In this document: positions 1 to 64,000 of the stretch, piece after piece
Numbering within the stretch: the first letter of the stretch is position 1
Layout: each line of letters opens with the position of its first letter
Source of the DNA: Rhizophagus irregularis
Lineage: Eukaryota > Glomeromycota > Glomeromycetes > Glomerales > Glomeraceae
DNA: 64,000 bases
NCBI RefSeq assembly: GCF_026210795.1
Contig: NC_089442.1
Location: 496,001-560,000, forward strand
Direction: 5' to 3'
The notes under the pieces: generated by a model
Databases searched by the model: none
Seen by the model: only the letters and a program-made list of their open reading frames with translations
Told to the model about the DNA's origin: nothing
Program-made: the position numbers and the translations under genes

Positions 1-46
1 ATGAGATAATTCATATAACATGAAATTATATATATTTTTTTTCTAG

Positions 47-1641
47 CGTGTTGGGCAGATGATCCTAATAAAAGGCCATCTATTCAACGAGTTGTTTTAG
101 ATCTTAAATCAATAATATATCGAGAAAATAACGAAAAAACATCATATTCTACCAAATTTATTAAAAACGGAATTGAAAAGGGACAATCAAATGAAGACTT
201 TGATAACATGATGGAGAATGATTTTGATTTAGTTATAGATTTCGATGACTCTGGTTCAAACACGAATGATTTTACACAAAATAATTTAGTACTTAATTTA
301 GCTGATTTAACCGATAACGTTGAAAGAATTGATAAGTTGATCGACTATATAATCGAATTGCATGATGAGAAAAGTTGTAGTTTTAAAGAAGTGAAACGAA
401 TTATTAATCAAAGTATTCAAAATATTAATAAGTCTTTACAAGTTGAAAATATCAAAAATCAAACATCATCTAAATATGTTTTCTTTCAGGGGTTTCTTTA
501 CTTCAATGCAATTATTGAAAAGAGAGATAAGGGTAAAGCATTTGAGTTATTTTCAAAAGCATCGAAAGATAATTATCCTATCGCTCAAGTTTATTTAGGT
601 AAAATGCGTAAAGATCCTAAAGATGCTTTTTATTGGTATCAAAAATCGGCAGAAAATGGAAATAAACTTGCCCAGTTTTATTTAGGAAAATGTTATGAAA
701 ATGGAAATGGTACCGAAAAAGATGATTTCAAGGCATTTGAATGTTACGACATAGCAGCAAAAAATGGAAATAAATTTGCACAATTTAAATTGGGATATTT
801 TTATTATAATGGTATAGGAACACAAATAGACAAAGAAAAATCAATTGTATGGTATGAAAAGTCAGCCATGCAAAATCATAGTGATGCACAACTTTGTCTT
901 GGATTACTATATAAAAGAGAGGAAGAAGATTTAAAAGAAGCACTTTACTGGATTAGAAAAGCAGCAGAAAACGGAAATAAAGCTGCACAATTTTATTTAG
1001 GTAAATATTATTATTATGGTACAGGAATTGAGAAAGATTATGGCAAATCATTTGAATGGTATGAAAAATCAGCTAAACAAGGATATAATAATGCGCTATA
1101 TGCTTTAGCGCATTTATATATAAAAGGTAGAGGCACTGAAAAAAATTCAGAAAAAGCGTATGGTTGGATTGAAAAAGCGGCAGAAAATGGAAATAAATTT
1201 GCTCAATATCATTTAGGTGCAATTTATCAGAATAATAAGGGAACGAAAAAGAATATAAAAAAAGCAATTGAATGGTATGAAAAATCAGCTAGACAAGAGT
1301 ATGGTATTGCATAATGTAGTCTAGGTCATTTATGCGAAAAAGGCAAAGGAGTTGAACAAGATTTAGAAAAAGCAATTTATTGGTATAAAAAAGCAACAGA
1401 AAATGGGTATGAAGCCGCGTATTATTATTTAGGTAATATTGAAAAAGATGAAGTTAAAGCATTTGAGTATTATAAAAAATCAGCTGAAAAAGGATATTTA
1501 AATGGAATATATATGCATGGATACTGTTATGAGACTGGAATAGGAACTGAAATTGATAAAGAAAAGGCAGTTAAATGGTATAAAATTGCCGCTGAAAGGG
1601 GAAATAAAGATGCACAAAAAAGAGTAGAACTGATTGAATAA
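47..1641 (+). pseudogene. Kinase/Sel1-repeat gene A, last exon, broken by an in-frame stop
   Basis: This is the last exon of a TKL-kinase plus Sel1-repeat gene whose 5' part lies outside the window. An intron acceptor (TTCTAG) ends at 46. The exon opens with the end of the kinase C-lobe (CWADDPNKRPSIQ), followed by a linker and a run of roughly 36-residue Sel1 repeats (pattern LGxxYxxGxGxxKDxxKAxxWYxKAAxxGxxxAQ). The frame stops at TAA 1312-1314, but the same frame goes on without interruption through about 108 more codons of clear Sel1 repeat to TAA 1639-1641. At the matching site gene B reads GCA CAA TGT where A reads GCA TAA TGT, so a single C-to-T change explains the stop. A 7-codon in-frame deletion relative to B lies near 1435. 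Sel1 repeats normally form solenoid protein-binding surfaces; partner unknown. The truncated product may still be made. Confidence 0.85.
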
Positions 1642-2690
1642 ACTAATTCATAATTTATATTCTCTAATCAATTTTATAATAAAAAGAAATTTTATTTATT
1701 ATGGTTTTTTTGTTTTATAAAAATTCAAATACAATTGTATTTAACAATATAAATATAATCAATTAATTATGAAGATGTCTATTGATTTGTTAATATAAAT
1801 TTATTTAATTAAATAAATATAGCATGGATTTCGCGTTATATAGCGGCAGTGTCTTCGTTACTCATTTTAGAATGTGATTCAAGGTTAGTTTATACACAGA
1901 ATTGAATTCTTGTGCGTGAATACAAGCGTCGATAAATTAACGAGCTATTCTCAGTGTTTTATTATTACGTATACGAATAAAAAAAAAAATTATTCGAGGC
2001 GAATTAAAAAAGTGGTCAAGAAATTGCGTAATCATGCCTTTAAAAATAGCAATTATTTTTCTGCAGAGTTTACTATATTAAGAAGTCTTCACGTGACTTC
2101 AGTGGAACATTGGATTTGACAATAGTATAGTCAATGACTTGACCATAAAGTAAATAAAGTAACGGGACCCTTGGAAAATTTTAAAAATTGATCATGTCAT
2201 AATCGTGATATTCAGCTCAAAATTGGCTTAAAGCTGGCCAATTTTTAATAATTGCTGACTAAACACTGTAAAATTTGCCAAATGTCCTCCGGACTTATGA
2301 TAACTATAATCTGGTAATTTTTTTCCAGATAATTTGCGTGGATACGCAATCACCAATTCGCAAAGTACAGTAATCGCTTACATTTAATGTATCCATTTAA
2401 TTTACCCTCATTCTTAACAATTACTGTGAATCTCGAGTTGTTAAAAAGTATTCCAACTAAATTAATGCATGGTGTAATTGGTTTTGTGATTTTCATTTTT
2501 TTAACGGATTTACGGATGTTTCTATGTTCGTAAACTAATTGCTGATTTAAACTTGAATAGTTGATAAGTAACTTGCCTGGTAATTTAGATATAAATTGAA
2601 TTAATAGAAAACCATAAATACTCACAAAATTCCAGTAATTACAACGTCAAATTCCTGTTAAAAACTAATGTTAAAATAATAATGAAAAGC
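1642..2690. other. Intergenic, no gene seen
   Basis: AT-rich DNA between gene A and a small inverted-repeat element. Open frames at 1910-2119 (+) and 2350-2625 (-) have no recognisable motif, no paralogue in the window and no convincing splice context, so they are not called as genes. Confidence 0.6.
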
Positions 2691-2693
2691 GTA

Positions 2694-2881
2694 CCCTATA
2701 AAAAATTTTTATAAAAATTCCGTGAAAATGATACATTTGCCCTAATCCATTTATATTATTTCACGAATATCCATGTTAGCAAGATGAAAATTTCCATGAT
2801 TTAAGGCTATAAATTCCATGAAAATGATACATTCACGGAAAAACATGGAAAGATAAAACACGGATCAGATTTTTTACAGGG
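2694..2881. mobile_element. Small MITE-like element, about 188 bp
   Basis: The left end starts CCCTATAAAAAAT and the right end finishes ATTTTTTACAGGG, which are imperfect inverted copies. Inside, ATTCCGTGAAAATG-type and CATGGAAA-type motifs recur. GTA lies on both sides (2691-2693 and 2882-2884), a possible 3-bp target duplication. A similar left end occurs near 30329, without a matching right end. No coding capacity. The family cannot be named from this alone. Confidence 0.45.
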
Positions 2882-2884
2882 GTA

Positions 2885-3961
2885 AAGTAACATAACATAG
2901 TACTGTAAGTATTCTACTTATTGTGGCTGTAAGCCTGTAACGCTATGACACCATAGTATTGGGATTAGATTGCACTACATATTTTGAGAACATAAAAAAT
3001 CTTATGAAGAAACATTTATATTTTATAACCTATTATATCATGATTCCAAATTATAACGTTCAAAATTACAAAAATCACGAAACTTTTTTATATTCAAATA
3101 TTTATCCGTTGTTGCTGACTTAGTTGCTAAAAAAAATGGAGTTGCGAAATGGTGTTGCCAATAGCAAATAAAAATTTATATATTTTTTTAGGTACTATGT
3201 GCAACAGATTGATAACAAAGTTTACTCATGTGTAATTTTATTCAATAATTTCTTTTTTTACATGAGTAATTTTATTCGCAATAAGTATTTTTATTTGTTT
3301 AAACAATTTTCTATATAGTAACTATATTCACATAATTTTTTTCGCATAAATGTTTATTTTTTAATTTTGAATTGACTAAATATTACATGCAAAGTCTCAA
3401 TCAACTTTGTAATGTCAGTATGACGTCAGATTTTATATAAATTATGATGAAAGTTTCCAGAGTTTGTTTATGTATATTTGCTTTTGTGTTTTTTTTTTAT
3501 AAAATTAGTAACGCGTTTATTTATTTATTAGATTACATAAACATTAAAACACTTAGAAAGCAAAATGAAAAATCAATTTACCCTCTATACTAAAGTATTC
3601 GAACAAAAATAGAAAAATCAGCTATTTTATCCTATTGTTATAGCTAAATTATTGTTATACTACGCTACTAATCTAAATTTTAATAATGTTTTTTGATTTT
3701 TAATATTTTCTATGTTTTGAGACTTTTACTGACTATATACTAAAATTGTAAAATAACTACTTGTAAAAACAAAATAAATGAATAAAAAGAAAAATAAAAT
3801 TTAAACATTAAGAAAAAAAAACTCTAAAACTACACTTTTTGATGGAAATACCCAAGATAGCATCCAAAAATTCCTCTTTTGTCCGCGTAGCCTTTAGTCA
3901 GATCCAAGTGTTGCCCTAAAGTTACATCATAATTTTGTTAAAATTTAAAGGATGATTTTGT
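2885..3961. other. Intergenic, no gene seen
   Basis: AT-rich DNA with long A and T runs. Its right end is the 3' flank of the TE-like ORF at 4210-5589 and may belong to the same element. No gene-like frame found. Confidence 0.5.
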
Positions 3962-4209
3962 TTATTCGCTATCAGAATCTTTCCTTCGTCCTTGTGTTGT
4001 CACTACACGTTTTTTATTCTTGTTAATATTGTCTTTATCCTCGACTTCTTTCCTTTCTCATCTGGCAAGCTTGATTTCTGTTCTAAATCATCCAATCTTT
4101 CTTTAAAATTGTTGTTTAAGTTATCAAGTTCTTCATGTTCCTCTTGCGTTCTTGGTATTGTTGACAGGATATCAGATTTGGCATCAACAAATTTATCTTT
4201 AGATGTTGT

Positions 4210-5589
4210 TTACGTTGGCACCTTAAATCTGTTTATTCCTGTTCTTTTCTTGTACGTACCCTCTTTACCAATTAACTCATCTTGACTTTTTATTTGGAGT
4301 CCTTTCCCTAAATCCTCTTCCATTGTGGACCTATAAATCGCTTTTAATAAATCGCTTTCGTTGTTAAAGTATATCAAAATATATTTAATTTTGTTGATCT
4401 TGATAATTTTGGCAAAATGTCCACCGAGATTTTTATTATAATCTCTTATTATCTCGTGTTCTTTTTTCATCGATTCTTCGTTTAATTTCTTATAAGCTTG
4501 CCATTCGTACCTCTTTTTTATCTCTGTTGCATTTAATTCTGCATCAAACATCCTGAAAAAGTACGTTCGTTCATTTTTTGTTAGAGCTATATTGGATCCT
4601 CCTTTTAGAAATATCTCTTCCATTTCTTTTGTCAAACGAATCCTAGCCCGAACGGTTCTGTACTTATAATTCCATTTGACTTCTAATCTTTCTATATATC
4701 CTACTTTCTCCAACATTTCATAAATATCGTTATCTTTCCAATAAGCAGGAAAATCGTAAAATTTCAAATCACGTGATTGTTCGGCAAAATGTTTTCCCAG
4801 ATAATCATCATCGGAAGTTGTTTGAACCGGAATTTCGGTGATCTTCCCTTTATTAATTTCTTGTGTCGATGATTTCTTCTTTTTGGATTTTTGGTGCTGA
4901 TCGTGGCTTTTTGTCTTACTTTTCGGTTTACTGGATGTAGCAATTTCACTCGTTATCTTCTTTTCTGATTCTGAGAATTTTCTTGCATCATTTTCTAATA
5001 ATATAATTCGTTCTTCAGCTATCTTTATTTCTTTTTTCAGCGATTCTATTTTTTCTTTTGCATTATTGTTGTACCGTTTGAAAAGCTCTACTTCCTCTTC
5101 TAGTTCATGTATTCGTACATCTTTCAGTTCTATCAGTAGCTTTTTTTCCTCTTCCCATCCAATTGGAATTTCTTTGCCATCTCTCATAAGCACTGGTCCT
5201 CTTATTGGCCCAATTGTTGTTGCGGTGTCTTTTTTTGCTGCGCCTTTTGAGAGATTCTCACGAAAAATTTTTTCTAAAATACTTTTTATATTGTTCCCTC
5301 CTAATTTGATAGTAAAGATAGAGGCGCGAAACATATTGTAGTGCCTCTTTTCTGTACATCTTTCAGAATAGTATGACTGAAAAAATCTTCCTGGGGGTAA
5401 GTTAGCCAACTTTTCTTCTTCTAAGTGCAACTTTTCTTGTTCCGCTAAACTTATTTGCTCGTTCTTCTCTTCAGCTTCGTAAAAGTCTCTCAAATATTCT
5501 AACTCTAGTCCTGCGAAACCCCTATAATATTCTAACAAATACTCCTTTACAAATAACTGTTCCTTTGATAACTCTGTATTTTCTGACAT
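4210..5589 (-). CDS. Coiled-coil, Lys-rich protein with RRM-like C-terminal half; probable TE-derived ORF
   Basis: A single-exon frame of 459 aa starting at ATG 5587-5589. Residues about 20-70 are acidic and helical. Residues about 140-210 are a Glu/Lys heptad-like coiled coil. Residues about 215-250 are a basic Ser/Lys linker (KPKSKTKSHDQHQKSKKKKS), which suggests nucleic-acid binding or nuclear entry. From about 270 onward two segments (beginning DLKFYDFPAYW and HFAKIIKINK) look like degenerate RRM folds, as in ORF1/Gag-like proteins of fungal retroelements. That assignment is inference; no reverse transcriptase or nuclease frame lies next to it. The frame stops at TAA 4210-4212, yet the same frame continues as acidic/basic coding-like sequence to TAG 4003-4005, and a neighbouring frame carries a Lys/Arg/Asp/Ser tail to 3962. 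The stop may therefore be a mutation (CAA to TAA fits) in a decaying element. Confidence 0.55.
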   Translation of the reverse strand: MSENTELSKEQLFVKEYLLEYYRGFAGLELEYLRDFYEAEEKNEQISLAEQEKLHLEEEKLANLPPGRFFQSYYSERCTEKRHYNMFRASIFTIKLGGNNIKSILEKIFRENLSKGAAKKDTATTIGPIRGPVLMRDGKEIPIGWEEEKKLLIELKDVRIHELEEEVELFKRYNNNAKEKIESLKKEIKIAEERIILLENDARKFSESEKKITSEIATSSKPKSKTKSHDQHQKSKKKKSSTQEINKGKITEIPVQTTSDDDYLGKHFAEQSRDLKFYDFPAYWKDNDIYEMLEKVGYIERLEVKWNYKYRTVRARIRLTKEMEEIFLKGGSNIALTKNERTYFFRMFDAELNATEIKKRYEWQAYKKLNEESMKKEHEIIRDYNKNLGGHFAKIIKINKIKYILIYFNNESDLLKAIYRSTMEEDLGKGLQIKSQDELIGKEGTYKKRTGINRFKVPT

Positions 5590-6429
5590 TTTGTGTATTA
5601 TTTAATAAATTTTTGTATAATAAAAGTAAAAATTTCTTTCGTAAAATTTTGGTCCGAAAAATCATCAGAAAGAGTTTTTCCTCATATCTCTTTGCTTTTG
5701 TGATTAACAATATTTCATCTCACTTATCAATACCAACGCCAGTTGATTTGTATAATTGTTAGTTTTAATCATGTTAAAAAACAATGTTTGATTTCTATAA
5801 AAGTTTGTCACATAAATATTTTACTGTATGATGATCATGATTTACTCTTATATCTTCTTTGCTCTAGGTGCTTTTGTATTGGTTACCAGATTTATTTAAA
5901 TCGATTTCAACTAATAAAGCGCGTTACTGTTTAAAAAAAAAAAAAAAAATTTACTCTTATATCAAAAAAAGAGGAGATGCGTATCGGCCGTTGTCCGCCT
6001 CCACTAATGAGTCGATACATGATTAGTTTGATATTGCACCACCTAGTAACTTTTATATTATCACGTGATTTTTGCTCCGGACTTAACAACGGTCTCCGTT
6101 CCCTAGTTTATTATTAATAAAATTGGATTAAAAAAAAATTCTTGCAAAATATTAATAAATATTTAAGCGAACATGTCTACTCAAAGTAAGTTGCAAATCT
6201 AAACGAGGATTTCAAACGAGCTATTCTTATATACAGTATATGGGTCAAAGAGGTATGGGCTCAATCTATATAATGGAACCATGTAACGTTAAGCTGGCGT
6301 TATCTGAAAAAAAAGACACATAATTATATTTTTACATTATGTCTTGACTATATATACATGTAGTCAGAAATGGAAAGTAACTGGTAAAAAAACTTTTAGA
6401 CAAACAAGTATATGAATTACTTCACATAA
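5590..6429. other. Intergenic and distal promoter of gene B
   Basis: Holds a homopolymer A run at about 5933-5949. From about 6130 onward the sequence is similar to the DNA upstream of gene C (from about 24230), including AAACGAGCTATTCTTA, so the duplication that made B and C included the 5' flank. No gene seen. Confidence 0.55.
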
Positions 6430-6448
6430 CTAACCTAATATGGGTTAG
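6430..6448 (+). promoter_or_regulatory. Conserved palindromic upstream site of gene B
   Basis: CTAACC and GGTTAG as inverted half-sites around a 7-bp spacer, about 240 bp before the gene B start. The same site, with longer arms, sits upstream of gene C at 24583-24609. A role as a transcription-factor site is inferred from symmetry and conservation only. Confidence 0.4.
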
Positions 6449-6614
6449 GAATCCGCAGAGACAAAGGCAGTTCCAAACAATCTTACCAAGTTGGATAATA
6501 ATGACAATAGCCGGTAAATTTATTATCCGATTATGGTCAAAACCTGTTACTGCTAAGGATTAACGGATTAACAGCAATGACAAAAATCGGTAGCACAAAA
6601 GCACAAACGAAAAT

Positions 6615-6621
6615 TATATAA
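6615..6621 (+). promoter_or_regulatory. TATA-like box of gene B
   Basis: TATATAAGAAAC lies about 52 bp before the ATG at 6673. Gene C has the same string at the same distance from its own ATG, which supports a core promoter. Confidence 0.45.
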
Positions 6622-6672
6622 GAAACTGCTTGAGAACTAAAGAACAAATAAAAACCTTTTTTTTCTTACAAA

Positions 6673-9542
6673 ATGCCGATAACCGAACAACAAACTAAAA
6701 ATTTCGATTACGCTGATTGGATAAAAAAGGCAATCGAGAACAATTTTATCAAATACTATGATCATACCGAATTTAAAAATAAAAAGGAAATTGAAAATAG
6801 TAATAGTTCGGTCAGAAAAATATTTAGATCAAACTGGAATAACACTAACACTAATTTGTTCGTGAAAATATCGTATGAATTTGATGTAGAAAAAATTGTA
6901 AATGAGGTATTTAACATATTAAATATATATTTAATATAATATAATTACACATATTCAATATTTTTTATTTATCAAAATGCATATCACCAGCTCAAAATGC
7001 AGAAAGAAGTTGATTTTCATATAAATATTTTACGAATTTATGAAATTTCAAAATTAGACAACCAGTATTCGTTAGTTTTAGAGTACACTGATGGTGGGTC
7101 ATTATATTTTTACTTGAAGGAGAATTTCACTAAACTTGAATGGGATGATAAATATTGCTTAGCGTCACAACTCGCAAGTGCTATAGACTTTATTCATAGT
7201 AAAGGTATAATCCACTGTAATCTGGTACGTATTAATTATTAAGCATTCATTTTTTTTTTATATAAATTAATTATTATTATCCTTTATATCTTAGCACGAA
7301 GAGAATGTACTGATACATAAAAATAACATAAAAGTTGCCGATTTTGGCTTGTCTAAAAGAGCGAACAAAACATCAAATTATTCTAACAAAGTATTAGACT
7401 TTCTGCCTTATTTAGAACCAAGAATCTTGAACAATTTATTTAATATTAAATGTAGAAGTCAACCATGTATAACGAATTTCAAATCAGATATTTACAGTAT
7501 TGGAGTTCTTTTCTGGCTGTTGTCAAGCGGACGTAAACCTTTTTATGATGAAGGTTCACAGTACGATGTAAATTTAGCCATGGATATAGTAAATGGGAAA
7601 AGAGAAGAAATTATTAAGGGCACACCTGTTGAATATAGTGATATATATACAGGTAATAAATTTTACGTCTCACGGATGATGAGTGATTTATATGACGATT
7701 AATGATATAAATTTTTTCTTTTAGCGTGTTGGTCAGATGACCCTGATGAAAGGCCATCTATACGAATAGTAGTTTCATGTCTTCAATCAATAATTGATTA
7801 TTCTATCAAATCTATTACAAATGAAATTGAGAAAAAGTCATTAAATAATGATTTTGAAGGCATGATGAATGATTGTAATATATCCACATGCAACAGTGCC
7901 TCGAATTTTATAATAGATGATGACTTAACAAGTGATTTTGTAAAAAATAATTTATCACTTAATTTAACTGGTTTAACTAATAACGTTGAAAAAATTATTG
8001 ATAAATTAATTGAACATTTAATCAGAATGCATGATGAATGGGGTTATACTATTATTGAGACAAAAGAAATCATCAATCAAAATATTCAAAATATTAGTAA
8101 ATCTTTACAAATTAAAATTTTCGATTGGCTTATTAAAAATCAAACATCATCAAGATATATTTTCTTTCATGGTTTTCTTTACTTTAATGAAATTATTATA
8201 AAGAGAGATAAGGGTAAAGCATTTGAGTTATTTTCAAAAGCATCGAAAGATAATTATCCTATCGCTCAAGTCTATCTAGGTAAAATGTATAAAGATCCTA
8301 AAGATTCTTTTTATTGGTATCAAAAATCGGCAGAAAATGGAAATAAACTTGCCCAGTTTTATTTAGGAAAATGTTATGAAAATGGAAATGGTACCGAAAA
8401 AGATGATTTCAAAGCATTTGAATGTTATGACATAACAGCAAAAAATGGAAATAAATTTGCACAATTTAAATTGGGATATTTTTATTATAATGGTATAGGA
8501 ACACAAATAGATAAAGAAAAATCAATTGTATGGTATGAAAAGTCAGCCATGCAAAAATGTAGTAACGCGCAATTTTATCTTGGAATATTATATAGAAATG
8601 AGAAAAATGATTTAAAAAATGCATTTTACTTGGCTAAAAAGGCAGCAGAAAATGGAAACAAAGTTGCACAATTCAATTTAGGATATTATTATGAAAAAGG
8701 GGAAGGAATACAGAAAGACATTAATAAAGCATTTAAGTGGTATGAAAAGTCAGCTATGCAAGGATATAGTGGTGCTCAATCTTCTCTTGGAAAATTATAT
8801 AAAATAGAGAAAAATGATTTAAAGAAAGCATTTTACTGGATTGAAAAAGCAGCAAAAAATGGATGTAGAGTTGCACAATTACATTTAGCATATCTTTATG
8901 AAAATGGCGAAGGAACACAAAAAGATGATGAAAAAGCAACTGAATGGTTTGAGACATCAGCTGTGCAAAAATGTAGTAATGCACAATATGTTCTTGGAGT
9001 GATATATAGAAAAGAGAAAAATGATTTAAAAAAAGCATTTTACTGGATTGATAAAGCAGCAAAAAATGGAAATAAAATTGCTCAAACTAAATTTAGGGTA
9101 TTTTTATGAAAAAGGTATAGGAACATAAAAAGAAATAAATAAAGCAATTAAGTGGTATGAAAAATCAGCCAAACAAGAGCATGGCAACGCACAATGTAGT
9201 CTAGGATATTTATACGAAAAAGGAGAAGAAGTTGATCAAGATTTAGAAAAAGCAATTTATTGGTATAAAAAAGCGATAGAAAATGAATTTAAAGCCGCGT
9301 ATTATTTTTTAGGTAATTGTTATCATTATGGAATTGGTATTGAAAAAAATGAAGTTAAAGCATTTGAGCATTATAAAAAATCAGTTGAAAAAGGTTATTT
9401 AGATGGAATGTATACACTTGGGAACTGTTACGAGAATGGAATTGGAACTGATATTGATAAAATAAAAGCAGTTGAATTATACAGCAGGATTGCTGCTGAA
9501 AGTGGAAATGAAGATGCACAAAAACGACTAGAACTGATGTAA
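6673..9542 (+). pseudogene. Kinase/Sel1-repeat gene B, pseudokinase type, frameshifted near its 3' end
   Basis: Four exons inferred: 6673-6906, 6991-7224, 7295-7652 and 7725 onward; all joins keep frame and match gene C. The kinase domain has a degenerate glycine loop, keeps the beta-3 Lys (VKIS) and the DFG motif (VADFGLSK), but the HRD motif is HCN (IIHCNLHEENVL), so the catalytic Asp is replaced by Asn: a predicted pseudokinase. The kinase ends with CWSDDPDERPS and leads into many Sel1 repeats. One extra A in ACTAAATTTAGG (about 9086-9093) shifts the frame and gives a stop at 9107-9109 after about 736 aa. Restoring the frame meets a second lesion, TAA 9126-9128 in GGA ACA TAA where a CAA is expected, and then Sel1 repeats run to TAA 9540-9542. 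At least the last 140 or so codons are lost. The truncated protein could still be expressed. Confidence 0.85.
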
Positions 9543-9941
9543 CATTCTCTAACCAATTTTATAATGTTTCGTAAAAGAAGCCATCAAATAGCTAGTAAAA
9601 TACGAGATTTCTTAAATCTTCTTGATTCATGTATTTATTATTAGTTTATTTATTTATCTATTTTATTTATTTATTTATTTATTTATTTTTTTAAATTAAA
9701 AATAAAATCTGAATATGTAACAAATTGACTGTAAATAATTTTTAATTAAAGTGTTTTGTAAGTTAGAAATTCAGATGTGCAGATTATTGTTGCAAAATCG
9801 TAAAATCATCTACCCGTTGTAATGCCAGAATTACTACTTAAAGGAATTTATTTATTGAGGGGCGCAGTATCATATTTAATTTAAGTGTATGTATAAAATT
9901 TCAAAGTATTAAAAATTTATAATTGTGGAATGTTACAAGTA

Positions 9942-10271
9942 TTACATCCGTAACGATGTAAAACTATTTTTGTGTTCACATTTATTTTTAGATTTAGAAG
10001 AGGGGAACTAGGATCGGAGTATCACCAAATAAGGAAAGGGGTTCGAATTTTGAAAAGTTGATAATTATGAAATGTCGAAAATGATATTTTGAAATCCTGA
10101 CGATGTGAGGAAAAAGGTTATTAAGGGTAAAAGGAAATGTTTTTGGACTTTGGGTCTATTTTAATAAAGATCATTTTGTCAAAGTAGAGAAAAAAGGGAA
10201 TTCAAAACAGAGAATTTATTTTTACGAAAATCATTTTAGTAATAAAAAGTGCGAATATTTGATTAACAAAA
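9942..10271 (+). repeat. Direct repeat R1, copy 1, about 330 bp
   Basis: Very similar to 12507-12842 in the same orientation, with small indels. It starts with a perfect inverted repeat, TTACATC-CGTAAC-GATGTAA, able to form a hairpin. The two copies bracket kinase gene K1; K2, a near-copy of K1, lacks them. Non-coding; possibly a transposon end or solo terminal repeat. Confidence 0.75.
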
Positions 10272-10341
10272 ACTAGCTTCATCTATAATAAAAAAAAATA
10301 GTTTAATTAAATTTAATGGATCAAAAAAATCACACGCAAAA

Positions 10342-11899
10342 TTAATCACCTTTAGAATTAATATTAAGTTTAGTAAAATCCATTATTAAGGAATCTATAA
10401 TATTAATTGTTAGCATTATAAAATAAATTTAAATTATTATAGCATGTTATGTATGTTTACCTGAATATTCTATTCCAAGTAAATTGTCATTATCATCAGC
10501 ATTTTTTGGTTCTGGAAGATTTTTAAAATCTAAAAGTTTACTTGTATAAACTGCTTGAGGATGTGTCACATATGATATACTAGTATCACTAGATATTAAA
10601 GGTAATGAAAAAGATAACTTTTTATTAATTTCATCTGTTTTCTTAACTTGTCCATAAATTACAGAATTCGCGTTATTTCTATTAGTCCATAAAACATAAA
10701 TTAACTGATATAATTCACTTGAATTAGGTCGTTTTAAAGGGTCAGCATTCCAACATTGATTAATAATGTCAAAAATTAATTTCGGAATTTTATAATTAGA
10801 TTTTGGCCTCAACCCGTTACAAATTTTCATTGCTAAGAATTCATCATGAGCTATATCATGATAAGGAGGGAAACCTGTACAAATTTCATATGCAATAATT
10901 CCATATCCATAAATATCACTTGCTTGAGTATATTCTTTTCCTCTTAAAACTTCAGGAGCTACATAAGGTAATACTCCATATATTTCTTTATTACTATTTT
11001 GAGAAGATTTGATATTTGCTGGTTGACATAATCCTAAATCAGTAATAAAAGCTTCTTTATCAAAATCGCTCAATATATTCCCACAATGAAAATCATGATG
11101 CATTAATCCTTTATCATGAATATTTTTAAGACCCAATGCAATATCAGTTAAACTAAACAACTTTTGCTTCCAATTCAGTGAAAAGAAGTTGTTATTTAAA
11201 TGTTGTCTTAAACTACCATTTTTTAATTCCATTACCATCATAAAATTATTTGTTTCTGTATCTTTAGTAATACCCATACAACGAACTATGTATTTAGTTT
11301 TATATACTAAAATATTTGATTCAACCTTAAAGGAAAATTATAGTTAACTTAACATTTATAAAATGAAGATTTATAAGAAAATATCTTACTTCTTTTAAAA
11401 AATCTGCTGTAATATCTTGTGAATTATATAAGCACTTTAAAGCGACTTTTGTTTTAGCAGCTCGTTTCCATTGATCATTGTCATAATCCCATATAGGACC
11501 ATCTTTCCAAACTGCTTTAAAAGTAGTTCCAAATCCCCCTTTTGCCAAATATTCAACATCTTCAAATTTATCATATTCAATCCACTCTATGATATGTTTC
11601 CAATCTTTAGCTTTTAATTGTGCTTTTTGAATAAATTCATCAACGTCATGATTTCCACTTGTCCAATTTTTGAAATTTTGTTTAAAACGTGGTGAATTAC
11701 ATGACTGACAATAAAAACTACCAGTTTCAGGCTGAGAACAATCATGACATAGACCGTATTTTTTATAACGTTCTTTTAATTCTTTGTCTGTTATTAGTTT
11801 ATCAATTAACGATTTTTGTTCTTCAGTCAAGTGACGATACTTATTTTTAAAGTCTTTTATTTGTTCAATTACATCGTCACTTAGTTTAATTTCATCCAT
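10342..11899 (-). CDS. Ribbon-type TKL protein kinase K1
   Basis: Three exons on the minus strand: 11390-11899, 10461-11325 and 10342-10394, giving about 475 aa. The start is ATG 11897-11899, the position matching the K2 start; an in-frame ATG 8 codons upstream is less likely. Residues about 45-65 hold CHDC...CQSC, a zinc-ribbon-like pair, then the family linker KNWTSGN. The kinase domain begins EWIEYDKFEDVEYL, with a G-x-G-x-x-G-like loop (AKGGFGTTF), beta-3 Lys (VALKCL), catalytic loop HHDFHCGN (Arg of HRD replaced by His, Asp kept) and DLG in place of DFG (ITDLGLC). The C-lobe CW-x-ADPLKRP motif is present. The 53-bp last exon encodes a short tail (DSLIMDFTKLN...) too small to show as an ORF, but it is conserved in K2. 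Probably an active cytosolic Ser/Thr-type kinase; substrate unknown. Confidence 0.85.
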
Positions 11900-12506
11900 T
11901 TTAATAAATAATTTATTAAGCAAAAAATATGTTTTAATTCGTATGTAAAAATTATTAAAAATAAAGAAAAAAGAAAAAAAAAAGAAAAATAGTGAACCGT
12001 TATTTATGTTGCAATGATTTCAAGATCAGCAACAAAATTATGAAAAAAAGACTAGTTAAAATACACAAAATCTGATCGGCAATTATCACCCCATTAGCCT
12101 GATCGGCAAAGGATATAACCTAATCCATCGTGTATTCGTGTCTCAAATGCATAGGTTATATCCTCTATGGAAACCACAGTTTTATTGGCCAATATTAAGC
12201 AGTGATCATTAAATTAATGACTGATCTACTACTTTCAATTTTGGTAAAATTATGACACTACATTAATAAAGAACCCACCGATCATTTTTTTTTTGGTTAT
12301 GACATTTCATTAATGTTTTTATTGAATAATTGTTATACATTTTAAATCTTTGACAATATAATATATATTTTATCGCTAATTATTATTAATTATCAATATC
12401 TTATTTTATACACATTATTTATTAATTTCGCAATATATTTTATTGTTTGTTGTTTAGTTATCACTCTTTGACGTAATAAAACTGGTGGTAACACAAGCAT
12501 CTGGTG

Positions 12507-12842
12507 TTACATCCGTAACGATGTAAAACATTTATTTTTAGGTTTAGAAGAGGAAACTAGGATCGGAGTATCACCAAATAAGGAAAGGGTACGAAGAACA
12601 AAAAAGAGGAATTTTGAAAAGTTGATAATTATGAAATGTCGAAAATGATAATTTTGAAATTCTGACGATGTGAGGAAAAAGGTTTATTAAGGGTAAAATA
12701 AGAAATGTTTTTGGACTTAGGGTTTATTTTGATAAAGATCATTTGTCAAAGTTGAAAAAAAGGGAAATTCAAAACACTTAGAATTTATTTTTACGAAAAT
12801 CATTTTAGTAATAAAAAGGGAGAATATTTGATTAACAAAAAG
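12507..12842 (+). repeat. Direct repeat R1, copy 2
   Basis: Second copy of the 330-bp repeat (see 9942-10271), with the same terminal palindrome TTACATCCGTAACGATGTAA. It lies upstream of the K1 gene. Confidence 0.75.
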
Positions 12843-12965
12843 GGGATTTTTAGAATTCTATTTTTATAATTTTTAGAATTCCGACATTATTGGACCAAGC
12901 ATATATTATATTATATTTGTGTAATTTTATATTATTAATAAAACATCATTTTTGTTAAGAGTACT

Positions 12966-13009
12966 TAAGACCGCGGTGGCAACGTAGTTTACTACGGGCG
13001 TAGGTCTTA
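12966..13009. repeat. Nested inverted repeat (hairpin)
   Basis: Outer arms TAAGACC/GGTCTTA enclose inner arms CGTAG/CTACG around TTTA. GC content is higher than the surroundings, typical of a transposon end or a tiny foldback remnant. No partner end recognised. Confidence 0.45.
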
Positions 13010-14139
13010 CAAGTTACACTGTCCTAAACATAAAACACGAGACTTGTAAGTACGATGATAAGTTTCTAATTTCAAATTGCCGCAGCATATCCACTGTTAT
13101 CACTGTTATTATCAGAAAGCCATGCTATTCCGTTCGGTTGTTCACCAAGTTCAGAGCAACAGTTTGATTTTGTATAATATCATTTACGGTATTTCCTGCT
13201 TTTTGAATACATGTTCGCTACGAGTACTTTATAACAATAGTTCAAAATTTTTCAGATAATGATTTTGGTATTATATTTTAATGACAACCTTAATACTATA
13301 TTTCACCCTCCAGTCTGACATAAATCCTGATTGAACTTTTCACCTGTCAAAAGGTCTTTATGTTTTAGGAAGAATATGTAAATGGGAGAAAAACTTCTTC
13401 CATTCAATAAATATGGAGAGATTCCTGAAATTCGTAACCAATTAAGAAATGGCAAATACATTAAGATAGCTTTGATGCTGCGGTTCAATTGATTCCATGG
13501 AGAATAAAATTATTTTTTTGAATATTAAATATTTGTATATTTCATTTTTTATGTCTTAATATACAGAAGTTTTGAATAATAGGAGAAATTTATAAATGAT
13601 TTTATTGTATTTTATATCACGGCGGACTTATGAAATATTCCTGCAAAATTCATATATCTAACCAATCTTCCTATTGTACTATCTAACCCAATTACTCCAA
13701 TATTGAGAATGTGTCATTATTTGATATATTTTATCAAACTTGCAAAAAATAAAATTTACAAAATTTAATACTAAAATTTAAGCGACACTGTAATAAAATA
13801 AATATAAATCATTACTATACACTTATATATAAAAATTTCTCTAATCAGTTAAATCAGTTTGGTAAGTATGATGTTTAAAGTTACGTCACTTATGTCATTT
13901 TTCTTTAAAGGTATTACGTAACACGTTAATTTATAATGATAAAATTTTTGTACAATATAAACTTTTATAATATTTAACATACAAAGACTTTTAACAACTA
14001 GAGGGTTAGAAAAAGTTCATTTTGAGAGATTTATTGCAGTATTCCTTTTATACAAAATTCAACACATATTTGGATCTTTACCACTTATTTCAGCCTTAAT
14101 AAAGATTATTTACTGAAAAACTTTTGAAATCGTTCTATT
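13010..14139. other. Intergenic, no gene seen
   Basis: AT-rich; frames at 13077-13259 (+) and 13303-13488 (-) show no family motif and no paralogue. Nothing supportable. Confidence 0.5.
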
Positions 14140-14410
14140 TACAGCGCCGGCTAATTTTTTTTAAAAAAATTGTATTTAATGTTTATAGAAGAAAAAAATT
14201 ACGGTGACATATATATTATCTAATTTTTCGTACTATATAAATTTTATCACGTTTTATAAATTTTTAAATTAAAAGTAAATTAAAACCAATTATACTACCA
14301 CTTATTTCTACTAAAAGTTGATTGTTCTTTGTACAACGCCGAATTTTTTAAAAAAAATTGAATTTATTTAATGACTTATTCCATCTATATAGAAGAAAAA
14401 AAATTATATT
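14140..14410. repeat. Local direct repeat, with a partial copy near 17405-17490
   Basis: The block around 14150-14215 (AGCGCCGGCTAATTTTTT then an AGAAGAAAAAAATTA motif) recurs diverged at 14332-14405. The stretch 14228-14298 (TACTATATAAATTTTATCACG) recurs at about 17413-17490, on the far side of the micro-exon region, so diverged copies of one repeat flank roughly 3.1 kb. Confidence 0.45.
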
Positions 14411-15469
14411 GTCTAATACTTTGCAGAAACTTTGTGCTTTGTCAATTGTCATTTAATTGTTAAGTGATCGCAATATTCGTCATGAATTAGCCATAAATTC
14501 GCATTACCGTATATTAGCGAAATGCCACAAATTGTAAAAACATCACTATTGTTTTCATAACTAATTATTTATAAAATTATAATATTTATTTTAAAAATAG
14601 CAAATATAGTAGAAAAAGTTATGTGTCATGAAAAAATTGACAATGTATTGACAAACTCCTAGGTGGTGGTACAACAATTTTTTAATTTTTTACGAATATG
14701 ATAAATTAATAAATGTGATTGATTTAAAGTTATCATAAAATTCTAATGTTATCCTTCCTTTCCCTTTTCACTTCCCTTCATCCTTCCCCCTCTCTCTACT
14801 CTCTCCCTACGAAACGTCTAGTAACGTTTCAGTTTTTACTTCTATTATAATTTCAGAAAAATCTTTTTTATTACATATCCACATTTTAATTTAATTTTCA
14901 CAATCTTTCTTTAAATAATTTCTTATTTTTTTGTTAAAATGATTTTTTTTTATATAATGCTGGCCATTTTTCTTTTGTAACTCTTATTACAGCACTCCAG
15001 TCTCTTTGGATACAGGATTATGGTAAGTGGTTAGATTTATTTTATTTTTTTTTCTAACTTTTAAAAAATGAAACCTTTTTTACTTATATTTTGTTTTTTT
15101 ATTTTATAATAGTTTGATAGTGTTATAGCCAGTTCTTTAGCGTTTACAAACGTAAACAAATGGAAAAGGGTAAGCAGAAGGTATATAGGTAGGCGGGTAT
15201 AATCAATAAATAAACTATATGTATAAACACTTAATAAACAATCCAATCAGACGTGTAGTATAGCACTGTACGTCGGCATATACTCCCAACACGAATAAAG
15301 GATAACAAATTTATATTTCGTTAAATTCAAACAACAGTTTATTTAATATAATCATTAGAACCATTTTTATTAAGAAAACTCTTCTACTTGAACTTCAATT
15401 TCTTTCTCAACTACAGATCTAATTACAGGTTTATAAATATGTAAAAATACCAGACTAAAAATATCTAAC

Positions 15470-15600
15470 ATATTGCATATATTAAATATATTAAATAAAT
15501 TAAACATATTTGATATGTTGCATATATTTGATATGTTGAACATATTTGATATTTACATATATTTGATATGTTACATATATGCAACATATGCAACATTTCG
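15470..15600. repeat. AT-rich tandem repeat
   Basis: Imperfect tandem copies of an approximately 16-20 bp unit around CATATTTGATATGTTG, ending in ATGCAACATATGCAACA. Low-complexity; no function evident. Confidence 0.7.
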
Positions 15601-15689
15601 AACATTGATCGTCACCTCGTGATTAGGCCGAATTTTGGTCACGTGATCGATCGTTCGCTACAATAGCTGGTTCTTCGTGGCCTCTGGAC

Positions 15690-16130
15690 TAGGGATCGGA
15701 AAAGATTCGATTAAAATCGAAACTATCGAAAATCGATAAGAATCGATTTTAAATCGAATCTCGAATAAAAATCGAATCTACTTATTGTGGCGCAGTTTCG
15801 TTAATTTGACCGTAAATTATTATTTGTTCATAATAGTTAATTTTGGCCAAATTCATAATTCCGCCCGCGAATCACGTGACGGAACACAAACTTCCTAAAA
15901 AGGAAATTTTATCTCCCAATAAAATTCAAGTTGCTATCGCACAAGGTTGTACAAATTTCCAAAAAAGGAAAATTTGTTCGTCGATCACTGTAATTTTGTA
16001 ATCACGTGATATGTGTTTAAACACACCTATTATAAATAGTATAAAAAAAAATCGGTATTTGCGAAACGATTAATCGCGATTAATCGATTTTAGAATCGAT
16101 TCTAATAATGGGAATCGATTCCAATCCCTA
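15690..16130. mobile_element. Non-autonomous hAT-type element, 441 bp
   Basis: Flanked by a perfect 8-bp target duplication CTCTGGAC (15682-15689 and 16131-16138). Ends are inverted: TAGGGATCGGAA at the left, TTCCAATCCCTA at the right. Both subterminal zones are packed with ATCGAT/AATCGATT motifs, as expected for transposase binding sites. No transposase frame. The 8-bp duplication and TAGGGATxGG end are hAT hallmarks. Removing it rejoins CCTCTGG-ACGCTGG, which resembles a micro-exon motif of the surrounding locus. Confidence 0.85.
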
Positions 16131-16999
16131 CTCTGGACGCTGGATTGAAAAAAATTACTTCATTTTTTTAATTTTTTTTATTACATTTTAATGAATAGAA
16201 ACATTTACTAACATTATCTTCATTTTTTTTCTTTTGTAAGTCTTGTACAATTTTATGAATTTGATTTCAGTAAGTGGATTATTGTTCATTAACATTATTT
16301 TTTTCAATGAAACGTTACTAACATTTCATTCTCTTTTTTTCTTTGACTTTTAGGACGAGTTTTTTTTTGGATTTCTTTTCTTTAATTCATTTACTTTTAA
16401 TGAACTGTTATTAACTGTTCTATTCTTTTTTTTTTAGACAATCAGTTCGATTTTTAAGTTTTTGGAAACATTGAAAATTTTAAAAAAATCATTTCTTCAT
16501 ATTTTGTATCTGAAAGGATCGTTGGGTAAGTTTCTAAGTTGGACTTCAAAACTTTACTTTTTAAAGAAACATTTATTAAGGTTTTTTTTTTTCTCTCTTT
16601 TGTAGGGTTTGGATTTTTGTGAAAATGGTAAGTTTCGCTATTCTGAAACTTCAATTTTTTTTTCTAACTAGAATATTCGGCTAATGTTTTTCTTTTGTAG
16701 TTTCGACCTTTGAAATTTTAAAGATATATGTTAAGTTCAGAATTATTTTGAAACTTTACTTTTATCAAATTGAAAAATGATTTACTTACTGTTCTAGACA
16801 CTTTTTTTAGGGCTCAAGCTTCATTTCTATAATAGCTAGGCTGAGTAAGTTTCAATGTTATTCGAACTTTGAAACTTTGATTTTCTTAGTTAAAGAAGCA
16901 GATTATTAACTGTTTCTTATTTTTTTGAAGTTTCACTTTCAGATTATATTTGGATGCTTAATTAAAGCTTTGAGATACGATGATCTATCCTATAAAGTG

Positions 17000-18780
17000 A
17001 AGTTGATATAATCCCAATTTGAAAATTATTTATACATGAGAAACTAGTATTTCTTCATTATATAAATATATAATATTGCTTCGATACAAACATTTACTAA
17101 AATTTAACAATGTAGTTTTAATAATGTATTTACGTGATATTTAAAATATATTGATTAAAATTTATTAATTATTTATACAATACAATTTACTAAATTTTAT
17201 AATTACTTAAAATTTTTTGGAACGACTTTGATAATAAATTCGTGACGATTTATTGGATCGAATAATTGATCTTCGTCTTAAGGTGCTTGTAGACGATTAT
17301 TTACGAGTTTGTTTCCAAATCATTACTGAAAATTCACGATTACTTGCACGATTTGGCCATGATTTATTTACTATTTGAGCACAGTTTGATACATTTCAGC
17401 AAAGTATTTCTGTACTATATAAATCTTATCACGACTGCCATAGTTTTATAAATTTTTAAATTAATAGTAAATTAAACTAATTATACTTAACCAGGTGAAC
17501 ACACTTGCCAGACGGAAACAGACGAAGATGTTTAGGAGGACAAGGTATAACTTAAAAATTATAGTTTTAATAAATGTAAGTTATTTGGTAATAAATAAGC
17601 TTTGATATTCATTTTTTTTATTAATTTTAAAAGTTTGCTTAAGATATTGTTAATAGTTATACTTTCAATTTATTCAAATTTGTTTTTATTAATGTGAAAA
17701 TTCAAAGTATTTATAAAAATTGAAAAAATATCACAAAAGTAATTATAACGCATTCTTTTTCCAACGAATATTGTGGCAAAGTACTTGATATAATTAACTA
17801 TAGTCGAGTAAGCCTGACAGTAAATAAGCCACATTTAATTGGCCTAGGTAAAACGTAGGCATATATTATCGTATACGTAGCATAATTTAACTTTTTGATG
17901 TTTAATCTCATCACAACAAATTCATCCGATGAACGGCTTATAACGATCACTGGCCAAAAAAAGGTTGTGTGGGAATTCTCAGTTTTTATTGCGGATTAAT
18001 GTTATGTATACTATATCATGGTAAAACATTTTACATTTGGAAGAGTTTATGTCAATTTTTAATGTTACGTTAAATTTTTTTCCTTTTTACAAATAAATTG
18101 AATAGAAAATTTAAATCTTAGCTTTGTGCTGTAAAATTGAATCTTTGAAAAATAACTTTCTTATTTTCTTTTACTAGCTACAATTATGAGTAAAAATCTT
18201 ATTATGAACTGAAATCAATGCTTTGAACTTTAAATTATTATGATGACCTTTTAAATTTTGAAAATTTTAGCTCGTTAGGAGCCAATCCTGTGGAGAAAAA
18301 TAATACAAAATATTTGTGCGAGTGAAAATCTCGTCATAAATTCACTGATGATTTTTTTAATAAATAGTAACCGCAATATGAATAACTTTTCAACAAATTT
18401 TTTAATAAGTAAATACGAAACTTTTAATAAATAAATATAAAGAAAAAAATAAATATAAAGGAGATTTTTTTTTAATACTAAATAAATGTGAAGATCTTTT
18501 TTTTAACAAATACTTTTTTTCTTAAAGGTTACTATCCTAGTTAATAAGAAATTCTGGGTGGAATCTGGATCGGACTGGACCGGTTTCAAAATATAAACTT
18601 TTGTGCAAGGATTCCAACCATTAAATTAGGAAATTTATATAAATTTGTTAAATTTAAATCATAAAATAATTCCTTCAATCTCCAATTACAAAATACAAAT
18701 ACAAATAAAATAAATAATTACATAATAAGAATAAATAATAAATATATACTTTAATTTTACGTAATCTGAGCTTAATTATT
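17000..18780. other. Intergenic, no gene seen
   Basis: AT-rich; a diverged repeat (17405-17490) matching 14228-14298. From about 18780 it becomes the duplicated 3' flank shared with K1. No coding signal recognised. Confidence 0.5.
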
Positions 18781-18845
18781 TTCATCTATAATAAAAAAAA
18801 ATAGTTTAATTAAAATTTAATGGATCAAAAAAATCACACGCAAAG

Positions 18846-20408
18846 TTAATTACCTTTAGAATTAATATTAAGTTTAGTAAAATCCATTTTTAAAGAATCT
18901 ATAAATATTAATTGTTAGCATTATAAAATAAATTTATATTATTATAGCATGTTATATATATACCTGAATATTCTATTCCATGTAAATCATCATTATCATC
19001 AGCATTTTTTGGTTCTGGAAGATTCTTAAAATCTAAAAGTTTACTTGTATAAACTGCTTGAGGATGTGTCACATATGATATACTAGTATCACTAGATATT
19101 AAAGGTGATGAAAAAGATAACTTCTTATTAATTTCATCTGTTTCTTTAACTTGCTTATAAATTACAGAATCCACTTTTTTATTTAGCATATCAACCCATA
19201 AATTATAAAATAACTTATGTGATTCAACTGCATTAGGTCGTTTTAAAGGGTCAGCATCCCAACATTGATTAATAATGTCAAAATTTAATTTCGGAATTTT
19301 ATAATCAGATTTTGGCCTCAACCCGTTACAAATTTTCATTGCTAAGAATTCATCATGAGCCATATCGTAATAAGGAGGGAAACCTGTACAAATTTCGTAT
19401 GCAATAATTCCATATCCATAAATATCACTTGCTTGAGTATATTCTTTTCCTTTTAAAACTTCAGGAGCTACATAAGGTAATACTCCATATATTTCTTTAT
19501 TACTATTTTGAGGGGATTTGAAATTTGCTGGTTGACATAATCCCAAATCAGTAATATAAGCATCTTTAACAAAATCGCTTAATATATTCCCACAATGAAA
19601 ATCATGATGCATTAATCCTTTATCATGAATTTCATTAAGACCCAATGCAATTTTAACTATACTAGACAACTTTTGTTCCCAATTCAACGAAATGAAGTTG
19701 TTATTTAAATGTTGTCTTAAACTACCATTTTTTAATTCCATTACCATCATAAAATTATTTGTTTTTGGATCTTTGGTAATACCAAAACAACGAACTATCC
19801 AAGAACGATTACATACTAAAATATTTGATTCAACCTTAAAAGAAAATTATAGTTAATTTAACACTTATGAAAATGAAGATTATAAGAAAATATCTTACTT
19901 CTTTTAAAAAATCTGCTGTAATATCTTGTGAATTATGTAAGCATTTTAAAGCGACTTTTGTATCAACTTTTCGTTCCCATTGTTTATTGCCAAAATTTAA
20001 TTTCCAAGGACCATCCTTCCAAACTGCTTTAAAAGTAGTTCCAAATCCCCCTTTTGCTAAATATTCAACATCTTCAAATTTATTATATTCAATCCACTCT
20101 ATGATATGGAACATATCTTCAGCTTTTAATTGTTCTTTTTGAATAAATTCATCAATGTCGTGATTTCCACTTGTCCAATTTTTGAAATTTTGTTTAAAAT
20201 TTTGTAAATTACATGGGCAATAACACCAAAGACTAGTATTAGGCTGCTTACATTTTTTACATAAACCATTTGCTTTATAATGTTCTTTTAATTCTTTGTC
20301 TGTTATTAGTTTATCAATTAACGATTGTTGCTCTTCAGTCAATTTCCGATACTCATCAAAGTCTTTTATTTGTTCAATTACATCATCACTTAGTTTAATT
20401 ACATCCAT
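18846..20408 (-). CDS. Ribbon-type TKL protein kinase K2 (paralogue of K1)
   Basis: Three exons: 19899-20408, 18964-19834 and 18846-18898, giving about 477 aa. Start is ATG 20406-20408 (MDVIKLSDD). The ribbon has CKKC...CPC spacing slightly altered from K1 (CYCPC), then KNWTSGN. Kinase features: AKGGFGTTF loop, VALKCL Lys, HHDFHCGN catalytic loop, ITDLGLC, CW-DADPLKRP. The 53-bp last exon repeats the K1 tail (DSLKMDFTKLN). Nearly identical to K1 through most of its length and through both flanks (roughly 18780-20620 against 10280-12080), so the pair is a recent segmental duplication about 8.5 kb apart in the same orientation. Likely active; substrate unknown. The region between the ribbon and kinase start, and the 19195-19235 region, differ most. 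Confidence 0.85.
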
Positions 20409-20699
20409 TTTAATAAATAATTTATTAAAAAAAAATGTTTTTAATTCGTATGCAAATTACTAAAAATAAAAAAAATAAAATGATAAAAATGATAAAAAAA
20501 AATGGTGAAACGTTATTTTATGTTGTAATGATTTCAAGATCGGCAACAAAATTATGAAAAAAGACTAGTTAAAATACACAAAGGATCTGATCGGCAATTA
20601 AATTTATTCAATTTTGGCAAATTACAGTTTTATTTAAATTCTCCATAATAGGTAAGATTGTTAACTAATTATAGTTAGTATTATATTATTATGTAAGTT

Positions 20700-20978
20700 G
20701 TGGATTTTTCAGCGAAATTTAAAACGCTAGACTTTTACGAAATAATATTTCCTGGGAAAATATTCTTGGATAACAAGCATCATCAAAAATTTGGATTATT
20801 GATGGGCCCAAAAACTGAAAAAGAGAGAGAGGGGGACCTTAGAAAAGTTATCAAGGAAGAGAGGCAGTATATAAATAATCTAGTCACCAATCCATTATTA
20901 GACGTAAAAAAACTCATGCATAAATATCAATTTTTAGTCAACAAACTGGAAAAAATAATCGAGATTAAAGAAACATAA
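20700..20978 (+). CDS. Short hypothetical frame, possibly the last exon of an old element
   Basis: An open frame of about 90 codons with no ATG at its 5' end; it directly follows a splice-acceptor-like TTTTTCAG (20706-20713), so it may be an exon. Composition is less AT-rich than the neighbours and the peptide is charged (KTEKEREGDLRKVIKEER), with a helical Lys/Glu C-terminus. An internal ATG at 20799 could start a shorter product. No upstream exon identified and no family recognised. It may be a retroelement remnant. Confidence 0.3.
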   Translation: MDFSAKFKTLDFYEIIFPGKIFLDNKHHQKFGLLMGPKTEKEREGDLRKVIKEERQYINNLVTNPLLDVKKLMHKYQFLVNKLEKIIEIKET

Positions 20979-21515
20979 GGGTAAAGAGCAATGTAACTTT
21001 GGAGGATTGACGCCCTGGGTACAAATATAACGCAGATTTTTATTGAATTTTTTATTTGAAGTTAATAAAACCGCCCAGAATATTCCAGAAATCCAGAATA
21101 GGATTTGTTTAAATTAAGATTTGTTAAGTGTTAACAAATTAAAATAAACAAAGATTTACCTGAAAATGATTTAACTTGTAGTATTTATGTATTAATTTGT
21201 CAAGTATTTCTACGAGATTTTTTTTTTAAAAAAAAATTAGATAATTTAAGACACTTCTAAAATGGTAAGCTTGTGTGATCGAATATTCAAAAAAGAATAT
21301 AGCTAAGTTAGCAAATTTAACAAATGGTATAATGAAAGCTTGTTTTGGAAATTATACTAAAAGCAATTTAAAAAAAAATAATAATTTGTTAATGATATAT
21401 CCGTATATTTAAAAAGATTTGGTGATATTTAGATTACTCTATTCCATATTTATTATGGTTACAATAATTTGATTGGCGTCGGGTCATGTGTACGTTTATT
21501 TTTTTTCGAGTATAT

Positions 21516-22251
21516 CCTTACTGAGTCCGGTCCGATGATCTTTCTGAGTCCAGTCATGTCAGTTTTTAGCACAGTCATGTGAATTTTGATGCGGATTGAA
21601 TTTAAACTTTGATCGGACTTCACTACCATCGGACTGAGTTAATTGTGCCGAGTCCTGTGATGTTGATCAATCGGACTGAACTAAATTTACACGACTGATC
21701 TGATCTACATTTCTTGAATTTAATAATTACAATTATAATAGTATTTAATATTATTATAAAATATAACATTAATATTAATATTGACACGAAAATTTTATAA
21801 CTAACATTTGGTATTTCTATTAGTGAACTAAATGTAATATTATTTTTATTATTTTCAGTAATGTTAATTACATCCATGTTTTTCTTTATAAAATTAAATA
21901 CATGAAAAATTGAAAGAAATACTTTGTAAAATTTCATTTGGAAGGCTTACAAATTTGAAATTATTAATTAAAATTATTAATTATATAATATTAATGACAT
22001 TATAATTATTCATTATGGCATAATAGTAATATCTCATTAAATTAAAAATATTTTTTTTTAATGACTCATTATGAAGCGAATGGCAAAAAAAAATCCAGTG
22101 TAGATCAAAGCTTTACAATTAATCGGACTCAAGTGATTTTAAGCGGATCATCGGACCGCATGGTCCGAGGGTCCGGACCCAAATCCACATGACTGTACTA
22201 AAAATTGACATGACTGGACTCAGAAAGATCATCAGACCGGACACTGTAAGG
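21516..22251. mobile_element. Non-autonomous element with about 70-bp terminal inverted repeats, 736 bp
   Basis: The left end (from CCTTACTGAGTCCGGTC) and the right end (finishing GACCGGACACTGTAAGG) are inverted copies over about 70 bp, with a shared GATGATCTTTCTGAGTCCAG core. Subterminal GGACTGA/GGTCCGA motifs recur. The interior is AT-rich and non-coding. Long TIRs suggest a Mutator-like (MULE) derivative; a 9-bp target duplication was not found, so the family is unproven. Confidence 0.65.
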
Positions 22252-22950
22252 CATAACCGTTTTTTTTCTAACCGAAATACCAAAAAATAATTTTTTTTAA
22301 TTATTTTATTTTTCAGTTCATACTTCATACCGAAAAATCCAAAAAAATAAGATAAATATTTTTTTAATAATTTTTTCGGTTCAGGTTAAAAATAATTTTT
22401 TTTAAAAAAAATTACTAAATAACTGATCTTTCTCTTTGATAACACCTACCAGAATTACATAATGTTGGCCACTTATCGTATGATTAGCATGATTATCATT
22501 TTTCTAAGCTGACAAATAAAAGAAAAAAATTTCGTCATTTAATAATAATCTTTTTTATGATGAAGCTAAAAATATTTCGCATTATTTTGAATTTTTAAGA
22601 TGACAATGTAAAAAAAAATAATAATTTAATGATTTTTATTGAACCAACGTAAAACCATTACAGGGGATTTCCCGTAAGTTTTCATTATCTTCTGACTAAT
22701 GGCTTTCCATATATTCTTTAATGAACCGCTGCGGGTTTGGGGTTACTAGCTTCGATCAATGCTTGCTTCATTCTAGTATTGGGAAATGGAAAGTGGGAAC
22801 GATTCTTGGATTGTAACCTGAAATATTTTGGCTTACCAAATAGGCCATAAATGAGTCGGGAGAAGGAAATTAAAAAAATAATTTTTTAATAAATAAAATA
22901 TTTAGTACAATAGCTATTTATATAATTAAAAAAGTTAGTTTGATTTTGTA
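22252..22950. other. Intergenic, no gene seen
   Basis: AT-rich with long T runs and a short GC-richer stretch at about 22660-22860 of unknown origin. Nothing supportable. Confidence 0.45.
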
Positions 22951-23590
22951 ATGTGTTGCTGCGTCAAATCTACATACAAAAGAGTTTCAAAGATTGGATA
23001 TTTGTGGCAAAATATCAGAAGGATATTTATGATATTATATTCGTTGTATTATTTGTATTATTCATTCAATTTCTTTATTTATTATATATATTATTCCGAC
23101 GAGAAAAATCATCAATTGAAAAAAGACATCAATGGCAAATTGAAGATAATGAAAAATATGGAGTGATACCTTTTATTGCACCAGAAATATTTAGAGGATC
23201 TAGATTTTCTAAAGAATCTGATGTTTATTGTATATGGGTCTGATTATGTGGAAATTTACAACAGTGTGTAAACCTTTTGCTAATGTTGGACATGATATTT
23301 AGCTTGTTTATAAAATTCTTGATGGGAACGACCTAATATTACAGAAGACACACAAGAATGCTTTACTAAATTAGTGAAAAGTTGTTGGGATTCCGACCCA
23401 AAAAGACCTACTATGACAGAAATTCGTAAAACCCTTGGTATATAGTATTACAGAAATAAGAAATATAGAACTATTTAATCAAGCTGAAAAAAAGAAAAGA
23501 ATTAATACATTAAAAGAAACTCGGACTTGAAGTGCTATTTATACAAGTAGATCATTAAAATCTATTATTTCTAAATGCTTCATCTAAGAG
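22951..23590 (+). pseudogene. Dead kinase fragment (32529-34853 type)
   Basis: Pieces of a TKL kinase in changing frames. Around 22990-23030 the bases encode LWQ-ISEGYL after removal of one base. 23128-23230 gives HQWQIEDN then YGVIPFIAPEIFRGS, skipping the DLG segment, which is deleted. After SDVYCI a frameshift and TGA follow; then, in other frames, MW-FTTVCKPFANVGHDI, KSCWDSDPKRPT and finally AIYTSRSLKSIISK. The closest relative in the window is the kinase at 32529-34853. Several independent frameshifts and stops make a working product impossible. Confidence 0.75.
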
Positions 23591-24582
23591 TTAAATCGAT
23601 TTTGAAGTAAAAATATTTTCGTTTATCTTTACAAAATCTAAATTTAACAATTTAACCCAATGCAATTTTATATCTTAGTAGACGAAATTTACTTGGAATA
23701 TAGCAAAATATTAAAGAATCAAAATATCAACACTAGTAAAAATAATAGTAAATATTTATTTTAATTTAATTTATTTATATTCATTTATATTTTATTTATT
23801 TTTTTTCAATTAAAAATACTAAGAAAGCACATTAAAATTAGCCCCAGTCATATTTCTTCACGAACTGTTTAGAGAAAAAAAATAATAAATAATAAATGAG
23901 AATCTAAAAAATAATTTTTGCGCATTATACGTTTTGTTTAATAACTAGAGAATTTGACGTGTGGTGACCAGTTAAAAACCTTTATTTTTATTATTTATAA
24001 ATTTTATTTGTTAATTGTTAAATAATGAAAGCACAATAAAAAAAAAAAATTGGCGGTTTTAATAAGAATTTATTATTATTATTTTTTTTTTTACATTAAA
24101 ACTTATATTTTTAAGGAAATATCACAAAAGTTTTCAAGTTTTTAACGATCGTCAATGATTTGCGTTGCTTTTATATAGATAATATCAGATATTTATTAAC
24201 AAAGTTGGATTTCATTATAAATTAAGAAAAAATCACTTGTATTAAAAACATTAACATTAATAAATATTTGAGCAAATAAGGTTGACTATAGTAAGTTGCA
24301 ATTTTAAACAAAGATTTTCAAACGAGCTATTCTTAAATACAGTATATAAGTCATTTTGGAAACCATGTGGCGTTATCTAGAAAAAAAAAGATATTACATA
24401 ATTATGTATTTACGTAATTTCTGACTTTGTATAGTCAAAAATTGAAAAAGGAAAAAAAAATCATAATGACGAAATTTTAGAACAAAAATGTACATTATAG
24501 GATGATCTTTCAGGTGTAAGCACTTATCATATCACATGTTAGACCATCAAACTTGTGAACGATCTGATCATTTTCAGTATTT
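23591..24582. other. Intergenic; right half is the duplicated upstream region of gene C
   Basis: Homopolymer-rich. From about 24230 it matches the gene B upstream DNA (6130 onward). No gene seen. Confidence 0.5.
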
Positions 24583-24609
24583 ATTCCTAACCTAATATGG
24601 GTTAGGAAT
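24583..24609 (+). promoter_or_regulatory. 27-bp palindrome upstream of gene C
   Basis: ATTCCTAACC and GGTTAGGAAT are perfect inverted arms around TAATATG, about 180 bp before the ATG. A shorter-armed version lies upstream of gene B (6430-6448). Conservation within otherwise diverged flanks suggests a dimeric regulator site; that is inference. Confidence 0.45.
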
Positions 24610-24728
24610 CAGCGGAGATTAACATTTCCGAACAATCTTACCAAGGTGAACAATTAATAGCGATCAAAACCTGTTCTTACAACTAAATGATTAACGATAA
24701 TCATAAAAATCGGTAGTACAATCGAGTT

Positions 24729-24737
24729 TTATATAAG
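24729..24737 (+). promoter_or_regulatory. TATA-like box of gene C
   Basis: TTATATAAG about 55 bp before the ATG at 24791, identical in context (TATATAAGAAAC) to gene B. Confidence 0.45.
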
Positions 24738-24790
24738 AAACCATTTGAGCGCTAAAGAAAAAAAATAAAACGGTTTATTTTTTTTACAAA

Positions 24791-27694
24791 ATGTCGATAA
24801 CCGAAAAACAAAATAAAAATTTCAATTACGTTGATTGGATAAGAAAAGCAATTGAGAATAATTTCATTACATACTATGATTATAACGAATTTAAAAATAA
24901 AAAAATAATTGAAAATAGTGTCGGAAAAATATTTAAAGCAAACTGGAATAACACTAATACTAATTTGGTCGTGAAAACATCGTTCGAATTGGATGTTAAA
25001 AAAATTGTAAATGAGGTATTTAAAATTTTAATATATTTCATATTTTCATATAATTAATAATTTCACAAAAAAATCTTATTTATCAAAATATATATATATA
25101 ACAGCTCAAAGCGCAGAAAGAAGTTAATTTTCATCAAAATATTTTACGAATTTATGGAATTTCAAAATTAGACAATCAGTATTCATTAGTATTAGAGTAC
25201 GCGGATGGTGGATCATTATATTCTTATTTGAAGAAAAGTTTCACTAAACTTGAATGGGATGATAAATATTGTTTAGCGTTACAACTTGCAAGTGCTATAG
25301 ACTTTATTCATAGTAAAGGTATAATCCACTGTAACCTGGTACGTATTAATTATTAAACATTCATTTTTGTTTTTATATAAATTACTAATTATTACTATCC
25401 TTTATATTTTAGCACGAAGAGAATGTACTGATACATAAAAATAGTATAAAAGTTGCCGATTTTGGCTTGTCTAAAAGAGCGAACGAAACATCAAATTATT
25501 CCAATAAAGTATTAGATTTTCTGCCTTATTTAGATCCAAAAAGCTTTAATGATGCATTTGATATCAAATGTGAAAGTGAACCCCATATAATGAATTTTAA
25601 ATCAGATATTTATAGTATAGGAGTTCTTTTCTGGTTATTGTCAAGCGGACGTAGACCTTTTTATGATGAAGGTACACAATATGATAAAAGTTTAGCCACG
25701 GAGATAGTAAATGGAAAAAGAGAGGAGATCATTGAGGACACGCCTGTTGAATATAGTGATATATATACAGGTACGTATCACAGTGGTATCGGGACATTTC
25801 GCCGAAAGCTATTTCGCAGAAAAATAATCTTTGGCCTGAGCTATACATAATGCTGCATAGTTTTTGCCCTATTTTTCGGCAAATCGTCCTTTCGCAAAAT
25901 GTCCCGTAACCGTATCACAGTGGAGTGGGTGGGATGATTTACATGACAATTAATGATGTAAAATTCTATTTTTTAGCGTGTTGGTCAGATGATCCTGACG
26001 AAAGACCATCTATTCAAATAGTAGTTTCATGTCTTAAATCAATAATTGATCATTCTATCAAATCTATTACAAATGAAATTGAGAATAATGATCTTAAATA
26101 CATGATGGATGATTATGATTTATCTATATACGACAACTTTTCAAAAATTATGATAGATGACAACTCCAGTTTAAATACGTTTGATTATGTAAAAAATAAA
26201 TTATTAATACTTAATTTAACTAATTTAACTGATAATGTTGAAAAAATTGTTGATAAATTAATTGACCATTTGATTAGAATTCATGATGAATTGTGTTATA
26301 TTCCTACCGAAGCAAAAGAAATCATCAATCAAAATATTCAAAATATTGATAAATTTTTACAAATTAAAATTTTTGATTGGCTTATTAGAAATCAAACATC
26401 ATCAAAATATATTTTTTTTCGTGGATTTCTTTATTATAATGGAATCATTATTATAGAAAAAGATGAAGATAAAGCAATTAGATTATTTTCAAAAGCATCA
26501 AAAGATAATTATCCTATTGCTCAATTCTATTTAGGTAAATTATATAAAGATTCTAAAAAAGCCTTTTATTGGTATCAAAAATCTGCAGAAAATGGAAGTA
26601 AACTTGCACAATTTTATTTAGGTAAATGTTATGAAAATGGAAATGGTATTAAAAAAGATAATTTTAAAGCATTCAAATATTATGAAAAAGCATCAATAAG
26701 TGGAAATAAAGTTGTACAATTTAATTTAGGTAGATGTTATTTATGTGGTATAGGTATAGAAAAAGATTATGATAAATCAATTGAATGGTTTGAAAAATCA
26801 GCTAGTCAAGGGTATATTATTACTCAACTTTTACTTGGAATATTATATGAAAAATTGAAAAAAGATTTTGAAAACTCATTTTGTTGGATTGAAAGAGCAA
26901 TGAAAAGAGCAAGAAAATTTAAAAAATCTCATATAAGTGCACATTATGATAATCTTTTGAGTGCTCAGAAGGATGATTTTAAACTATTTGAATTGTATGA
27001 AAGATCAGCCGAACAAGGATGTTATAGTGCAATATATATATTAGGACATTTATATATAAATGGAATAGGTTTTGGAAAAAAATTAAAAGAATCAGTTCAT
27101 TTGATTGAAAAAGCAGCAAAAAAAGGAAATAAATACGCGCAATTATATTTAGCAAAATTTTATGAAGAAGGAATTATTGTTGAGAAAAGTCGTGTTGAAG
27201 CATTTAAGTGGTACAAGAATGCAGCGAATGATGGAAATAAATATGCACAAGTAATTTTAGGATTATATTTTGAAAAAGGAGGGTATGGATTTGTAAAAAA
27301 GGATATAAAAAAAGCAGTATGGTGGTATGAAAAGTCAGCTGAACAAGATTATGCTTATGCACAATGTTGCCTAGGATATTTATACGAAAAAGGTGAAGAA
27401 ATTGATCGAGATTCAAGAAAAGCCATTTATTGGTATAAAAAAGCAGCAGAAAATGGATATGATGCTGCTTATTATCTTTTAGCTAAATTCTATGAAGTCG
27501 TTGAAAAAAATGAAGCTAAAGCATTTAAATGTATTAAATATTATATTGAAAAAGGTTACTTTAAAGGAATGTATGTACTTATAGGATATTATAAAAGAGG
27601 AATCGGAACTGATATTGATAGAGAAAAGGCAGATAATTTACTTAAAATTGCTACTAAAATAAAAAAACTGAAAAAAACTGATACCATTAGCTAA
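24791..27694 (+). CDS. Kinase/Sel1-repeat protein C, predicted pseudokinase
   Basis: Four exons (24791-25015, 25105-25338, 25413-25770, 25977-27694) give about 844 aa with an open frame throughout. Residues about 25-270 are a TKL kinase-like domain: degenerate glycine loop, Lys in VVKTS, DFG intact (VADFGLSK), but HRD is HCN (IIHCNLHEENVL), removing the catalytic base, so phosphotransfer is unlikely. The C-lobe ends CWSDDPDERPS. After a 60-80 residue linker about twelve Sel1-like repeats follow (for example LGKCYENGNGIKKD and LGYLYEKGEEIDRD). It is the only intact member of the A/B/C set. Exons 1-3 match gene B closely; the Sel1 part is more diverged. Intron 3 is 206 bp instead of 72 because of a MITE. 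Probably a scaffold or regulatory protein; partners unknown. Confidence 0.87.
25787..25910. mobile_element. MITE of 124 bp inside intron 3 of gene C
   Basis: A direct repeat CGTATCACAGTGG flanks it (25774-25786 and 25911-25923), a target duplication of at least 9 bp. Ends are inverted: CGGGACATTTCGCCGAAA at the left against TTTCGCAAAATGTCCCG at the right. Gene B has the unoccupied site in the same intron (ACGTCTCACGG, about 7668). The duplication length suggests a Mutator-like family. The intron splice sites are undisturbed. Confidence 0.8.
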
Positions 27695-29039
27695 TTTATA
27701 GTTTAGTACATTCTCGCATTTCTAGTAACAAAAGAAAATCAATTGGATTAAATTGAGATTTCTTTTAAATCTCCTTGTATTACTAATTTTTAAATTATTA
27801 TGTATAAATAAATAAATAAAAATTATCCGGTATGTTATAATTGAAGATTGTCAAAATATCATGTGTATCAGGTAAAAAAAGTTTGAAAGTTTGATTGTTA
27901 CACCAGATAAATCACTTATTTGGCACTTCGAGCCAAATAACTATTAAATATTGATGCAGACTTGAGATGTCTTAATTATTTGAGTTACAAACTGTAGTAG
28001 TTGTGTAAATGATATTATGAAAGCTAATCATATACTGCCTCATCATCAAATGCAAACAACTTTAAAGAATTTTCGAGGAAAGATTTACCTAGCATTTTGG
28101 TTTAGTTTATCAGTATATTTCGACTTAAAAATGTTTTAAGTTGCCACTGCTTATTAATAGTAGCGGTCTTTAATTAATGTATTTGGCAGATTATTTTATT
28201 AATTAGGCTTATTTTATAGTTTAACAAGAGTGGGAAGAAAAAGTAAGAGGCGAGAAGGTTCTTTTCTATGGCAATTTTATTTTTGTGTTTTTACTACTTC
28301 TTCTGTATTTAAAATGGATTCCCTTTTTTTTCCCTACATGAAAAACTTATTAGTATTACTAATGAATATTTTATCATAAATATAAAAAAATTATATTTTG
28401 TCACCATTTTGGAATTAACATAAATCCGCAGTTCTTGATATAATGTTGGAAATCCATTTTTTCATCATAAAATACAAGTCATTCTAAAAAGATAAAATAA
28501 AAACACAATAGTATTAAACATACCAATCCAAAACCATCCACAAATTACAAACTCACCATCTGCACTACTCACCTTTAGAAAAAAGCCAAGCACTAGAATG
28601 GATTTACTATTCATCTCCTTTTTTCCAAGAATATTATATGAAATGTGACAACATTCTAAGAAATATAAACAAATAACCCGCTAAACACATCAATCCACAA
28701 ACTCACATCGCCACACCACTAACATTGTACTTGTTTCATCTTATGCTGTAAAAGCCATATACTGTAATTATTTGTCGATGTCATAACGCGAAATTTATAA
28801 ATAGTTTTTTAATTTTATCATTACCAATTAAGCCTGTTAAGAGGCGACTGTATAACAGTTTTTTAGTAAGAGAGTGTTCTTTAATTATCATGGATATTTG
28901 TATATGATATTGATATAATTTATATCATTCTTTCCTTTGTAAACTTTACACAGGAACAAAAATGACAAGATATTTTTTTTATTAGCCTTTTTTTAAGAGA
29001 CTGTTATTTTTTATGTGGTCATATGATCAAACATACGGT
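27695..29039. other. Intergenic, no gene seen
   Basis: AT-rich 3' flank of gene C with no recognisable frame, RNA gene or paired repeat. Confidence 0.5.
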
Positions 29040-29311
29040 AATCTAAGCATAAGCCTAATAAGCTCACTAAGCCAAATTAAAAAACTAAGCCTAATAAGCC
29101 TTAATTAAGTAAGCCCAACTAAGCCAAATTAAAAAAACTAAGCCTAATGAGCCTTAACTAAGTAAGCCTAACTAAGACAAATTAAAAAAAGCTAAACCTA
29201 ATAAGCCTCAACTAAGTAAACCAATTAAAACAATTAAGTTAAACTAAGCCAAATAAGCCTCAACTATGTAAGCCCAATTGCCTGACTAAGCCCAATTAAA
29301 AAACTAAGCCT
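29040..29311. repeat. Tandem repeat, about 60-bp unit of AAGCC/TAAGC motifs
   Basis: Four to five imperfect copies of a unit reading CTAAGCCTAATAAGCC, then TTAATTAAGTAAGCCC, then AACTAAGCCAAATTAAAAAA. AAGCC recurs every 8-12 bp. A minisatellite; not a CRISPR array, since there are no regular unique spacers. Confidence 0.8.
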
Positions 29312-31195
29312 TTTTCTGAAAATAAATGGACAAAAATTCAAATAAAAGAACCAATCTATCAATACCTCTCCCTATCTTGAATTTTTTTTCATTCTTAAAA
29401 CTCTAGTATTAATTTTAAAGTTGCAATCAGATTATTTCTACTAAAAAAACCATCATAATAAAAACCATCATTATATATTGATAATATTATTCATATTATA
29501 ATAATACTGAATATTTTCATAATCATATTTTAGAGATGGATATCATAATATTTATAGGAAAAAATTTCTATTACTTATGAATTTAAAGGTTATTATGGCC
29601 ACATAATCGCAATTCTGCTATATTTAAAGTTTATAATCAACCACAAGTAAGAAGAAAAATAAAATTTGCACGGCAAGGATAATATAAAATATATAAAAAC
29701 ATTTTTCACTTCAGCTACAATCGAATGAACTAAGTGAAACTGCCTTATACCTTGTATTTGAAAGAAATACAACATTTATGAGTATCCGATCTTGCATGGA
29801 ATCACCCAAAGAATATGAAATATATTGAAATAAATTATAGCATAGCATATAATTTTAAGAATTATGCTAATATACATGGTTTAATTTCATCTGGATGGCA
29901 TTTTAATAAGATTTCTCAAGTTAGATCATGGAACAGATAAAAAATAAGCAGCTAATATAGTAATGGCTCCATTAAATGTTAACAGCTATCATGGTTATTA
30001 GTTATTATTGCAATTGTAGATTTAGGTATAAAAGGACTAATAAGAATATATTATTCGAAAAATTAAATAAGTCCAAGGTCGTGGGTTCACTAGTTATTTT
30101 GACTAATACTAATTTACAATTAAGACATATAAGAGGAACAATTTGAATATTAGAACAAAATTAAAAAAAAGAACAAAAGTTAACAAATTGTTTAAAGTAA
30201 AAGAAATTTATTCTTATATCACACCACTATTAAATGCATTGGATGGTTTCTTTAATGATGAAATAAGAGTTCCTAACAAAACTATTCTAAATAATTCTTT
30301 TTCTTCAAAATGATTCGTGTACGCCCTATAAAAAATTTTTTAGAAAATTGATTACATGTTGGAGTTTTCTTGGAATATAAATTAGAAAAATGATCATTTA
30401 TCAGAGTTTTTCACAGAAAATATTTTACAAAATTCTCGCAACGAATTCAACTTAACGATAGCAAAAGGAAGAAAAATAATATCAACCGTAAAAATGATAT
30501 TATAGGAAGGAAATGAATGAAACTGACAAGATGAATCCAAAGAAAAACTAAAGTATAATACAAGAAATATAACCAGTTTAGAGTATCTATTAATGTTTGT
30601 TCATACAAATTTTTTTCACGACGCATCTTCAATTTAAGCTAGAAGAAAACATAGAAAGGGAATATACCGTGATCTAAATTAATATTTAAACAATTTTATT
30701 TTTTGCTCGGAATACTCAAAAATTTTTGATGATAATAGTTAGTTCAGTGGATGAAATGGGACTTGAGGTAACAATCGACAATATTTTAATGTTTTTAGTT
30801 AATAAGTTACTAGATGGTTTCTTTGGATGATTTATTTGTAAATATATAATAAGTTATATACAGTATATATATATTTTTATTATTTTTATTAATATTCAAA
30901 TGTTGTGGCCATATCTTTGATATGATAAATACAATCATTTTTTTTTCGTTCATAACGTTCATACATATATATGTTTAATAAATAGTAAATTTATTCTTAA
31001 AAAAAAAAATTTTATTACTGTATTAAATATTTATAGTTCGAGATTTCAATATTGAATGTCTCGTAAAAATATCGGTCATTAAATCCCGCATATTCAAGCA
31101 ATAACAAAATGCTGAGACTTGCACATTATCAAATATTACTATCAGGAGTTTTTACGTATAGCCAGACAATGAGACAAACGTGGTTTCATTATAAA
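29312..31195. other. Intergenic, no gene seen
   Basis: AT-rich. Holds the left end only (about 30329, CCCTATAAAAAATTTTT) of the element type at 2694-2881. Short frames on both strands have no motif. Confidence 0.45.
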
Positions 31196-31203
31196 GTGTG
31201 ACG

Positions 31204-31910
31204 TAGAGGTTGAAACCGACCGAAAAAACCTTAACCGATTAATAATCGATTTAGCCAGCTACCATAATCGATTAATTAATCAGTTAATTTAATCGGTTAA
31301 TCAATCGGTTAATTAACCGATTTATATATAAATTTAAGGTTATTTAATTTATATTATATATTTTTACTTAACCTGCTATTAACATTTTATAATTTTTCGC
31401 GTACTATCACATAACATAATTAATATCCGAAATATATTTATTTATACAAATACTTAATTACAAAAATATTTATAAATAGCGTTAAAAAATAAAAATAAAA
31501 GCAGTAAAATATTTAATAAAAAAATACAATACATCGCCCAGGCGATGTTTAAGCAATTCCCTTTGATTTTTTTGTTTGCTGCTGATGACTAAATGACTTA
31601 CTAGTTGTTGATTTCGAAAATGACGTCCTTTAGAAATTGTAGTACTAGCTAGAAGATGCAAGCTTGGCGGCCCAGATATAGATTTTTCAATACTTTCAAC
31701 AATCCTATAGTCACGATATTCATAAATATCATCATTCAGTTCGTTATCATTCATGTTAAATAGCCACTTTTAATAAAGTTTTATTTAAAATAAATTAAAT
31801 TAAATTTTTTTTATTTTTTTTACGTAAATCTATCAGCTATATAACTAATGAAAAAATAAATGCCTGTTTCTGCATTTTTAACCGATTTAATTAATCGATT
31901 CCAACCTCTA
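31204..31910. mobile_element. Non-autonomous hAT-type element, 707 bp
   Basis: Perfect 8-bp target duplication GTGTGACG (31196-31203 and 31911-31918). Inverted ends: TAGAGGTTGAAACCG at the left, ATTCCAACCTCTA at the right. Subterminal ACCGATT/AATCGATT repeats are dense. It carries one short minus-strand frame (31482-31754) and no complete transposase. Confidence 0.85.
31482..31754 (-). CDS. Short frame inside hAT element; possible transposase remnant
   Basis: About 90 codons from ATG 31752-31754, within the hAT-type element. The N-terminus is acidic (MNDNELNDDIYEY), the middle polar, the end hydrophobic. No BED finger or hAT catalytic motif is visible, so it could be a truncated first exon of the former transposase or chance. 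Confidence 0.25.
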   Translation of the reverse strand: MNDNELNDDIYEYRDYRIVESIEKSISGPPSLHLLASTTISKGRHFRNQQLVSHLVISSKQKNQRELLKHRLGDVLYFFIKYFTAFIFIF

Positions 31911-31918
31911 GTGTGACG

Positions 31919-32528
31919 CTAGATATTAATTTTTGATGATAGAATATTACACATGTAAAACAACAATTCAAGTATTTTGATGGCCGTGCTTTGGGCGCCG
32001 CGTTATTAAGAATTTGATTTTACTATCATATAAAATGTTTATTTAAATACTGTGAATACTGAAGCAAAAAGTGTTTCGGTTTCATTACTTGACTAAAATT
32101 TATTAAATATAAAAATAGAATATTTGTAATCATACACCCTACTTTAATGTTTATAAGTAATATTAATATCCAATTATTGTTATACATTACACGTTTAATG
32201 ATATCTCTTAAATAATAAAAGTATCGCATAGCGTACATGAAAAATGCAAAAAAAAAAATCAAATTATATATGAAGAATATTTCGGATTTGTTTACACTTA
32301 ACGGCCTGTGAGAAAACTTTCATTAAGTGGTTTCAATTTTAATGTGCTTTCCTATTTTTTTAATTTAAAAATGTATAAGAATTAAATAAATATAAACTTA
32401 ATATTGATAACATTTAGTCAAATTAATATATACCACTATTTCCATAAGAATTGATTTCTAATTCTTCAATATTTCGCTTTTTTTCGAGTATGTTTGAGCT
32501 AATAGTATTCGAATAGTTTGAATTTAAG
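31919..32528. other. 3' flank of the Cys-rich kinase; possible extra terminal exon
   Basis: On the minus strand, 32425-32525 contains a coding-like stretch (KKRNIEELEINSYGNSG then a stop) resembling the C-terminal tail of related kinases, in a frame different from exon 4 of the kinase. It may be a real last exon or a frameshifted relic. The rest shows nothing. Confidence 0.35.
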
Positions 32529-34853
32529 TTACGTATGTAATGATGGACTAAAAATTTTAAACCTTAAATACCTTTTAATATCTATGTCAAGCTCTAGTTC
32601 TATTGAATTGTAATCTATAAAAAAAAAATTTGATATATTAATCCAAGGACCTAATCATACTTATTTTACCTATTTACTACATACCTTTTGAAAAATAAGA
32701 TGAACATCTAGAAATAAAAGATCTTAATGGTCTACTTGTATATATTGCAATTGGATGAGTTTTTCCATTAAATTCAGGACCAAGTTCCTTCAAATTTATT
32801 AACTCTTTTCTTTTTATTTCAGCTCGATTGAATTGTTTTAAATTCTCATTTCTATAATACCATTTATAAAAAATCTTACGAATTCCTGTTATAGAAGGCC
32901 TTTTTTTCGGATCAGGATCCCAACAACTTTTCATTAAATTGGCGTAACATTCAGGTGTATCTTTTGTAATTTCAGGCCGTTCTCCATCAAGAATTTTGTA
33001 AATCAGACTAATATCATGTTCAACATTAGCAAAAGGTTTACAACCTGTCGTAAGTTCCCACATAATCATACCCACACAATAAACATCAGATTCTTTGGAA
33101 AATGTAGATCCTTTAAATATTTCTGGTGCGATATATGGTATCACTCCGTATATTTCATTATTTGATGATGCGCTACCTTCATGCTGAGATAATCCTAAGT
33201 CTCCAATTTGCCATTGATGTGCTTTATCGTATGATAAATCAATTAATATGTTCCCACTATGAAAATCACGATGTATAAAATTTGCTTTATGTATTGTTTC
33301 GAGCCTAGGAGGGTAAAAGAAAAAATTTAAATTATTAGAAATTTATAATACTAATAAACATAATAATATATTATTATAAATACCCTCTTGCAATTTGCCA
33401 CAAAATACTTATTTTATGTTCATTCCAATGATTCCATGTAATTTCTGTAAATTGCTTTCGTAAAAAGTTATGTAAATCTCCTCCCGATGCATATTGCATA
33501 ACTAATATATAATCATCAGATTTAGGATCTTTTGTAAAACCATAAGTTCTAATAATATGACGATCAAGTGCATAACAATGTTGATTCGATTTTAACTATA
33601 ATTTTTGAGGGTAAAAAGGTTAAACAAACTATTTATTTTGTAATCAAGTAAATAATTTAAATACAATTTACTGTATTTACCTCATTTAAAAAATATTTAC
33701 TAATTCCTTGAGAATTATTAAACTTTTTTAATATGACAGTTTCATTTTTCCTTCTCTTTCTTATTTCTACACTATAACGAACTTCTTTATTATTTATTGA
33801 ACCATCTAACCAAGTCGCTTGATATATAATACCAAATCCTCCCTTTGCTATTTCTTTTACATTTGTAAATTGAGAATATGGTATCCATTCCATCAAAATT
33901 TCTGCTTGCTTAACATAAATAGAACCAATTAATGATTTTGGCATATAATATTTGTAATATTTGTAAATATTTTTTATCTCGTCAGTAAATCTAGTTATTT
34001 CCAATCGATTGTGAATCTCAATTCTTAAATTACCAAGAAAATCATCTAAATCGCTATTTCCGCTTCTATCAAAAATTATTGATGATACTCTTTTACACTT
34101 TTTACATTGTGATTGATTTGTAACGCCAAAAATAACATTTGTTGTTAAACAATATCTACATCCGGTATAAAATATAAAACAATTTTCACAATATTTTTGA
34201 CAATCTGATGTAAATTTTAATTTTAAATTACAAGCTTCACAATTAGATAAACTATACCAATATGGTAAGTAAATAATTGGTATAGGTTTTTTGGTCAAAG
34301 TTGATTCTGTATATCTGGAAGAAATTAGATAACAATCTGAACATAATGTAAAATACATATGTGTTTCATGGAATTCTTTTCTACATAGGTTACAATTTTT
34401 TTCACTCTCAATCACATTTAAATTAAATTTATTACCTCCATATTTACAATTTTTTTCACTTTCAATCACATTATCGTTTAAATTAAATTTATTACTTCCA
34501 TATAAATAATAATTATTGGGTACTTGTTTAAAGAATAATATTTCTAAGCAATTTCTACAGCATTCTTGAATATTTTGTGGTTCTTTTGTTCTACTTATTT
34601 CATGTTCATTACATTCTAAGTTCCTTGTAAATATATACACATCTAAATATATATTTTCATCAGTTATATTAGTAAGGTAACCCGATAAACATTTTTTGCA
34701 GTATTTTTGATAATTGATTGTTGTCTCAGTATATATATCACCGCAACGAATACAATTTTCATCATGTTTATTGAATGAAATAAATGAAATCGGCACAGGA
34801 CTAGATTTTAACTTTGGTGTCGGATCAAAAGAATCGTCATTTGTAAGCTCCAT
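32529..34853 (-). CDS. TKL protein kinase with long Cys-rich N-terminal region
   Basis: Four exons: 33681-34853, 33384-33595, 32685-33304 and 32529-32614, giving about 696 aa. The first about 290 residues hold at least six CxxC-type pairs (CIRC, CKKC, CNLC, CSDC, CEAC, CENC, CRYC, CKKC), consistent with several zinc ribbons. Two consecutive segments (NLNDNVIESEKNCKYGG and NLNVIESEKNCNLC) are a recent internal duplication. The kinase domain starts EWIPYSQFTNVKEI, with AKGGFGIIY loop, VILKKF Lys, HRDFHSGN catalytic loop intact, DLG (IGDLGLSQ) and CWDPDPKKRPS. Exon 4 adds a short acidic tail (DYNSIELELDIDIK). Probably active. The true 3' end is uncertain because a tail-like exon lies further down near 32430. 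A dead relative is at 22951-23590. Confidence 0.8.
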
Positions 34854-36691
34854 TTTATCATAAGTACTGATGAATAATTAGAAATTTTTACAACATATAT
34901 ATAGTTTTTTTCGATGATTCATTATTTCGGAAATTTAAAAGATAGAACTTTCTAAAAAGTATTTCTAAGATTTTTTTTACCAATATGCATGGAATTTCAG
35001 AAAGTTCGTATGTCATTTGGAAGTACTTTGAAGAATAAATCCGTTAGCTTTGTGATGATCACTTAATACGTTACATAATTTACGGTTTTACAAAAACGCT
35101 TGACTAAACAAGGTTAATGTTACATGATCCTAAATTGACAATCACGAGGAATGGCGCAAACAAATGACCATTTATGTGGAGGATTTTCGCTCTTTTTAAC
35201 TACACGTGTGTAACTTTTCTAATTTTTTTATTCGTACCGAATGTTCTTCAGCTTATTAGGAATGGTTAATAAACTTTAAACGTTAACGTTCCAGTCAGTT
35301 TAAGAAGATCTCGCTATTAAAGTTAACATATTTTGGTAAATAGGATAATAAGACTTTTTTTTAAAACCTTTTTATTTCAATTATTTATGTAGAAAATTTT
35401 CATATTTCTTTTGTTTTTCATAAGAAAACACTTTATATTCCTTTTTAAATGAAATGTATCATATGCACAAAACTTAAATATAATATAAAGCTGAACAAAC
35501 AATCATCAAATATTAAATATCATCTTTTTTTGAAAAATAAATTTTTTGATATACTTCAGAAATTTTTTAAAGAACAAATATAAAATTCTATTTATATAGC
35601 TACCCTTTTTCTCCTTACAAAAGTTATTAAAGTATGAAATTTAGCTAGTTTTTTTTTTTAAAAAAAAAGGCATCAATCATCTAATGTCCTATTGATAAAT
35701 GTCGGTTGTCCCAAATACATTTAATAAAAAGGACACATATGATATAATTACGAAAACAGATGTTATATCAAATATTAACTTTTATCAAAAAAAAATATTT
35801 AAATAATATTCAAAGCTTCGAATTATTGAAATTTTAACATACTGTATGTCATAAAATTTTAATACATAATGAGTCGCATACCTAGGGAATAAAAATGACG
35901 GATGTTTGAAATTGGTTATGATAAGAAATTTAAATTTTAGGTTTTATTTTTTATTTGTTCATTATCCTATGATTACGGATATATCCGTTCATTTTTCAGT
36001 AGGATAATCCGGATATCCTAGGATATGATGTAAATATGATGTAATAAAATTGATTAGTATAAAATGTTATACGGTATATTATGATTATTTCGTAAAAACT
36101 AACTGAAACCTAAAGAAACAGGATGTCTGGCCAAAAACGTAATATAATAGAAGTAGATGATAATATTGAGGATCACCTAAATTTTGATGAATGTCAAGTA
36201 TAGAATTCAGAATACTTTAAATATCATCTATCATTCAATAAATTAATTTGGCATAGTTTCGATTATAAAATTAATTATGGGATTTGTCAAATATAATCAA
36301 TTGTTTGAATAAATCACATTAATTTTTAATTCCGATCTAATTATGATTTTAGAATTTACTAATAATAATCATGCGTCATTTTTACAACATTATAAAATAA
36401 TTGCGGCATAAGATATTGTCTCAATTTTTTGGAAGAATATTTTGGTTTATTAACAATTCGTTTCTCAGCACTAAATATCCAATGCCTCAAAACTACTTGT
36501 ATTTAATTATATGATTGATTAAATATTTAGTATAATTCTCTAAAAGTTAAAAATTGTTTAGTCACGAAGGAAGTTTACAAACCAAATTACTTTATTGACT
36601 TATTATTTAATTAATGATATTTTACTTATTTTTCTGGAGAAGAAATTAGTTATACATTATTCATTCATTTTGAAATTTTTTTATCAGCTGC
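34854..36691. other. Intergenic; one possible orphan first exon
   Basis: Upstream region of the Cys-rich kinase. At 36123 an ATG opens a 25-codon frame (MSGQKRNIIEVDD...) that ends at a donor-like CAA-GTATAG; no partner exon was found. Otherwise AT-rich with nothing supportable. Confidence 0.35.
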
Positions 36692-37110
36692 CAACAGCTG
36701 AATTCATTATTTGAAATCATTTATATGCCAAATGGGTTAGAAAATAGTTTAGAAGAATTAATTTCTTTACAAAATAGTTTAAAGAATTTGAGATTAATTG
36801 ATTATGTTGGAAGTATGAAATAATCATACCTACTTTCCATCAGTTAGTAATTTTACAAGAGTTTAATTTGTCATTTATTGATAGAATAATGGAAATTTTA
36901 ATAAATCACAACAATCTTAACGTTTCTTAGAAAAATCTTATATAATTTTTTTACGCGGTTTTGTAATTTACACTTTTGGAAAATATAAAAACTTATTAAG
37001 GAATATCAAAGTTTTCGTGTATTAACTTCTGTGGTTATATCTATATATATATATTACGTACCATTTGTAGAAATCAAAATTAAACAATTAGTTACTTTGA
37101 TGATGGTTGA
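36692..37110 (+). pseudogene. F-box/LRR-like gene relic
   Basis: 36692-36823 encodes 43 residues (QLNSLFEIIYMPNG..., then SLEELISLQNSLKNLRLIDY) with the leucine pattern of the C-terminal region of Rhizophagus F-box proteins; compare QLSQIINSQKNLKKI in the gene at 55734. It ends at TAA 36821-36823 and degenerates afterwards, with no F-box upstream. Clearly not a full gene. Confidence 0.55.
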
Positions 37111-37306
37111 ATCATCAATTACAAAAATGGAATTCACGTGAAATATCTGCACGCGTCACTTTAAATTACTAGTATTTAATAATTATAAATAAATTTATAG
37201 GATAATACAATATTTAATTTAAGAAAAACGTTACAATAAATAAAACTACTGGCTTGATACACACTTTGTCACTAAGATTTATTCAAATAAAAAAAACTTG
37301 TTTATT

Positions 37307-39470
37307 TCATTTTCTTAATTTTTTTAATTTATTTTGAGCATGTTCAAATCCTTGTTTAGCAGATTTCTCGTACCAATAAATTGCTTGATTTATATCCTTT
37401 TCTATTCCTTTTCCATTTTCATACATACCAGCAAGATTATATTGAGCCAAACTAAATCCTGAATTTGCTGCCTTGTGATATAATTCAAAAGCTTTGTTAT
37501 AATCTTTATTAACGCCATCTCCTTTATAATACATAGCGGCAAAATTATTGTAAGCCCCACTATTTCCTAAATTTGCCGCCTGCTGATATAATTCAATTGC
37601 TTTTTGTTTATTAATATTAATTCCAATTCCATAATAATAAAAATAACCACACTTAAGTAATCCCATTGCGTAACCCTTATTAGCTATTTTTTCATAATAT
37701 TCAAAAGCTAATTTTTCATCTTTTACAGTTCCATAACCAAATTGATAACATAATCCAACACAATATTGCGATAATGTGTGGTTTTGTCCTGACTCTTTAA
37801 TGAATAAGTTAAACGCTTTCTTTTTTTCATCTTCACTTGTTTCAATTCTAAAAAAATTAAAATATCCAAGTAAAAATATGGAATCTGAATTATTTTGATT
37901 AATTAATAACCAATCATGGATTTCTTGTGAATTTATATTATTATCATTAAAATAATCAAGAATATCTTTTCTTGATAGATCTTTTCCTTCATTATTTGAC
38001 TTGAAAAGATAATTTACTATATCATTAACTATTTTACTTATATTTTTTTCAGATGAAATATCTTCATTTGTTAATGTTTTATATACTATTTCCTTTGTAT
38101 TCATTTTATCAAAATTTTCAATAATTTGAGACATTTCCCCATGTAATGAATTATTAACATTTGAAGTATCAATATTGATTGAATTAAAATTTTGTTCGTC
38201 TGTTGATGTTGATTGAAGATTTAATTCCGGTTGATGATTTTCTGTTGTTTTCGCTATAATTGCTTTTAATCTTTCTAAGACTTGATTCATAGTTGGACGA
38301 TTGTCTGGTTCATTATCCCAACATTCTAAAAAATATAATAATAAATTATAAATAAATTTTAAATTATAATTAATGAGAGTTCATACGTACCGGTATAAAT
38401 TTTAATATAATTTTCAGGCGTATTAAGAATGGGTTCTTCTCTACGACCTTGTGAAATTTCTATAGCTAGATCAATATCGTACTCTTCAGTAACAAAAGGT
38501 GGCTGACCACTAGATAATTCCCAAAATAATACACCCACACTATAAATATCACTTTTTTCATTTAATTTTTTATTTTTATTTCGTCCACTAAATTTTTTTG
38601 GATCGACGTAAGGAACACATCCAAAAAATTTAGTTTTTGTGTTGGTTGATGATTCAATTCTTTTTGACAACCCAAAGTCGGACAGTTTGATAATATTTTG
38701 ATGGACTAACACATTTCCGGAGTGCTATTAAGTTAATACGACGTTAAAAATATGAAAAAAAATTACAATAATTATTTTATTATTTAATAAAATTAAAATT
38801 ACCAAATCACGATGCACTATTCCTTCATTATGTAAACACGCCACAGCACTAGCTAATTGGTACGCCAAGTTGTATTTATTGCTCCAAGTAAGATTACTAA
38901 AGTTTTCCTTTAAATAATTTTTGAGAGTACCAGAATCAGCATACTCCATTACTAACAAATAATTTTTCGATTGAACATTTTGATATTCTAATTATGAATA
39001 AAAGAAATTAATTATTTTCTATATTTGCAAAGTTAAATAAAATTTTAACTATTATTATAATTGAATTTATATAAATTACCTGGCTCAAATTGTGCAACGC
39101 CATAGAACTTAATAATATTATTATGAAATTGTATATCACGTTGAAGCTTGAGCTTAGATTATAATATTTTAATAAATATAAATTTAATGCATATATTATT
39201 AATATTAAAATGACAATAGTATACTTATTTCATAATTTATACCTCATGAACGATTTCTTTTGCAATTACGTCATCAACATTGGAAAAGGATTTTAACGCT
39301 AAATATTGGTCTGAATTTTTCCAATTTACACGATAAACTTTTCCAAATCCTCCAGTACCAATTCTTTGAACATTACTAAAATATTTGTGTTCATAAAGTC
39401 TAAAATATTCCTTAGAAATTGCTTCTTCAATCCAATTGATCCATTCATTTGTATTTTCGGTGTTTTGCAT
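37307..39470 (-). CDS. Kinase/Sel1-repeat protein D with intact catalytic motifs
   Basis: Five exons: 39243-39470, 39080-39152, 38803-38987, 38391-38724 and 37307-38325, giving about 612 aa. The start is ATG 39468-39470 (MQNTENTNEW); an upstream in-frame ATG at 39506 is less likely because paralogues start like this one. The glycine loop is GTGGFGKVY, beta-3 Lys LALKSF, catalytic loop HRDLHSGN, DFG intact (LSDFGLSK), C-lobe CWDNEPDNRPT. A 100-residue linker leads into about five Sel1 repeats (for example LGLCYQFGYGTVKD and AGMYENGKGIEKD). Relative to B/C it has one extra intron (after the segment ending QFEP) and far fewer Sel1 repeats. It should be catalytically active, in contrast to B and C. 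Likely a cytosolic signalling kinase; substrate unknown. Confidence 0.88.
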
Positions 39471-39506
39471 TTTGATATTATTATTTTGGGCGTAAAGTAA
39501 AATCAA

Positions 39507-40539
39507 AAAGTTTAAAAAGTTTTATTTTTTTTCATTATATAAATAAATTTTTGGTAACGTCGTACAAGACGTACAGTACACAAAATGTGCACAAAAAAAG
39601 CCACATAACATGCTGCGGTGATCTACTTTTCTTAACCAATTAATCAAATTTTCAAAGAACAAATTTTTATACATTAATTTATTTAAAAAACGGTTAATAA
39701 TGCAACATTTTGTTAAAGATAATTTTGTTTAATACACACTACAGTCTGTCAATATAGAAATAAGATTTTCTTTACATGAGAACATAAAAATATCGATGTA
39801 AGACAATAACATCATTGGCTCACTTGATGATCGGAATGGTGATCATCAAGGGAGTCAAATCCGTCCGCATATATTGACCTACAAGTTAACGTTAAACATG
39901 GCAGGGAGCTATAATCATAGTATTATTAGAGCTGTAATATTCTGACTTTTTTTAATTAAGTTGGTTTATACTACCATACAGTATCATAATTATGATAAAT
40001 AGTTTTAAAGATTTAAAGAGAATTTCTAAATTTTAACTGGTGGAAAAATTACTGATAGATCATGTGATTGTGTATTAAATATTCATGTGATTTATTATGA
40101 AGATCATTTTAATTTTAGCTGACAAAAAAAAATTATTCAGTTTTTAACATGATTTGCCGAAATTTTTATCCCACAATTTTTTACTTAGTAAAAGAAGAAA
40201 TTCTATAAAAGTGTATTATGACCTCGTGGGTGGGTGGGTGGCGCGTTAACGTTATGTATTGACTTGAAATGGCGTGTCATGATAGGTTAACGTTAACGTT
40301 TACCTAACGTTATCATAAGATTAGTTTTTAGTGATTACCATTTTAAGATACTGATCCTTGTCTTTGGTATTGATTTGCTGATTATATAATACATTTACAT
40401 TAAATTCGAATCAAGCTTTTCTATTTTAATACGATCGGCAGCCAACAAATATTTTAGAGTTTTAAATTACATGATTAAATGATAGATACAATTATAAAAC
40501 GCGAGAAACTTAATATATAATGTATTAATCGGTATACAA
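39507..40539. other. Intergenic, no gene seen
   Basis: Upstream region of gene D. Holds a GTGGGTGG run near 40227 and clustered GTTAACG motifs (40244-40312). Nothing coding. Confidence 0.5.
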
Positions 40540-41045
40540 ATGTCTGAAAATATTAAATAATTTTGAAGAAACTTACAGAATTTATGAAAAACAAGATCTT
40601 AATCAAGAATTCGGATCATGTCCTGATTGTAATAAATCAAATACTAATTCTAAACGACTTCGAAGAGTTTTCTAAAAATGGGCTTGTAGAAATAGTGTAA
40701 ATTTATAGATAAATTTATACAGAAGCTCAATTAAAAGCTAGAAATCAGAAAGAAATTGCAATAATTTAAGAAATATATAAGACCTGCCTTAAGGCTTTGA
40801 AATCATGAGGTACAATACACTATTAAAAGTAGGAATGCCAGAGATCATTTCTCGTGTTATAATACTCAATATATCCTTAAATGTTTGTCAAGGATTAAGA
40901 ACGAAAATTGGGAAGCATTGAAATTTTATGAAGTCATGGAGAATGATTACTTGGAATTAATAAAAAGGTGTGGGATCCTATTCTTGTTAAAAGACCAACT
41001 TCTGAACAATTATAAATTATAATGAATGTTATAGACTCTTATCAG
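40540..41045 (+). pseudogene. Dead ribbon-type kinase fragment
   Basis: Starts ATG TCT GAA ... TAA, then in another frame ETYRIYEKQDLNQEFGSCPDCNKSNTN, the ribbon region of a family kinase, then DKFIQ-AQLKARNQKE. Most of the kinase domain, including the catalytic loop, is missing. Near 40865-40885 NVCQGLR appears, and 40925-41045 gives FYEVMENDYLELIKRC, then a 1-bp loss in the CWDP codons, then VKRPTSEQL. Ends at a donor-like CAG-GTAAAA. Multiple stops and frameshifts: non-functional. Confidence 0.75.
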
Positions 41046-41894
41046 GTAAAAAATAAATCTGTTTAAAAGACAATTTTTTATAAAAAAATTATGATTAGTT
41101 AATAATTTAATAAATACTATATCTAATTCCTCTTTTTTTACGTGAAATGAAATTTTAAACGAAAATCATCCGTTGTCTTGTTTTACTGACATAAAATCGA
41201 TTATTCTGCAAATTAAATTAAATTTTTAATAAGATGACGTGAGTTCAAAGATTATAATTAATTATGATAATAATAAAAATATTTTTATGTAAAAATTTAG
41301 GTTAAATACTTCTTTCGTTAAATTCACTTTTAATATGAAGTTAATTTATTTTTATTTTGAATCTCTAGAACATTGTAAAGTTATTCAGTATAAAAAATTA
41401 TTTTAAGAAATGAGATCGTAGATTTTTATTTTATATTAAAAATTTTTTGCCATTTTCGTGATTATTTCAATTGCTTTATTACTTTATAAGGAAAATTTAA
41501 TAAAAATTGTAAAAAATGTCTATTAACTTTGAATAGTGATACTTTCGATTTTTGGCAATTATACGAAAATGGAAAAAATAATTATTGAGAGAAGCTTAAA
41601 ACAAGCTATAATTGCTTTTTACTGATTTAAACTCAGATAATATTTAGTAAAGTTCATATGTATTATAGATTATCGTTCAGCCAAATAGGATCATGCAGAT
41701 TTTCATAGACCGATATTTTTATTAGTCATAGCAATAACACATTATTGATATAATAAAGTGGAGTAAAAAAATGGCGTAAATGAATATTTTGTAGGAAAAG
41801 TTTAAATAAAGCTTATAAAAATGAAATTTATAGAAAACTTATTTATGATGTTATTAATTAATGCATGATCAAAAACGTCAGAACGATAACACTT
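41046..41894. other. Intergenic, no gene seen
   Basis: AT-rich decayed DNA following the dead kinase; nothing supportable. Confidence 0.5.
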
Positions 41895-42020
41895 TTATTG
41901 GATGTGGGGCTATATCGGTCACAGGGCCCTTCATTGATTGGTGAAAATGGGCCACTACGTGGCCCATTTTCATCCAATCATTCGGTCCTGTGACCGATAT
42001 AGCTACTCCCCATCCAATAA
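41895..42020. mobile_element. Near-perfect foldback hairpin, 126 bp
   Basis: Two arms of about 60 bp (outer TTATTGGATG/CATCCAATAA, middle CTATATCGGTCACAGG/CCTGTGACCGATATAG, inner GGGCCAC/GTGGCCC) are separated by only 3 bp near 41956. Small indels break the symmetry. GC content is well above the surroundings. It looks like a foldback MITE; a transcript would form a long double-stranded hairpin. Confidence 0.75.
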
Positions 42021-43243
42021 TATGTATATATAAAATTTCTGGCTTTGGTAGTATTGTTTGAGATAAGTTACACTATTATGTGTAAATACGATCAGGTACG
42101 TACTAGTCATATGCATCTCATAGGTGCATCTTTCAGTATTATTCTATATAAATACTCGCAATTGGAACATATTTCTAAAAAAAAACGAATCTAAGTTGTT
42201 AGATATTAAATGTTTAAACCAGAAATATCCTTTTGAAAATATCTAATTAACTAATTCTCAATATACAACTCATATAAACTTCGGAATAAGATAGTATTAA
42301 TTAATAGTTATATCGTCTGCAGCACAATCTTGTTTTCTTCAACTTCGAAAATATAAGTTTGTCGTAACCTATAAGCATCTCATATTATGGTTAGAAATAT
42401 TTTACGTACGTTGTAGCAATATGTTTAAAATTAAAATATATTAAAAATTATGAAATATGCTGAAAACAATTAAGATAAATTGGATCGTATCATCCATTAA
42501 ATTCGAATGCAAAAATTATACATTTTTTAAAAATGTAATCAGTGATGGAATAATGATTTAAATGACATCACTGAGACAAAACAGTACTAAAGACAAAAAT
42601 CAACAAATGTGACATTTGTCATTTAGACCATGATATCAACGAATGAATCATCATGTGATCTCATAAACTCATAATCCTGACCAAAATTATTTATACAATT
42701 TAATGTTTCGCGGATAAAATAAATATATCAATAATAGTACCTAAATTATGCAGCTGTATATTTAAATAATAACGACTCAAATGACAAATGGCCTCAAGCG
42801 ACTAGGTCATTCATAAGTATAATGGCCAAATGACCGTCAAATGACCTGGTTATTTGCCATCACTTCCACAAATTACATAATATATTAAGCATACTTATCT
42901 CAATATCTCATGATAACTTATCTATTCATTTTAATTCTAATCAAATATCATAAATGATAAATCTACAAAACTCTGAATATCATTTAATCTTTATGTTATT
43001 TTATTGCTCAATTACAAACTGACTTTACACATGTAAAAAAAAAATTTACATATACTCTATAATCAGTGTTAAACAAATATCATAGTATATTTTAAAATTA
43101 ATGAATAAAATGGTAAATTAAAATTTTTTTTATTCCCCCGATGATAACCTATTAATAAACTAATTTAATAAATTCTTGTCAAAATTTGAATAAAAGCAAT
43201 GTAAGTTAACTTTGTAAAATCAATGACTTCTACTGAATTATTG
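42021..43243. other. 3' flank of the nine-module gene, duplicated at 61440-62880
   Basis: Two blocks match the 3' flank of the kinase at 62880: about 42350-42485 against 61440-61600, and about 43000-43080 against 62650-62745 (TTGCTCAATTACAAACTGAC). So the two loci descend from one duplication, and the flank at 62880 later received inserts. No gene seen. Confidence 0.5.
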
Positions 43244-46200
43244 TTACTTTGGGAGATTCTTTGTAAATGGATTAAGCAATCGAGAAGTATAACAAGCTTT
43301 GGGATGAACAGTTGATTGGTTACTTCCAATGTTTAAAAATCTAAATTTTTTATTTCTTATTGCTTCTTCAATTTGTTTATTAATTTCCTCTTTAATTTCG
43401 ATCGCTTTTGGTCTATCATCTGGATTTGAACTCCAACACTTTTTCATCAACTCAATGTAACATTTTGGTGCTTCCTGCTCATTAATTTCGGGTCTAATTC
43501 CATTACATATATTTAATGCTAAAATACCATCATGAGCACAATTGGCAAAAGTTTGTCTTCTAGTTGCTACAAAATACATAATCATACCAAAACTATATAT
43601 ATCAGCCGCTTGAGTATAAGGTTTTCCTCTTAATATTTCAGGAGCTACATAAGGCATAACTCCATAAACTGTATTACTTATATTATCGACTTCCTTACAT
43701 AATCCCATATCCATAATACATATATCATCAGAAAATTGATCAGAAGGCAATATTAATATATTTCCTATATGTAAATCACGATGAACTGTTTGATTGTTGT
43801 GAATAATTTCAAGACAGTCAATAATTTTATACAATATATACAATTTTTCAATTCGATACCAAGGTTTTTTAATATATCTACTATTAACAAAACCTTCACT
43901 TGCAAGTTGGAGAACAATAATATAATCTTTTGTAATTGGATTTTGAGATATCCCATATATTTTAAGAATTTTATTATGATTGATAGAGTAATTTTTTACC
44001 TGTAAAATAAAATATATTAAAAAAAATTATAAATAGCTTCATTGATTTAAAGGAAAATTTTATACCTCATTTAATAACCCATTTGAAATATTTTGCGAAT
44101 CATGTAAGCACTTTAAAGCAACTTCTATACTATGATCCCTTTCCAACCCTTCGTAATTTGTATTATATTGTAATGGACCGTTCTCCCATAATGCTGAATA
44201 TACTGTAGAAAAACAACCTTTACCTATTTTTCTAATATTATTAAACTGGTCGTATGGTATCCATTCAACTATTGTATCATCATAATTTTTAATTTTTAAT
44301 TGCATTTCTTGAATTAATTCATCAATTTTTTTATTTTCACTGGTCCAATTTATAAAATTATTTTTTAAATATTTTATTTGACATGGTTTGCACCATTTAT
44401 GTTCAATATCTGTATAATGATCACTACATTTTTTACAATAACCTTTAATAACTATAAAATAATCTCTTGTAATTGGATTTTGAGATATTCCATATATTTT
44501 AGGTGATATATCTTTAGTTGGATGTAATATTCTACTATAATCAGTAGGTTGATTTAATGGTAAGTTATTCACTTTAATAAAATATGAATTAACCTATTAA
44601 AAATATAAAAGTTACTAGGAAAAACGTGCTTAAATTAAACTACATAGAAATTAAAAATTCATACTTCATTTAAAATTTCATTGGTAATATTTTGTGAACT
44701 ACATAAATATTTCAAAGTAACTTTTTTATTAGGTATTCTTTCCCACTTTATTCCATTATATTTTAATGGACCATTCATCCATATTGCTGAATATTGTAAA
44801 GTCGTATCACTCTTGTTTACTTTCTTAATATTACCAAACCGGTAATATGGCATCCATTCAACTATTATATCATCATGATTTTTAATTTTTAGTTGTTCTT
44901 CTTGAATTAATTCATCAATTATTTTATTTCCACTTGTCCAATTTCCAAATCTATTCTTTAGATCATTTATTTGACATGATTTACACTATTTATAGGTCAA
45001 ATCTGCATATATTTCACCACATATTTCACAATTTTTTCCAATTTCAAGAACCATAATATAATCCTTAGTAGCTGAGTTTTGTGATATTCCATATAATTCA
45101 ATAATATTATCATATTCAATGAAATATGTTTTTATCTATTATAATAAAAAAAAGCTATTTTAACAAAAAAGCACTTAAATTAAATTGTAAAAGATTAAAA
45201 TTTTATACCTTACTCAAAAATTCATTGGTAATATCATTATTTTGTGAATTACACAAATATTTTAAAGTAACTTCTTTATTATGTATCCTTTTCTGCTCCA
45301 TTTTATCACAATTATTATTCCATATTGCTGAATATATTGCAGCAGAATCATTTTTGCCTATTTTATTAATATCATTAAACTGGTTATATGGTATCCATTC
45401 AACTATATTATTATAATTGTTAATCTTTAATTGCATTTCTTGAATAAATTCATCAATTTGTTGGTTTCCACTAGTCCAATTTGCAAAATTTTGCTTTAAA
45501 TTACTTATCTGGCATATTTTACACCATTTATTACTAATATCATTATATATTTTAATACATTTATCACAAAGAATTCCATCCTGAAGAACTATAACATAAT
45601 TTTTTGTATCCGGATTTTGAGATATTCCATATATTTTAGTAATATCATATTCATTGCTTTTAACATATAATTTAGTTTCCTAAAATATATAAAAAAGTTA
45701 TTATATTAAAAAAATATTTAAATTGAATTAAAAAAATTAGCAATTATATACCTTATTTAAAAATTCATTGTTAATATTTTGTGAATTACATAAATATTTT
45801 AAAGCAACTTTTTTATTAGGCATCCTTATCCATTCCTTTTTATCAGATTTATCATATTCTAATGGTCCATTCATCCATATTGCTGAGTATAGCATAGCAA
45901 AATCACTTTCACCTATTTTTTTAAAATTATTAAATTGGTTATATGGTATCCATTCAACCATTATATTATCATAGTAGATTTCAAATTCTAGTTGCATTTC
46001 TTGAATAAATTTATCAATTATTTCATTTCCACTAGTCCAATTTTTGAAATCCATTATAAAATTACTTATTTGACATGATTCACACCATTTTATATATATT
46101 AATGTATATATTTCACCACATTTTTCACAGTGATTTCCATTCTCAAGAACTACAATGTAATCTTTTGTGTTTGGATTTTGTGATATTCCATATATCCTAG

Positions 46201-49042
46201 GGTTATTATAAGTACTATCTTCTTTATTTATTGCAATACTACTGTATGATCTAATTTGCTAAGTATAAAAGAATTTTATTATATATTAGAATTAAATTAC
46301 AAAAAAATTAAAGAGATTTGAAATTTCATACCCCATATAAATATTCTTCAGTAATATCTTGTGAGTTATATAAGTATTTTAAAGTAACTTTTAAATTAGG
46401 GGTTCTTTTCCATTTATAATATTCATAATCCAACAAGCCATTCATCCAATCTGCTGAATATAATGTAGCAAATTCACCTTGAACTATTTCTTTAATATTA
46501 TTAAAATGGTTATATGGTATCCATTCAACTATTATATCACTATGCTTTGTAATACTTAATTGCAGTTCTTGAATTAATTCATCAATTATTTCATTTCCAC
46601 TAGTCCAATTTACAAAATTTTGTTTTAAATTATTTATAAGACACGGATTGCACCACTTATACCTTGTTATTTCATACATTTTACTACAGTTTTCACAATA
46701 ACAATCTTGAAGCACCATAATATAATCTTTTGAATCCGGATTTTGAGATATTCCATATACTTTAATAATATTATTGTTATCATTTTCATAAATTCCGATA
46801 TTATGTTCTGTATATTGGTTAAAGGAGGATTTTTTCATACTATTGCTGACATAATTCCTTATATGTTTTTCATCAATGTAAGTTTTAATCTATAAAATAT
46901 AAGATAAATCATTAGTAAAAGCTTTTAAACTGAATCACAAAGAAATCAAAACTTCATACTTTATTTAAAAATTCATCAGTAGTTATTTGCGAATTATTTA
47001 GACAAATTAAAGTAACTTTTTCATTAGGTTTCCTCTCCCATTCCATCTTATCATAATTATAATATAACGGACCATTTATAAATATTGCTGAATATATTAT
47101 AACAGAATCATTTTTATATAATACCTTGATATTATTAAACTGATTATATGATATCCATTCAATTATTGTATCATTTAACTTATCAATTTCTAATTGCATC
47201 CGTTGTATAAATTTGTCAATTTTTTCATTTTCACTAGTCCAGTTTGCAAAATTTTGCTTTAAATCATTTATTAGACATTGCTTGCACCATTTATACTTTA
47301 TGTTACTATACATGTTATCACAGATTTTACAATAACCATTTTGAAGTACTATAATATAATCTTTTGTGGTTTGGTTTTGAGATATTCCATATATTTTTAC
47401 AATATTATCATATTTGACAAATTGAACAGAATATGATTCAATCTATCATAATATAAAAAGTTATTTTAATAAAAAGCTCTTAAATTAAATTAAAAAAGAT
47501 TAAAAATTTTATACCTCATTTAGTAATTCATTGATAATATCATTATTTTGTGAATTACTCAAAAACTTTAAAGCAACTTCTTTATTAGGTATTCTTTCTT
47601 GTTCCATTTTATCACAATTATATTCTAATAAACCATTTGTCCATATTGCTGAATATAATGGGACAGAATCATTGCATATTTTTTTAATATCATTAAACTG
47701 ATTGAAAGGTATCCATTCAATTATCACATCATTATGTTTATTAATTTTTAATTGCATTTCTTGGATTAGTTCATCAATCTTTTCATTTCCACTAGTCCAA
47801 TTTGCAAAATTTTGTTTTAAATTATTTATTTGACATTGATTACACCATTTATACTTTATATCTGTATAAATTTTGCCACAGTATTCACAATAACAATCTT
47901 GAAGTATTAAAATATAATTCTTTGTATCTGGGTTTTGAGATATTCCATATAATTTTATAGTATAATCTTCAATAAAACATTGTTTATTCTTGATAAAATA
48001 TATAAAAAGAAAGTTATTACAATATAATAAAAAAAAAGTACTTGAATAGTATAACAATTAAAAATAATTTCATACCTTTTTATAAGTTAAAAATTCATTG
48101 TTGGTTATCTTTAAAGAATTATCAAAATTTATTAAATTAATTTTTTCATTAGAATTCCTTTTCCATTCTATTTTATCATAATCGTAATATAATGGTCCAT
48201 TCATCCAAATTGCTGAATATAATGTCATGCCTATTGTTTTGATAGAATTAAACTGGTTATATGGTATCCAATCAAATATTGTATCATCTAGTTTATCAAT
48301 CTTTAATTGTATTTTTTGAATGAGCTTGTCAACTTTTTCGTCTCCACTAGTCCAACTTGAAAAATTTTGTTTTAAATTATTTATTTGACATGGGTTACAC
48401 CATTTATACCTTTTATCTGTATATATTTTACCACAATTTACGCAATAGCAATCTTGAAGTACGATAATATAATCTTCTGTATCCATATTTTTGGATATTC
48501 CGTACATTGTAATAATATTACTATGATCATCATTTTCAATAGTATATGATTTAGCCTGTTATAATATAAAATAGTTTTCTTTAATAAAAACACAGAGATT
48601 AAATTATATTAAAATACAAATGACCCAAAAACTAATTTCATACCTCATTTAAAAATTCATTGATAATATTATTTTGTGAATTAACTAAATATTTTAAAGC
48701 AACTTTTTTATTAGGTATCCTTTTCCGTTCTATTTTATCATAATTATATTTTAATGGACCATCTGTCCATATTGCTGAATATATTATATTATAATCATCA
48801 TCGTCAATTTCTTTAATATCATTAAACTGATTATATGGTATCCATTCAACTATTATATCATCAAAATTTTTAATTTTTAGTTGAATTTCTTGAATTAATT
48901 CATCAATTTTTTCGTTACCGCTGGTCCAGTTTGTAAAATTTTGTTTTAAATCATTTATTTGACATGGTTCACACCATTTATAATTAATTTCTGTGTAAAT
49001 TTCACCACATTTTTTACACGTAATATCATTTTGAGATGACAT
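43244..49042 (-). CDS. Kinase with nine tandem ribbon + N-lobe modules (exon array)
   Basis: Ten exons: 48644-49042, 48076-48555, 47515-47988, 46960-47442, 46332-46889, 45752-46258, 45209-45679, 44665-45135, 44066-44593 and 43244-43999. Each of the first nine is a multiple of three and ends before GTATRWAA, so all introns (66-88 bp) are phase 0. Each encodes a CxxC-x11-CxxC ribbon with a YKWC-like core, the NWTSGN linker, an EWIPYNQFN kinase entry and the N-lobe up to beta-3/alpha-C (VALKYLxNSQ). Modules 2-9 also open with the beta-4/beta-5 strand segment (YGISQNP, KDYIIVLQ). Only module 9 keeps a GKG-type glycine loop and joins the single C-lobe (VHRDLHIGN, MDMGLC, CWSSNPDDRP). Full reading gives about 1708 aa, but module 8 has TAG at 44986-44988 in place of TGG, which truncates it to about 1173 aa unless exon 8 is skipped, which would keep frame. 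The tail is shortened compared with the paralogue at 62880. Confidence 0.7.
44986..44988 (-). other. Nonsense codon in module 8 (TGG to TAG)
   Basis: All other modules read TGG TG(T/C) in the YKWC/HKWC core of the ribbon; module 8 reads TAG TGT. On the + strand this is CCA to CTA. It would block translation before the catalytic C-lobe unless the exon is skipped. Confidence 0.85.
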
Positions 49043-49855
49043 TATACTTTCAAGTGTTTTCTTTGGTGAGAGAAAATTGTCTAGTATTATGATCTACACA
49101 AAAATTAAGCTGCACCTAATAAAATTTTGTGATGATTGACCAATAAACTTTGTTTCACGTGACTTATAAATTTACGCCAATTTCATTTGTGAGACAAATA
49201 GAAATCGAAAAAAAAAGAATGAGATTATAGTTAAGTGCTATTGGATAATTAATATAAAACAAAAAAAAATCATTAGAACAGCTTTTAAAACTTTAACAAA
49301 AATGTAATAATTAGTATTTTTTTTTTAAAAAAAAAAATATTGGTTGTTTACTAGCGGTCGCCCATTGCTTTGCAACAGAATAAATTTAAACTAATTGGTG
49401 AACAAATAAATTTTGACTTATATGATTTATATGAAGAACATTATATTGATTGAAATCAAGATTTTTAAAGTTGATATCAACGGTAAAAAAAAATATCAAC
49501 ACGTATTTCTTTATTAGTATTTATAAATATATAAATAGTAAAACATATCGTTGTAAAACTATCAATTAACACAATATTTAACGTATTGTTGTAGTTATAA
49601 TATTCAAGACTTTATACTTTGATCCATATCTAATTATCCATACTTCTACGTATGTATGGCCCCATATATTACTATACAACCTATTAATCATTATCTGTTA
49701 TACTATTTATTACTAACAAATCTATTTAATATTTATTTTAATATTTTCTTTTAATTTGTTTTACGATTTCATTTATTATATGTTGAATTGACACCTGTCT
49801 TCGCACTCTTCCCTTTATCTACTTGATTTACCTTTGTTTTTTTTATCCTTACTAC
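49043..49855. other. Upstream region of the nine-module gene
   Basis: Holds a T/A homopolymer junction (about 49318-49338). No second gene recognised. Confidence 0.45.
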
Positions 49856-50518
49856 TAGGGATGGCAACGGTCACGGTCATTAACCGATTATGACCGGTCA
49901 TGACCGTGACCGATATCGGTCGGTCAAGACTTCTGACCGACCGTTTGACCGACAGTTTGACCGACCGGTTTGACCGACCGTTTGACCGATCATTATCACC
50001 GCAACATTTTTATTTAAAAAACGTTGCGAAAACGTTTTTTTATTAATAATTTAACGTTTTTCGCAAACGGGTTTTAATTAATTTAACAAAAAACGTTGCG
50101 AAAACGTTTTTTATTAATAATTTAACGTTTTTCGCAAACGTTTTTAATTAATTTAACAAAAAAATGTTGCGAAAACGTTTTTTATTAATAATTTAACATT
50201 TTTCGCAAACGTTTTTAATTAATTTAACAAAAAAACGTTGCGAAAACGTTTTTATTAATAATTTAATTAAAAAAAAAACGTTTTCGCAACGTTTTTTAAT
50301 TATTTTAATAAAAAAAAAAAACGGTTTCGCACGTTTTTTTAATTGCCTTAATAAAAACGCTGCGAAAATGTGTTTTATAATGATCGGTCAAACCGGTCGG
50401 TCAAACGGTCGGTCAAACGGTCAGCCATAGCGGTCGGTCAGAACGGTCGGTCGGTCAAAGGTTCTTGACCGGTTATGACCGACCGATGACCGACCATGAC
50501 CGACCGTTGCCATCCCTA
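49856..50518. mobile_element. Non-autonomous hAT-type element, 663 bp, with internal repeats
   Basis: Perfect 8-bp target duplication CTTACTAC (49848-49855 and 50519-50526). Inverted ends TAGGGATGGCAACGG and CCGTTGCCATCCCTA. The subterminal zones are arrays of GACCGACCG/GGTCGGTC. The middle holds about four tandem copies of a 65-70 bp unit (see next entry). No transposase. The two ends together form a very long imperfect inverted structure. Confidence 0.9.
50005..50345. repeat. Tandem AACGTTGCGAAAACGTT units inside the hAT element
   Basis: Units of about 65-70 bp built from AACGTTGCGAAAACG, an AT-rich spacer TTATTAATAATTTAA, CGTTTTTCGCAAACG and TTTAATTAATTTAAC. The first and last copies lie in opposite orientation, so the block is itself palindromic. 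Confidence 0.75.
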
Positions 50519-50526
50519 CTTACTAC

Positions 50527-51264
50527 TTATGCCTTTTCTTTCTCTAGTTCAGCAGTTACCTCTTCACATCGTGGAGCAACCAATATAAGTTGAATAATTA
50601 AATTTAAACTTGAAAACATCTATTCCAATAAATACCAGAAATTTCAATAATAATTTTTCTTCTAATTCTAAGATATTATTATTTTTAATTTCTTAAGATA
50701 TTTTATCCATCTCGGGAAGCCTTGATATCTGATGTTAATGAGATCAACGCTGACCGTGAAATAACTGGTTTATGCCACAGAGACCAATCACTGGTCAAAG
50801 TGGGGTGATGTGCAATATACAGTATTTACATCAGACAAATTTTACGCACACGTCACATTTCATATTGATTTACTAGTAATTTCAATTGAATCCGATTAAA
50901 ATGTATGTCACAGAAATTAGTTGTAAACTTGTCCAATTCCCATGAAGTGTATATGTCTTTTGAAATTTGCAAGTTTCCATTATATAAATGTATTTTAAAT
51001 TGCAATAAAACATATTTATACATCATTTAAATTTACAACATATTAAAATGAAATTGTTTGCATTATAAAGAAATGTTAAAGAAATTCTGCTCATATTTGC
51101 AAATATATAGCTAAAATATTAACAATAAATACAATAAATTATTATAAATTCTATATAAATTTTATGTATATTATAAAGAAACTTCGCTAACACTTTAAAT
51201 GCATTGTAAAATTAATAAAACAAAATGTTGTATAATAAGATACTTGACAAAAATCCTATTAAAG
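50527..51264. other. Intergenic, no gene seen
   Basis: AT-rich DNA between two transposable elements; nothing supportable. Confidence 0.5.
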
Positions 51265-53492
51265 AATCATAAACTTCGTAGCCACGCTCAATTAAGGCAA
51301 TGTATTACTAGACCTACACTAAAGATAACTTTAGTAAGGCTTTCTTTGTGAATTAAAGAAATTTCATACACTTTGCCAGCTGATGAGAAAGCCTATGATC
51401 TCTAACCTTAAACCCCCTTTTTTACAAGATTCCTAAACATTCTAGACCATCTAAAAAAAGAAAAAATTAAACATTAGTAAAAACATTTCATTGAAATGCA
51501 TAATTAGAAACAAAATCTCACCAAGTTTTTCATGCATTTAAAAAGTCAAAGAACCAACCATCTGAAAAAAGAAAGATGATGAATATTAGTGATCATTCGG
51601 TTGTTAAAAGAAAAAATTAAAGAAAAAATTGAACTTACGAAATTTGTGTTCAAAGATATTCCTGGAAGCCAAAGAGCAAGTTGTCTACAGTATAAAAGAA
51701 AAAAAAGTTAGTAATTGTTTGTTAACATTAAAGTAAAAAATATCTTACCAAAACCAGCATCCAAAGAGCAAGCTGAAGATCCATCTAAATAATAATGAAA
51801 AATGAAGTCATTAAGTTAATGTTATGTTAAAATAAAAAGTTTAAAAAATTTTGTTAGAATAATTTAAAAGTCACTTTTTCTTTCGTTAAATTAAAAAAAA
51901 AGAACTTTAAAAAAGAATTACCAGAAGTCCATGTATCAAAAAAATCTAGCATTAAAAATAAGTGAAAACTTCTTTGTCTTCCCTTGTCAAAATTCTGCTT
52001 CAAAGATCCGAAGTACCATATCAGTCATCTAAAAGAATACATTAACCTAAGGCTAAAAAATAAAAAAAAGAAAAGTTTCATTAATAAAATTCTTTTAAAG
52101 TAGGTTTCTTAAAGTCAATTCCGAACTCAAATAGCTTACTGGAGTCTGGAAATACAGAACCTATAAAGATTAAAAAAAGAAGTGTCAGACATTTCTTATA
52201 GATAAATGACGAAATCCTCTCAAAAGAAATAACACACCATCCAAAAGTCTTCCACAGAGAAAGTTATTACCTACAAAAAATAAAAAAAGGAAAATTTAAT
52301 ACGTTTCTCATAGATAATGGCGAAACTCTTCCCCAAAAAATTTACTTACCATCCAAAAGTTCCTCCAGAGAATATTACCTACCAAAAAAAGAAGGAAATA
52401 AAAAAGAAAATTCATTTCTAACACTTAATAATAAACTATTAAAACAAAATTAATAACTTACTGTTTATTTTAGTTTTCCGATTCTTGTTTTTTGTAAAGT
52501 ATAATTTTTACTTTTGTTTTCTTCAGTAGCCTAATCAATGGTTTATAAACTAATTTCCAAAGTCCAGCTATCATAGGCTTGGAAAAATTTTTATGAAAAA
52601 TAAAAAGAAAAAAAGAAAATTTATTAGTTAATAAAACAAAAAAAAAATCTAATAATCGATAAAAATAAAAAAGAAATCAGAAATCACCTAAGAGAGCAAT
52701 AACTTGTGGAAATGTTCAGTTCGTTCTCAATTGAACCTCAACTTCAAACCATTGGGAACATTGTTCATTCCTTTAATTTTTTGTCAGTTGTTTATATCAA
52801 TAGCTTGTTGATGTTACTGTTGTGAAAAAGAAATTAATGAATGAGAAAGAGGGAAAGGAATTATGGGAAAGAAGGACAAGAATGTAAACTTTTTTTTAGA
52901 GATTATCCATCATTGAACTGCGCCTATCAGTTATCATTATATCACGTGATACACGTGACATTAATTTTATGTAGGACGCGACGGACGCGTTAAAGCCGTT
53001 AAACTATTTAAACTATTTTAACTATTTTTAATCACGAATAAACTATTTTTTTTTAATTTCTTTGCATTTTTTCTTTTATACTCTTCAAAATAATAAACAG
53101 ACAAATTAGTTATTATTTCTTGCAAAACAACTTATTGTATTAAAAAATTCCAGCAAACTTTTTATATCTATCCATTATTCTATTGACTCTATTGTTAAAA
53201 AAAATCTCAAAATATATTTATACCAATCTATTATTAAAAAAATTCCAAAAAAATTTTTATATCTATTCATTATACTATACCAATCTAATATAAAAAAAAA
53301 TCCTAGAAAAATTTATATTCTGGGTTTTTTAGTATAATTGACTTGAAATTATTAGAGTTCATAAGCTTTCTCACCAGCTGGCAAAGTGTATGAAATTTCT
53401 TTTAATTCATAAAGAAAGCCTTGCTAAAGTCATCTTTAGTGTAGGTCCAGTAATACATTGCCTTAATTGAGCGTGGCTACGAAGTTTATGAT
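51265..53492. mobile_element. Foldback element with about 128-bp inverted ends, 2.2 kb
   Basis: 51265-51392 and 53365-53492 are inverted copies at roughly 95% identity (AATCATAAACTTCGTAGCC at the outer edge, CCAGCTG-TGAGAAAGC at the inner edge). No target duplication was recognised. There is no transposase-like frame; instead the interior carries a minus-strand micro-exon chain (51420-52830). The element family is unknown. Confidence 0.7.
51420..52830 (-). other. Micro-exon chain, locus 2 (spliced transcript inside foldback element)
   Basis: On the minus strand, short segments are each preceded by a pyrimidine/A-rich acceptor (TTTTTTCAG, TTTTTGTAG, TATTTAG) and most are followed by a GT donor (GTAAG, GTGAG, GTGTG). 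Predicted exons in transcript order: 52350-52378 (29 bp), 52238-52270 (33), 52140-52160 (21), one starting at 52028 (end unclear), 51922-51945 (24), 51749-51784 (36), 51639-51684 (46), 51522-51561 (40) and a last one starting at 51450. A first exon probably lies at about 52690-52800, ending before GTGATTTC. Exons share a GCTCTTTGG(A/C)T core or ACTTTTGGATG, and 52350-52378 and 52238-52270 are tandem duplicates. Lengths are not consistently multiples of three and no long frame results. Probably a non-coding or fast-evolving tiny-peptide transcript; splicing is unproven. Confidence 0.45.
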
Positions 53493-55067
53493 TTATCTCT
53501 GCTATTTTTGTTATTTTGCAATGATATAAAACTTTGTTTAAGTAATAGCAAAATTTAAGTAGATGGCTTGTCGCAAATTAAATATCATATTTCAAGTAAA
53601 TTTCAAGCTATAATATGTGTAATATACATTGATATTAAATTTAATTAAAATTTATTCAGAATTTATACATTATAAATTAGCGAATTAATTTTAAAATCAT
53701 AAAATTTACAATAAATTTTACTGTTTCAATCTATAAATTAAATTTGATGGAGATTTCCTAATCATAATTGAGATCACCAAATTTATAAGCTATTTATGGG
53801 CAATAAACTTCATGCAAATCATCCCACTTCGACCAGTGAATGGCTTTTTAGCTTTATTACTATCCTTTTAGATAAACATCATCCATAAAAATATCAATAA
53901 GGAAGATCACGGACGACTATTAGGAAACGCGGTAGTATAAAATTAAATAAAGGCTTTTTGTATGAATTAATTGTATAATCAATACCTTAACACTTTATAT
54001 TATTTGTGAATGATTACATGATTTACATCCAATAGGAATTTCCTTTTTGAATAATTTAATAATTTTAAGGATTTCTCCGCAGAATTGGAATAGTAATCTC
54101 ACACCAGGTTTATTAACTAAAGGTAATAATGTAGAGTATTTTTATTATATATGCAACTCTTTAAAAATATTAAAGTAAAGCACATTTTTGTTAATTTGGA
54201 CATTTATTATTATTGAAAAAGTGCGTATAATTAATAATAATAAAATAAATCAGATTATGATTATGACGTACAGTACCATAATTTTCCGCAAAATTTGACT
54301 GCAAGCCCCAGTAAATTCGCGGCTTATGCCAAAGAGGCAAAGATCCTCAAGATCCTCTGATCACTCAACATTTCCAATAATGCAACAAGCCACAAAAAAA
54401 TTAATCAGAAATTTTAGTTAAAAATTTGTTAAATAGACTAAAAATATAAAGAAAAATTTTACATGCATAATAACGGTCAATCATCTTGCTTAAAAATCAT
54501 GTAAACTCTAGTTCACATTTAATAAAAGAAGTCACATCCCTAAAATTTGATTAATTAACCATTGTTAGTAATTTTCCTTAATAATAATAATGATTAAATA
54601 AAATTCACAGATTACAAAAAAAATAGCAATATTTGTGGCTAAATTTTATTTGTGGCTAAAGTCCGTCCTATCACGTGTGATCAGAAAATCAGTCGTTCTA
54701 CAAAATAAATCACATGATACGACTTTTGTATATCCGACAAACTCTTGATCATAGAGGCCTAGAAAGTAAATATGATGAACTTAAAATGATTAAAGTTTAC
54801 TGACATTTTTATCAACGTTGAACAAAATCCTTTAAAAAGTGAAATATTTAGAAGATTATTCCAGAAATATCACTGTAAAGAAAATAATTTTATATTAAAA
54901 ATTAATGATTATAATAGTGAGTAAAAAAGTATTATAATATATTGTTTTGCTTATTATTTTCAAAAAGACATGGTTTATAATTAATATGAATAAATACTTC
55001 CAGCTAATGATTAAGTTTTCAATATTAACTATATAAACTTTTCAAGCTGTTTTATCCATTACAATAT
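53493..55067. other. Intergenic, no gene seen
   Basis: AT-rich; no recognisable frame until the small spliced gene. An acceptor-like TTTTCAAG at about 55039-55046 could precede an upstream extension of that gene. Confidence 0.45.
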
Positions 55068-55419
55068 ATGAAAGGCGATGTGGAGAATTGCTACAACATA
55101 CTCATTCCACATGCAACATATGAAAATTTGTTACTATCTTGGGATTTTGTGGATTTGGATATGAAAAAAGGATGGTATCTATTCCATCGAAATCAAGGTA
55201 TGAATCGGATTAATTTGTATTTTGATATGCACAAGTAAGTATTTTTTCAAAGACTATGGTAGGAGGCAGAATTAAGGAAGATTCTAGACAAATTATAAAT
55301 TAACATAATTTTTTACTTTTATTTAACCACACCAAATTCCCATTTTCTGCAGATATGTGATTTATGTAACTTTGAGTATATATTATTATGCTAGCGTTCA
55401 CATAAAGAGCATAATTTAA
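55068..55419 (+). CDS. Small two-exon gene of unknown function (or 3' end of a larger one)
   Basis: Exon 1 55068-55234 and exon 2 55353-55419 join across a 118-bp intron with donor GTAAGT and acceptor TTCTGCAG; the join keeps frame and gives 77 aa ending at TAA 55417-55419. The peptide is rich in conserved-looking aromatic/charged residues (SWDFVDLDMKKGWYLFHR, then NRINLYFDMHK), and codon use is more balanced than random AT-rich frames. The ATG at 55068 could be internal: the frame is open upstream for 8 codons, so an earlier exon may splice in. No family recognised. Confidence 0.4.
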
Positions 55420-55733
55420 ATAATTTAATTAATAAAAATTGGGTATCAGAAAAAAATTAATAAAATAAATTTTATTTAAATTATGGATTTTAAAAATATT
55501 TATTACTTAAAAAATAAAGTTTTACCTGCAGGGTCGGTAATGAATAATGATCGACATAAAAATCAATGAATTTTTTTGCTCGATTTTCTGAAAACTGATT
55601 GGTTAAAATGATGATTCCTTGTTATCTATAAATGGAATAGGTATATCACCTGATCACCATATATTTCAAGCCGAGAAATAATAAATTTATCCTAATTTAA
55701 AAACAAGTACTCCCTTTTTTCTTCGTTTGCAAT

Positions 55734-57437
55734 ATGGCATGCTCAAAAGTATTATTAGGAAATTTTCCCGAATTAACAGATGATATTATTCAATATTTTC
55801 GGGATGATATATCAACATTACATTCATGTATTTTAGTTAATAAATTTTGGTGTCAAATTGCGATTCCATTATTATGGAAAGATCCTTTTTCAATTAAAAA
55901 TCCTAAAAATTTTCATTTTATTGAAATTTACTTACAAAAAATAAATGAAAAAGACAAAACACAATTAAATAGATGTGGAATTAATAATGATGTATTTCCT
56001 TTAAAAACATTATTTAATTATTCCAATTTTATTAAATGTATAAATACACGAAACATATGTTCCATTATTGTAAATTGGATTGAAGATAACAAAACGTTTA
56101 CATGTTCAAAAGGACGTATTTTTTTATTATTAATTAAAGTATTTATCGAAAATGAAGCTAAATTATATACTTTTGAAATTGAAATTGCATATAAATACCT
56201 TATGAGCAGAAAATATTTTAGTTCTATTTTTAAATTAATCTTACAAAATCCAAAATTCATTAATATAAAAAATTTAAAACTTCATTTTAATGAGGAAATT
56301 ATAAAATATAAAAATGGGTATGAATTTTTAAAATGTTTTTATTATCACTGTAATTTAATTTCATCATTTCATATTAGATTTTCAGAATATGAAAGTTTTA
56401 GACATAATTACATGACAATTGAAAACCAATTATCACAAATTATTAATTCACAAAAAAATCTTAAAAAAATTATTTTTGCACATAATAAATATATACGTCC
56501 TTATTTGCCATTTTCAGATAATGGTATACCATTATATAATATCATAGGTGATTCTAATACTAGTTCAAAACCTTTAAAAATAATTATATTTCATAAAGTT
56601 GATTTTAGGAATATGTTACATATAAAAAAGGCATTTGAACAATTAAATGTTTTAGAATCAATTCATATACTTGAGTGTCTTATTTTCAATTCTAATTTTG
56701 TTCAACAAATCATTGATCTTAACAAACCATTTAAATTAATATCTTTATTTATAAAGGATGAACATGATATTTTTATTAGTGGTGAAAATAGAAAATTACA
56801 AATTGAATTAATGCAATTATTATTTCAAAAATTTGGGGAATATTTAGAAAATATTGGATTAAAATACAAAGCATTAGAATTTATTAATAATTATTGTAAG
56901 AGAATTAAATTTTTTGATATACATACGTCTAGTATTCAGAAAGCTCATATTGCATTAGATTCAGTCAAAATTTTCGAACAAAATCTTAATTATCTTTCAA
57001 TATATTTTTATATTCCGTATGATGAAAAAATTGAATCTAAAATAGAATTATTTTTAAGATTAGCACATATTCTTCCTTATAAGTTAGAATATTTGAATTT
57101 AAGTTTTAGTATTAATGTTATAAAAAATGTTTGGGAAGTATTTTTTAAAAATTTAAAACATATTTTTATTAAGAAATTATTATTCAAAATTAATAATTTA
57201 TTTGATGATATTTTACCATATATAAAGGAATATATTATGAAAGAAAAAAGGGCTGAATATTTAGCTATTGAAGGATATATAGAAGTCCAAGTAAGTACAT
57301 ATAGTACATATAGGTGTATAAAAGAGTTGTTTACTATGACAGATGAGTTGAAGGAATTTGAATCATATAACATTAAAGTTAAAGAATATAATGATTTATA
57401 TATTAAAGCTTATGAATTTATAGATGAGATGTATTAG
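55734..57437 (+). CDS. F-box domain protein with LRR-like C-terminal part
   Basis: Single-exon gene of 567 aa, start ATG 55734. Residues about 8-52 form an F-box (LLGNFPELTDDIIQYF then CILVNKFWCQIAIPLLW), the Skp1-binding module of SCF ubiquitin ligases. The remainder is a long leucine/isoleucine-rich region with irregular LRR-like pattern (for example LSQIINSQKNLKKI), expected to select substrates. Length and organisation match the large F-box family of Glomeromycotina. No disruption visible. A relic of the same type lies at 36692-37110. Target unknown. Confidence 0.8.
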   Translation: MACSKVLLGNFPELTDDIIQYFRDDISTLHSCILVNKFWCQIAIPLLWKDPFSIKNPKNFHFIEIYLQKINEKDKTQLNRCGINNDVFPLKTLFNYSNFIKCINTRNICSIIVNWIEDNKTFTCSKGRIFLLLIKVFIENEAKLYTFEIEIAYKYLMSRKYFSSIFKLILQNPKFINIKNLKLHFNEEIIKYKNGYEFLKCFYYHCNLISSFHIRFSEYESFRHNYMTIENQLSQIINSQKNLKKIIFAHNKYIRPYLPFSDNGIPLYNIIGDSNTSSKPLKIIIFHKVDFRNMLHIKKAFEQLNVLESIHILECLIFNSNFVQQIIDLNKPFKLISLFIKDEHDIFISGENRKLQIELMQLLFQKFGEYLENIGLKYKALEFINNYCKRIKFFDIHTSSIQKAHIALDSVKIFEQNLNYLSIYFYIPYDEKIESKIELFLRLAHILPYKLEYLNLSFSINVIKNVWEVFFKNLKHIFIKKLLFKINNLFDDILPYIKEYIMKEKRAEYLAIEGYIEVQVSTYSTYRCIKELFTMTDELKEFESYNIKVKEYNDLYIKAYEFIDEMY

Positions 57438-57841
57438 GGATATGTATAATGTATATTCATAATTTATATTTATTGTATATCTATTAAGAGAATTATTATA
57501 TATTATTCATTTTGTATTCAATTTTATAGTAAATTTAAAACAGAATAAAATAAATATTATTGGATTTAAAAAAAACACTATTTTTATGTGATTAATTCTC
57601 TGCGCTTATAAATAATCTAAATTTCCAATACTGGTGATGACTAGAAATCTGAAAAAAGAATGAATATCATATAATTAAAAAAACACAAAAAAAATAAATA
57701 GGAAATTGATTGTAAAAGTGTATGATATAATTATTTTTAAAAGAATGAGTTACTAACAGATATCCTGATAGAGCGATCTTTATCTGAATAAAATAATCAG
57801 GTTTGCCCTATTATCTAAAAAAGCCATTTTTAAAAAATTTT

Positions 57842-58235
57842 ATAATTTGAGAAGAATTTATGATGAGAAAATTTTGTATTAAAAAATTTATGCATAATAC
57901 ATATTATGATTAACATTATTGTCTGTTACTTTTTTCTTTACTATAACAGCATAATTTTATTTCTAGAGTTAATGTTATTAATAATAAAACAATTTTATGG
58001 TAAGTAAGAAAATTTATTGATTAATAGTCTAAGAATTTGCATGGATAAAAAATGTGAGAGTATTTAATATTGCCTTCAATGATTATTCTTATTTGGTTTT
58101 ATGTAACTACATGATCCTTTCGTACTGACAGCCGTGGGAAAATATATTGTCAATTTAGAGTCATGCATTTTAATGATGGTTTTATTTTAATGTATGTAAT
58201 CACTATAAATTAAATATACTATAAAACTATATCGT
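57842..58235 (+). repeat. Direct repeat R2, copy 1, about 400 bp
   Basis: Matches 62162-62590 in the same orientation, for example GATGAGAAAATTTTGT, TTATGGTAAGTAAGAAAATT, CATGATCCTTTCGTAC and TTTTAATGTATGTAATCAC. No frame. One or both copies may be remnants of a dispersed element. Confidence 0.65.
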
Positions 58236-61200
58236 ATTTAATAACAACCTCTATGGAAAAAAGACTCGATCTAGTATTTACTCGATTTAAGATTGATGGA
58301 TTAAGAGAATATCTACTATTTATCTTTTCTTCGTAATCTTTCCAGGATTGGGTTAGACTGAAAATTTTATTTGTAAGAGATTTTCTGTATGACAATTAAT
58401 TGGTGATTTTTTTTTTACGCTATTTATTTGATAATTTCCGTAACATTCACTTAATTCATTTAATTAATTAATTTATTATTTTATTTATTTATTTATTGAT
58501 TGATTTCGTATCAGGGTACAATTATTTATTATTGTTTATTAGCGCGTATTTATATTATTTCGTTTACGCATTTTTATCTCTTAACAAATACTTATCAACA
58601 ATCATTTATTAATTATGTATTCGTTGATATTATAATCAACTTTATTACGGTTGTTGGCTATTACAGTAGATACAGTATAGATGTTATATTTTTGTGTGAT
58701 CCCGATGAAGATGTTAATCAAAGTAACTTAGATGGTTTTGGGATAAATTTCAGTAGATAGTAAGGTACAACTCCTTGAAAGAGACAAAGCTTCGGCAGAA
58801 AATTTTACCCATTTATTAATTAAAAGCATTTTTTTATGGAGAAAACTTTATACATTTATGGATTGTAGTTTTTAGATCTTATTCATAACAATATTTGAAT
58901 CAGTCGATCAATCTGATCAAAAAGACCGGACTTTGTGGATCAGGATCGGACAGAATTGCTTTCCAAAGAATCTCGTTTATTTGTGCCCATGATGAAGTCA
59001 TTCACGTGTTGATGATATTACTGATATATTCGAGAGAAGACTAGCTATATCCGGAAAAAATATTTTGACGATTATCTATATAATTTTTTTCATTTTACTT
59101 GTTCGTGATTTCTATATTGTATTTTACGTAGCTAATATTGAAATATCAACTTCTTTACTAAGAAATAGATTTATTTATTTTGGTGAATACTTAAACGAAG
59201 TATCTCACTATTATGATGAGAAGAAATTTGTTATTCATAATAGAAAATTTTTCTTTATTAAAGGTCTTCATTCCACATCTTCATAATATTTACATGGATT
59301 TGATATAAAATCGGTATTTCTGAAGATGATAAAGAGTTCAATGGAGATGTTGGCATTTTATTGGAACAAAATACGTGTGTAGTTGATAAATGTTATATTA
59401 TTATGTGATGGTTAATTATTGTTTAGACTTTGGTAAAATATGATCGAAAATGCCTTTTTGGTTCAAAATAGGATTTGTTGTGTAACAAAAAAAAGTATAT
59501 CTATATTAAAATAGTAAAATGTTAAAAGACGAAAAAGATAAAACGTAAATAAATTAGGAACATCACAAACATCTGTAACTACAAATAACAAAATATACTA
59601 TTATAATTATTATAATTTATTTTATTCAAGTTCATTGGATTAGGGTTATAGTAAATTGTTTATTAAGAAAATGAAAAATAATATTAAAGGTATAATACTC
59701 TGTACGATTTAGAATATTTGGTTAACAAAAAAAAAGGTCATAATAATTAATAGATAATGACATGCAAATATTTTGAATGTATTTGGAAACAAAGCTTTAT
59801 CAATATTAGTAATATTTTTCAACCCAAATTTTATAAACATAAAAGTCTAGAAAGGGAGAATGCAAGTTGGTCTAAAAAAAGATTAAGTTGTTCGAAGAAA
59901 TTTTGATAAAGTTTTATTTATTATGGATGTTTAATAATAGAGATTTAGATGGCTAAAAAAAAACTATTTCATACCAGGTGCATAATTGCTGAACGCTGGC
60001 AGTAAGGTTTGAACCGATTTTGGTTACCGGATTTATAACGGTTTATTTGTGGATTAATTGTATTTAAACCGGTTTAACCGATCAACTAATGCATTTTTAA
60101 TTTCAGCTGGCATTATAATTTGGCCTAAATTATCTAAAAATCTAGTACGCTTGTATAAAAATAGAAAATATGACAACAGGAAACTTTTAAACTACAAATT
60201 TGTTTTTTGAGTTTGTATAATGTATGTAGGTATGCAAAAATATTTTAAATAATATCACAAAATTTATAAAGATTCCAAAGAAAAAGGTTTCAACACTTAC
60301 TGTATTATTTGAACTACACAGTACTTTTGAAATTAAAAAGTACGCATATTTCAATATTTCATGCAAAAAAAGTATTCAAAATACCAGAGAATTTCTTGAG
60401 ATTTCTTGGGATTACATTAGAAACAGGTTAAAAACTGAAAACCTAAAAATTTAAATATATTAAGTACCTTGAAATCATTTCAACTTTTTTATTAGAAAGT
60501 CAGATTAATTTACAAGTAAAATAAATATTTTTGCTGAATGTAGTGAAAATACTCATTTCTGTATACTATATAGTATGTAAAAGAAGTATTGAAAGTTTAC
60601 GAAGTCATTGAGAATGATTGCTTAGAATTATTATGGTTAGTCGACAAATCAAGTTCGTTTCTTACAATAAAAAATTTTAATTTAAATTTTTTTATCAAGT
60701 TTTCTTGATATTTGGATAAATATTCACTTTATTAAAAATATTTTATAGGTGTCGGAATCACAGTCAAGTTTTCATAACAAAAGTTTAACTTATTTAGAAG
60801 TGATAAAATGGAAATGTTTATTGCATATTTCTCTAAAAAAATTGATGAGTTAGGATAATAAATAATGGAGCTAATAATAGTAACGACAAGTAATTTCATG
60901 AGACCAAATAGTGATGGAGTTTATTTATTATTTTGTTAGTTATACTTTCTTTTTAATCTAATAACTACATTTTTATCTTTTGAAAAACTATGAAAACTAT
61001 TAGGTATTTAAGAAATTCTATAAATTTATTTATTTTATTCAATTTTTTTTTAATTAACTCAATAAACATAATTTATTTTTAATTCTAATATAGAAATTTA
61101 TATTTTTTTTAATATTATACAATTATCATTGAAATAAATTTTGATTCCTTATTTATGCGGATTTTAAATGTTTAAGCCCTAAAAATTTTTTTTTGAAAAA

Positions 61201-62161
61201 AAAATATATATATTTATTTAATAGTATAGTTAACTAAATCTCTACCATTTTTTTTTTAATTTATGGTATATTTCGGCAAAAATATTTGGTTATTTATTGG
61301 AGAAATTTGTAAATATATGGAGAGGATTATTAGTATTGAATTTAAATTATCCATACTAGTTAATACTATCTTATTCTAAATTTATGAAGTTGTACGTTGT
61401 TGATGTATAGGACGTTTAATACCGTATGTTGTCTAAACCAGAATCTCGTTTATTTATCTTCAAATAATATAAGTTCATAATAGCCTTAATTATACGTTTC
61501 CATATCAGTGGTTAGAAATTTTTTTCATACATTGTGCAATACAATTGAAAATTAAATTCTATAAAATATACTGAAAACAATAGATGAATTAGATCTAGAG
61601 CTTGGAACCAGTCCAAAAAACCTTAACCCGCATCATGAAATTTTTAGGTAGATCGGTCCACGTTATTCCATATGGATTAGTTCAGAAATATGTGACATTC
61701 CCATATATCCTACATGGATCTACGTAGAATTTTGTGAAAATGCCATTGTTTCATCACAGGGTATTTGGAAAAAATTGGAACTATTCAGAGCTCCACATAA
61801 TTCCACAATATTTGATATGGATTTCCATGTGGATTTTATGTGAAAAAATTTCCTGATGTTAATTCTGGCCGGCATTAAAATTTGACCGGAGTTTAATACA
61901 TTATGCAAATTTTAAATCTTTAATTCCAGCAAGAATTGAGCTCCCAATTTATCGGTGATAAAATTTTTTTGCCACTTGTTGATGTAATTATAAAAATATG
62001 TATGCTTGAAAAATGGCAATACCGTCATAATCTGCAAGATCTTGTATTTTAACCGAATAAATAACTTAACCAGTTAAATTAACCATTTTAACCGGTCTTA
62101 ACAGTCCTATTTGAAAGCAAAAGTTAAAACGAAATATACATTTTTAATATGACATAAGTAT
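58236..62161. other. Long gene-poor stretch with relics
   Basis: AT-rich. Frames at 58500-58760 and 59065-59286 (+) are hydrophobic and have no recognisable motif; both are doubtful. About 60588-60645 holds a short kinase relic (VYEVIENDCLELL, compare YEVMENDYLEL in the dead kinase at 40540). ACCGGTT-rich sequence at 60012-60095 and 62070-62105 hints at old hAT ends, without a matching target duplication. About 61440-61600 matches the 3' flank of the nine-module gene. Nothing intact. Confidence 0.5.
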
Positions 62162-62590
62162 AATTTGAAAAGAATATATGATGAGAAAATTTTGTGTTAA
62201 AAAATTTATGTATAATACATAATATTGTCTATTGCTTTTTTTTTTTACTATATTATTCACCATTAAAACTGAATCTCATATAAGTTATTGAAATTTTGTA
62301 TGTTAATTTTATTTCTAGAGTTACTGTTTATTAATAATAAAACAATTTTATGGTAAGTAAGAAAATTTTAATAGTCTAAGAATTTGCATGGATAAAAATG
62401 TGATTATTTTCCCTTATTTGGTTGTGTAACTACATGATCCTTTCGTACCAACAGCCCGATTATGCAGCATAAACGCGCGGGAAAACTATATTGTCAATCT
62501 AAAAGTCATGCATTTTATTGATGGTTTTATTTTAATGTATGTAATCACTATAAATTAAATACAGTACACTATAAAACTATGTCATGATAA
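62162..62590 (+). repeat. Direct repeat R2, copy 2
   Basis: Second copy of the 400-bp repeat at 57842-58235, lying in the 3' flank of the kinase at 62880 but absent from the matching flank of the nine-module gene, so it was inserted after that duplication. Confidence 0.6.
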
Positions 62591-62879
62591 TTCTTCGATA
62601 AAAATTTATAAAATTTAATTTTTTATAAGTTGGTACATTTAATAAAGATTGTATTTTGTTTATTGCTCAATTACAAACTGACTTTATTTATGTAAAAAAA
62701 AAAAATTTACATATACTCTATAATCAGTGTTGAACAAAATACTGTGTATTTAATATAAAATATAAAAATAATATAAATTAAGTTCAATTATATTCTTCCG
62801 ATGATGTCTCATTAATAATTTAAATTTAATACATAATTCCTTTGTTAAATCATCAAAATTTGAATAATGGTGCTATGAC

Positions 62880-64000
62880 TTACTCTGTAAAATCAACAAC
62901 TTCTACTGAATTATTGCTAATATTATCATACCTTGGGAGATCATTTGTAAATGGATTAAGTAACCGAGAAGTATAACAAGCCTTTGGATGAGTAGTTAAT
63001 TGGATATTATATGGAAATTTTATATTGTTTTTTCTTGCTTCTTCAAATTGTTTATTAATTTCCTCTTTAATTTTAGTAGCATTTGGTCTATTATTTGGAT
63101 TTGGATCCCAACACTTCTTTATCAACTCAATGTAACTTTCGGGTATTTCTTGCTCATTAATTTCAGGTCTAATTCCATTGCATATCTTCAATGCTAAAAT
63201 ATTATCATGAGCACAATTGTCAAAAGGCTGTCTTCTAGTTGCTATAAAATACATAATCATACCAAAACTATATATATCTGCTGCTTGAGTATAAGGATTT
63301 CCTTTTAATACTTCAGGAGCTACATAAGGCATAACTCCATAAATTTTTGTCTCATCTGTATTTTTTATATCACCAACTTCTCTACATAATCCCATATCTG
63401 AAATACATATTTTGTCTAATACATCAGGAATATAATCATCATTAATACATATAACATTATTAGGTAATATTAATATATTTCCTGTGTGCAAATCATGATG
63501 GACCATTTGTTTGTCATGAATAATTTTAAGACAGTCAATAATTTGATCTAATATATATAATTTCTTAAACCAATACCAAGAATTTTTAATATATTCATGA
63601 TTAACAAAATTTCCAGTTGCAAATTGAAGAACTATGATATAATCTTTTGTATATGGATCTTGAGATATTCCATATATTTGAAGAATTCCATTATCACAAA
63701 TAGAATAATTTTTAACCTAATAAATTTTTAAAAAAAATTGTTATATTAAAAGATATTGATTAGCTTCATTAATTTAAAGGAAATTATACCTCATTTAATA
63801 ATCCATTTGAAATATCTTGTGAATTGTTTAAACATTTTAAAGCAACTTCTATACTATGTTCTCTTTCCAACTTTTCATAATTTGTATTACATCGTAATAG
63901 GCCATTCTTCCATAATGCCGAATATACTGTAGAAAACCCACCTTTACCTATTTTTTTGATATTACTAAACTGGTAGTATGGTATCCATTCAACTATTATA
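62880..64000 (-). CDS. Ribbon-type TKL kinase, 3' part (continues beyond window)
   Basis: Last exon 62880-63716 and the preceding exon from 63790 to the window edge; the join at GAG-GTATAA is phase 0. The visible N-lobe has a good glycine loop (IGKGGFSTVYSALW) and VALKCL Lys. The last exon opens with YGISQDP, KDYIIVLQ, then catalytic loop HHDLHTGN (Arg of HRD replaced by His, Asp kept), SDMGLC in place of DFG and CWDPNPNNRP. The tail runs to FTNDLPRYD...VDFTE and is complete, unlike the nine-module paralogue. The exon upstream starts outside the window, so whether this gene also has an N-lobe array is unknown. Likely an active kinase. Confidence 0.8.

What the first reader, a model, noticed from the sequence alone, without database searches (positions are those of the whole stretch)
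43244..49042. Nine tandem zinc-ribbon + kinase N-lobe exons feeding one kinase C-lobe
Nine consecutive exons on the minus strand each encode a CxxC-x11-CxxC ribbon, the NWTSGN linker, EWIPYNQFN and a kinase N-lobe up to the Lys strand, at spacing of about 490-630 bp. Only the ninth keeps a GKG glycine loop; modules 2 and 4 have lost the beta-3 Lys (INLINF, VTLICL). Modules 2-9 begin with beta-4/beta-5 residues, so the duplicated unit runs across the exon and not across the domain. The predicted product is a chain of non-ATP-binding N-lobe decoys in front of one kinase. I do not know of a described kinase with this layout.
Basis: partly seen in the sequence, partly recalled or inferred. Interest (0 to 1): 0.85.

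Follow-up and report, generated by a model that had tools for sequence, protein, structure and literature searches.

The report
Half-kinase repeat arrays in a fungus
This gene strings together nine copies of a small zinc-binding piece fused to the front half of a protein kinase, followed by a single back half; similar arrays recur at many places in this mycorrhizal fungus, and in those examined only the last front half keeps the ATP-binding loop, although this particular copy carries a premature stop.

Summary
The nine-module array is real: ten exons, nine short phase-0 introns, each internal exon running from the end of one kinase N-lobe (beta4-beta5-hinge) through a zinc ribbon to beta1-beta3 of the next. 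The layout is not a one-off: four module searches of the same genome list at least 258 such modules in at least 102 clusters on 24 of 32 contigs. All 20 loci fetched on that basis begin RN|(BRN)n; 19 reach a C-lobe, one is truncated. 15 of the 21 arrays, the window's included in the 21, are open in every module. The GxG ATP loop is in 0 of 151 internal and 32 of 36 terminal N-lobes, while ribbon cysteines and the beta3 Lys (125 of 140) persist. Two arrays have lost an intron, fusing modules in frame. A single origin of internal modules is rejected. Best explanation: inert N-lobe/ribbon repeats kept as a binding scaffold for one kinase. Function is inferred, not shown.

The parts
48644..49042 (-). 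exon 1: ATG, zinc ribbon 1, linker, N-lobe 1 beta1-beta3 (RN)
   Evidence: GxG absent
48076..48555 (-). exon 2: beta4-hinge of N-lobe 1, ribbon 2, beta1-beta3 of N-lobe 2 (BRN); Lys lost (INLINF)
47515..47988 (-). exon 3 (BRN)
46960..47442 (-). exon 4 (BRN); Lys lost (VTLICL)
46332..46889 (-). exon 5 (BRN), with an insert before beta4
45752..46258 (-). exon 6 (BRN)
45209..45679 (-). exon 7 (BRN)
44665..45135 (-). exon 8 (BRN) with in-frame stop
44986..44988 (-). premature TAG in ribbon 8 where the other eight modules have Trp
   Evidence: also listed as '1 TAG'
44066..44593 (-). exon 9 (BRN): last module, keeps IGKGCFSTVY and VALK
43244..43999 (-). exon 10: beta4-hinge of N-lobe 9 and the only kinase C-lobe (HRDLHIGN, DMG, APE)
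62931..63993 (-). 3' end of a second array (L001, C14:557000-566500), most of which lies just outside the window

Best explanation
It is one member (this copy probably damaged) of a large gene family in which a single TKL-like kinase carries extra copies, 3 to 12 in the 21 arrays examined, of a ribbon-plus-N-lobe unit in front of its own. SHOWN: the layout, its recurrence, coding constraint, loss of the ATP loop in the internal N-lobes examined and its retention in most terminal ones, retention of the ribbon Cys and mostly of the Lys/Glu pair, positional identity of modules between arrays, and more than one origin. INFERRED: each splice junction completes a whole N-lobe (beta1-3 from exon n, alphaC-beta4-beta5 around the junction and into exon n+1), so the protein is a string of zinc ribbons and inert N-lobes ending in one kinase. 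The inert units are kept for their surface, not for catalysis: they bind partners (other kinases, substrates or foreign proteins) or the terminal kinase itself, and so recruit, hold off or switch on the single kinase. Array length changes by unequal crossing-over.
For: Gene model with phase-0 introns. One module as query gives 150 matches of 150 scored, from 5121 candidates. Four module searches together: at least 258 modules, 102 clusters, 24 of 32 contigs (counted). All 20 loci fetched begin RN|(BRN)n and 19 reach a C-lobe; L003 is cut off. 15 of 21 arrays open in every module. GxG: 0 of 151 internal, 32 of 36 terminal, the other 4 reading DKGGF (after moving L006 module 12 to internal). Second Gly 9 of 133 internal, 35 of 35 terminal; beta3 Lys 125 of 140 and 35 of 35; the four Cys invariant wherever aligned; alphaC Glu 92 of 105 and 34 of 35. 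Each W exon is closest to the same-numbered L004 exon, exon 8 only by 0.63 to 0.62; dN/dS 0.42 overall. Exon identity 0.86, intron 0.76. Intron loss joins modules in frame in L021 and L022. All internal modules as one clade rejected, p 1.6e-53. Catalytic loop kept in the window's C-lobe.
Against: No transcript, protein or partner was examined. The window copy has a TAG; L001 and L008 have frameshifts, L005 a TAG and a gap, L003 is truncated, L006 is irregular. dN/dS is only moderately below 1: up to 0.95 in L016/L017, 0.89 in L010/L011, and 1.19 for exon 1 of W/L001. Terminal kinases are not all sound: L006 reads HHN for HRD and L019 SME for DMG. Module 8 of W groups with the module-6 units on the tree, not with module 8 of L004. 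Within the window-type arrays alone a single split of terminal from internal modules is not rejected (p 0.18). Gene conversion inside arrays could mimic several origins. Fold models are weak in alphaC-beta5.
Confidence: 0.5

Rival explanations
1. Passenger arrays: internal modules arise constantly by unequal crossing-over in a huge kinase family and are tolerated, not used. The ATP loop decays because a half-kinase cannot use it; folding constraint alone keeps the rest.
For: Unequal crossing-over is visible: L002 starts at a module-3 type unit; L003 starts with a 1/3 hybrid, runs 4-8, passes into a module-1-type N-lobe, then 2, then a broken 3. 6 of 21 arrays have a stop, frameshift, truncation or irregularity. 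dN/dS 0.3-0.95 in many exons.
Against: Ribbon Cys invariant where aligned and Lys/Glu mostly kept; module identity and order largely conserved between C14 and C20 arrays; more than one origin with the same outcome.
Confidence: 0.27
2. The copy in the window is a pseudogene: the TGG to TAG change in exon 8 has ended its function, whatever the family does.
For: TAG at 44988-44986; exon 8 is the most diverged of the ten against L004 (identity 0.63, dN/dS 0.62).
Against: All splice sites, the start codon and the other nine exons are intact; exon 8 is a phase 0-0 exon whose skipping keeps the frame; a single wrong base in the assembly is possible.
Confidence: 0.45
3. Isoform generator: because every internal exon is 0-0 and every junction is equivalent, alternative splicing chooses how many and which modules stand in front of the kinase.
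For: All ten exon lengths are multiples of three and all nine introns phase 0 in the window gene; junctions in other arrays fit the same scheme (although those scripts looked only for phase-0 sites).
Against: No transcript data; equal phase follows from exon duplication alone.
Confidence: 0.12
4. Separate short genes or an assembly artefact.
For: None found here; starts and poly(A) signals of single modules were not searched for.
Against: Shared splice frame in the window gene; in-frame fusion by intron loss; the same layout at many places; 75% protein identity between the W and L004 arrays on different contigs.
Confidence: 0.03

Closest known systems
R. irregularis TKL-like kinases (PF07714/PF00069) with one ribbon and one kinase domain
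   Same: Same ribbon, linker, N-lobe and C-lobe; in the window gene at 20450-18950 the intron lies at the same place, phase 0, just before beta4
   Different: One N-lobe per kinase; no hinge-to-ribbon exon
Plant tandem kinase proteins (e.g. Lr9, PMC10260399, start of abstract seen in the listing)
   Same: Several kinase-derived units in one chain; proposed decoy/sensor plus executor roles (recalled)
   Different: Those repeat whole kinase or pseudokinase domains (recalled); here only the N-lobe with a zinc ribbon is repeated and there is one C-lobe
Pseudokinases (e.g. MLKL, HER3; recalled)
   Same: Kinase fold freed from catalysis and kept for binding
   Different: Pseudokinases have both lobes; the internal units have no C-lobe
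Glomeromycotina MLKL-like proteins with Sel1 repeats (PMC8778642, passages)
   Same: Expanded kinase-like family in the same fungal group
   Different: Sel1 repeats; no ribbon/N-lobe arrays in the passages seen

Membership tests
Protein kinase superfamily (terminal unit) | C-lobe with HRD, DFG-like and APE motifs; match to a curated kinase model | tested here: met
   Window exon 10: Pkinase E 1.6e-29, PK_Tyr_Ser-Thr 2e-25; HRDLHIGN, DMG, APE. In relatives L006 (HHN) and L019 (SME) depart
Protein kinase superfamily (terminal unit) | Glycine-rich loop and beta3 Lys in the attached N-lobe | tested here: met
   IGKGCFSTVY and VALK in module 9; GxG in 32 of 36 terminal units
Tandem kinase proteins | Two or more complete kinase or pseudokinase domains in one chain | tested here: not met
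   One C-lobe in the window gene; in the loci fetched no C-lobe hit between internal modules; short C-lobe fragments lie downstream of the arrays in L015 and L020
Pseudokinases (internal units) | Two-lobed kinase fold lacking catalytic residues | tested here: not met
   Internal units run N-lobe, hinge, then the next ribbon, without a C-lobe
Kinase N-lobe fold (internal units) | beta1-beta3, alphaC, beta4-beta5 sheet like a solved kinase N-lobe | tested here: inconclusive
   Model of one unit: beta1-beta3 pLDDT 77-87 but alphaC-beta5 about 50, pTM 0.54; best solved matches mostly kinases, best E 0.04, Z about 5. The assignment rests mainly on sequence alignment with terminal modules
NOB1-type zinc ribbon (PF08772) | Score above the family cut-off | tested here: not met
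   14.0 and 14.5 bits against a cut-off of 24.9
Zinc ribbon in general | Four Cys in two CxxC pairs binding zinc | tested here: inconclusive
   The four Cys are invariant wherever aligned (rows whose match starts late are gapped there, so losses at the edge can be hidden); zinc binding not testable here

The most novel reading that the evidence does not exclude
A mycorrhizal fungus has evolved, more than once, a kind of receptor not described before: poly-N-lobe kinases, in which strings of catalytically dead half-kinases with zinc ribbons act as decoys or bait for foreign or partner kinases and control one live kinase, their number and order tuned by unequal crossing-over, as a fungal counterpart to the tandem-kinase and NLR sensors of plants.
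Probability: 0.25. Interest if true: 0.93.

Novelty: new variant of a known kind. Interest (0 to 1): 0.77.

Why it matters
R. irregularis is reported to have 2,533 kinase genes (PMC10234402, passages), and what most of them do is not known to me. At least a hundred clusters listed in this genome contain hinge-to-ribbon modules, an architecture that ordinary domain annotation does not show: none of the four module exons given to Pfam passed a curated cut-off. If the arrays are made as proteins, half a kinase fold has been turned into a repeat unit, and dead N-lobes with a terminal kinase give a direct, testable link between the kinase expansion and recognition or self/non-self signalling in a fungus that lives inside plants.

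Tried and rejected
Separate genes and misassembly were considered and rejected (see rivals). TAG excess: several matches show '1 TAG'; for L012 the TAG is the in-frame last bases of the upstream intron, and I take the other edge cases to be the same (inference, not each checked), so I dropped the idea of a special code. TAGs inside exons stand at Trp codons in W module 8, L005 module 4 and one L037 module (the L037 module also has a TGA); A-to-I editing as in the PUK1 pseudokinase gene of Fusarium (PMC4817773, start of abstract in the listing) is a lead only: three cases, and L037 is decayed. The stop flagged for L014 module 4 lies beyond a donor site that my script picked wrongly; the exon itself is open. 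One-clade test of terminal modules in window-type arrays: not rejected (p 0.18; first run unfinished). B-only rows misaligned in A1, so A3 and A4 were used; A4 aligned the single-exon rows to one half of the query, and its model is weak (pTM 0.40; Z below 5). Loci L025-L036 were picked as presumed single genes; 11 of 12 were arrays, so they are not a control. Fairer sample: of 12 loci taken from near the top of the PF07714 list, 3 are arrays and 9 single, L045 with a doubtful ribbon/N-lobe. Exon 8 skipping and expression could not be tested. Start codons of the other arrays were not checked. No Rfam match in the window. Not in print, as far as searches show; one cited paper on pseudokinases (Kwon 2019) is not held and was not read.
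Full report
WHAT IS THERE. On the minus strand, 49042-43244, a gene model of ten exons and nine introns can be read directly: every exon length is a multiple of three, every intron is GT..AG, 66-88 nt and phase 0 (sites found by eye and checked in the script). Exon 1 is ribbon plus N-lobe beta1-beta3 (RN). Exons 2-9 are BRN: the end of the previous N-lobe (beta4, beta5, hinge), then ribbon, linker and beta1-beta3 of the next. Exon 10 is B plus the only C-lobe. Nine direct-repeat copies, spaced 538-634, are found without any model. The 1709-codon frame is otherwise open to its final stop.

WHERE IT COMES FROM. The window is C14:496001-560000 of a 32-contig, 146.7 Mb genome. Contig number and size, and a contig of 5,085,394 bases equal to the published scaffold N50, fit the R. 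irregularis DAOM197198 assembly of PMC10234402 (passages); this identification is inference.

IT RECURS. One module used as query gives 150 matches of 150 scored (5121 candidates). I fetched 20 such loci. All begin RN|(BRN)n; 19 reach a C-lobe, and L003 breaks off after a beta4-hinge. With the window gene, the arrays have 4 to 12 ribbon modules, L006 having a thirteenth N-lobe without a ribbon hit. Of these 21, W and L005 have a TAG, L001 and L008 frameshifts, L003 is truncated, L006 is irregular near its end and L005 has a gap of over 1 kb; the other 15 are open in every module. Their start codons were not checked. L002 and L003 lie 8 kb apart and share near-identical modules, so they are not independent. 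In 138 junctions both splice sites were found in phase 0, length 51-191, median 72, but that script looked only for phase-0 sites.

ONE CHAIN, NOT SEPARATE GENES. In L021 and L022 one intron is missing and two modules are fused in frame in a single open frame of 330 and 334 codons. A loss that leaves the exons joined at the predicted junction is what reverse-copied spliced RNA would give (inference), and it shows directly that neighbouring modules belong to one reading frame. The single-module kinase at 20450-18950 in the window has its intron at the same place and phase, and most of the 147 PF07714 matches listed for this genome (a capped list) begin at model positions 48-73, that is just after this intron. 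So the BRN exon looks like a fusion of the start of an ancestral second exon (B) with an ancestral first exon (RN) (inference).

ATP LOOP LOST EXCEPT AT THE END. Counting N-lobes in W and L001-L036, one search gave GxG in 0 of 152 internal and 32 of 37 terminal hits, with 3 rows uncalled and without GxG. After merging two double hits and moving L006 module 12 to internal, it is 0 of 151 and 32 of 36; the four exceptions (L022, L027, L028, L036) read DKGGF. The terminal set includes the single-module gene L034. At the level of whole exons in the 21 arrays, one search gave 0 of 120 internal and 19 of 21 last, the two exceptions being the frameshifted L001 and the truncated L003. On an alignment of 143 internal and 35 terminal units, the second Gly is kept in 9 of 133 and 35 of 35, the beta3 Lys in 125 of 140 and 35 of 35, and the four ribbon Cys wherever aligned (127 of 127 to 132 of 132 internal; rows whose match starts late are gapped there). 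The last residue of the RN unit, taken as the alphaC Glu, is E in 92 of 105 internal and 34 of 35 terminal (38 internal rows gapped). The window's C-lobe has HRDLHIGN, DMG and APE. Among relatives the first motif varies (HRD, HHD, HCD), L006 reads HHN and L019 SME in place of DMG, so not every terminal kinase need be active.

MODULES HAVE IDENTITY. Each of the ten exons of W is closest to the same-numbered exon of L004, on another contig, at 63-86% protein identity, exon 8 only by 0.63 to 0.62; on the tree the RN part of W module 8 groups with module 6 instead. dN/dS by a simple Nei-Gojobori count is 0.42 overall, 0.29-0.62 by exon, 0.34 for the C-lobe exon. Other pairs are higher in places: up to 0.95 in L016/L017, 0.89 in L010/L011, and 1.19 for exon 1 in W/L001. 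Exons are 86% and introns 76% identical, with fewer gaps in exons (one L004 intron end was not called, which inflates its gaps). L002 starts at a module-3 type unit; L003 starts with a 1/3 hybrid, runs 4 to 8, passes into a module-1-type N-lobe, then 2, then a broken 3: unequal crossing-over between and within modules.

MORE THAN ONE ORIGIN. Twelve loci taken from near the top of the PF07714 list, not chosen by module similarity, gave 9 single kinases (L045 doubtful) and 3 arrays, L039, L040 and L042, of divergent subfamilies. The internal units seen there again lack the loop (e.g. TRSEIFNAVW, ASSNFGNMYG) and the last units keep it or nearly so (NQGGF, AKGGF). On a tree of 80 units with the loop and Lys columns left out, window-type arrays, L039/L040 and L042 fall in three places, L042 among single kinases and outside the window-type clade; well supported branches force at least 4 changes of the label 'internal' and none of 200 bootstrap trees has one group. 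Holding all 56 internal units together is rejected (p 1.6e-53). Within window-type arrays alone the corresponding test on terminal units does not reject one split (p 0.18; 15 changes on a poorly resolved tree). Gene conversion could inflate the number of origins.

STRUCTURE. Contiguous units from L021 were folded. Ribbon, two helices and beta1-beta3 are modelled, beta1-beta3 at pLDDT 77-87, alphaC to beta5 near 50 (pTM 0.54). The two-module model shows the order beta1-3, alphaC, beta4, beta5 across the lost junction, weakly in alphaC-beta5 and with pTM 0.40. Solved matches are mostly kinases, but weak (best E 0.04, Z about 5 or less). Pfam passes its cut-off only for exon 10 among the five exons tested.

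HOW IT MOST LIKELY WORKS. The pattern (loop lost, ribbon Cys and Lys/Glu kept, one kinase at the end, more than one origin) fits repeats kept for their surface. The most likely role is recruitment or control of the terminal kinase by partners that bind N-lobes or ribbons. Decoy function is one form of this and is not shown. The main rival is tolerated by-products of unequal crossing-over under folding constraint only. The window copy itself may be dead.

LITERATURE. The kinase expansion of R. irregularis is known (PMC4219462 and PMC6123716, passages; PMC10234402, passages). I found no description of repeated N-lobes in searches (listings); subscription papers are mostly not held.

Noticed in passing
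window 49862-50530: A roughly 650-base element with inverted ends (gggatggcaac...gttgccatccc) full of TGACCGACCG repeats and a 71-base tandem repeat, about 0.8 kb upstream of the array's ATG; looks like a MITE-type insertion.
   Followed up: no
window 62931-63993 and L001: A second array of nine modules ends about 14 kb from the first one's start; where readable its modules are in register with the window's, and modules 2 and 9 are frameshifted.
   Followed up: partly
L005 module 4, L037, window 44988-44986: TAG stops inside exons stand at a Trp (TGG) codon in three cases; RNA editing would be one possible reading, ordinary nonsense mutation the simpler one.
   Followed up: partly
G000 C14:254000-1200000: 19 of the 102 listed clusters lie in this 1 Mb stretch: an apparent hot spot of arrays.
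   Followed up: no
L023 and L024: Very long acidic (Asp/Asn) runs inside the beta4 part of a module in two arrays, at the exon start.
   Followed up: no
window 11716-10513, 20261-19016, 33893-32713: Three further kinase genes in the window, with no internal module found in front of them by the same models.
   Followed up: partly
L015:1335-1270 and L020:1492-1433: Short C-lobe fragments downstream of two arrays, possibly remains of a further copy.
   Followed up: no
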